Source: SAR86 cluster bacterium
GTDB taxonomy: Bacteria > Pseudomonadota > Gammaproteobacteria > Magnimaribacterales > Magnimaribacteraceae
Length of the DNA stretch: 37,965 nt
Direction of reading: 5' to 3'
Assembly: GCA_029268615.1 (NCBI GenBank)
Contig: JAQWNM010000004.1
Coordinates: 1 to 37,965 of the forward strand
The number at the start of each line of letters is the position of its first letter. The first letter of the stretch is position 1. Shown piece after piece: positions 1 to 37,965 of this stretch. The translations under genes were made by a program, and so were the position numbers. The notes beneath the pieces were generated by a model. It did not search any database. It saw nothing but the letters and a program-made list of their open reading frames with translations, and was not told where the DNA came from.

Positions 1-1
1 T

Positions 2-1375
2 TTATTCTTAGACTCTGCAGGAAATTACGACAAGACAAAAGCAAGATTTTCGCTTCTTTCAGCTGGAGTTCCTGGAACTGTTGCTGGATTGTCTCATGCA
101 TTAGAAAAATATGGCACTATGTCTTGGAGTGAAGTGATAACACCAGCTTTAAATTTAGCTAAGAATGGTTTTGAAGTAACGCATGATATAGAAAATGTTT
201 TAACTCTTTATAAAAAGAGATTAACTTCAAATTTAGCTGCTTCTAAAGCCTATTATAAAAAAGATAAAGTCCCATACAGGGCAGGGGAAACTTTAAAACT
301 TCCTGATCTAGCTTGGTCCTTACAACAACTGAAGAGGTTTGGACCAAAAGCATTTTACGAAGGGAAAATAGCTAAAAAGATAGTAGATGAGATGGAGCGG
401 AATGGAGGAATAATTTCCTTAGAAGACTTGGCTAACTACCATGTATCTGAACGAGAACCTTTAAGAGGTACTTATAAAAACTTTAACATTATCTCAATGC
501 CCCCTAGTAGTTCTGGAGGTGTGCACTTAATACAAATGCTCAATATCCTTGAGTCTTTTTCTCTTAAAGAAATGGGCTTTGGTTCTTCTAATTATATTCA
601 CTTATTGTCAGAAGTAATGAAACGAGCCTATGCTGATAGAAGTGTGTTTTTAGGAGATACCGACTTTGCTGAAGTTCCTTTATTGGGTTTAACTAGCAAG
701 GAATATGCTAAAGAACTTTCAAGAAAGATATCTCTTGAAGAGGCAACCTCTTCTATTGATGTCTTAGTTGGAGATCCATTACCTTATGAGAGCCCTGATA
801 CCACACACTTTTCAGTTATGGATAAAATGGGTAATGCTGTTTCCAATACTTACACTCTTAATTTCTCTTATGGATCAGGAATAGTTATACCTGGTACGGG
901 ATTCTTTATAAATAATGAGATGGATGATTTTTCTTCTAAACCAGGAACGCCAAATGCATTTGGATTGCTTGGAGCTGAGGCTAATGCTATTGCTCCATTT
1001 AAAAGACCTTTAAGCTCTATGACTCCAACGATTATTTTTAAAGATGGTAATCCATATTTAATAGTTGGGAGTCCTGGTGGAAGTAGAATTATTACTACAG
1101 TACTACAAGTAGTTTTAAATCTTATAGAATTTGAGATGAATGTTGCACAAGCAGTTGCTAGTCCTCGCATTCATCATCAATGGCTTCCAGATCTTTTGTT
1201 AGTTGAATCTGGCTTCAGTCAAGACACGCTTAATATTTTAGAAAAGAAAGGTCATAAATTAAGAGAAGGTAGAACGATGGGAAGTGTGCAGGCTATATTA
1301 AAAGAAGGTAATTATTTTTATGGTGCAGCAGACCCACGAAGACCAGGGGCAGGAGCTGTGGCGGTTTCTCCTTAA
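2..1375 (+). CDS. Gamma-glutamyltranspeptidase, 5' end outside the window
   Basis: This Ntn-hydrolase normally acts in the periplasm or outside the cell, releasing or transferring the gamma-glutamyl group of glutathione and related compounds. The frame is open from base 2, so the true start and signal peptide lie upstream; 457 residues are visible. The autoprocessing site is the PDTTHFSV motif. The nucleophilic Thr, first residue of the small subunit, is encoded at 800-802 (visible residue 267), leaving a small subunit of about 191 residues. The PLSSMTPT and GSPGGSRI motifs that shape the active site are present, and the C-terminal ADPRRPGAGA is typical. Only 4 bases separate it from a second gene of the same family, a tandem pair probably made by duplication and divergence. 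The family call is firm; the substrate is not known. Confidence 0.93.
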   Translation, partial: LFLDSAGNYDKTKARFSLLSAGVPGTVAGLSHALEKYGTMSWSEVITPALNLAKNGFEVTHDIENVLTLYKKRLTSNLAASKAYYKKDKVPYRAGETLKLPDLAWSLQQLKRFGPKAFYEGKIAKKIVDEMERNGGIISLEDLANYHVSEREPLRGTYKNFNIISMPPSSSGGVHLIQMLNILESFSLKEMGFGSSNYIHLLSEVMKRAYADRSVFLGDTDFAEVPLLGLTSKEYAKELSRKISLEEATSSIDVLVGDPLPYESPDTTHFSVMDKMGNAVSNTYTLNFSYGSGIVIPGTGFFINNEMDDFSSKPGTPNAFGLLGAEANAIAPFKRPLSSMTPTIIFKDGNPYLIVGSPGGSRIITTVLQVVLNLIEFEMNVAQAVASPRIHHQWLPDLLLVESGFSQDTLNILEKKGHKLREGRTMGSVQAILKEGNYFYGAADPRRPGAGAVAVSP

Positions 1376-1379
1376 AATC

Positions 1380-3080
1380 ATGTACTTTAAATTTAGATTC
1401 TTTTTAATTTTCCTTATAATTTATTTTCCTTCTATTCCTTTTTCTGCGGAATCTATTCTTAGATATGACCAAAGAATACACCCTGAGATAGGTCAAGAGT
1501 TTATGGTTGTTTCTCAAAACGAAGATGCAACAAAAGTTGGTTATCAAATTCTTGACCAAGGTGGAAATGCAGTAGATGCTGCTGTTGCTATGGGTTTTGC
1601 TCTTTCCGTTACCTTACCCAGAGCAGGGAATCTCGGTGGTGGCGGTTTTATGTTGATTTATGATGCTCAATCCAAAGATATATCTGCTATTGATTATCGT
1701 TCGGCAGCTCCAAAAGCAGCTAAAAGTGAAATGTATTTGACCGAAGAAGGGGTAATTCGTTTTGGTCATTTAGTTAATGCGGTACCTGGTACTGTGGCAG
1801 GCCTGATAAAAGCTCACCGTAATCATGGGAAGTTAACTTTAAAACAAGTTTTACGGCCATCAATTCAATTGGCCTATAAAGGGATAAAAGTTTCGCATGA
1901 CTTAAATTTTGTATTGGAGTGGGCTAAAGACTCATTATTAAAGAATCAAATTTCTAAGAATAAATTTTACAAAAATGGAAAAGCATTAGAGGTTAACTCT
2001 TTATTTAAACAACCAAGACTAGCTAAAACATTAACTTTGATCAGTCAAAAAGGTGATGAAGTTTTTTATAGGGGTGAGATAGCGGATTGGATATCTGAAG
2101 ATTCATTAAAGAATGGGGGTTTAATTACTAAGGAAGATCTTGCTTTATATGAAGCCAAGGAAAGAGTCATAATAGAAACTACATACAGAGACCACAGGGT
2201 AGTGTCAATGCCTCCGGCAGCAAGTGGGGGTCTGGTGCTTCTGCAAACACTTAATTTTCTTGAAAACTTTGATATGAAATCAGCTGGACATAATTCTGCT
2301 TCTTCAATTCATTATCTATCCGAAGCTATGATCCGCGCTTTTGCTGATAGAGCTAAATATCATGGTGATCCTGATTTTTATGATGTACCTGTAGAAAATA
2401 TTTTGAGCAAAGACTATGCAAGCAAAACTTCTAAATCCATCACATCAAATTTAAAAACCCCTCCAGAGTTAATTCTTGCAGGAGATTTTAAGAAAGCTGA
2501 TGAAAGTCCGGATACGACCCATTTGTCAGTTGTGGACTCAGATGGAAATGCTGTTTCGTTAACTTATACTTTAGGATCTTCTTTTGGCTCGGGAGTTACA
2601 GTAGAAAGAGCGGGTTTTCTTCTAAATAATCAAATGAGAAATTTTTCTCATTATTACGGCGATACTCAAGCTGAATTTGGTACGAGTGAGGCTAATAAAC
2701 TTGAACCCAACAAAAGAATGATCAGTACGCAAGCTCCTACAATGGTCTTTAATCCGTCGGGTGATCTATCTATCGTTTTAGGTTCACCTGGAGGAGGGAG
2801 AATACCTAACATTCTTACTCAAGTGATCTCCAATGTTATTGATCATGATTTGGGTTACGCGGAGTCGGTTCTAGTTCCTAGGGTGAATCAGAGAGTGGCA
2901 GATGATCTTGAAGTTGAGAGTGGAATAAGTCCAGATACATTAAAACTATTGGAAAGTTTTTCTCACATAATTCGACCTACTGATACGATGGGGAGTGTTC
3001 AAGCCATCTTTCTAAAAGATAATTATTTGTTCGGAGTAGCAGATACCAGAAGACCAAATGCTATTGCCAAGGGTAAATAG
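1380..3080 (+). CDS. Gamma-glutamyltranspeptidase, second tandem copy
   Basis: A complete 566-residue transpeptidase. I chose the ATG at 1380 because it begins with a clear signal peptide: a hydrophobic stretch to about residue 21, then FSA with likely cleavage after residue 23. A longer frame from 1320 would run through the end of the upstream copy and hide this signal. The catalytic Thr of PDTTHLSVVD is residue 379 (codon 2514-2516), splitting the precursor into a large subunit of about 355 residues after signal removal and a small one of 188. GSPGGGRI is present, as is a QAPTMVF segment where family members usually have S(T/S)PT. The gene starts 4 bases after the first copy ends, so the two are probably cotranscribed. 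It converges on the DASS transporter gene with a 1-base gap. Copies differ enough that separate substrates are plausible. Confidence 0.95.
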   Translation: MYFKFRFFLIFLIIYFPSIPFSAESILRYDQRIHPEIGQEFMVVSQNEDATKVGYQILDQGGNAVDAAVAMGFALSVTLPRAGNLGGGGFMLIYDAQSKDISAIDYRSAAPKAAKSEMYLTEEGVIRFGHLVNAVPGTVAGLIKAHRNHGKLTLKQVLRPSIQLAYKGIKVSHDLNFVLEWAKDSLLKNQISKNKFYKNGKALEVNSLFKQPRLAKTLTLISQKGDEVFYRGEIADWISEDSLKNGGLITKEDLALYEAKERVIIETTYRDHRVVSMPPAASGGLVLLQTLNFLENFDMKSAGHNSASSIHYLSEAMIRAFADRAKYHGDPDFYDVPVENILSKDYASKTSKSITSNLKTPPELILAGDFKKADESPDTTHLSVVDSDGNAVSLTYTLGSSFGSGVTVERAGFLLNNQMRNFSHYYGDTQAEFGTSEANKLEPNKRMISTQAPTMVFNPSGDLSIVLGSPGGGRIPNILTQVISNVIDHDLGYAESVLVPRVNQRVADDLEVESGISPDTLKLLESFSHIIRPTDTMGSVQAIFLKDNYLFGVADTRRPNAIAKGK

Positions 3081-3081
3081 A

Positions 3082-4527
3082 TCAGAGTAAAAAGTAAGGT
3101 ACTGATACCACAGCTATAAAGGACACAATAAGAATCGCAAGAATATTTAATAGGAACCCTGCTTTTGCCATTTGAGGCACCTTTATTAAGCCAGAACCAA
3201 AGACAATAGCATTTGGTGGCGTGGCAACAGGGAGCATAAAAGCACAACTAGCTGCTAAAGCTACAGCGGCCGTTACTAATAAAGGATTAAATTCTGATTG
3301 AATAGCAATGGCTGCTACTACAGGAAGGAAAGTTGCAGTTGTAGCCATATTAGATGTTAATTCTGTTAAGAATATAATTAAAGTCACAACTAAAATTACG
3401 ATAAGGACCAAGCTTATGCCCTGTGGGATAAGATTTCCCATCCAAATTGCTAGCCCAGTGCTTTGAACGGCATTTGCTAGGCTTAAGCCGCCCCCAAAAA
3501 GAACCAGCAAACCCCAAGGAACATTTTTTTGAGCATCATCCCATTCTAGCAAAGCACCTTTTTTTTCTTTATGTCCGCTTGGAAGTAGAAATAAGAAGAG
3601 TGCTGATATCATGGCTATTCCAGAATCAGATAAACCATTTAAAAAAGGTATGTCATCTAGAACTGTTCTAAACATCCACGCGAATGCAGTAAAAACAAAA
3701 ACAATTAGAATTTTCATTTCAGGCCCTTTAAGATCTCCAAGATCATTTTTCATTGAAGAAAGAAGGTCAGTCGTCTCTTGCGAGGTTTGAAACTTAACTG
3801 GATAGATAATGCGAGTTAATATAACCCAGCAGGCTGGAAGCATAACAACGCTCAAAGGAACTCCAACTTTCATCCAATCCACAAAGCTTATATCTAAGTC
3901 ATAATTATCTGCCATGAATGCAGCTAACATTCCATTTGGACCTGTTCCAATGAGGGTAGACATACCTCCTATCGTCGCACCATAAGCTATGCCCAATAAC
4001 AGAGCCAGTTGAAAATTTTCAGTTTCTTTGGGACTTAAACCTCTTACGGTTTCTTTCACTACTGTAATTACAGCTAAACCTATTGGTAACAACATGATTG
4101 TGGTTGCAGTGTTCATTACCCACATGCTTATCACGGCAGCAGTGATCATAAAGCCAAGTATTAAAGAGGCGCCATTAGAACCGGTATTTTCAAGAACAAA
4201 TAAAGCGATTCTTTTATGTAAGTTCCATTTTTGAATAGCAGTAGCAATTAAAAATCCTCCAAAAAAAAGATAAATAGTTTTATTTGCATAAGGATTTGCA
4301 GCTGATTGAATATCAACAATTCCTAATAGCGGAAATAAAGCCAAGGGAACGAGCGCAGTTACTGCAACAGGGACAGCTTCTGTGGCCCACCAAACTCCCA
4401 TTAATAAAAATAATGCTGCAGTTTTATGAGCTTCGGGAGATAAAGATTCAGGAGTTGGAAGAAGTAATACAAAGAGTGCTATTGCAACACCTAATGCAAA
4501 CCCTTTATTATTTTGTAAGAAGGACAT
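3082..4527 (-). CDS. DASS/SLC13-family sodium-coupled dicarboxylate transporter
   Basis: A 481-residue inner-membrane protein with a dozen or so hydrophobic segments. Members of the divalent anion:Na+ symporter family import C4-dicarboxylates such as succinate or malate, or sulfate or citrate in some cases. The two hairpin signatures are recognisable: MNTATT at 138-143 (in place of SNT) and TSNMATTATFLP at 391-402. The cation-site partners IGTGPNG at 193-199 and ATPPNAIVFGSG at 435-446 are also there. The long polar loop around 245-270 matches the cytoplasmic linker between repeats. No good Shine-Dalgarno precedes the ATG. A strong terminator hairpin ends only about 20 bases before the start codon, so expression probably depends on read-through or a promoter hidden around the hairpin. 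Exact substrate cannot be read from the sequence. Confidence 0.9.
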   Translation of the reverse strand: MSFLQNNKGFALGVAIALFVLLLPTPESLSPEAHKTAALFLLMGVWWATEAVPVAVTALVPLALFPLLGIVDIQSAANPYANKTIYLFFGGFLIATAIQKWNLHKRIALFVLENTGSNGASLILGFMITAAVISMWVMNTATTIMLLPIGLAVITVVKETVRGLSPKETENFQLALLLGIAYGATIGGMSTLIGTGPNGMLAAFMADNYDLDISFVDWMKVGVPLSVVMLPACWVILTRIIYPVKFQTSQETTDLLSSMKNDLGDLKGPEMKILIVFVFTAFAWMFRTVLDDIPFLNGLSDSGIAMISALFLFLLPSGHKEKKGALLEWDDAQKNVPWGLLVLFGGGLSLANAVQSTGLAIWMGNLIPQGISLVLIVILVVTLIIFLTELTSNMATTATFLPVVAAIAIQSEFNPLLVTAAVALAASCAFMLPVATPPNAIVFGSGLIKVPQMAKAGFLLNILAILIVSFIAVVSVPYFLL

Positions 4528-4546
4528 AAAGATTTATTGTAAATAA

Positions 4547-4570
4547 AAAAGGGAGCTAATGCTCCCTTTT
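4547..4570 (-). terminator. Rho-independent terminator after the first TonB receptor
   Basis: A perfect 10-bp inverted repeat (AAAAGGGAGC / GCTCCCTTTT) with a 4-base loop TAAT. Read on the minus strand it is followed by a T-rich run (positions 4550 down to 4541). It lies 17 bases past the receptor stop codon and just before the DASS transporter start, so it should end receptor transcription. Confidence 0.85.
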
Positions 4571-4586
4571 AAATACTTAAGGTTTA

Positions 4587-7547
4587 TTACATTTTTAAAG
4601 TGAAATCAACATAATAGTTCCTTCCATAGTCTGAATGAGCATCAGCATAGTATCCATAATATCTGTCTGCTGTAGGAGCTCTTTCGTCTTGAATATTTTT
4701 TACAGCAAATCTAACTCTTGCTTCATTGCCCATCATTTTAAAGTTATACGACAATGTTAGATCCCTTGTTGTCATACTAGGAACTTCATAAGGTATACCA
4801 TTCTTTGTACCTAATGAAGTTTGCACAAATGAACCTTTCATAAGTTCCGTTAAGCTGACTCTGTAGGGCCCTTTTTGCCAGGACAATCTCATAGAGTGCT
4901 TTTCATCATAGATTCCGTCTTTTCCAAGTAGATCACCAAAACCCTTTAAAGGAATTGATTCTGGAATTACGCCGCTGTCTTTTTTGGCTTGAAGGGCAGC
5001 AAAATCTCCACTCGCTTTTTGTTCAAATTCATCAAGAAATGTTCCATTGTATCGAAAATCAAACTCACCATAGTCAGTTTCAACAGTATAGTAGACACCA
5101 ATATCAGTACCTTCAATGGTTCTTTTTGCCATGTTGGTGTAATTATTCTTGATGTATTTAATGTCCCCAAAAGGGCATACGCCTGCTGCTGCAAAACCAG
5201 CTAGATCACCTTCATCAGGAGCCTCTCTCACAACCAAAGGATCTCCCGCAAAAGTTGAACAATTATTTGTTCCATTTTGAAATCTTAAAAGCATGTCATT
5301 GACTGTTTGGTTTTCGCGACCGAACAAGCCAATAGTTTTATCTTTTTCAATAGTCCAAGCATCAATGGTAATAAGTAATTCATCTGATGGAGTTAAAACA
5401 ATACCATAGGACGTGTTATCTGATTCTTCAGCATCAAGACCTGCAGCTCCTGTTGCCATTCTTTGAATGGTGTAACGTGAATCAGAATCGATCACATTAT
5501 CAACGCTTTGCACTGCATTAACTTGAAATGCTGCTCGGTCATATCTTGTTCCAGATCTTACAACGGTCGTTTCATTCACCTGAATGATGTTTGGAGCTCT
5601 AAACGCTGTTGATACAGAGGCTCTAAAATTTATCTGATCTAATATTTGCCAGCCTAATGCAAGTTTTCCTACTGTGGCGTTGCCAAAGTCAGAGAAATCT
5701 TCATGTCGAACTGCTAACTGCATGTCAATTGTTTCTGCTACAGGAATTTGTAATTCAGCAAACACAGATGATACATCTCTTGAGCCTGAAACATCTCCTG
5801 TTGGTGATGAATTTAAAACATCTGCTACTAATGGATAGGTATCACCTTCGTAGTCAGTATACGTGATAGTTCCATCTAATCTTGGATCTCTGTCATCATC
5901 CATTTCTTCATCACGGTACTCAAATCCTACCAAGAGACCTACGTCTCCTGCTGGAAGTGACCATAGTGCGTTATTAGACATTTTAAAATCAAACATTGTG
6001 AGTTCACTTGTGCCTTTTCTGTAAACATCAACCAACGTTCTTTCTATATTTGAATTTACTCCTGCACTAAAAGGGTTGTAAGCAGCTTGAGTAGAGTCAT
6101 ACAAAGCTTCTTTCAGAAGATTATTAGACATTCTATTGCTTGTTACATCATCAGATGTAGCTTTAGAAGTTACGAAAGCTGTTTCCCAGTCCCAAGCACC
6201 GGTTGTGCCTCTAAAACCTTGAAGAAATCTATACGTATCTTTTTTTACATTGACTAGCCTTTGTCTCTCTTCGTATCGATAATTATCAATATAAAGCTGT
6301 TTCCCAGCAAATATGGCTGTAGGTACGCCATCTACATCTACCTTAAGTTGATTTAAATAGTAATGATCCGGACCAATTCTATGTTTTGAAGATGAAAATG
6401 CATAAGAAGGATGTGCAATTCTATCACTATCTGAGGTATAAAAGCCGAGTTCTGTAAATGCTTCGACTCCATTATCCATTTCATGATTAATAAACATGAC
6501 AACATTGGTTCTGACAAGTTCAGATCTAACATCAGTCTTGCCCCAGAAATTACTTCTCAAAGCACCATTTCCATCTTGAGCAATACAAGTTCCATAACCT
6601 GTATCAAAAAGAGGATGACCTCTGTTAGTACATTTAGCATCACCTAGAGGAAAAATTTCAAACTCTCCGTTAGAGTCAGTCCACAAATGATTATAACTTT
6701 CGCCAGCATGTTCCTTTGAACTTACCATATCAAACTGACCATACAAAGAGTGTGAGCTTAAGTTTCTAAAAGAAGTGCTTGTTTTCCATGGTGAATCATC
6801 ATCAACAAAAGGTCTATGTTCTCCTGCACCCCATCTTGGGTCTTCTTGCGCATTTATGTTACCACGATCATAGTGGTCAAAAAATACACCTACATTGGTA
6901 GCCCCATCATTAAAGAATGATCCCCACTTAATAGTTACTTTACTGTCTTCAGTAGTAAAGTGATCATACCCACTAACTTTGGCCCTAACTGTCAATCCTT
7001 CAAAATCTTTTTGTAAGACATTGTTGATAACACCGGCCACAGCATCTGCACCATAAATAGCTGAAGCACCATCTCGTAAAATTTCCAATCTCTCAATTCC
7101 AGTAACAGGAATTAAGTTTGAGTTCACACTGGTAGTTGGGACATAATCTCCTCCAATTAATTCAGTCTGATAACCAGGTGAGCTTACTAACCTTCTACCA
7201 TTGAGAAGCGTTAGAGTATTACCAACACCTAAATTTCTTAAGTTATAGGCTCCAACATCTCCTCGAGATGCATTCACACCACCAGAAGCATCTTCCGCTT
7301 CTGTAAAGTAGTTTTGACCTTGCTCAACTATGTGTTCAAGCAGGTCATCGCCAGAATCAACTCCAATGGCTTCAATATCTGCACCTGTTATAATTGAAAC
7401 AGGTAAAGCACCTGTTATCTTAGCACCTTTAATCTGGCTACCAGTTACGATCACTTCTTCTATTTCTTCAGTTTCATCAGCTGCTAAAATAGTTAATGAT
7501 GAGGTAAATAGAAGTATAGATACCAATGATATATATAATTTGTTCAT
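4587..7547 (-). CDS. TonB-dependent outer-membrane receptor
   Basis: A 986-residue receptor that would import a scarce ligand across the outer membrane using TonB energy. It has a signal peptide (hydrophobic 5-22, cleavage near LAA at 21-23) and a TonB box EEVIVTG at 30-36. A plug domain follows over roughly 45-170, including NLGVGNTLTLLNGRRL and the ILRDGASAIYGADAVAGVINN segment. A long beta-barrel then runs to a C-terminal YYVDFTLKM strand. The large size and plug style resemble receptors for peptides or other large organics rather than classic siderophore receptors, but this is a judgement. It is transcribed away from a lysR gene across a 198-base spacer with two symmetrical elements, and neighbours encode a D-amino-acid dehydrogenase and an M19 dipeptidase. 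Ligand unknown. Confidence 0.93.
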   Translation of the reverse strand: MNKLYISLVSILLFTSSLTILAADETEEIEEVIVTGSQIKGAKITGALPVSIITGADIEAIGVDSGDDLLEHIVEQGQNYFTEAEDASGGVNASRGDVGAYNLRNLGVGNTLTLLNGRRLVSSPGYQTELIGGDYVPTTSVNSNLIPVTGIERLEILRDGASAIYGADAVAGVINNVLQKDFEGLTVRAKVSGYDHFTTEDSKVTIKWGSFFNDGATNVGVFFDHYDRGNINAQEDPRWGAGEHRPFVDDDSPWKTSTSFRNLSSHSLYGQFDMVSSKEHAGESYNHLWTDSNGEFEIFPLGDAKCTNRGHPLFDTGYGTCIAQDGNGALRSNFWGKTDVRSELVRTNVVMFINHEMDNGVEAFTELGFYTSDSDRIAHPSYAFSSSKHRIGPDHYYLNQLKVDVDGVPTAIFAGKQLYIDNYRYEERQRLVNVKKDTYRFLQGFRGTTGAWDWETAFVTSKATSDDVTSNRMSNNLLKEALYDSTQAAYNPFSAGVNSNIERTLVDVYRKGTSELTMFDFKMSNNALWSLPAGDVGLLVGFEYRDEEMDDDRDPRLDGTITYTDYEGDTYPLVADVLNSSPTGDVSGSRDVSSVFAELQIPVAETIDMQLAVRHEDFSDFGNATVGKLALGWQILDQINFRASVSTAFRAPNIIQVNETTVVRSGTRYDRAAFQVNAVQSVDNVIDSDSRYTIQRMATGAAGLDAEESDNTSYGIVLTPSDELLITIDAWTIEKDKTIGLFGRENQTVNDMLLRFQNGTNNCSTFAGDPLVVREAPDEGDLAGFAAAGVCPFGDIKYIKNNYTNMAKRTIEGTDIGVYYTVETDYGEFDFRYNGTFLDEFEQKASGDFAALQAKKDSGVIPESIPLKGFGDLLGKDGIYDEKHSMRLSWQKGPYRVSLTELMKGSFVQTSLGTKNGIPYEVPSMTTRDLTLSYNFKMMGNEARVRFAVKNIQDERAPTADRYYGYYADAHSDYGRNYYVDFTLKM

Positions 7548-7577
7548 AGGAATTCCCCGTTCTTAATGACTCTTTAT

Positions 7578-7605
7578 GAGAAAATATATTTCCCTATATT
7601 TTCTC
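7578..7605. repeat. Perfect 11-bp inverted repeat upstream of the TonB receptor
   Basis: GAGAAAATATA (7578-7588) is exactly mirrored by TATATTTTCTC (7595-7605) around a 6-base loop TTTCCC. It begins 31 bases upstream of the receptor start on the minus strand. It could be an operator over the promoter or a hairpin in the receptor mRNA leader. No gene ends here, so termination is unlikely. Confidence 0.6.
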
Positions 7606-7692
7606 TAATTTAAACACATAAATCTTAATTCTTCTTAAAGACTTGCAGCTACCTTAGCAATAATTTAATTTCAGTCTAATTCTTGTTTTAAC

Positions 7693-7716
7693 TATAATCA
7701 TAGACTAAGGTTATGA
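7693..7716 (+). promoter_or_regulatory. Candidate lysR promoter -10 with overlapping LysR-type box
   Basis: TATAAT at 7693-7698 could serve as the lysR -10 element; no convincing -35 is seen. It touches an interrupted dyad, TCATA-N9-TATGA (7698-7716), which contains the T-N11-A pattern (T7701, A7713) typical of LysR-family operators. The dyad lies about 30 bases before the lysR start in the lysR/receptor divergent spacer, fitting autoregulation. Candidate only. Confidence 0.4.
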
Positions 7717-7745
7717 ACTAAGATATTAAAATATTAAGAATATTA

Positions 7746-8618
7746 ATGAGAACAAGGCAATTAGAGGTATTTCATGCTGTTTACACAAAAGGTACCATAA
7801 CTGAAGCAGCTAAATCTTTACATGTGTCGCAACCTTCAGTAAGTAAAGTGTTAGCACACACTGAGCATCAATTAGGATTTCTACTTTTTGCAAGGATTAA
7901 ACGTAAACTAATACCTACTCCAGAAGCAGATATCCTTTTTTCATATGCAGATAAAATTCATCAAGATTTATCAAAACTAAAATTGTTAGCAACAAATATT
8001 ATAACTAGTCCTCCTGGATTAATTCGGTTAGCTTGCACTCCATCACTAGGCATAGATTTAGTACCTAATTTGGTCTCAATTTTTAGCTCAGATTTTCCAG
8101 GCGTACATTTCCAAACTCATACTTTTCACCATGATGAAATTTTAAATCATATCAATGAAGGTAGCATCGATATAGGTTTAGCTTATGATGCTAAGGAGAA
8201 TGAAGAAGTTGAAAGCATAAGAATTCTAGAGGGAAGTTTCGTAGTCCTTAGTTCAGATAAATTTCCATTCCCTAATAAAGTATTATCTTGTGAAGATTTA
8301 CATAACATACCTTTTATTAAGATTGAGGGTCCTTTATCTGAAAAGTTAAATCATTTCTTTAAAGTTCATAACTTCCAACCAAATTTTATTACCACTACTG
8401 ACACATATCAGATGGCAAGATCCTTTGTAGAAAAAGGAGTAGGCATTACAATTTTAGATGAAATATCTGCTTCCTCATACAATAGTCAGTATAAAATATG
8501 GGAATTAAAACATTCCCCTGTTTTTGATGTAAATATAATTCTCTCAAGGTCAACTAGCAGAGCTTTAATCTTAGAAAATTTTATAACTTTTACACTAAGT
8601 CATAACTATAAGTTATGA
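7746..8618 (+). CDS. LysR-family transcriptional regulator
   Basis: A 290-residue DNA-binding regulator. The N-terminal winged helix-turn-helix spans about residues 1-60, with the recognition region TITEAAKSLHVSQPSVSKVL at 16-35. The rest is a periplasmic-binding-protein-like effector domain, beginning around 88 (PPGLIRLACTPSLG). It is divergent from the TonB receptor and heads a forward run with the DadA-like dehydrogenase, dipeptidase, patatin and M48 protease, 55 bases from the next start. LysR regulators usually control the divergent neighbour and themselves, so a role in switching on the receptor and catabolic genes is the natural inference. The effector may be an amino acid or peptide derivative, but nothing in the sequence names it. 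Confidence 0.93.
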   Translation: MRTRQLEVFHAVYTKGTITEAAKSLHVSQPSVSKVLAHTEHQLGFLLFARIKRKLIPTPEADILFSYADKIHQDLSKLKLLATNIITSPPGLIRLACTPSLGIDLVPNLVSIFSSDFPGVHFQTHTFHHDEILNHINEGSIDIGLAYDAKENEEVESIRILEGSFVVLSSDKFPFPNKVLSCEDLHNIPFIKIEGPLSEKLNHFFKVHNFQPNFITTTDTYQMARSFVEKGVGITILDEISASSYNSQYKIWELKHSPVFDVNIILSRSTSRALILENFITFTLSHNYKL

Positions 8619-8673
8619 GATAGTATAAGATTAGAATAAAAAGATTTAATAAATTAGAAGTATTATCTCTTGC

Positions 8674-9867
8674 ATGCACATACATGTCATTGGCGCGGGA
8701 GTAGTTGGACTCACTACAGCTTATTATCTAATTAAACAGGGTCATAACGTCACCATAATAGATCAAGCTGACAGTGTTGCTAAGGGCTCAAGTTACGCTA
8801 ATGGAGGACAACTATCTTATTGTTTATCAGATCCTTTGGGAAAGCCCAACTTATTTTTTAAGATACCTTCGGTAATGTTTAATAAAGATCCTGCTATTAA
8901 ATTTAAGCCACCAAAAACGTTTAAATCTTTAAACTGGTCTTTTAGATTTTTGTTTGAATGTTTAAAATTCAGACATAAAAAAAATAGCCTAAATTTATTA
9001 GAACTCTCTCTTTCTTCTAAATCACTTTTTGAAGAAATGTTGTTAAATATTGGATCAGATTTTTCTTATGAAAAATCTTCAAAGATTGTACTTTACGACA
9101 ATATAAAATCTCTTCATCAGGAGATTTCTTTTATTTCAAAAAAAAATCAGATGGGATCTGATAATAAAAGTCTATCGATGGAAGAGGCAATAAATATTGA
9201 ACCGGCAATCGCAACTTTAAAAGCAAATTTTGTGGGCGCTATTTATTCAAAGTCAGACGAGGTAGGAGATAGTTATCTTTTTTGTCAGAACTTATATAGT
9301 TGGCTGTTGGAACAAGATGCAAGGTTTATATTTAATTCTAAAGTGACTAAAATTAATAAGCACAAAAATAAAATTTCTTCACTAACAATTAATTCCCAAG
9401 AATTAGAAGTTCAGAATATTGTGATTTGTGCTGGTGCTTACTCTGATAAGTTAGTAGATATTTCGTTTCCTATAATTCCTGTAAGGGGTTACAGTATTAC
9501 TTTACCTACAGGAAGCCTAAAGTTCTCAAAGAGCTTAACAATTACGGACAAAAGGATGTTGTTTACAAAAATGGGGGACAAAGTAAGAATTACTGGCTTT
9601 GCTGATTTTTTAGGACAAGATAAGTCTTTAGATCAGGCAAGAATGTCTCAATTATTGAGTTTAGCTAAGGATATAGCGCCTCATTTAGCTGATTATGGTT
9701 CAAAAGATATAATTCAATGGAGTGGGGATAGACCTTTAACTCCTTCTAGTGTTCCAATCATTGGACCAATGAATACTAAAGGAATATATGTAAATACAGG
9801 TCAGGGTTTTTATGGTTGGACTCTTGCTTGCGCTTCAGGCAACCGTTTGGCTGAATTTTTTAAATAA
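8674..9867 (+). CDS. FAD-dependent D-amino-acid dehydrogenase, DadA-like (first copy)
   Basis: A 397-residue flavoenzyme of the D-amino-acid oxidase (DAO) superfamily. DadA-type enzymes deaminate D-amino acids to 2-oxo acids and pass electrons to the respiratory chain from the inner membrane. The FAD-binding GAGVVG is at residues 7-12, with an acidic residue ending the second strand (IIDQ). DadA hallmarks follow: SSYANGGQLSY, GDSYLFC, IPVRGYSITLP, and the C-terminal TGQGFYGWTLACASGNRLAEF. It sits between lysR and an exported M19 dipeptidase with spacers of 55 and 28 bases, so it is probably in that operon. A different amine substrate (glycine oxidase or gamma-glutamylputrescine oxidase relatives share the fold) is possible. 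The motifs favour DadA. Confidence 0.85.
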   Translation: MHIHVIGAGVVGLTTAYYLIKQGHNVTIIDQADSVAKGSSYANGGQLSYCLSDPLGKPNLFFKIPSVMFNKDPAIKFKPPKTFKSLNWSFRFLFECLKFRHKKNSLNLLELSLSSKSLFEEMLLNIGSDFSYEKSSKIVLYDNIKSLHQEISFISKKNQMGSDNKSLSMEEAINIEPAIATLKANFVGAIYSKSDEVGDSYLFCQNLYSWLLEQDARFIFNSKVTKINKHKNKISSLTINSQELEVQNIVICAGAYSDKLVDISFPIIPVRGYSITLPTGSLKFSKSLTITDKRMLFTKMGDKVRITGFADFLGQDKSLDQARMSQLLSLAKDIAPHLADYGSKDIIQWSGDRPLTPSSVPIIGPMNTKGIYVNTGQGFYGWTLACASGNRLAEFFK

Positions 9868-9895
9868 ATTTGATTCTAATGATTTAATCTCAACT

Positions 9896-10948
9896 ATGTC
9901 TAAATTTTTATTTGCTTCTTTGTTTTTCATCTTTAATAGTTCTTTTTCTGTTCAATTAAATGCTAATCAAGGCTATTCATTTGATGATACTGTTTTTTCT
10001 GATATGCATGCACACCCTAGTAGATTCCATAGAGATCATATAGATAGTATTGGACTGGCTGAGATTGAATTATATTTATCTCAGGGCATGAATTTAGTAG
10101 TAGCTGCTATCAGCACTGATATGGCTTTTCAAGGAAATTATGTTACTGAGGATGGGGTCATTCCTAGAGGTAAATATAAACCTCTTCCCGGCGAATCCTA
10201 TAAATTAACTATGGAAAGACTAGAGCGTATAAAAAAAACAAGCCAACATAAAAAGGCTGTTTTGGCTCTTTCTCCAAATGATGTTCTAGTTGCAAAGGAT
10301 GCTGAGCACTTGTCAATTATTTCAGCAATAGAAGGGGCTGATGGACTAGAAGGGAATATTCAAAACCTTTATACCTTTTATGAAATGGGCCTACGATTAA
10401 TTCAGTTAGTTCATTTCAGGGCAAATAAATTAGGGCATGTTCAAAGTTATCCTTATAGCCCCGGTGGCTTAACAGAATTTGGAAAAGAGGTGGTTCTAGA
10501 AGCTAATAAGTTAAATATAATTATAGATATTGCTCATGCAAATACTGAAACCATTCTTGATGTACTAGAATTCTCTAAAGACCCCGTTATTTTTAGCCAT
10601 GGTGGTCTAAAATCTCTTAAAGATCAGGATAGAGCTCTGACTGACCAAGAGGTTATTCTTATTGCTCAACAGGGAGGGATAGTTGGTATTTGGCCTCATG
10701 GGAAATATATTGAGTCAGTCAGTGTAATGGTTGATTATATTGAGCATGTTATTAAATTAGTAGGCCCAGAGCATGTAGGCATTGGATCTGATTTGAGAGG
10801 TGTGTCTAAATATAGCGAAGGCTTTGGAAGTGATGCTTATTTCCATTCTATTGTTGAAGAGATGACTCTAAGAGGTTATGACAAGCCAACAATTGGAAAG
10901 GTCATGGGTGGAAATTTCTTTAGCCTTTGGCAAAAGGTTGTAAGTTAG
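9896..10948 (+). CDS. Exported M19 (membrane/renal dipeptidase) family peptidase
   Basis: A 350-residue binuclear zinc peptidase. The family cleaves dipeptides and is noted for accepting a D-residue at the C-terminal side. I chose the ATG at 9896 because it opens a signal peptide (MSKFLFASLFFIFNSSFS, cleavage near residues 18-24). A frame extending back to 9812 would overlap the previous gene and bury it. Likely metal ligands are H38, E146 (SAIEGAD), H214 (DIAHAN) and H235 (FSHGG), with D299 (GIGSDLRG) as the acid-base residue. The spacing between the two later histidines, 21, equals that of the human enzyme. The oddity is HAH (38-40) where the family normally has HxD. It lies 28 bases after the D-amino-acid dehydrogenase, a context suggesting L-D dipeptide hydrolysis in the periplasm. 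Confidence 0.88.
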   Translation: MSKFLFASLFFIFNSSFSVQLNANQGYSFDDTVFSDMHAHPSRFHRDHIDSIGLAEIELYLSQGMNLVVAAISTDMAFQGNYVTEDGVIPRGKYKPLPGESYKLTMERLERIKKTSQHKKAVLALSPNDVLVAKDAEHLSIISAIEGADGLEGNIQNLYTFYEMGLRLIQLVHFRANKLGHVQSYPYSPGGLTEFGKEVVLEANKLNIIIDIAHANTETILDVLEFSKDPVIFSHGGLKSLKDQDRALTDQEVILIAQQGGIVGIWPHGKYIESVSVMVDYIEHVIKLVGPEHVGIGSDLRGVSKYSEGFGSDAYFHSIVEEMTLRGYDKPTIGKVMGGNFFSLWQKVVS

Positions 10949-10985
10949 ACTTCTAACTGAGTAGTATCTCAGTTATATTTATATC

Positions 10986-11879
10986 GTGAAAAAATATGCA
11001 CTTTCGTTAGACGGAGGAGGGGTTCGTTGTATTGCCACTCTAACTTTTCTAAATATCCTAGAGAAAGAGCTAAGAAGAGATATTTCAGAATGCTTTGATT
11101 ATTTTATAGGAACATCCTCTGGAGGCATTTCTTGTATTGGCATTGGTTCGGTAGGTATGGACACAGATGAGATGCTTGAAATGTGGAATATGAAGAATAT
11201 TAAACGCATTATGCAATCAGAAGTATGGCAACGCGGACTTGGCTCAACTTTAATTACTGGTAAGGCTAAATATAATCCAGAAGGAAAAAGAAGCGTCTTA
11301 GAAGATTACTTTGGGGAATTAACTTTTGGAGATTCTAAAAAACCGGTTGCCGTAACAGCTTATGATGTAGAAGATAGATCACCTGTTCTTTTAAGTTCTT
11401 ATGAAACAAAGCACATAAATTTAGTAGAAGCTGCTGAGGCCACAAGCGCTGCTCCAACATTTTTTCCAACTGCTGAAGTGAAAGGTAATTACCTTATAGA
11501 TGGAGGGGTTGTTGAGAATAATCCGGCTATGAATTCTTATATTGAAGCTTTAAAAATTTATCCAGATGATGAAATTAAAGTCCTTAGTATTGGCACTGGA
11601 TTAAACAGAAGAAAAATTAACGGCAAAGCTTCAAAAGATTGGGGCCTATTTGGCTGGATGACCCATGATCTTCTAGGTATCATGACTGAAACAAGTTTGC
11701 AGAATAAGTTAGCAGAAGATTTAATAGGACAAAATTATCTAAGAGTTAATTCTTCTTTAGGGAAAAGCAAAAGAAAATTAGACGATATAAGTAAAAAAAA
11801 TATTGATAATATAAAAGATATGGGAAAAATATGGTGGGATAGTTTTGGTGCACAAACTCTAAAATTACTTGATGAGTAA
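10986..11879 (+). CDS. Patatin-like phospholipase
   Basis: A 297-residue acyl hydrolase with a Ser-Asp dyad. The oxyanion motif DGGGVR is at 9-14, the nucleophile elbow GTSSG at 42-46 (Ser44), and the catalytic Asp in DGGVVENNPA is D172. No signal peptide is visible, so it should act in the cytoplasm or at the inner membrane on phospholipids or other acyl esters. The start is GTG at 10986; no in-frame ATG exists that would keep the essential DGGG motif, so GTG is the sensible choice. It follows the M19 gene by 37 bases and precedes the M48 protease by 25. Its link to peptide use upstream is unclear, and envelope lipid turnover is as likely. Confidence 0.9.
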   Translation: MKKYALSLDGGGVRCIATLTFLNILEKELRRDISECFDYFIGTSSGGISCIGIGSVGMDTDEMLEMWNMKNIKRIMQSEVWQRGLGSTLITGKAKYNPEGKRSVLEDYFGELTFGDSKKPVAVTAYDVEDRSPVLLSSYETKHINLVEAAEATSAAPTFFPTAEVKGNYLIDGGVVENNPAMNSYIEALKIYPDDEIKVLSIGTGLNRRKINGKASKDWGLFGWMTHDLLGIMTETSLQNKLAEDLIGQNYLRVNSSLGKSKRKLDDISKKNIDNIKDMGKIWWDSFGAQTLKLLDE

Positions 11880-11904
11880 TAGGGTAATCAACTAGCAAAA
11901 AATT

Positions 11905-13323
11905 ATGACTTTAAGACTACTACTTGTTTTTAGTTTATTAACTAGTTGTTCAATCAATCCAGTAACAGGTAATAGAGATTTTGTTACTATGTCCGAGGAT
12001 TCAGAAATTGCCATGGGACAGAATTATAGCGTTCAAGTACTTCAACAAGTTCCTGCGTATAAAGATAAAGATCTCCAAGCCTATGTTCAAATGATAGGCG
12101 AATCTTTAGCAAAAAAAAGTCATCGTTCAAATCTAATATATCGTTTTACAGTGCTAGATAGTCCCGACATTAATGCATTTGCCTTACCTGGTGGCTATAT
12201 TTTTATCAATAGAGGTTTGATGGCTTATTTATCTTCAGAAGAAGAACTTGCAGCTGTATTGGGTCATGAATTAGGCCATGTTACAGCCCGTCATTCAGTT
12301 AGACAGATGTCTCAAGCTCAACTTATAGGCTTTATGTCTATGATAGTTGGGTCTCAAGCTGGAAGGACAGCTGCAGATATAACTAATATGGCAGGAGGAG
12401 CTTTTCTAGCTGGATATGGAAGAGAGATGGAACTTGAGGCTGATAAGATAGGCGCAGAATATATGGCGCTCGATGGTTATTCACCTCAGGGAATGATGGA
12501 GACACTTACTGTCTTGAAGGAACAGGAAATTTATTCTAAAAATTTATCTGAACTTAGGGGTCAAGAACCTAAAACATATCATGGCCTTTTTTCATCACAT
12601 CCTTCTAATGATAAGAGACTCCAGGCGGTATTAATAAGCTCTCAGAATCTACCTATTGTCTCTAAAAAAATAAAAAGTAACTATCTTGAATCAATTGATG
12701 GATTGGTCTATGGAGATAGTGAAAATGCCGGCATAAGAAGAGGTAGTGATTTCTATCATGGACCATTAAATTTTCATCTGAAAGCTCCAGCATCGTGGGA
12801 AATATTAAATTCCCAAGATAGGTTAGGTTTTTTAGCTCCCAAAAGTCAGGCTTCACTATTTTTTACCATGGAAGATCAAAATAGACGTTTATCTGCTAAA
12901 GAGTATTTAGAAAGAAATAAGGCTTTTGATATAATTTCAGGTCAGAATATATCTCCTGATGGTCTTGATGCTTTTACTGCGATAGCCTCAAGTGGGAATA
13001 GTCTTTATAGATTGGCTGTAATTTTTAGAGATAAAAATATTTATCAATTTTATGGATCAGTAGAACAAGGTTCTAAATTCTCGGATTTTGACGAACAATT
13101 TTTATCTATAATTAATAGTTTTAGAAGTTTAAGAAATAAAGAAAAATTGTTAGCTAAACCATTAAAAATAAGCAGTTATGTAGTTAAAAATGGAGACTCT
13201 TATAGTACTTTATCTAAATCCAGTGCAATTCCTTATGATCCTGAAGGTCGCTTAAGATTGCTTAATGGAGATTATCCTGAAGGAGAGTTGTCAGTAGGCA
13301 GTTTAATTAAAATAATAGAGTGA
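11905..13323 (+). CDS. M48-family metalloprotease lipoprotein with C-terminal LysM-like segment
   Basis: A 472-residue zinc protease of the BepA/LoiP type, which acts in the periplasm on outer-membrane protein assembly or quality control. The lipobox LLTSC places the lipidated Cys at residue 15, followed by SINPVTGNRDF, a sequence common in this group. Zinc site: HELGH with H121, E122 and H125, and the third ligand in ELEADKIGAE, E178 (first E of the motif at 176). In place of the TPR region of BepA it has a beta-rich middle part. The last 45 or so residues (YVVKNGDSYSTLSK ... LLNGDYPEG ... VGSLIKI) read like a LysM peptidoglycan-binding repeat. It ends 3 bases from the convergent SDR gene. 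Not called bepA because the C-terminal half differs. Confidence 0.9.
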   Translation: MTLRLLLVFSLLTSCSINPVTGNRDFVTMSEDSEIAMGQNYSVQVLQQVPAYKDKDLQAYVQMIGESLAKKSHRSNLIYRFTVLDSPDINAFALPGGYIFINRGLMAYLSSEEELAAVLGHELGHVTARHSVRQMSQAQLIGFMSMIVGSQAGRTAADITNMAGGAFLAGYGREMELEADKIGAEYMALDGYSPQGMMETLTVLKEQEIYSKNLSELRGQEPKTYHGLFSSHPSNDKRLQAVLISSQNLPIVSKKIKSNYLESIDGLVYGDSENAGIRRGSDFYHGPLNFHLKAPASWEILNSQDRLGFLAPKSQASLFFTMEDQNRRLSAKEYLERNKAFDIISGQNISPDGLDAFTAIASSGNSLYRLAVIFRDKNIYQFYGSVEQGSKFSDFDEQFLSIINSFRSLRNKEKLLAKPLKISSYVVKNGDSYSTLSKSSAIPYDPEGRLRLLNGDYPEGELSVGSLIKIIE

Positions 13324-13326
13324 ATT

Positions 13327-14103
13327 CTATAAAGGGTTGACTAAGTGGCCACCATCCACAGCTATAACTGATCCAGTCATAAAAGAAGATGCCTCACTTG
13401 CGAGCAAAATGATAGCACCATCTAAATCTTGTGGATCACCAAATCTCCTTTGTGGTATTCTCTTCATATAATTTTCTCCTTCAGGAGTATTGAAGAAATC
13501 TTTGGTCATTTCACTTTGTATGTAACCAGGCGCTATTGCGTTCACTCTTATGTTATGTCGAGCTAATTCTAGAGCCATCACTTTAGTTAACTGCAATAAG
13601 CCTGCTTTAGAGACCCCATAACTTGTTTGCTGGACTCCTGCCCTCAGACCTAAAATAGAGGCAATATTTATAATGCTTCCTGATCTTTCTTGCTTCATCA
13701 TGAGATCAGATACTTGCTTTGCAACTCTGAAGGCTCCGTTTAAGTTCGTCTCTATGATACTTAACCAGCTTTCTTCTTTCAGATCTTTAAACCATATAGG
13801 ATCTGAAATGCCAGCATTATTAATAAGTACATCTATATGACCAAATTTACTTTCCACTTCTGCTATTAATTTAGTTACGGATTCCCCGGATGATACATCT
13901 AGAGGAAAAGCTAAACATTCGTTACCTAATTCTTTTATATCTTGAGATAAATTATACAGAGGTTCTTCTCTTCTAGCACTGATGACTACCTTTGCTCCTG
14001 CAGTGGATAACGTCAGAGCAAAATGTTTACCAAAACCAGAGGAAGCTCCAGTAATTAAAATAACCTTGTCTTGAACGCTGAAAATTTCATTTATTGATTT
14101 CAT
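13327..14103 (-). CDS. SDR-family oxidoreductase paired with the GS-like ligase
   Basis: A 258-residue classical short-chain dehydrogenase. The cofactor motif TGASSGFG is at 18-25, NNAG at 95-98, and the catalytic tetrad is N120, S149, Y162 and K166. ARR after the second strand (around 43-45) suggests NADP(H) preference. The C-terminal SSFMTGSVIAVDGGH is typical of FabG-like enzymes. Its ATG overlaps the stop of the GS-like ligase gene by four bases (ATGA), showing translational coupling and probable action on the same pathway. It may oxidise a hydroxyl of a gamma-glutamylated amino alcohol, but this is inference; a general 3-oxoacyl reductase is the alternative. Confidence 0.9.
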   Translation of the reverse strand: MKSINEIFSVQDKVILITGASSGFGKHFALTLSTAGAKVVISARREEPLYNLSQDIKELGNECLAFPLDVSSGESVTKLIAEVESKFGHIDVLINNAGISDPIWFKDLKEESWLSIIETNLNGAFRVAKQVSDLMMKQERSGSIINIASILGLRAGVQQTSYGVSKAGLLQLTKVMALELARHNIRVNAIAPGYIQSEMTKDFFNTPEGENYMKRIPQRRFGDPQDLDGAIILLASEASSFMTGSVIAVDGGHLVNPL

Positions 14104-15503
14104 ATAATTTCAAAATATCTTTTTAATTCCCAATGAGAAATTTTACCATTCTCAAAAGTAGGTTTTTTTGACTCCTTAAATTTTTGATATTCCCATTCTC
14201 TGCTCGCACTATAATGATTTACGAAAGTTTTACCAAAAAGTTTTTTGGCAGCTTTTGAGTTTTTAAATAGATTAGTGGCTTCTTTAAGATCTTTAGGCGT
14301 CAATTGTTCTTTTTCCAATTTTTGATAGTAAGCATTACCATCCGTTTCTTGAGACGGACTAATTTGTTCTTCTATCCCTAAAAAACCAGCTCCGAGAGTA
14401 GCTGCTAAAGCTAGATATGGATTTGCATCAGCCCCTGGAAGTCTATTTTCAACTCGTTGAGATGGAGGATTTCCATTAATTACTCTAAATCCAGCAGTCC
14501 TATTTTCAATTCCCCAAGTCAAGCTATTTGGGGCCCATGCACCCGGCATGAGTCTTTGGTAAGAATTAACTGTAGGTGCTAGCATCACACAAAATTCTTT
14601 CATATATTTTTGCAACCCTCCAATAAAAAAATTAAGTTCTTTTGAAAAGTGATTATTGTCAGCAATTTTAAAAATAGGTTCATTAGATTCATTCCATATT
14701 GAACAATGGATATGACCAGATTGACCTGGATAATGTTCTGACCATTTAGCCATGAAGTTTGCAAGTAAATCATTCTTCTGCGCCAGAATTTTTATAAAAG
14801 TTTTAAATAAAGTAGCTTTATCTGCAGAATTCATCGCCTCATCATAAGATATTGCCCCCTCTAAAACTCCAGGCCCTGTCTCCGTATGCAGCCCTTCTAA
14901 TTGCATATCCATAATTGAACACATCGATAATATCTTTTGGTACAAGTCAGACTCAACAGAACTTCTGAGAATAGAATAACCATACATACCCGGAGTGAAG
15001 GGTAAAAGGTTTTTATAATCTTTATCTCTTAAGGAGGTAGGCGATTCCTTGAATAAGAAGAATTCATATTCTAAAGAAGTCTTAGCAGTGAGGCCTTTAT
15101 CAGCATATTTACTTAGTATTCTTCTTAATGTTCCCCTAGGACATATTTCTGCTATTTCTAATTCACACAAAAAGAATGGAATATTCTCTTCAAAAGGGCT
15201 AATCCTACCTGAAGAAGGTATGACTCTTACCTTTACGTCTTGATAGCCAGTTTTCCAGCCGGTGAATACATCCTTATATTCAGAGGAAGTAAATCCAATT
15301 AGGTCATCAGAACTATCCCATCCAAAAATAACATCGCAAAATCCAAAGCCATCTTCCAGAGATTTAAAAAATTTCTGAACATGCATGTACTTTCCTCTAA
15401 TAACTCCATCTATGTCTGTGATTCCTACCTTTACATACTCACATTTCTTTTCTAATAAATAATTAATTACTTCTTTAAAAGTTGATAGTTCTCTTATGTT
15501 CAT
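14100..15503 (-). CDS. Glutamine-synthetase-family gamma-glutamyl-amine ligase (PuuA/GlnA-like)
   Basis: A 467-residue member of the glutamine synthetase superfamily, which ligates glutamate to ammonia or an amine with ATP. Catalytic positions line up by motif: E145 and E147 in SLEYEFFLF, E208 and E215 in TETGPGVLE, H264 in SGHIHCS, E333 in ENRTAGFRV, and E352 and R354 in ENRLPGADANPYLAL. The N-terminal beta-grasp contains VKVGITDIDGVIRGKY, the DxxGxxRGK form common in PuuA-type ligases rather than housekeeping GlnA, and no adenylylation-site tyrosine motif is evident. Coupling to an SDR by a 4-base overlap supports amine or amino-alcohol catabolism through gamma-glutamylated intermediates. 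It is divergent from gpsA across 88 bases containing a 13-bp direct repeat. Substrate unproven. Confidence 0.87.
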   Translation of the reverse strand: MNIRELSTFKEVINYLLEKKCEYVKVGITDIDGVIRGKYMHVQKFFKSLEDGFGFCDVIFGWDSSDDLIGFTSSEYKDVFTGWKTGYQDVKVRVIPSSGRISPFEENIPFFLCELEIAEICPRGTLRRILSKYADKGLTAKTSLEYEFFLFKESPTSLRDKDYKNLLPFTPGMYGYSILRSSVESDLYQKILSMCSIMDMQLEGLHTETGPGVLEGAISYDEAMNSADKATLFKTFIKILAQKNDLLANFMAKWSEHYPGQSGHIHCSIWNESNEPIFKIADNNHFSKELNFFIGGLQKYMKEFCVMLAPTVNSYQRLMPGAWAPNSLTWGIENRTAGFRVINGNPPSQRVENRLPGADANPYLALAATLGAGFLGIEEQISPSQETDGNAYYQKLEKEQLTPKDLKEATNLFKNSKAAKKLFGKTFVNHYSASREWEYQKFKESKKPTFENGKISHWELKRYFEII

Positions 15504-15550
15504 AAACTAATTTTACAGGTCTTTAGGTGGAAGTAGCTAGTCGCTGTTAA

Positions 15551-15585
15551 AATATATTTAAATTTCTAAAATAATATATTTAAAT
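15551..15585. repeat. Two 13-bp direct repeats in the GS-like/gpsA spacer
   Basis: AATATATTTAAAT occurs exactly at 15551-15563 and again at 15573-15585, start-to-start 22 bases, about two helical turns. The second ends 6 bases before the gpsA start. They sit in the only control region shared by the divergent ligase and gpsA operons, so tandem protein-binding sites are possible, although AT-richness makes chance more likely than usual. Confidence 0.5.
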
Positions 15586-15591
15586 AGATCA

Positions 15592-16611
15592 ATGAAAGAA
15601 CCAAAAATAACCATCTTAGGAGGTGGGAGTTGGGGGACAGTTTTAGGTCATATGGCAGCAGTCAATCAAGTAGATGCTACTTTATGGATGAGAAATAAAG
15701 GTTTGTCAGACCAAATTAATTTAAATCACATAAATCATGAATATATTCCTTCTTTAACTTTATCTCAGGATCTAAAATCAACAACATCTTTAGAGGAGGC
15801 CCTTAGTGAGACGCAAGTTGTTATTATGTGCGTTCCTAGTATTTCATTTAGACAAGTTCTAGAAGACGCGTTTAAGTTTATTCCAAAGGAGGCATTCTTA
15901 ATAAGTGCCACCAAGGGCATAGAAGAAAAAGGCTTTAAGTTAATGAGTCAAGTCATGGAAGAGGTTGTTGGATCAAGTAAGTCTATTGGAGTTTTGAGTG
16001 GTCCTAATTTAGCGCTTGAGATCGCTCAAGGACATCTTTCAGGATCGGTTATTGCAAGTCAGAATGAAGCTTTGAAGAAAAGTATTTCAAAAATTTATCA
16101 TACGTCTACTTTTAGGATCTACACTAGTTTAGATATCTTTGGAGTTGAATTAGGTGGAGCCCTAAAAAATATTTATGCATTAGCTTGTGGCATAGCAGAT
16201 GGACTAGGAGCTGGAGAAAATACAGAGGGAATGATTGTTACAAGAGGACTTGCTGAAATGAGCAGATTAGCAGTAGCTCTAGGAGCGGATCCAATGACCT
16301 TCCTTGGTTTATCTGGAGTTGGAGATCTAATCACAACTTGCAGTTCTCCATTAAGTAGAAATCATGCAGTTGGTAAATTCATAGGAGAAGGCAAAAGTGT
16401 TAATGAAGCTCTTGGCTTGATTGGACAAACTGCAGAGGGCTTAAAAACTCTTAAGCTTGTAAACGACCAATTAATAAATTTAGAATTAAAAATGCCAATT
16501 GTTGAATCTTTGTATAGAATAATTTTTGAGAATGATCCTTTAAATAAATCAGTTGAAAAACTAATCGGAAAAGATGATTTGAAGGACGTAGAATTTTCTA
16601 TGAATATATAG
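15592..16611 (+). CDS. gpsA: NAD(P)+-dependent glycerol-3-phosphate dehydrogenase
   Basis: A 339-residue cytosolic enzyme that reduces dihydroxyacetone phosphate to sn-glycerol 3-phosphate, the backbone for phospholipid synthesis. The Rossmann motif GGGSWGT is at 10-16, SATKGIE contains K108, and the catalytic lysine is K192 in LGGALKNIYALACG. The C-terminal domain carries the family signature TRGLAEMSRLAVALGADP followed by GLSGVGDLITTCSSPLSRN. Length matches the usual 330-340. It heads a forward operon whose next gene starts 7 bases after its stop, and no Shine-Dalgarno is evident before the ATG. Identification is secure. Confidence 0.97.
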   Translation: MKEPKITILGGGSWGTVLGHMAAVNQVDATLWMRNKGLSDQINLNHINHEYIPSLTLSQDLKSTTSLEEALSETQVVIMCVPSISFRQVLEDAFKFIPKEAFLISATKGIEEKGFKLMSQVMEEVVGSSKSIGVLSGPNLALEIAQGHLSGSVIASQNEALKKSISKIYHTSTFRIYTSLDIFGVELGGALKNIYALACGIADGLGAGENTEGMIVTRGLAEMSRLAVALGADPMTFLGLSGVGDLITTCSSPLSRNHAVGKFIGEGKSVNEALGLIGQTAEGLKTLKLVNDQLINLELKMPIVESLYRIIFENDPLNKSVEKLIGKDDLKDVEFSMNI

Positions 16612-16618
16612 GTTAGTT

Positions 16619-16924
16619 ATGACTAAAAAAGAAATAAATGAATCAATTGATACAGAAGAACTTAAAGAAAATGTAGTTCAAGGGGGTAAATGGATTAGAA
16701 TTTTATTAGTTGTCTTATTCTGTATTGTTTATACATGGGCTGAACTGTTACTTTGGTTATTAGCAGTTTTACAATTTCTATTTCATTTATTTACAAATGA
16801 ACCTAATAAAAATTTGACTAAAGTAGGGGTAGGGTTCAGAAGTTACATGGTACAAATTATCAATTATGTAACTTACCAGACTTCGGAAAAACCTTTTCCT
16901 TTTAGTACTTTTCCAAAAAAATAA
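16619..16924 (+). CDS. DUF4389-type small membrane protein
   Basis: A 101-residue protein of unknown function with a hydrophobic segment covering about residues 26-58 ([31 protein letters not shown]), probably one long or two short membrane spans. A soluble tail ends in [11 protein letters not shown]. The N-terminal charged stretch, the central [20 protein letters not shown] block and the FPFS ending match my memory of the DUF4389 family, found widely in marine gammaproteobacteria. It lies 7 bases after gpsA and 1 base before the GST gene, so it is surely cotranscribed with them. No catalytic motif is visible. Confidence 0.8.
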
Positions 16925-16925
16925 G

Positions 16926-17603
16926 ATGATTGAACTTTATACTTCTCCAACTCCGAATGGCCATAAAATAAGCATTGCCTTGGAAGAAATGAAAATACCC
17001 TATAAGGTAAAGCCTATTGATTTAGGAAAAAATGAACAAAAATCGAAAAAATTTTTAAAGATTTGTCCAAATGGAAGAATTCCTGCGATCGTTGATACAT
17101 CTAAAGATAATTTTTCTGTTTTTGAATCAGGCGCTATATTAATATATCTTGCAGAAAAATCAGGTAAGTTTCTCCCTAAAAACTTAAAAAAACGCTCTGA
17201 AGTAATTCAATGGGTAATGTTTCAGATGGGTGGTGTTGGCCCGATGCAAGGACAAGCAAATGTTTTCTTTAGATATTTTCCCAAAAAAATAAAACCGGCT
17301 ATTGATAGATATCAGAATGAAACTAAAAGATTATTTTCTGTTCTAGATAAGCAACTTAAAGGAAAAGAATTTATTTGCAATAAGTTAAGTATTGCAGATT
17401 TTGCAACTTTTCCTTGGGTGAATATCCATGAGTGGTCAGGCGTAGAAATAAAAGACTTCAAGCACCTTTCATTATGGGTAGATAGATGTAGAAATAGAAA
17501 ATATTTTCAAAGAGGTTTAGATATCCCTGTAAGATTAGTTATGCCAAAGGAAAGAAATAAAAAAGATTTCGTTAAGAGGGCTCAAAAGATGCTACAAAAA
17601 TAA
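16926..17603 (+). CDS. Nu-class glutathione S-transferase (YfcG/YghU-like)
   Basis: A 225-residue cytosolic protein. The thioredoxin-like N-terminal domain opens with [20 protein letters not shown], which closely resembles YfcG, whose Thr9 and Asn11 bind glutathione; both residues are conserved here. The cis-Pro motif RIPAIVD and the [18 protein letters not shown] segment that contacts glutathione are present. The helical C-terminal domain follows, containing [12 protein letters not shown]. Nu-class members act as glutathione-dependent disulfide-bond reductases rather than classical conjugating transferases. The start overlaps nothing: one base separates it from the DUF4389 stop. It is followed after 12 bases by an SDR gene in the same operon. 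Confidence 0.92.
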
Positions 17604-17615
17604 TTCAAGACGTTC

Positions 17616-18521
17616 ATGAAGGATTTTAAAGATAAGGTGGCAGTTATAACTGGGGCTGGTTCAGGGATAGGTAGATATTTATCAATACTCCTTGCTAAAC
17701 AAGGCTCGGATGTAGCAATTTGTGATATTAATAAAGTAACTCTTGACGAGACGGCAGGGATGCTTAGGCAATATAATGTTTCGGTTTCAAATCATCTGTT
17801 AGATGTTTCTGATGAAGAGGCAGTCAAAGTTCTTCCAGAAAAGATTATTGAGATACATGGTAAAGTAAACCTAGTATTTAATAATGCTGGAGTGACTGCA
17901 GTTTCTGATTTTATTGATTTAGAAAAAAATGACTGGGACTGGGTTATGGGTATTAATTTAAATGGTGTAGTTAATAGTACAAGAGCTTTTATTCCACATT
18001 TAATTGATCAACCAGAAGCTGCAATTATTAACACATCCTCTATCTTTGGCATAGTAGCGGTTCCTGGCCAAACGGTATATCACGCTGCTAAGTTTGCTGT
18101 TAGAGGTTTTACTGAAAGTTTAGCTCTAGAAATGGCACAGTCTCATGAAAATTTACATATTCATTGTGTGCATCCAGGCCATATAGGTACAAATATAGCT
18201 AGTAGTGCTCGTGTAGATGAAGATTCTTTTGGTGCGACGGCAGAAAAGGGAGGGTCGTCAATTTTTACTCGGAATGCTCCCTCAAGCCGAAAAGAAATGG
18301 GAGATCAGTTTAGAGAGGGAGGCATGCATCCAAGTAAGGCTGCTCAGATTATACTTCATGGAGTCAAAAAGAATAAAAGAAGGATCTTTATTGGGTTAGA
18401 TTCTAGGTTGCTTGAGTTATCTCAAAGATTATTTCCTAATAAGTATCACTTTACTTGGCCCTTTTTTATGATTCCTTTAATGTGGTTTAGAGATAAAAAA
18501 CCTTTAAAATCACTTGATTAG
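17616..18521 (+). CDS. SDR-family oxidoreductase in the gpsA operon
   Basis: A 301-residue classical short-chain dehydrogenase, longer than usual because of a C-terminal extension. TGAGSGIG is at 12-19, NNAG at 89-92, and the catalytic residues are S142, Y155 and K159 (YHAAK). Asp after the second strand (CDINK, about 37) suggests NAD(H). After residue 190 comes an inserted polar stretch, then a C-terminal part ending in a hydrophobic and aromatic segment (YHFTWPFFMIPLMWF, 276-290) that may touch the membrane. This layout is seen in SDRs next to acyl-CoA and flavin monooxygenase genes, acting on lipophilic alcohols or ketones. It is fourth in the gpsA operon, and its last 12 bases overlap the convergent DUF6285 gene. 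Confidence 0.9.
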   Translation: MKDFKDKVAVITGAGSGIGRYLSILLAKQGSDVAICDINKVTLDETAGMLRQYNVSVSNHLLDVSDEEAVKVLPEKIIEIHGKVNLVFNNAGVTAVSDFIDLEKNDWDWVMGINLNGVVNSTRAFIPHLIDQPEAAIINTSSIFGIVAVPGQTVYHAAKFAVRGFTESLALEMAQSHENLHIHCVHPGHIGTNIASSARVDEDSFGATAEKGGSSIFTRNAPSSRKEMGDQFREGGMHPSKAAQIILHGVKKNKRRIFIGLDSRLLELSQRLFPNKYHFTWPFFMIPLMWFRDKKPLKSLD

Positions 18522-18875
18522 TTTCTTGTAAGTCGAATAGTTAGGATTATCCACTGATACTTTATTCTTAGACAACTTAATTAAAACTTCCTGAAGATTT
18601 TTATCAGAAAGATCCAATTGGCCACTTTGTATAAGTTCTGCTAAATCTTTAATGGAGTTCATGCCTTTATCCTTAATTAAGAGTTTGATCATATCTTGGA
18701 TTTCTGATGACAGCTCTTCACCATCATTAAGTTCTCTTTTAATTATATTAAGTACGTTAATTGCTATTTGTATTTTAAATGCTAGATGATTTGGTAATTC
18801 ATTTTTAATATCCTCTATCAGAAAAATTCTGATGGAATCTATCAGCTCAATTAATGTGGGTCTGTCAAATATCAT
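18510..18875 (-). CDS. DUF6285 protein, partner of the APH-fold phosphotransferase
   Basis: A 121-residue, mostly helical, soluble protein. Its opening (DRPTLIELIDSIRIFL) and the HLAFKIQIAINVLNIIKREL block match the DUF6285 pattern as I remember it. These proteins are regularly encoded beside the aminoglycoside-phosphotransferase-fold proteins linked to acyl-CoA dehydrogenases. Here the ATG overlaps the stop of just such a gene by four bases (ATGA), so the pair is translationally coupled and likely forms a complex or acts on one substrate. No catalytic residues can be named. It converges with the upstream SDR, overlapping it by 12 bases. Confidence 0.75.
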   Translation of the reverse strand: MIFDRPTLIELIDSIRIFLIEDIKNELPNHLAFKIQIAINVLNIIKRELNDGEELSSEIQDMIKLLIKDKGMNSIKDLAELIQSGQLDLSDKNLQEVLIKLSKNKVSVDNPNYSTYKKLIK

Positions 18876-19858
18876 TTTCCTTTTAAAAATAGTAGATCAA
18901 CTAAATCAAGTTCTGTTTCAGAAACTCGTCTCCCAATGGCAGCTCTTTCAACTGAATTAGTGGTAGTTAATAAATGTCCAAAGGTTTGTATTAGGCATAT
19001 AACCCCCCATCTTAATGTACCTAATACTTGCCAATTCCTAATGATATTACTATTCAGTTGTTTATCAATAATTGAGGAATAGCCATTAATTAGGTCGTTT
19101 ATATCTCCAAAACCGCCTACAACTTTTTTATGATGACCAAATCTCCATGAATTAACACAAATCCAACCTAGGTCTTGGAGAGGATTTCCTATATGAGAAA
19201 GTTCCCAATCTACTACTGATTGAAGGCCATTTGTATCAAAAATTAAATTACCCAGCCTAAAATCACCATGGACTAGAGTTTTTTGACTATCTCCAAATTC
19301 CTGATCTTTTAGCCATTTAAAGGCATATTCAAAAACTGGCGAAGGGTTATTGAAGTTTTTATAAGTTAAGTAAAGTTCTTCTAACTCTTCGTTAACGTCT
19401 TTCTGTTTAAGCCAATCCAAGGATTTTAAAGAAACTTTGTGAATCTTTGCCATAGCTTGTCCGCATTGAAATGCCAGAGAATTCCTTATATCCTTGAAGA
19501 CATCATCTCGAAGAATCTTTCTTGGTATGCTTTCTCCTTCAATTAATTCCATAACATAAGCATTTTTTAAGTTAGAGGTTTCGGATGAAATTGCTAAAAC
19601 TTCAGGCACAGGGCCTTTTGCATTAAAAACTGCACTTTGAATAGTTGCTTCTTTGGATTTGGACAATGCAAGTCCTCCTGAAGGTGTATCAGGTCCTTTT
19701 TTAAGAATCATTTTTATTGAAGATGGAGACATTATGTAATTAAATTTCCAAGTTTCATTCGATGCGCCATTTGTTAGAGGCACTAAATCTGAAACATCGC
19801 CTTGAAGACCTTGCTCTTTAAGCAGTTCTTCTATATTTTTTGATAATTCATTCAACAT
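18872..19858 (-). CDS. APH-fold phosphotransferase, ACAD10/11-kinase-like
   Basis: A 328-residue kinase-fold protein of the aminoglycoside phosphotransferase superfamily. The catalytic loop HGDFRLGNL gives D199 with H197 and N204. The metal-binding DFG equivalent is VVDWELSHIGNPLQDLGW, with D217. The N-terminal lobe includes NGASNETW and the strand IKMILKKG carrying the ATP-binding lysine. The WELSHIGNPLQDLGW form and the DUF6285 neighbour are characteristic of relatives of the kinase domain of human ACAD10 and ACAD11, rather than drug-resistance enzymes. That domain works with an acyl-CoA dehydrogenase on hydroxyacyl substrates. No dehydrogenase gene is adjacent here. It lies 15 bases downstream of the ketosynthase gene and overlaps the DUF6285 start. 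Confidence 0.87.
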   Translation of the reverse strand: MLNELSKNIEELLKEQGLQGDVSDLVPLTNGASNETWKFNYIMSPSSIKMILKKGPDTPSGGLALSKSKEATIQSAVFNAKGPVPEVLAISSETSNLKNAYVMELIEGESIPRKILRDDVFKDIRNSLAFQCGQAMAKIHKVSLKSLDWLKQKDVNEELEELYLTYKNFNNPSPVFEYAFKWLKDQEFGDSQKTLVHGDFRLGNLIFDTNGLQSVVDWELSHIGNPLQDLGWICVNSWRFGHHKKVVGGFGDINDLINGYSSIIDKQLNSNIIRNWQVLGTLRWGVICLIQTFGHLLTTTNSVERAAIGRRVSETELDLVDLLFLKGK

Positions 19859-19873
19859 AAGGAATAGATTAAT

Positions 19874-21613
19874 CTACAATTTTATTGAATTGCTATAGCC
19901 TTTTAATTTTATTTCTTTTTTAGAGATGGAGACGTCTTTTTCTCCAATAAGAACATCTTCATTAAACCTGTAAGTTACTTCATATTCACCTTTTAAAGCT
20001 TTCTTATTGTAGCTTTCTATTTTTTGGGAAGTTAAATTTAATTGTTTTTTATAAGAAGAAAGTCTTTTTCTTCCATATCTTGAATCTAATATCTTAAGTG
20101 TTTCTAACGGACTAAGAATCAGGGCAGAGGCATTATTACCTCCAAAGCCTTTAGCATTTAGGAAGGCAGCCTGATAGAAATTTTTTTCTTCTGTCTTGTG
20201 TTCCATCAAGAAATTTAGGTTTTTTGTATGAACATCTTCTGCAGTATTATTAACACCATGAATGCCAGGTATAATTCCATCTTGCCAAGTTCCAAGAGCC
20301 GCAACTAGTTGATCTCCAGATGCAGGTGCCATGCTATGACCTATATAGGATTTAATTCCAGTAATAGGCCAAGAATTAATTCTAAAAGTTCCAGCAATTG
20401 AGTCAAAAATATGAGATTCAGTTGTTCTGTTAGCAGGAGTGCCAGTTCCATGCGCCTGAACAAATGTATTATTTTTTAAGCCTTTTATACCTAAAATATC
20501 TTCGGCTTTTGAAACTACTTTTGCCATAGTTATGTAGTTTCCAACTCCTGGTCCACTTATAGAGCTTTTTAGGCCGTCTGCATAAGATTTTACTTCAGGT
20601 ACAGAGCCATAAATTCTAGTTCCTATATCCAACGCTAGTTTATCATCCATTAAAACTATAAATTGAGCTGATTCTCCTAGAATCATGCCAGAATTTAATC
20701 CAAATGGTCTGCAAGCTTTGGTTTGATCTGGTCCATCATCTATTGATTCATTCAGTTGGGCTTGCATCTCCATCATTTTCTTATCATCTGATAGAGCACT
20801 CATTGCATAGAATCCATCTACCACTTCTGGTGTGATAGGAGCCTCAGCTCCACCTACTATCACAAATCTAGAACTACCATTTTCTATAGCTTCTTTCCCC
20901 ATTTGCAAGTTATACAAAAAGGTAGCGCAGGCACCAACGCAATGACCAGACCTGCCGACACTACCTAGAATATAGGCATTAATAAAATCTGCTGACATTT
21001 CAACCAAACCTAGAGGTAAGTTCTTAGAGCTTGATCTGTTACCTTTTATTCTGGATTGCATCATTCCAGCAAATCCAAACTTATCCATTTGTCCTATAGC
21101 TGCTCCACTGAAAACAGCTACTTCTGAAGGACAAATAAGGTCTTGAATCTTGCCCCAATCTATTCCTAGTTGACTCATAGCATCACTCATACCAAATACT
21201 GTCATTTGTAGAGCTCTAGGGTGTTGTCTTGCAGGGTAGAATGCAGAAGGATCAAAACCGCTTGGAAGTTGACCTGCAGCACTAGCCTTTATTTTATCTA
21301 AAATAATTCCATCAGGATCATATGTATCTCTATCAATTTTTCGTATCATGGTTTCGGACCTTATAAGATCTGAGTTTTCTGCTAAATATTCTTTTAGTTT
21401 AATAGCATCTCCTGCAGATGTTTCCCATCCTCTAGATATTGGTTCAATGCGCCCTTGAAGAACCGCTAGGTCTTGAATAGTTTCCAGCTGGTTATCTATA
21501 CTTTGGGCTTCAAAGGTCATGTTTCTATATCCTTGAAATGAAGAAGTTCTTCCAGATGCATTAATGCCTCCTATGGAAGTTATAAGGGCTAATGGTTTCG
21601 ATGTTTTACTCAT
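19874..21613 (-). CDS. Beta-ketoacyl synthase, FabY-like
   Basis: A 579-residue stand-alone ketosynthase of the thiolase fold, doing decarboxylative Claisen condensation. The proposed active site is C229 (VGACATFLYN, where typical enzymes have TACAS), with H388 in QAHGTGTPAN and H426 in KSYIGHSMAPASG, preceded by K421. It is about 150 residues longer than FabB or FabF. The extra sequence is N-terminal, opening with LALITSIGGINASGRTSS, and C-terminal. That size and opening recall FabY of Pseudomonas aeruginosa, a ketosynthase that can initiate fatty-acid synthesis; I have not aligned them. It leads a reverse operon with the APH-fold kinase and DUF6285 genes, and faces a divergent acyl-CoA synthetase. 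No ACP or acyltransferase domain, so it is not a modular polyketide synthase. Confidence 0.88.
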   Translation of the reverse strand: MSKTSKPLALITSIGGINASGRTSSFQGYRNMTFEAQSIDNQLETIQDLAVLQGRIEPISRGWETSAGDAIKLKEYLAENSDLIRSETMIRKIDRDTYDPDGIILDKIKASAAGQLPSGFDPSAFYPARQHPRALQMTVFGMSDAMSQLGIDWGKIQDLICPSEVAVFSGAAIGQMDKFGFAGMMQSRIKGNRSSSKNLPLGLVEMSADFINAYILGSVGRSGHCVGACATFLYNLQMGKEAIENGSSRFVIVGGAEAPITPEVVDGFYAMSALSDDKKMMEMQAQLNESIDDGPDQTKACRPFGLNSGMILGESAQFIVLMDDKLALDIGTRIYGSVPEVKSYADGLKSSISGPGVGNYITMAKVVSKAEDILGIKGLKNNTFVQAHGTGTPANRTTESHIFDSIAGTFRINSWPITGIKSYIGHSMAPASGDQLVAALGTWQDGIIPGIHGVNNTAEDVHTKNLNFLMEHKTEEKNFYQAAFLNAKGFGGNNASALILSPLETLKILDSRYGRKRLSSYKKQLNLTSQKIESYNKKALKGEYEVTYRFNEDVLIGEKDVSISKKEIKLKGYSNSIKL

Positions 21614-21675
21614 ATTTAATATAATAAGTATAAACTTTTTGGACTATTCTAGTGATTAAAGTTTTATTTATAGAT

Positions 21676-21681
21676 TATAAT
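21676..21681 (+). promoter_or_regulatory. Candidate -10 element upstream of the acyl-CoA synthetase
   Basis: TATAAT lies 33 bases before the ATG at 21715 in the 101-base divergent spacer. No convincing -35 is present at the right distance, so this is only a candidate. A GAGAG at 21704-21708 may be the ribosome-binding site. Confidence 0.3.
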
Positions 21682-21714
21682 TCTTAAAAAAAATTTCTTA
21701 AAAGAGAGTATCAA

Positions 21715-23253
21715 ATGCATCCTGGGGTTAACGGCAAACTTTATCCAAATAAACCAGCAATAATTATGCTGGAGAGTGAACAAGCTATTACTCACGGAGA
21801 ATTGAATGACCTGTCTAATCAAGGAGCGCAATTATTTAGATCTCTTGGATTAAAACCTGGAGACAGCATTGCTTTAATGCTCGAGAATCATATTTTATTT
21901 TTTCCCATCATTTTTGCAGCATGGAGAAGCGGCTTAAGATACACCGCTATAAGTTGGAGGTTGCAACCAAACGAAGTCCAATACATTGTAGAAGACTGTA
22001 ATGCAAAAGTGTTTATAACCTCAAAGTTCTTAGAAGAAAATGCAGTTGCTTTGAGTAGTTCATTGAAGAAAGTACATTCATATATGTTGGATGGAGTAAC
22101 TGATGGATTTAGTTCTTATGAAGAAAGTATTTCTAAAATGTCAACGTTACCAATAGAAGATGAATGTCAAGGTGGTGCAATGTTATATTCATCAGGAACA
22201 ACAGGTCGTCCTAAAGGAATACATAGGAAATTAACTTTCAGTAAACTTCCTTATCGTCCTGAAGATGATGACTTGGGATTAGGCAGGGTAGTTGAAGGTG
22301 TATATGGAGGTTCAGAAAATAGTGTTTATTTATCACCAGCACCTTTATACCAATCAGCCCCTTTAGGGTTTAATACTGGATTCCTCTCCTTGGGTAGTAC
22401 TAGTATTATTATGGAAAAGTTTGAAACAGAAAAAGCTTTACAAGCTATAGAGAAATATAAAGTCACTCATTCACAGTGGGTACCAACTATGTTTGTTAGA
22501 TTTTTAAAAATGGATCAAGCAATCAGAGAAAATTATGATACCAGCTCACTGGAGGTTGCAATCCATGCAGCAGCTCCTTGCCCAATTGCTGTTAAAGAGC
22601 AAATGATAGACTGGTGGGGTCCTATTATTTATGAGTATTATGCTGGCACTGAATATAATGGAATGACAATTGTAGATTCAAGTCAATGGCTAGATCATAA
22701 AGGGACTGTCGGTAAACCTCTCTTTGGAGAGCTACATATTTTAGATGAAGAAGGTAATGAAGTTGAAACAGGGGATGCTGGCGTAATCTATTTTGGAGGT
22801 CCTACGGCAGGCACCTTTGAATATCATAATGATGAGGAAAAGACTTCCGATGCTATTTCTTCTCAGGGTTATAGTACATTAGGAGATATAGGTTATGTTG
22901 ATGAAGAGGGCTTCCTTTATTTAACTGACAGAAAATCTTTTATGATCATTTCTGGAGGGGTAAATATTTATCCCAAAGAAACTGAAGATCTATTAGTCAT
23001 GCACCCAAAAGTTGAAGATGTCGCTGTTTTTGGTGTTCCTAATGAAGAAATGGGAGAAGAGGTAAAAGCAGTAATTCAGCCGATAAATATGCAAGAAGCA
23101 GGAGCTAAGCTTGAAGCTGAATTGATTGCGTTTTGTCGTGAGAATATTTCACATATAAAATGTCCTCGAAGTATAGATTTTGAAACAGAGTTGCCTAGAC
23201 ACCCAACAGGCAAATTGTATAAAAGATTATTAAAAGATAAATATTGGTCTTAG
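21715..23253 (+). CDS. Acyl-CoA synthetase (AMP-binding family)
   Basis: A 512-residue adenylate-forming ligase that activates a carboxylic acid to its CoA thioester through an acyl-AMP. The P-loop-like motif [11 protein letters not shown] is at 158-168, and YYAGTEYNG is the A5 motif. [33 protein letters not shown] holds the ribose-binding Asp and the hinge, and the catalytic Lys is K500 in PTGKLYKR. The family includes long-chain, medium-chain and aromatic ligases; the sequence does not settle chain length. It is divergent from the ketosynthase operon across 101 bases and overlaps the convergent folD by four bases. With the ketosynthase, kinase and DUF6285 genes it makes an acyl-CoA-themed cluster. 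Confidence 0.93.
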
Positions 23254-24092
23254 ATTGCTATAGCTTTCTCACATGCTAAGACAGTTTGCAATATCAAAGT
23301 ATTAATTGTCATTGGACCGACGCCACCTGGCACAGGAGTATAAGCGAGAGATCTATTTTTTATTGAATCTAGCTCTATATCACCACACTTTTCTGGATGA
23401 TAACCTGCATCAACGACTACTGCGTTATCTTTTATCCAACTCCCTTTTATAAATTTAGGAATACCGACCGCTCCTACAATAATATCTGCAGATTTAATAA
23501 TACTTGGCAAGTCTTTGGTCTTAGAATGACAAATAGTGATTGTTGCATTTTTATTTAATAGCATCATTGCCATAGGTTTACCTAGAATTGGGCTTCTTCC
23601 AACAACCACAGCATGTTTACCGCTGATTTCTATATCATAGAATTCAAGCATTCTCATAATGCCTTGAGGTGTGCAAGATCCATATGCATTTTTTCCCATT
23701 GACATATTGCCAAAACCTAAACAAGTCACTCCATCAACATCTTTATTAATATTAATTGCATCAAAACAAGTTCGCTCATCTATTTGATTTGGAACAGGAT
23801 GTTGCAGAAGAATTCCATGGATTTCAGAATCTTTATTTAATTCATCGATCTTTTTAAGTAGATCTTCAGTTGAGGTATCTTCAGGTAGTTCTACTTTTAA
23901 AGATTTCATACCTACTCTTTCACAAGCATTAGCTTTCATCTTCACATAGGTAGCGGAGGCAGGATCAGAACCAACTAGGATTGTTGCCAAGATAGGTACA
24001 AAACCACACTTTTTTTCTATGGTTTTGATTCTATCAAAAAGCTCTCCTTCAGTTGTCTTGGATAAAAAAGTTCCATCTAGAATTTTTGTCAT
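23250..24092 (-). CDS. folD: Bifunctional methylenetetrahydrofolate dehydrogenase/cyclohydrolase
   Basis: A 280-residue cytosolic enzyme of one-carbon metabolism. It oxidises 5,10-methylene-tetrahydrofolate with NADP+ and hydrolyses the methenyl product to 10-formyl-tetrahydrofolate. Catalytic Y49 and K53 lie in SATYVKMK, Q97 in LLQHPVP, and D118 and D120 in KDVDG. The cofactor motif [10 protein letters not shown] and the C-terminal [10 protein letters not shown] are intact. Length is normal. It stands alone on the minus strand, sharing its 146-base upstream region with the divergent second TonB receptor and overlapping the end of the acyl-CoA synthetase gene. Identification is secure. Confidence 0.97.
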
Positions 24093-24139
24093 ACATTATT
24101 TTCTCATGGAAGGTGATAGTGATAAAGCGTTCTTTATAT

Positions 24140-24170
24140 TTGACTCTTTGTAAAAGAGTATTATTATAAT
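24140..24170 (+). promoter_or_regulatory. Candidate promoter of the second TonB receptor with internal dyad
   Basis: TTGACT (24140-24145) and TATAAT (24165-24170) resemble sigma-70 -35 and -10 boxes, but the 19-base spacer is longer than ideal. Between them a perfect 7-bp inverted repeat, ACTCTTT (24143-24149) and AAAGAGT (24153-24159), overlaps the -35 box and could be an operator. The receptor start is 69 bases downstream. Confidence 0.4.
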
Positions 24171-24238
24171 TTTCGTCTTACTAAATGATATTTAATATCA
24201 AAAACTGTCATGTGGTTTATAAATAATTTGAGGGTTTT

Positions 24239-26875
24239 ATGTTCAAGGGAATATTTCTTTATATAGTTTCTCTATTGATACTTACTTTTAGTATTTTAGT
24301 TCATGCCAATTCTCAAACAGATAGTATTGAAGAAGTGGTGGTGACAGGTTCTTATATTAAAGGAAGTCCGACTGACGGATCTTCTCCTGTAGAAATATTA
24401 GATAGATCTGAGATCAATGCTATGGGGGCTTCCACAATAGCTGATATAACAGCAAATATAGCAGTTAATTCTGGGTCTGAAAATAATGCAGATGCCTTTA
24501 CTCAAGGCTCAACTCAAGGTACTTCAAATATCAATTTAAGAGGCCTTGGGTTATCCTCTACACTTGTTTTAGTTGATGGTAGACGTCACACAATTTCAGG
24601 AGTTACAGCTAATGACGGGAGTGTTTTTGTAAATACTGCATCCATACCTTTGGTTGCGCTAGATAGAGTAGAAGTCTTAAAAGAAGGAGCTGCATCAATC
24701 TATGGCTCAGATGCAGTAGCTGGAGTGGTAAATTATATATTTAGAAGAGACTTTGAGGGCTTTGAAGCAGAAATTTCTCAACAAGAAACAGATCTAGCTA
24801 GTCAGAAAGATAGGAGGGCTAGCGTTATTTATGGCTTTGAAGAAGAAGATACAAATTTTATTGTAGCTTTGAGTCATCTTGATAGAACACCTTTAGCTGG
24901 TTCTAATTTTAATCCAAGTTTAGCTCCCTTAGGAGTCAGCGGTTTAGGCACTAGCTTTTTACTTTTTGGTCCTTCTAGTGTTTTTTCTGGACCTTATGCA
25001 GGTACTTACTCTATATATGAAAATGTGCCTGATCCTAACTGTGAAGGCAATAAAGGTATTTTAATACCTCAAGGTAGTGGTCAACGATGCGGCTTTTTTT
25101 ACGGAGGTAGATTCAATATTGTAAATGATGAGGAACATAGAAGTATATATTCATCCTTTCAATCTCAAGTTTCTTCTAACTTAACATTTAACTTGGATAT
25201 TCTCAGTTCACAAATAGAGGTTAAGGACAACCCTCAATCTCCTTCTTACCCAGCCTTATCTTACTTAAGTCCAAGTAATGCAATTTTACCAGGCAAGGGG
25301 GGCAACCCTTTTGGGGTTCCAGTTCTTTGGATAGGAAGGCCTTTGGCATCTGCTTTTCCTTCACCTTTGGCACCAAGGGAATCTAAGACAACAAGAATCT
25401 CTTTTGGTTTATCAGGTTTATTTAGTAATGGATTTAATTGGAACCTTCAACTTACAAATAGCTCAGAAAAAAACTATGTAGAACAGCCAGATACAAGCAC
25501 TAGTAGATTTTCAGATGCAATCAACGGTATTGGGGGAGTTAATGGAAATGAAACATGGAGCTTAGTTGACCCAATTTCTAATTCCCAATCTTTAATTGAC
25601 TATATTTCAACTTCTCAAAAGACATATATTGAGACAGATCTTACGGTATTAGATTTTTTATCTACTGGACAAATTAGTTCAATTAATCTTGCTTTAGGAG
25701 TTCAATTAAGAGAAGAAGAATATGTTTTATCCAGAGATTTAAATTCGATAGCTGAATTTGATACAGATGGAAATATAACAAAACCTGCTAATTTATTATT
25801 CCTAGGAGGAGGGCTTGAATCTTCTAAATCAAGAGATACTTCAGCATTCTTTATAGAAGCTTCATATTCTCCTAGCGAATCATTTGAATTGAAAGGGGCA
25901 TTGAGATATGAAGATTTAGAATCTGATAGTTCAGTAAATCCAAAAATTTCTTTGAGATATCAATCTAGTGATTCTTTAATTTTAAGGGCTTCTCTAAGTA
26001 CTTCATTTAGGGAGGCATCACTGGCTCAGCTTTCTTCTAGCAATATAGGCTTGCAAGGCATTCAAGATTATGATGCAAGCGGAAATGCAAAAGGAGGCAC
26101 GGCTTTTATTAGAATTGCTCAAAAAAATAATCCAGATTTAAAACCAGAAGAGTCAGATAACTTAAACATGGGAGTTATATGGAGGCCCAGTAACCAATTA
26201 GAAATAAAATTAGATTACTGGGCAATTGATTATAAAGATGTTATTACAATAGAAAGTGCTCAAGGAAAAGTTTTAACAAATCCCTTAGGAGACCCTGATG
26301 TTAAAAGAACTACAGGTGGTACATTAGTTGGTGTTACAACTAATTATTTTAATGCTGCAAGCGTAGATACTAATGGTTTTGATTTTGAAGCTTCATACAT
26401 GATAGATTCATCCATAGGAGAGCTTGATTTTGGTTTAAATATTATGCATATGTTGAAATACGAAATTCCTGCAGGTTCTGGATCAAAGGATGTAGTTGGC
26501 CAATTTAATTTTGATAATTTTGCTAGATCAATGCCAGAAACTAAGATGGTCTTATCCTCTATCTTGACTAAAGGTAATCATATTCTTGCCGGATATGGAA
26601 GATTGATATCTAGCTATGAAACTTCAAGACCTATTTCAACATCTGCAGCATCTCAGGGCTTTACTAAAAACATAGATAGTTTTTTTACCTTAGATCTCCA
26701 ATATAATTATTTATTTGATTTAAGTGATTATGATATGCAATTTACTTTAGGGGTCAAAAACATATTTGATGAAGAAGCTCCTAGAGTTTATGACGCAGCT
26801 AACTGGAGTTATGACTCTAAACACCATGACCCGCGCGGAAGAATAACTTTTCTTGGTTTAAAAATAATGAGATAG
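24239..26875 (+). CDS. TonB-dependent outer-membrane receptor (second)
   Basis: An 878-residue outer-membrane importer. It has a signal peptide with a hydrophobic core at 5-21 and cleavage likely after VHA (21-23). The TonB box EEVVVTG is at 31-37, and the plug contains NINLRGLGLSSTLVLVDGRR and LKEGAASIYGSDAVAGVVNY. The barrel ends with RGRITFLGLKIMR. A good Shine-Dalgarno GAGGG (24230-24234) precedes the ATG, one of the few strong ones here. It shares plug style with the first receptor (SxIKG after the TonB box, the same gate-loop motif), so the two belong to one broad group but differ in barrel length by about 100 residues. Nearby are a tRNA-Pro gene, an M28 peptidase and a DadA-like enzyme. 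Ligand unknown. Confidence 0.93.
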   Translation: MFKGIFLYIVSLLILTFSILVHANSQTDSIEEVVVTGSYIKGSPTDGSSPVEILDRSEINAMGASTIADITANIAVNSGSENNADAFTQGSTQGTSNINLRGLGLSSTLVLVDGRRHTISGVTANDGSVFVNTASIPLVALDRVEVLKEGAASIYGSDAVAGVVNYIFRRDFEGFEAEISQQETDLASQKDRRASVIYGFEEEDTNFIVALSHLDRTPLAGSNFNPSLAPLGVSGLGTSFLLFGPSSVFSGPYAGTYSIYENVPDPNCEGNKGILIPQGSGQRCGFFYGGRFNIVNDEEHRSIYSSFQSQVSSNLTFNLDILSSQIEVKDNPQSPSYPALSYLSPSNAILPGKGGNPFGVPVLWIGRPLASAFPSPLAPRESKTTRISFGLSGLFSNGFNWNLQLTNSSEKNYVEQPDTSTSRFSDAINGIGGVNGNETWSLVDPISNSQSLIDYISTSQKTYIETDLTVLDFLSTGQISSINLALGVQLREEEYVLSRDLNSIAEFDTDGNITKPANLLFLGGGLESSKSRDTSAFFIEASYSPSESFELKGALRYEDLESDSSVNPKISLRYQSSDSLILRASLSTSFREASLAQLSSSNIGLQGIQDYDASGNAKGGTAFIRIAQKNNPDLKPEESDNLNMGVIWRPSNQLEIKLDYWAIDYKDVITIESAQGKVLTNPLGDPDVKRTTGGTLVGVTTNYFNAASVDTNGFDFEASYMIDSSIGELDFGLNIMHMLKYEIPAGSGSKDVVGQFNFDNFARSMPETKMVLSSILTKGNHILAGYGRLISSYETSRPISTSAASQGFTKNIDSFFTLDLQYNYLFDLSDYDMQFTLGVKNIFDEEAPRVYDAANWSYDSKHHDPRGRITFLGLKIMR

Positions 26876-26982
26876 TTTTTTAATCTTTAAAACAGTTTAT
26901 AATTAAATAATCTCTTGAGATATCTTTAAATAAATCAGGGTTATCGTAAAGTTTTTGTAGTAAAATTTTTTTTAATTTTTAT

Positions 26983-27059
26983 CGGGGCATAGCGCAGTCT
27001 GGTAGCGTACCTGCTTTGGGAGCAGGTGGTCGCAGGTTCAAATCCTGCTGCCCCGACCA
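26983..27059 (+). tRNA. tRNA-Pro (anticodon TGG)
   Basis: The 77-base gene folds as a standard cloverleaf. The acceptor arm CGGGGCA (26983-26989) pairs with TGCCCCG (27049-27055), then discriminator A and encoded CCA (27057-27059). The anticodon stem CCTGC/GCAGG encloses loop TTTGGGA with anticodon TGG at 27017-27019. The T arm has GGTTCAAATCC. It resembles the E. coli proM product. The M28 gene stop lies 6 bases beyond on the other strand. Confidence 0.96.
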
Positions 27060-27065
27060 TATCAC

Positions 27066-28694
27066 CTAATTATTTTCCCTAGATTTATCTCTAATAGACT
27101 TAAATTCATTCCCTTCATACCAGTTAGGCCATTCAGATGAATTTGAGAGACTTAAGATCATTTCTTTTGTTATCTCAAGATGCTCAACAAATCCGCTTAA
27201 ATCCCATTTAGAGTCATACTCATCAGAAGGTTGATGATAGTCATTTTTTGTATAATTCTGTGCAATGAGTTCTCCGGCTTGTGTCCCTCCCTCTAATTTA
27301 TCTAAACCTCCGTCAGCATATAAAACAGGCACACCCTTTTTAGCTAAACTGATATGATCAGAACGATAAAAATATCCTTTCTCAGGAAAAGGGTCTGGCT
27401 TAATATACTTGTCGTATTTTTTAATTGTAAGAGATAGAAGGTCTTCTAATTCAGAAGCTCCATGACCCACAACAATTACATCTCTTACTTGTCCGGTAGG
27501 ATAAATAGCATCAAAATTAAATCCAGCCACTATATTTGATAATTTAATAGAAGGATAAGTGGCAAAATGTTCAGAACCAAGAAGTCCCGACTCTTCCGCT
27601 GTTACAAATAGAAATAATACAGATCTTTCCATTTCATAATCTTTTAAGGTTTCCGCTAATTCAAGAACTCCTGCAACACCAGTAGCATTATCAATTGCCC
27701 CATTATAGATTTTATCTTCTCCTAAATCCTTCATCCCTAAATGATCCCAATGTGCCATTGATAATATGTACTCTTCAGGACGAAGATTTCCTTTTTTTAT
27801 TCCTACAATATTATGAGATTCTCTGAAATTATAATCATTATTAATACTAGCATTGAGTGATAAGGTACTTAATTTTTTTGGCTTAAAATCTTTTGATATC
27901 GAAGCTTGTGTTTCCTTTTCTAAATTAAGTCCAGATAGATTGAAAAGACTTTTTGCTATTTCGTTAGATAACCAAGACTCCATCTTTACTTGTTGTTTCA
28001 TGTTACCGCGTCTATCCAAGTCAATCTGCTTTCCAAGCCAAGAAGTTTCTACAACTTGCCAAGGATAAGCAGCTGGCTCTGTATCATGAATAATCATAAT
28101 TCCTTCGGCACCTTGCCGGGAAGCTTCTTCAATCTTGTATTTCCATCTACCGTAGTAAGTCATTGCATTTCCAGTAAATAGATTAGGATCTTTTGTGGCA
28201 AAGCCAGGATCATTTATTAATACTACTGCAATTTTGCCTTGCATATTAATATCCTTATAGTCATTCCACTCATATTCAGGAGCCACTATTCCATAGCCAA
28301 CAAACACCAGTTCGCTTTGGTTAATATTTAATTTGTCTTCTAATTTCTTGGTCCAAAAAACTATATCCTTACCTTGAGTTAGAACAATTTTATTTTTTCC
28401 ATTAAGGATAGAAACTTCTGAATTTCTTTGAACTTCAGATTCTACTAGAGGCACTTTAATTAAAAAGCTATCTTTTAATGGTTCAAGGCCATAATTCATA
28501 AGTTGATTAACTAGATATTCTTTAGTCAAGAGTCCTCCTTGAGTTCCAGGAGCTCTTCCTTGGTATTTATCTGAAGATATTTCTTTTATATGTTTGTGTA
28601 AATTTTGTTCTTCAATAAGATTTTGTTTTAAACTCTCATCAGTACAAGAAAGAATTAATAGGAGTATAGGTATTAGTAAGTATATTTTCTGCAT
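27066..28694 (-). CDS. M28-family metallopeptidase lipoprotein
   Basis: A 542-residue zinc aminopeptidase-like exopeptidase. The lipobox LILSC puts the lipidated Cys at residue 17, so it is anchored on the periplasmic side. A protease-associated (PA) domain interrupts the catalytic domain at roughly 110-250. Zinc ligands and catalytic residues by motif are H315 and D317 (MAHWDHLG), D335 (AIDNATG), E367 and E368 (TAEESG), D395 (NFDAI) and H487 (YHQPSDEY), a full set. This architecture is common in marine bacteria that digest imported peptides. It is divergent from a DadA-like gene with only 36 bases between starts, so control elements must overlap coding sequence. Peptide specificity is not visible. 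Confidence 0.92.
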   Translation of the reverse strand: MQKIYLLIPILLLILSCTDESLKQNLIEEQNLHKHIKEISSDKYQGRAPGTQGGLLTKEYLVNQLMNYGLEPLKDSFLIKVPLVESEVQRNSEVSILNGKNKIVLTQGKDIVFWTKKLEDKLNINQSELVFVGYGIVAPEYEWNDYKDINMQGKIAVVLINDPGFATKDPNLFTGNAMTYYGRWKYKIEEASRQGAEGIMIIHDTEPAAYPWQVVETSWLGKQIDLDRRGNMKQQVKMESWLSNEIAKSLFNLSGLNLEKETQASISKDFKPKKLSTLSLNASINNDYNFRESHNIVGIKKGNLRPEEYILSMAHWDHLGMKDLGEDKIYNGAIDNATGVAGVLELAETLKDYEMERSVLFLFVTAEESGLLGSEHFATYPSIKLSNIVAGFNFDAIYPTGQVRDVIVVGHGASELEDLLSLTIKKYDKYIKPDPFPEKGYFYRSDHISLAKKGVPVLYADGGLDKLEGGTQAGELIAQNYTKNDYHQPSDEYDSKWDLSGFVEHLEITKEMILSLSNSSEWPNWYEGNEFKSIRDKSRENN

Positions 28695-28730
28695 GTTCTT
28701 TTATTTTAATTCTAATCATAATATTAAAGA

Positions 28731-29996
28731 ATGATTAAAAAACAAACGATTATTATAGGGGGCGGTCTTCAAGGTCTAGCTACTGCAAATGCATTACTGG
28801 ACAGAGGTGAAGATGTTCTTGTCTTGGAAAGAAGAAATGGCACTGCTCTAGAAACTAGTTTTGCTAATGCAGGGATGATTACTCCTTCTCAATCTAGTCC
28901 TTGGAATTCCCCAAAAGATATTTTCAAAATGATTTCTTCAATAGGAAAAGAAGATTCGGCTATGTTAGTTCGGATGCAGGCTGTTCCTGGACTTTTGGGC
29001 TGGGCTGTTAGATTTATCCTCAATTCATCTTCAAAGCGTTTTACTGCTGCCACTATAGATAATTTTAATTTATGTTCCTATAGCAGAGATTTGACTGCAT
29101 CTTTTAGGGAGACTGAGGAAATTCACTATGATGAATCAACTTTAGGCACTACTAAAATTTTTAGGAACCAAAAGTCTTTTGAAGAAAGTTTGATTTCTCT
29201 TGATAAGTATAAAGAATTAGGAATAAATTATCAGGCCTTGGATAGTAATTCTTTAACTTCATTAGAGCCTCAATTAAAACAATTATCTTCACAAATAATC
29301 GGCGCTCTATTATTTGAAGAAGATGAGACTGGAGACGCTTATCTTTTTTGTAAAGAATTAGAAAGAATAGTTCGTAATAAAGGGGGTCGTATTCATACAG
29401 GCACAGAAATAATAGGCTTACAAAGCCATAAGAAGAAAATTACAGGAGTTAAAACTAGTAGAGTTGATATTCAGACTAATAAGGTTGTTATTGCAGCTGG
29501 CAGCTGGTCTCGACATTTAGTTGAATCTTTAGGGCTAAATTTGCATATTAGACCCGTAAAAGGTTACTCCATAACTTTAGATTTAGATGGAAGTAATGTT
29601 TCTCCTAAGTTGGCAATTGTAGATGAGGATCTTCATACAGCTATTACTCCATTTAAGAATCGAATAAGGGTTGCTGGCACTGCTGAATTCGCAGGTTTTG
29701 ATGAAGAAATAAGAAATTCTAGGATACTTAATTTAATTGATACTTTGAAGAATGTTTATCCAGATCTTTCTTCTAACTTAAATTATGATGAAGGGCAGAT
29801 TTGGAGTGGCTTTAGACCCATGAGTTCTGATGGTAAGCCGTACATTGGCAAAACAAAAATAGAAGGTCTTTTTATTAATACTGGCCAAGGTCATTTAGGA
29901 TGGACAATGGCAATGGGTTCAGCTTCTCTTTTAGCAGACATAATGACCAATCAAAAAACAGCTATAGATTCTATGCCGTTTAATGTTTCAAGGTAG
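28731..29996 (+). CDS. FAD-dependent D-amino-acid dehydrogenase, DadA-like (second copy)
   Basis: A 421-residue DAO-superfamily flavoenzyme. The FAD motif GGGLQG is at 10-15, with E ending the second strand (LVLERR). DadA hallmarks are strong: ETSFANAGMITPSQSSPWNSP, GDAYLFCKEL, RPVKGYSITLD, GFRPMSSDGKPYIG and NTGQGHLGWTMAMGSASLLAD. It should oxidise D-amino acids to 2-oxo acids at the inner membrane. It shares several motifs with the first DadA-like protein in this window, yet they differ in length and in much of the substrate domain, so they probably prefer different amino acids. It is divergent from the M28 peptidase and converges with an SDR after a 9-base gap. Confidence 0.88.
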   Translation: MIKKQTIIIGGGLQGLATANALLDRGEDVLVLERRNGTALETSFANAGMITPSQSSPWNSPKDIFKMISSIGKEDSAMLVRMQAVPGLLGWAVRFILNSSSKRFTAATIDNFNLCSYSRDLTASFRETEEIHYDESTLGTTKIFRNQKSFEESLISLDKYKELGINYQALDSNSLTSLEPQLKQLSSQIIGALLFEEDETGDAYLFCKELERIVRNKGGRIHTGTEIIGLQSHKKKITGVKTSRVDIQTNKVVIAAGSWSRHLVESLGLNLHIRPVKGYSITLDLDGSNVSPKLAIVDEDLHTAITPFKNRIRVAGTAEFAGFDEEIRNSRILNLIDTLKNVYPDLSSNLNYDEGQIWSGFRPMSSDGKPYIGKTKIEGLFINTGQGHLGWTMAMGSASLLADIMTNQKTAIDSMPFNVSR

Positions 29997-30005
29997 CCTT
30001 ATTCT

Positions 30006-30785
30006 TTAAATGTTAGATTTTTCAATTAACTTCCATAGCAGGTTTGGAGTGAATCTTCGAGCATAAGTTAGAATTTTAGCTTCGGCATTAGGCAGTAATA
30101 TTTGGACTTTATTTTTTAATCCTTTTTCAATAGAATCTATAATTTTATTAGGATCGCTGAGTCTTCCTTTCTCCTTAGATAATGTTATATTTTTGGGACA
30201 ATCATCACCAAGTGCATTATCTATTAATGGAGTATCTACCATATTTGGTTCCACAAGCATTAAATGAGTATTTGATGAGCTGATTTCATGCTGTAATATT
30301 TCTATATAGCTATTTACCGCACTTTTAGTGGATGAATAAGGTCCTAGTCCTGTATTTAAAACATGACCAGCAATTGACCCAAAAAAAATAGCCTGGCCAC
30401 TATCTTTTTTTATCATTTCCGACACTACTGTATGGACTAAATTGACAGTACCGCCAAAATTAATTTCCATAAGCTTCATGGTAGAAGTAGGATCGGATAG
30501 CAAAATTGGTTTAGCGGGCATTATTGCTGCGGCATTGACAAGACAATCAACGGATCCTAGATCCTTACTCACTTGGGCTACTAAATCATTAACTTTTGAA
30601 AAAGAAGATATGTCGCAATAGAAAGGAAATAAGTTATTAGAAGATTTTGCATCTTCTTTTAATTGATTAATATTTAAATCTACCGTAGCTACCTGCATCC
30701 CTTGTTTAGCCATTCTGTTAGCTATAATCTTACCCATGCCACTTGCTGCGCCTGTCACTAGGCCTATTTTTCCTTTAAAGCTCAT
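30006..30785 (-). CDS. SDR-family oxidoreductase upstream of tRNA-Arg
   Basis: A 259-residue short-chain dehydrogenase. TGAASGMG is at 11-18 and Asp after the second strand (TVDLN) suggests NAD(H). Catalytic residues are N109, S137, Y150 and K154 (YSSTK). The usual NNAG is replaced by NAAA (84-87). The C-terminal part ends in LTYARRFTPNLLWKLIEKSNI, a basic amphipathic tail seen in SDRs related to retinol or steroid dehydrogenases that associate with membranes. The gene stands alone on the minus strand between the second DadA-like gene and tRNA-Arg. Substrate unknown. Confidence 0.88.
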   Translation of the reverse strand: MSFKGKIGLVTGAASGMGKIIANRMAKQGMQVATVDLNINQLKEDAKSSNNLFPFYCDISSFSKVNDLVAQVSKDLGSVDCLVNAAAIMPAKPILLSDPTSTMKLMEINFGGTVNLVHTVVSEMIKKDSGQAIFFGSIAGHVLNTGLGPYSSTKSAVNSYIEILQHEISSSNTHLMLVEPNMVDTPLIDNALGDDCPKNITLSKEKGRLSDPNKIIDSIEKGLKNKVQILLPNAEAKILTYARRFTPNLLWKLIEKSNI

Positions 30786-30898
30786 AAAATATTCTCTATA
30801 AATTTTATTAAAATAACTAGTTCACACTGTTTCTAATAAATCGAATCTTTATAGTACAATATATTTTAAGTTAATAAAGTTTCTGTTTTCTCATTCTT

Positions 30899-30975
30899 GG
30901 GGCCATAGCTCAGCTGGATAGAGCATCGGTTTTCTAAACCGAGGGTCGAAGGTTCGAGTCCTTCTGGCCCCACCA
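30899..30975 (+). tRNA. tRNA-Arg (anticodon TCT)
   Basis: A 77-base cloverleaf. The acceptor GGGGCCA (30899-30905) pairs with TGGCCCC (30965-30971), then discriminator A and encoded CCA (30973-30975). The anticodon stem TCGGT/ACCGA holds loop TTTCTAA with TCT at 30933-30935, reading AGA, a frequent arginine codon in these AT-rich genes. The T arm has GGTTCGAGTCC. Confidence 0.96.
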
Positions 30976-31052
30976 AGTTTAAATATTTAACCAAAAGTAT
31001 TTGCTTTAAAAATTAAAGAAGATTATATTTTTATAGAGTTATTTTTTAGTTT

Positions 31053-31319
31053 ATGCGCGCAGTTCATGTAAATATTTATGGTGCCGTGCAAGGTGTCGGC
31101 TATAGGAGATGGTTGAGAGATATTTGCACGAAACTTTCTATAAAAGGATGGGTCAGAAATTCTTCTGATGGATCTGTTGAATGTTTTTTACAAGGTGATG
31201 CAGAGGCAGTGAATAAGATCCTAATTAGCTGTTGGGAAGGATCTAAGAATTCTGAGGTAGATGACATCCTGGAAAAGGAAGGCACAGAAGAAACCTTAAT
31301 TGATTTTAAAATTCTTTAA
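31053..31319 (+). CDS. acyP: Acylphosphatase
   Basis: An 88-residue cytosolic enzyme that hydrolyses the carboxyl-phosphate bond of acyl phosphates. The signature VQGVGYR (12-18) gives the phosphate-binding loop with catalytic R18, and GWVRNSSDGSVE supplies N36. Length fits the family at about 90 residues. It lies 77 bases after tRNA-Arg and converges with the LhgO-like gene after 43 bases. Confidence 0.95.
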   Translation: MRAVHVNIYGAVQGVGYRRWLRDICTKLSIKGWVRNSSDGSVECFLQGDAEAVNKILISCWEGSKNSEVDDILEKEGTEETLIDFKIL

Positions 31320-31362
31320 TTCTTTAAATCATAGAAGGTACTATTTTTAGATATTTTTTATT

Positions 31363-32457
31363 TTAGATTAAATCCATTATTCTATCAGCTATAGCGAGCG
31401 AAGAAGTAAGACCAGGGCTTTCTATGCCGAAGAGATTGATCAACCCTTTTATGTTATGTTTTTCCTTTCCCTGTATAACAAAATCCGCTCCTTGCTCTTT
31501 AGGGCCATAGATTTTTGGTCTTATACCAGTGTAATCAGGTTGTAACTTAGAGCCATCAATATGAGGCCAATATAACTTTATTGATTGTAAAAATTTATCA
31601 TGAAGTGTTTCATCAAATGAGTAGTCTATTTTATCTACCCAGGTAACATCTGGACCAAATTTAGCTCTTCCATCTAGGCCAATAGATAGATGGATACCTA
31701 AACCATGAGCATTAGGTAAAGGATAAATTAGATGGTTAAAATTATGTTTACCAGTCAGTTGGTAGTAATGGCCTTTAGCAAAATACATTTCTGGAACAAA
31801 AGATTTCTTTAATCCTGAAATTTTTTTAGCTACTTTTGTAGCATTAAGACCGGCGCAATTAATGATATTCTTGGATTTAACTGTAAATTTTTCGTCAGCT
31901 TGAACAAATATCTGATGTTCATTAGGCGAGGTATTAATATTCGTTACTTCTGAATTTAAAGAGATCATGCCTTGAGTTTTTAAAAAATCATTCTCCAATG
32001 AGAACATTAGTTCAGCTGCATCAATCATGCCAGTTGTACCAGAAAATAAAGCTCCTTCAGATAAAACATCTGGTTCTTGCTCTACTAAATCTTCTTTTGA
32101 CAATAAAATTAAGTCTTTTACACCGTTGAAATCTCCTTGCTCTTTTAGAGTTTTCAGCTTTTTATTATCTTCTTTTTTATTGGCAACAATAAATTTCCCA
32201 ATTTTTTTATGAGTTACATTCTTTTGCTTAGCATAGTCATATAATAAATTTTTACCTGATATACATAATTCTGCTTTTAATGAATTTTTAGGATAATAAA
32301 TCCCTGCATGGATTACCCCAGAGTTTCTGCTAGAGGTTGCTTCTCCTAATCTAGCCTCTTTTTCTAACAGAACAACCTCTTGTCCATTATCAGAAAGTTT
32401 TGCTGCAATAGCTAAACCAACAACACCTCCACCTATTACTATAGTTTCAACTTTCAT
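31363..32457 (-). CDS. L-2-hydroxyglutarate oxidase-like FAD enzyme
   Basis: A 364-residue DAO-superfamily flavoenzyme. The FAD-binding GGGVVG is at 9-14 with E ending the second strand (LLEKE). The segment ATSSRNSGVIHAGIYYPKNSLKA is the family hallmark shared with L-2-hydroxyglutarate dehydrogenase/LhgO. GLGIHLSIGLDGRAKFGPDVTW and the C-terminal GIESPGLTSSLAIADRI agree. Such enzymes oxidise L-2-hydroxyglutarate to 2-oxoglutarate and feed electrons to quinone. The gene has no csiD or gabDT neighbour here, so a lysine-glutarate pathway cannot be assumed; repairing the side product L-2-hydroxyglutarate is a reasonable role. It lies between the Arg and His tRNA genes, reading away from tRNA-His. 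Confidence 0.88.
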   Translation of the reverse strand: MKVETIVIGGGVVGLAIAAKLSDNGQEVVLLEKEARLGEATSSRNSGVIHAGIYYPKNSLKAELCISGKNLLYDYAKQKNVTHKKIGKFIVANKKEDNKKLKTLKEQGDFNGVKDLILLSKEDLVEQEPDVLSEGALFSGTTGMIDAAELMFSLENDFLKTQGMISLNSEVTNINTSPNEHQIFVQADEKFTVKSKNIINCAGLNATKVAKKISGLKKSFVPEMYFAKGHYYQLTGKHNFNHLIYPLPNAHGLGIHLSIGLDGRAKFGPDVTWVDKIDYSFDETLHDKFLQSIKLYWPHIDGSKLQPDYTGIRPKIYGPKEQGADFVIQGKEKHNIKGLINLFGIESPGLTSSLAIADRIMDLI

Positions 32458-32541
32458 TAATAATTTTTAAAAGAATCATAATTTGTATGTAAAATACGGT
32501 TTTAGTTTACATTCTTTATGTAATGTTAGAATAATTTTTTT

Positions 32542-32618
32542 GGTGGACGTAGCTCAGTTGGTAGAGCTCTGGCTTGTGATGCCAGTCGTCGTGGGTTCGA
32601 GCCCCATCGTCCACCCCA
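32542..32618 (+). tRNA. tRNA-His (anticodon GTG)
   Basis: It carries the extra 5' G (G-1, 32542) facing discriminator C (32615), the histidine identity pair. The acceptor GTGGACG (32543-32549) pairs with CGTCCAC (32608-32614), and the encoded CCA is 32616-32618. The anticodon stem CTGGC/GCCAG holds loop TTGTGAT with GTG at 32576-32578. Its final A is also the first base of the AGGA ribosome-binding site of tig. Confidence 0.97.
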
Positions 32619-32622
32619 GGAC
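32618..32622 (+). promoter_or_regulatory. tig ribosome-binding site overlapping the tRNA-His 3' end
   Basis: AGGAC (32618-32622) is 6 bases from the tig ATG at 32629. Its first A is the terminal A of the tRNA-His CCA. Cutting the tRNA from a shared transcript would leave a tig mRNA starting with GGAC and only 10 leader bases. Confidence 0.55.
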
Positions 32623-32628
32623 AAATAT

Positions 32629-33930
32629 ATGAAATCACCTTTTAGTAAAAAAACAAAATTAGATGAAACAATCCTCATCACTGTTCCTGCTAAGGAAATA
32701 GAAGAAAAAGTAAATAAGCAATTAATAGATACTCAAAAAAAATCTAAGATAAAGGGATTCAGACAAGGTAAGGCTCCTTTAGATTTAGTAAAAAAACTTT
32801 ATGGAAATGAAATAAGGAGCGATGTGATAAATGATTCAGTATCACACTCTTTTTATCATATTGTAGAAGATAAAGGTTTAAGGCCAGTTGGACCCCCCAC
32901 CCTGAAACCTAAAAACTTGACAGAAGGTAAAGATGTTAAATTTGAAGCTACCTTTGACATATATCCTGAAATAAAACTTGGTAAGTTAAATAAAGTTAAT
33001 TTTATTAAACCTAAAAGTGAATTAACAGAGAAAGATCTTAAGGATGCAATTCTAAATTTAAGAAAGAGAATGAGTAAATGGAATCTAAAAGAAGGAAAGT
33101 CTAATATAGGCGATCAAGTAAAAATTAATTTCAAAGGGTACATAGAAGAGAAAGAATTTGAAGGAAATACAGCTAATGATTTTGTTTTAGAGCTTGGCTC
33201 TAATTCTATGATTCCTGGTTTTGAAGAAGGGCTCGTTGGGAAAGAGAAGGGCGAAGAATTAACACTAGATTTAAGCTTCCCTAAAGATTATCACAACTCA
33301 GAATTTGCTTCTAAGCAATCAAAATTTGAAATAGAAATTCTTGAAGTGCTGAAATCTGAATATCCTGAGATGGATAATGATTTCTTTAAAAGTGTTGGAA
33401 TTGAAGCTGAGGACGAAGAAAATTTCTCAAAAGAGATCGAAAAGAGATTGAAAGATGACCTTGAAAGAGTAATTAAGAATAAATCTAAAACAAGACTTTT
33501 TGATGCTTTATTAGAAGTAACCCCATTTGATATTCCTCCCACAATGGTTTCTAATGAAATAAATAGTATGAAGGAAGATTCTGCTAAAAGAATGGGGGTT
33601 GACCCTAAAAAAATAAAACCAGAAGATTTTCCTGATGACGCTTTTCTTGAAGACGCAACCAAGCGAGTTAAATTAGGTGTATTGCTCAATACCGTTATTT
33701 CAGATAATGAGATTAAACCTGATGCTGAAAATGTCAAAAAATTGATTGAAGAAAGATCTTCGCAGTATCCTAATCCTCAAGAGGTAATAAATTGGTTTTA
33801 TTCAAACGATGAGCAACTTAAGCAAATTGAATTTTTAAGTTTAGAAGAACAAGTTTATGAATACATTTTATCAAAAGCTAATTTTACTGAAGAAAATTTA
33901 ACTTACGAAGAATGTCTTAAAAATAATTAA
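32629..33930 (+). CDS. tig: Trigger factor, ribosome-associated chaperone and peptidyl-prolyl isomerase
   Basis: A 433-residue chaperone that binds at the ribosome exit tunnel and shields nascent chains. The ribosome-binding signature GFRQGKAP is at 43-50. The FKBP-type isomerase domain follows at about 150-240 (GDQVKINFKGYI through GSNSMIPGFEEGLVG). The long helical C-terminal arms run to the end, with IPPTMV near 303. Length and domain order match the E. coli protein. It begins 10 bases after tRNA-His, so the two are probably on one transcript. It is followed by clpP, separated by an 87-base region holding a heat-shock-type promoter. Confidence 0.97.
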   Translation: MKSPFSKKTKLDETILITVPAKEIEEKVNKQLIDTQKKSKIKGFRQGKAPLDLVKKLYGNEIRSDVINDSVSHSFYHIVEDKGLRPVGPPTLKPKNLTEGKDVKFEATFDIYPEIKLGKLNKVNFIKPKSELTEKDLKDAILNLRKRMSKWNLKEGKSNIGDQVKINFKGYIEEKEFEGNTANDFVLELGSNSMIPGFEEGLVGKEKGEELTLDLSFPKDYHNSEFASKQSKFEIEILEVLKSEYPEMDNDFFKSVGIEAEDEENFSKEIEKRLKDDLERVIKNKSKTRLFDALLEVTPFDIPPTMVSNEINSMKEDSAKRMGVDPKKIKPEDFPDDAFLEDATKRVKLGVLLNTVISDNEIKPDAENVKKLIEERSSQYPNPQEVINWFYSNDEQLKQIEFLSLEEQVYEYILSKANFTEENLTYEECLKNN

Positions 33931-33933
33931 TTA

Positions 33934-33960
33934 CTTGAAATTTAATCATTTGTGACCCAT
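33934..33960 (+). promoter_or_regulatory. Sigma-32 (RpoH)-type heat-shock promoter for clpP-clpX-lon
   Basis: CTTGAAA (33934-33940), a 15-base spacer, then CCCAT (33956-33960) followed by AAAT. This matches the enterobacterial sigma-32 consensus of CTTGAAA and CCCATnT closely in sequence and spacing. It starts 3 bases after the tig stop and lies about 57 bases before the preferred clpP start. The same stretch can be read as a weaker sigma-70 promoter (TTGAAA, 17 bases, CATAAA). Confidence 0.65.
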
Positions 33961-34005
33961 AAATAGTAAGTAAGTATTTTTAACTTAATAAAACTTTATA
34001 TGAAT

Positions 34006-34010
34006 AAGGA
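34006..34010 (+). promoter_or_regulatory. Ribosome-binding site deciding the clpP start
   Basis: AAGGA is 7 bases before the ATG at 34018. The other in-frame ATG at 34000 lies upstream of this site and has no Shine-Dalgarno of its own. Confidence 0.65.
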
Positions 34011-34017
34011 TAAAATA

Positions 34018-34608
34018 ATGAATCAATTAGTACCAATGGTTGTAGAACAGACTTCTAGAGGTGAGCGTGCTTTCGATATTTTTTCTCGTCTTTTGAAAGA
34101 AAGGGTCATTTTTCTTACCGGACCTGTAGAGGATATTGGAGCAAATCTTATTGTTGCGCAATTACTTTTTTTGGAAGCAGAAAATCCTGATAAAGATATA
34201 AACCTTTACATAAACTCGCCTGGAGGTTCAGTAACAGCAGGACTTTCTATTTATGACACTATGCAATTTATTAAACCCGATGTTAGCACTCTATGCGTTG
34301 GTCAGGCAGCAAGCATGGGAGCTGTTCTTCTTACTGGAGGGGCTAAAGGAAAGAGGCATGCCTTACCAAATGCAAGAGTTTTAATACATCAAGTCATGGG
34401 TGGCTTTTCAGGCCAGGCAAGTGATTTTGAAATTCACGCAAAAGAAATACTCAGCATTAAAGCTAAATTAAATTCTATTCTTTCTCAGCATACAGGTCAA
34501 AAAATAGATAAAGTTGCAAAAGATTCAGACAGGGATAATTTTATGAGCCCCGATGAGGCTGTTAAGTATGGTTTAATTGACAGTGTAATAAACCAAAGGA
34601 AAGGTTAA
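34018..34608 (+). CDS. clpP: ATP-dependent Clp protease proteolytic subunit
   Basis: The serine peptidase of the ClpXP complex, forming a double heptameric ring in the cytosol. From the preferred ATG at 34018 it has 196 residues; the alternative at 34000 adds six (MNKDKI) but lacks a ribosome-binding site. The catalytic triad is S99 (GQAASMGAV), H124 (VLIHQVMGG) and D173 (DSDRDNFM), with the oxyanion strand [10 protein letters not shown]. The [14 protein letters not shown] start corresponds to the mature E. coli N-terminus, so there is little or no propeptide. The stop is 5 bases before clpX, forming an operon with clpX and lon under a sigma-32-like promoter. Confidence 0.96.
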
Positions 34609-34613
34609 GGACT

Positions 34614-35909
34614 ATGGCAGATAATATAAAAGACGGTTCAGATAATGAGAAACTTCTATTTTGTTCATTTTGTGGAAAGAATCAAAACGAGGTAAAAAAA
34701 CTTATAGCAGGACCCTCAGTTTATATATGTAATGAGTGCATAGATTTATGTAATGACATTATAAAAGAAGAAATAGAACAGCTAGATGAGGCTCAGAGTA
34801 CATCTTTATCTATACCTTCAGACATAAAAAATACTTTAGATGAGTATGTCATTGAACAGGAATCAGCAAAGAAAAATCTGTCAGTAGCTGTATACAACCA
34901 CTATAAAAGATTGGATTCAGAATCAAAATCTAAATCTAAATCACAAAAAAATTCTGAAGAAGAAGTAGAATTATCGAAAAGCAACATACTCCTTCTTGGC
35001 CCTACCGGCTGTGGAAAAACTTTACTCGCTCAAACTTTAGCAAGAGTGTTGGATGTTCCTTTTGCAATTGCAGACGCAACTTCGTTAACAGAGGCTGGTT
35101 ATGTAGGAGAGGATGTAGAAAATATTATTCAGAAATTACTATTAAACTGTGACTATGATGTTGAAAAAGCACAGCGAGGGATAGTCTATATTGACGAGAT
35201 AGATAAGATAGCCAGGAAATCTGATAATCCGTCTATTACAAGAGATGTCTCAGGTGAGGGGGTTCAACAGGCTTTACTTAAGTTGATAGAAGGTACAGTT
35301 GCCGCTATTCCTCCTCAAGGAGGGCGGAAGCATCCACAACAAGAATTTCTCCAAGTAGATACAACAAATATACTTTTTATATGTGGCGGTGCCTTTTCTG
35401 GGTTAAGTGAAATCATTAGAGGAAGAAGAGAAGAGACCGGCATAGGTTTTGGTGCAAAAGTTTCTTCAATTTCAAAAAATATAAATAGTACTGACCAACT
35501 GAAAAATGTAGAACCAGAAGATCTTGTAAAGTATGGACTAATACCAGAATTTGTTGGCAGACTTCCTGTCATGTCTTCTTTAGATGAGTTAGGTCAAGGT
35601 GCTTTAATTAAAATTCTTGTTGATCCTAAAAACTCTTTAACTAAACAATTCAAAAAACTCTTTGATATGGAAGGGGTGGAATTGGATATTAGAAAAGATG
35701 CGTTATTAGAAATAGCAAATAAAGCTTTGAAACTGAAAACCGGAGCGAGAGGCCTAAGATCAATTTTAGAAAGATTACTAATGGAAACAATGTATAGAAT
35801 TCCATCTGAAACTGGTTTAAAGAAAGTTGTTCTAGATGCTTCTGTTGTAAAAGGGGAGTCAGAACCCTTACTTGTTTTTGAAAAATCATCTGAAGGAAAG
35901 CAGGCTTAA
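34614..35909 (+). CDS. clpX: ATP-dependent Clp protease ATP-binding subunit ClpX
   Basis: A 431-residue AAA+ unfoldase that feeds substrates to ClpP. The N-terminal zinc-binding domain has C17, C20, C39 and C42. Walker A GPTGCGKT is at 129-136 and Walker B VYIDEID at 191-197, and the pore and substrate loops GYVGED and [11 protein letters not shown] are intact. GIGFGAKV (about 284) is the IGF-type loop that docks on ClpP, as in IGF of E. coli. A lysine- and serine-rich linker at about 102-120 is low-complexity. Upstream AAGGA-like sequences lie in the end of clpP. It is followed by lon after 35 bases. Confidence 0.97.
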
Positions 35910-35944
35910 TATTTTTTTAATTTATAACTGAATCTAAAAATAAT

Positions 35945-37965
35945 ATGACTACAAAAAAAATTCTTACTTGCCCTATGTTACCTCTAAGAGATGTTGTGAT
36001 TTTTCCTACTGTCATCACTCCTTTATTTGTAGGTAGAGAGAAGTCTATGAAGGCTTTAGAAAAATCAATGGGCTCAGATCAGCAAGTAATGCTAGTCGCG
36101 CAAAGAGATCCTCAGGTTGACGATCCTAATTCTAAGTCTATTTATAAAATTGGAACCCTCTCTTCTATATTACAACTTATCAAACTACCTGACGGAACAG
36201 TTAAAGTGTTAGTTGAAGGCAAGCAAAGAGCAAAAGTTTTAAAGGTTTTTGATGAGGAAGAATTTTATTCTTCTCAAGTTGAACTTATTCCTGAGAATCA
36301 AAACATTGAGTCTGAGAAAACCTTAATAAATGATCTAAAAAGTCAGTTCCAAGAATATGTTAGAGTATCGAAGAAAGCTACTCCCGAAGTTTTAAATACT
36401 ATAGTTGCTATCGATAGCATAGGTAGATTGATAGACACTTTGGTTGGCCACACTTCATTAGCTGTTGAAAAGAAACAAGAAATCTTAGAATCAGAAAGTT
36501 TTGAATTAAGCGCTCGAATTATTAGCGGTTATCTTAAATCTCAAATTGATGTGAACAGTGTTGAGAGAAAGATACGGGGTAGAGTTAAGAATCAAATGGA
36601 AAAGAGTCAAAAGGAATACTACCTAAATGAACAGATGAAGGCTCTAAAGAAAGAATTAGGAGAGCTAGATGATTTAGAAGAATCGGATTTATTAGAACAA
36701 AAAATATTAGAAGCTGGCATGTCAGAAGAAGGAGAAGAAAAGGCATTATCTGAGCTCAAAAAATATAAGATGATGTCTCCTATGTCAGCTGAAGCGGCAG
36801 TAGTAAGAGGTTATCTAGATTGGATTATTAATATTCCATGGAAGAAAAAAAGTTCTCTACAAAAAAATCTAAAAAAAGCGAGTTCTATTTTGGATAAAGA
36901 TCATCATGGCTTGGAGGAAGTAAAAGAAAGGATATTAGAAAACCTAGCTGTTCAAAAAAGAGTAAAGAAGCTCCAAGGGCCTATCCTATGTTTAGTAGGA
37001 CCTCCGGGAGTGGGGAAAACCTCATTAGGTGAGTCAATGGCTAGAGCTACTAATAGAGAATTTATTCGTATGTCATTAGGGGGTGTAAGGGACGAAGCAG
37101 AAATAAGAGGCCATAGAAGAACTTATATCGGTTCCATGCCAGGAAGAATAATGCAAAAATTATCTAAAACTGGTGTCAAGAATCCCCTTTTTTTATTAGA
37201 TGAGATAGATAAGATGGGTATGGATTTTAGAGGGGATCCTGCTTCAGCTTTACTTGAAGTTCTTGATCCAGAACAAAATAACTCATTCAACGATCATTAT
37301 TTAGAAATAGACTATGATTTATCTGATGTTCTTTTTGTCTGCACAGCTAATAGTATGAATATTCCAACAGCTCTTTTAGATAGAATGGAAATTATAAGGC
37401 TGCCAGGATATACAGAGGATGAAAAAGTAAGTATTGCTGAGAGTTATCTTGTGCCTAAGCAAATTAAGTTAAATGGACTTACCTCCAAAGAAATAGAAAT
37501 TTCTAATCAAAGTACTCAAGATCTTATTAGATATTATACAAGAGAGGCAGGAGTGAGATCTTTGGAAAGGGAGATAGCAAAGATTTGTAGAAAAGTAGTA
37601 AAAGAGAATGCGGATAAAAAAACACCCAAGAAATATAAAATAGATGCAAATTTATTAGAAGATTTTTGTGGAGTAAGAAAATTTGAATTTGGAGAAGCTT
37701 CCAAGAGAGATAGAATTGGTCAAGTAACTGGCTTAGCATGGACTCAAGTTGGCGGTGAACTATTAACCTTGGAAGCAGCCTGTTTTGTAGGTAAAGGAAA
37801 AATAATTAAAACAGGGTCTCTCGGAGATGTAATGCAAGAATCAATTCAAGCCGCTTTATCCGTGGTAAGGTCTAGATCAGATTCATTGGGAATAGAACCC
37901 AATTTTTATGAAAATCAAGATATACATATTCACGTTCCGGAAGGTGCTACTCCCAAGGATGGCCC
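35945..37965 (+). CDS. lon: ATP-dependent Lon protease, 3' end outside the window
   Basis: An AAA+ serine protease degrading misfolded and regulatory proteins. The frame opens with ATG at 35945 (MTTKKILTCPMLPLRDVVIFP) and stays open to the last base, giving about 673 residues of an expected 780 or so. The LON substrate domain covers about 1-200, and a coiled region includes EYYLNEQMKALKKELGE. Walker A GPPGVGKT is at 352-359 and Walker B FLLDEIDKMG follows. The protease domain starts with RIGQVTGLAWTQVGGELLTLEA. The window stops inside PEGATPKDGP, just before the expected catalytic Ser (S679 in E. coli); the Lys partner is also outside. No ribosome-binding site is evident, and it likely shares the clpP promoter. 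Confidence 0.96.
   Translation, partial: MTTKKILTCPMLPLRDVVIFPTVITPLFVGREKSMKALEKSMGSDQQVMLVAQRDPQVDDPNSKSIYKIGTLSSILQLIKLPDGTVKVLVEGKQRAKVLKVFDEEEFYSSQVELIPENQNIESEKTLINDLKSQFQEYVRVSKKATPEVLNTIVAIDSIGRLIDTLVGHTSLAVEKKQEILESESFELSARIISGYLKSQIDVNSVERKIRGRVKNQMEKSQKEYYLNEQMKALKKELGELDDLEESDLLEQKILEAGMSEEGEEKALSELKKYKMMSPMSAEAAVVRGYLDWIINIPWKKKSSLQKNLKKASSILDKDHHGLEEVKERILENLAVQKRVKKLQGPILCLVGPPGVGKTSLGESMARATNREFIRMSLGGVRDEAEIRGHRRTYIGSMPGRIMQKLSKTGVKNPLFLLDEIDKMGMDFRGDPASALLEVLDPEQNNSFNDHYLEIDYDLSDVLFVCTANSMNIPTALLDRMEIIRLPGYTEDEKVSIAESYLVPKQIKLNGLTSKEIEISNQSTQDLIRYYTREAGVRSLEREIAKICRKVVKENADKKTPKKYKIDANLLEDFCGVRKFEFGEASKRDRIGQVTGLAWTQVGGELLTLEAACFVGKGKIIKTGSLGDVMQESIQAALSVVRSRSDSLGIEPNFYENQDIHIHVPEGATPKDG

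Follow-up and report, generated by a model that had tools for sequence, protein, structure and literature searches.

The only tRNA-His gene found in the genome of a SAR86 cluster bacterium ends 10 nt before the start codon of tig, the gene for the chaperone trigger factor, and the Shine-Dalgarno (SD)-like sequence of tig lies directly at the CCA end of the tRNA. We consider it likely that the two genes form one transcription unit read from the tRNA promoter, that the ribosome-binding site of tig is located inside the 3' trailer of the tRNA, and that the arrangement arose by compaction of an older tRNA cluster.

Anatomy of the tRNA-His/tig junction

The stretch of DNA that was analysed (the window) comprises 37,965 nt of contig JAQWNM010000004.1 in assembly GCA_029268615.1 and has a GC content of 34.7%. 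A prior inspection of the letters and open reading frames of this DNA (the sequence-only reading) had placed tig 10 bases behind tRNA-His and had noted that the A of the CCA end is also the first base of an AGGA site; reading the sequence directly and calling the genes confirmed this arrangement at 32618-32629. ARAGORN placed tRNA-His(GTG) at 32543-32618 on the plus strand, which also carries the other features of the window described below unless stated otherwise, and Rfam matched the tRNA model (RF00005, 64.6 bits) at 32543-32615. G-1, paired with C73 in the predicted fold, extends the gene to 32542-32618. The anticodon is GUG, and the acceptor stem GTGGACG/CGTCCAC, C73 and the encoded CCA end (32616-32618) were all read directly. 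The spacer behind it, GGACAAATAT (10 nt, 32619-32628), is both the 3' trailer of the tRNA and the leader of tig. The SD-like AGGA of tig (32618-32621) takes its A from A76 of tRNA-His and ends 7 nt before the ATG at 32629. No second tRNA-His gene occurs among the 37 tRNAs that were found in this genome, which is 96% complete.

The assignment of tig (32629-33930, 433 aa) to the trigger factor family is based on a TIGR00115 score of 385.6 bits, above the curated cut-off of 180.2, and on the presence of the N domain (PF05697, Trigger_N, from residue 1), the FKBP domain (PF00254, FKBP_C) and the C domain (PF05698, Trigger_C). It is followed in the same direction by clpP (34000-34608; TIGR00493, 331.8 bits, cut-off 308.6) and by two open reading frames that were named by eye, one clpX-like (34614-35909) and one lon-like (35945-37963, extending past the window end). 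Directly upstream of the tRNA-His promoter region, on the minus strand, lies a gene for a FAD-dependent oxidoreductase (31363-32457; PF01266, 176 bits).

Transcription of tRNA-His and tig

Because this upstream gene is on the opposite strand, a promoter would most naturally lie within 32458-32541. Motif matching found there an extended -10-like TGt-TAGAAT (32524-32532), which ends 10 nt ahead of tRNA-His as started by ARAGORN, and a -35-like hexamer TTTACA (32506-32511). The motif recurs in relatives: TGn with a -10 of at least 4 matches in 6 stands 8-16 nt upstream of tRNA-His in 27 of the 28 family loci (shuffles: mean 0.93, maximum 5), and a perfect TATAAT precedes tRNA-His at that distance in all 20 loci of the sister family f2 (shuffles: mean 0.61, maximum 4), where the shuffles were of single bases and the trials are not independent since the loci are related. 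A generic promoter scan of 31500-34500 returned 8 promoter-like sites, fewer than the 11.5 in shuffled sequence, and no terminator-like site was found by scanning the same interval. Between tRNA-His and tig an intrinsic terminator is ruled out because the 10-nt spacer is too short to hold one.

The two genes thus share a strand with no terminator between them and have a promoter motif ahead of the tRNA, features by which a tRNA-mRNA dicistronic operon is recognized, the last of them as motif evidence. Co-transcription of tRNA-His and tig is likely, and the joint transcript presumed by the sequence-only reading gains support from the promoter motif, the lack of room for a terminator and the single tRNA-His gene. 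The tRNA promoter would then drive tRNA-His and tig, and probably also clpP and the clpX-like and lon-like genes, and every primary transcript would carry both products. All tRNA-His of the cell would derive from RNA that enters tig, unless transcription stops within tig or a tRNA-His copy was missed. A promoter farther upstream, reading across the opposite-strand gene, is possible.

It could also be that tig is read from a promoter of its own, within the tRNA gene or elsewhere, and that its closeness to the tRNA is irrelevant to the transcript. Such an internal promoter has a counterpart in E. coli, where PMC6511841 describes P2 at the 3' side of metY. In addition, five of the 22 loci taken from family f3 of the order to which this SAR86 bacterium belongs, all of genus g13 (L064-L068), have 61-69 nt between tRNA-His and tig, including a promoter-like element of the TGTGATAAAGT type, so that tig may have its own promoter in that genus. 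Against this, no plus-strand promoter-like site was found by the scan between 32536 and 33348, and a start inside the tRNA would hang on sequence that is fixed by tRNA function. The separate tig promoter that the sequence-only reading had named as counter-evidence to its proposal was thus found missing from that interval and keeps a candidate in g13; for the genome studied here we hold it to be highly improbable.

Conservation of the spacer and the Shine-Dalgarno sequence

The family search found tig in 28 of 35 genomes, and in all 28 loci the nearest tRNA upstream is tRNA-His, at 10-21 nt from the ATG (median 12). Across the order tig was matched in 147 of 199 genomes, from which 70 loci were selected by rank and genus spread: the 28 family loci, this genome included, 22 of f3 and 20 of f2. 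In every one of the 70, no tRNA lies closer ahead of tig than tRNA-His, and the distance is 10-32 nt in 65 of them, with 12-32 nt in the 20 f2 loci and 12-19 nt in 17 f3 loci. The pairing is therefore kept in relatives as is expected of an operon, the sister family f4 excepted, and the spacing foreseen by the sequence-only reading is conserved in being short, while its exact length varies. Some spacers hold further in-frame starts (ATG at 1 nt in L084, GTG at 0 in L105, TTG at 8 in L097). In the f3 locus L084 the script took the ATG 1 nt after CCA, and we used the second ATG at 13 nt; for the g13 locus L065 the script value is 61 and a second ATG stands at 67.

An SD-like triplet 4-9 nt before the tig ATG is present in 26 of the 28 family spacers and is absent at the right distance in the other two; 500 shuffles of single bases gave 6.0 on average and 13 at most (the loci are related and the test is not independent). 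The SD of f2 is weaker, with a match of at least 4 bases in 13 of 20 loci. Among gene starts in the window, as crudely chosen, an SD-like triplet precedes 8 of 28, a four-base match 4 of 28, and either of the two, with four-base matches at 3-10 nt added, 9 of 28. This suggests much SD-independent initiation among the genes of the window, to the extent that the crude starts are right. Since 26 of 28 family spacers have an SD and only 8 of 28 window starts do, the tig SD looks as if it were kept by selection.

The exact one-base overlap of CCA and SD occurs in two of the 28 family loci (this genome and L054), in none of the 20 f2 loci and in none of the 17 short-spacer loci of f3. With two occurrences in the family and none in the 37 loci of f2 and f3, the overlap was rejected as a conserved feature. 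The conserved feature is a short distance between tRNA and tig together with an SD shortly after CCA; the SD of this genome would have borrowed the A of its CCA.

Origin of the arrangement

The class was sampled through the best-scoring 30 loci of 187 genomes, of which 29 were usable (L116, whose match could not be assigned a start, was dropped). In this sample the arrangement is a different one: tRNA-Leu(UAG) is the tRNA nearest to tig in 24 of 29 loci, at a distance of 45-339 nt, and the remaining loci have tRNA-Pro (one), tRNA-Lys (one) or no tRNA in the stretch (three). tRNA-His lies farther upstream of tig in 18 of the 29, often within a Pro-Arg-His-(Lys)-Leu cluster, and the order loci examined lack the tRNAs that stand there between His and tig. 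In f4 it is tig that appears to be missing. No match to tig was found among the listed f4 genomes (G037, G040, G043 and others), which are up to 97% complete, and the tig family model reached only 6.3e-6 in G037. ClpP was found in five of the eight f4 genomes searched, with tRNA-His 72-130 nt before the ClpP match in four of the five and about 1 kb before it in the fifth. Farther afield, a query with the junction in 5,426 E. coli genomes matched in its tRNA part only, with no place that covered 80% of it, and a scan of the collection for close relatives returned three distant tig genes only.

Because of the cluster in the class sample and the arrangement in f4, the neighborhood looks old, the tight junction appears to be derived by tRNA loss and compaction, and the pairing of tRNA-His with tig can apparently be given up. 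The ancestor would have had the tRNA cluster Pro-Arg-His-(Lys)-Leu ahead of tig, and compaction would have proceeded stepwise, with loss of the tRNAs between His and tig and shrinkage of the spacer to about the minimum that an SD needs, 10 nt.

Predicted folding and processing of a joint RNA

In the minimum-energy fold of the joint RNA tRNA-His forms and CCAGGACAAAUAUAUG is open. In the ensemble fold the bases between A76 and the end of the AUG, both included, have a mean unpaired probability of 0.68 in the joint RNA and of 0.89 after a cut behind A76. The uncut RNA may partly hide the SD, because the four AGGA bases are only 0.29-0.52 unpaired in the joint RNA of the ensemble fold.

With regard to processing enzymes, the genome encodes a protein of the RNase E/G family (795-aa frame, 486 bits), no match to RNase T was found in it, and the RNase_Z family gave hits below the curated cut-off only. 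The best of these, a 353-aa frame with what by eye is an N-terminal membrane-helix-like stretch, was rejected as tRNase Z. For bacteria that encode CCA, PMC7479834 describes trimming of the trailer by RNase E and exonucleases and, in some cases, direct formation of the CCA end by RNase E. If the RNA is cut at A76 or directly behind it, tig would retain a leader of about 10 nt with GGA as its SD, and in most relatives the recognised SD would stay whole; with a cut farther into the trailer tig would lose its SD. We expect tig to be translated by way of the SD, most likely before the tRNA is removed or after such a cut at or just behind A76, and the conservation of the SD speaks for tig being read mostly while the spacer is still in place. 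A single RNA molecule may or may not yield both tRNA-His and the tig product. Processing and translation of a joint RNA must interact, and a consequence for tig output is plausible; nothing seen here establishes regulation or makes the junction a regulatory switch.

The sequence-only reading had gone further and proposed that maturation of the tRNA cuts the ribosome-binding site and so links tRNA processing to tig expression. As a switch, this would mean that excision of tRNA-His removes or weakens the ribosome-binding site of tig and that the rate of tRNA maturation sets the amount of trigger factor. The base common to SD and CCA in this genome fits such a scheme, and an endonuclease cut in the trailer is plausible given the RNase E/G protein, the missing RNase T match and the sub-cut-off RNase_Z hits. 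By analogy, release of the metY tRNA by RNase III reportedly initiates decay of the downstream mRNA, as the title of a 1989 paper has it. The fold would also allow a coupling, in the opposite direction, since it predicts a more open SD after the cut. Comparison with relatives speaks against the switch: here a cut behind A76 takes away one base of the SD, and it takes none in 63 of the 64 other short-spacer loci, which have no base of a recognised SD in CCA and whose SD a clean cut spares (in 6 of these 64 the script recognised no SD, L084 with its ATG taken at 1 nt after CCA included). The cutting of the site is thus not supported in the form proposed by the sequence-only reading. Nor would a regulatory link persist in f4, where tig goes undetected and tRNA-His is still in the neighborhood in the loci seen, before clpP in four of five. 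We regard a processing switch as unlikely.

Other tight junctions between tRNA and protein genes

The idea that the arrangement is unique to tig was rejected: 13 of the 37 tRNAs have a same-strand open reading frame within 50 nt, counted with crude start choice and a minimum of 80-100 aa and with L027, L030 and L032 too near a contig end to judge, and two further tight junctions are conserved. The first of these joins tRNA-Arg(CCU) to a carboxylase gene, a carboxyl transferase by its PF01039 match (310 bits). All 35 genomes gave a match in the carboxylase search. The analysis used the 28 tRNA-linked copies (L177-L204, with that of this genome among them) and excluded L205, a partial copy, and L206, a paralogue; the other genomes gave paralogues only. 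The carboxylase ATG follows the tRNA at 5-9 nt in 27 of the 28 loci and at 13 nt in one, an SD-like triplet is present in one of 28, and the protein has a conserved M[NS]WK start. In this genome (L008/L177, G000:C9) tRNA-Arg(CCU) lies at 96237-96310, 6 nt before the ATG, and there is no SD. In L183 a short out-of-frame ATG stands at 0 nt and the true one at 5. An extended -10 precedes tRNA-Arg(CCU) in 20 of 28 loci and a perfect TATAAT in 6 of 28. In seven loci (L185, L187, L189, L190, L191, L193 and L195) the gene reads CTA at the CCA position, so the CCA would have to be added post-transcriptionally in those relatives; ARAGORN ends these seven tRNAs two bases earlier, and the gaps are as given by ARAGORN.

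The second junction joins tRNA-Leu(CAA), the tRNA that reads UUG, to queA (PF02547, 394 bits; L143/L149, G000:C18:21689-22805 in this genome). For queA, matches were obtained in 27 of 35 genomes and 26 loci were analysed, with the halves of a split gene (L175, L176) omitted. A TTG start follows the tRNA at 11-20 nt in 25 of the 26 and at 55 nt in one, with 11 nt in this genome; it was chosen for its fit to the conserved N-terminus, which holds in 26 of 26, position 1 of the Pfam profile falling on residue 3. Alternative starts are an in-frame ATG at 1 nt in L163 and an in-frame ATG overlapping A76 in this genome, where TGGAG directly follows the CCA of tRNA-Leu(CAA), with GGAG one base behind CCA. 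Other tRNA-to-gene pairs of the same genome (L009, L015, L019, L025), in which the open reading frames were named by eye, are tRNA-Thr with an EF-Tu-like frame at 48 nt, tRNA-Trp with a SecE-like frame at 22 or 1 nt, tRNA-Gln with a Prs-like frame at 28 nt, and tRNA-Met with a RimP-like frame at 43 nt and a terminator-like hairpin between the two. The recurrence at other tRNA genes looks like genome compaction and not like a proven switch.

These junctions bear on another explanation, in which the mRNA receives its 5' end through removal of the tRNA and what is left is read as a message with a very short leader or nearly none, as in animal mitochondria. The carboxylase junction speaks for this explanation, since its 5-9-nt gap, its near-complete lack of SD-like triplets and its conserved start leave a normal site little room behind the folded tRNA, and the small share of SD-led starts in the window agrees with it. 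At tig the gap is 10 nt and contains an SD, which would be needless for a leaderless message and is nonetheless kept in the family. The near-leaderless mRNA that the sequence-only reading had offered for tig therefore fits tRNA-Arg(CCU) and its carboxylase better, and from its sequence that junction is the stronger candidate for near-leaderless translation. For tig we see punctuation by the tRNA as a doubtful possibility. It is quite questionable that a free-living bacterial lineage uses it as a normal route of making mRNA; if it does, strong tRNA promoters would drive the downstream genes, excision of the tRNA would leave messages with very short 5' leaders, and each molecule would yield a single tRNA and a single message at such a junction. 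What remains would determine the output: an SD with ATG in the case of trigger factor, an ATG lacking an SD in that of the carboxylase, and a conserved TTG in that of queA.

Comparison with known systems

No description of the tRNA-His/tig junction was found in the open-licence literature, judged by titles and the beginnings of abstracts. Searches of the same literature on tRNA-mRNA operons and transcripts returned, at title level, plant work only, and those on SAR86 with tRNA, streamlining or intergenic regions returned nothing on the junction. The tRNA cluster upstream of tig in the class has the same neighborhood and the same tRNA order in many sampled loci; there the tRNA next to tig is mostly tRNA-Leu(UAG), and not tRNA-His.

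In E. coli the thrU-tyrU-glyT-thrT-tufB operon has tRNA genes co-transcribed with a translation gene, across a spacer of about 100 nt in which CCA and SD do not overlap; the tRNA-Thr ahead of an EF-Tu-like frame in this genome resembles it. In animal mitochondria tRNAs abut the coding regions, their removal defines the mRNA ends and the messages have no SD, whereas tig retains one. The nearest precedent is the metY-rimP-nusA-infB operon of E. coli, in which, according to PMC6511841, tRNA-fMet2 is the first gene, promoters lie before the tRNA, and RNase III excises the tRNA from the joint transcript. Both cases have a tRNA at the head of a protein operon. In the metY operon a minor, non-essential tRNA is surrounded by terminators, an internal promoter and a site for RNase III, whereas the tRNA-His/tig spacer of 10 nt holds the SD, leaves no room for a processing hairpin or a terminator, and follows the sole tRNA-His gene found.

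The junction would thus be a tRNA-mRNA operon in a new form, for which compaction is the first explanation and a processing switch possible but unsupported. tRNA-headed operons are already known; here the trailer would be reduced to a bare ribosome-binding site, the short junction recurs across three families of an order with small genomes, and a chaperone gene would have each RNA molecule in common with the one tRNA-His gene found. Along with those at the carboxylase gene and at queA, the junction offers natural test cases for how near a start codon can stand to a folded tRNA, and for whether excision of a tRNA, which defines the ends of mitochondrial messages, can yield functional messages in bacteria as well.
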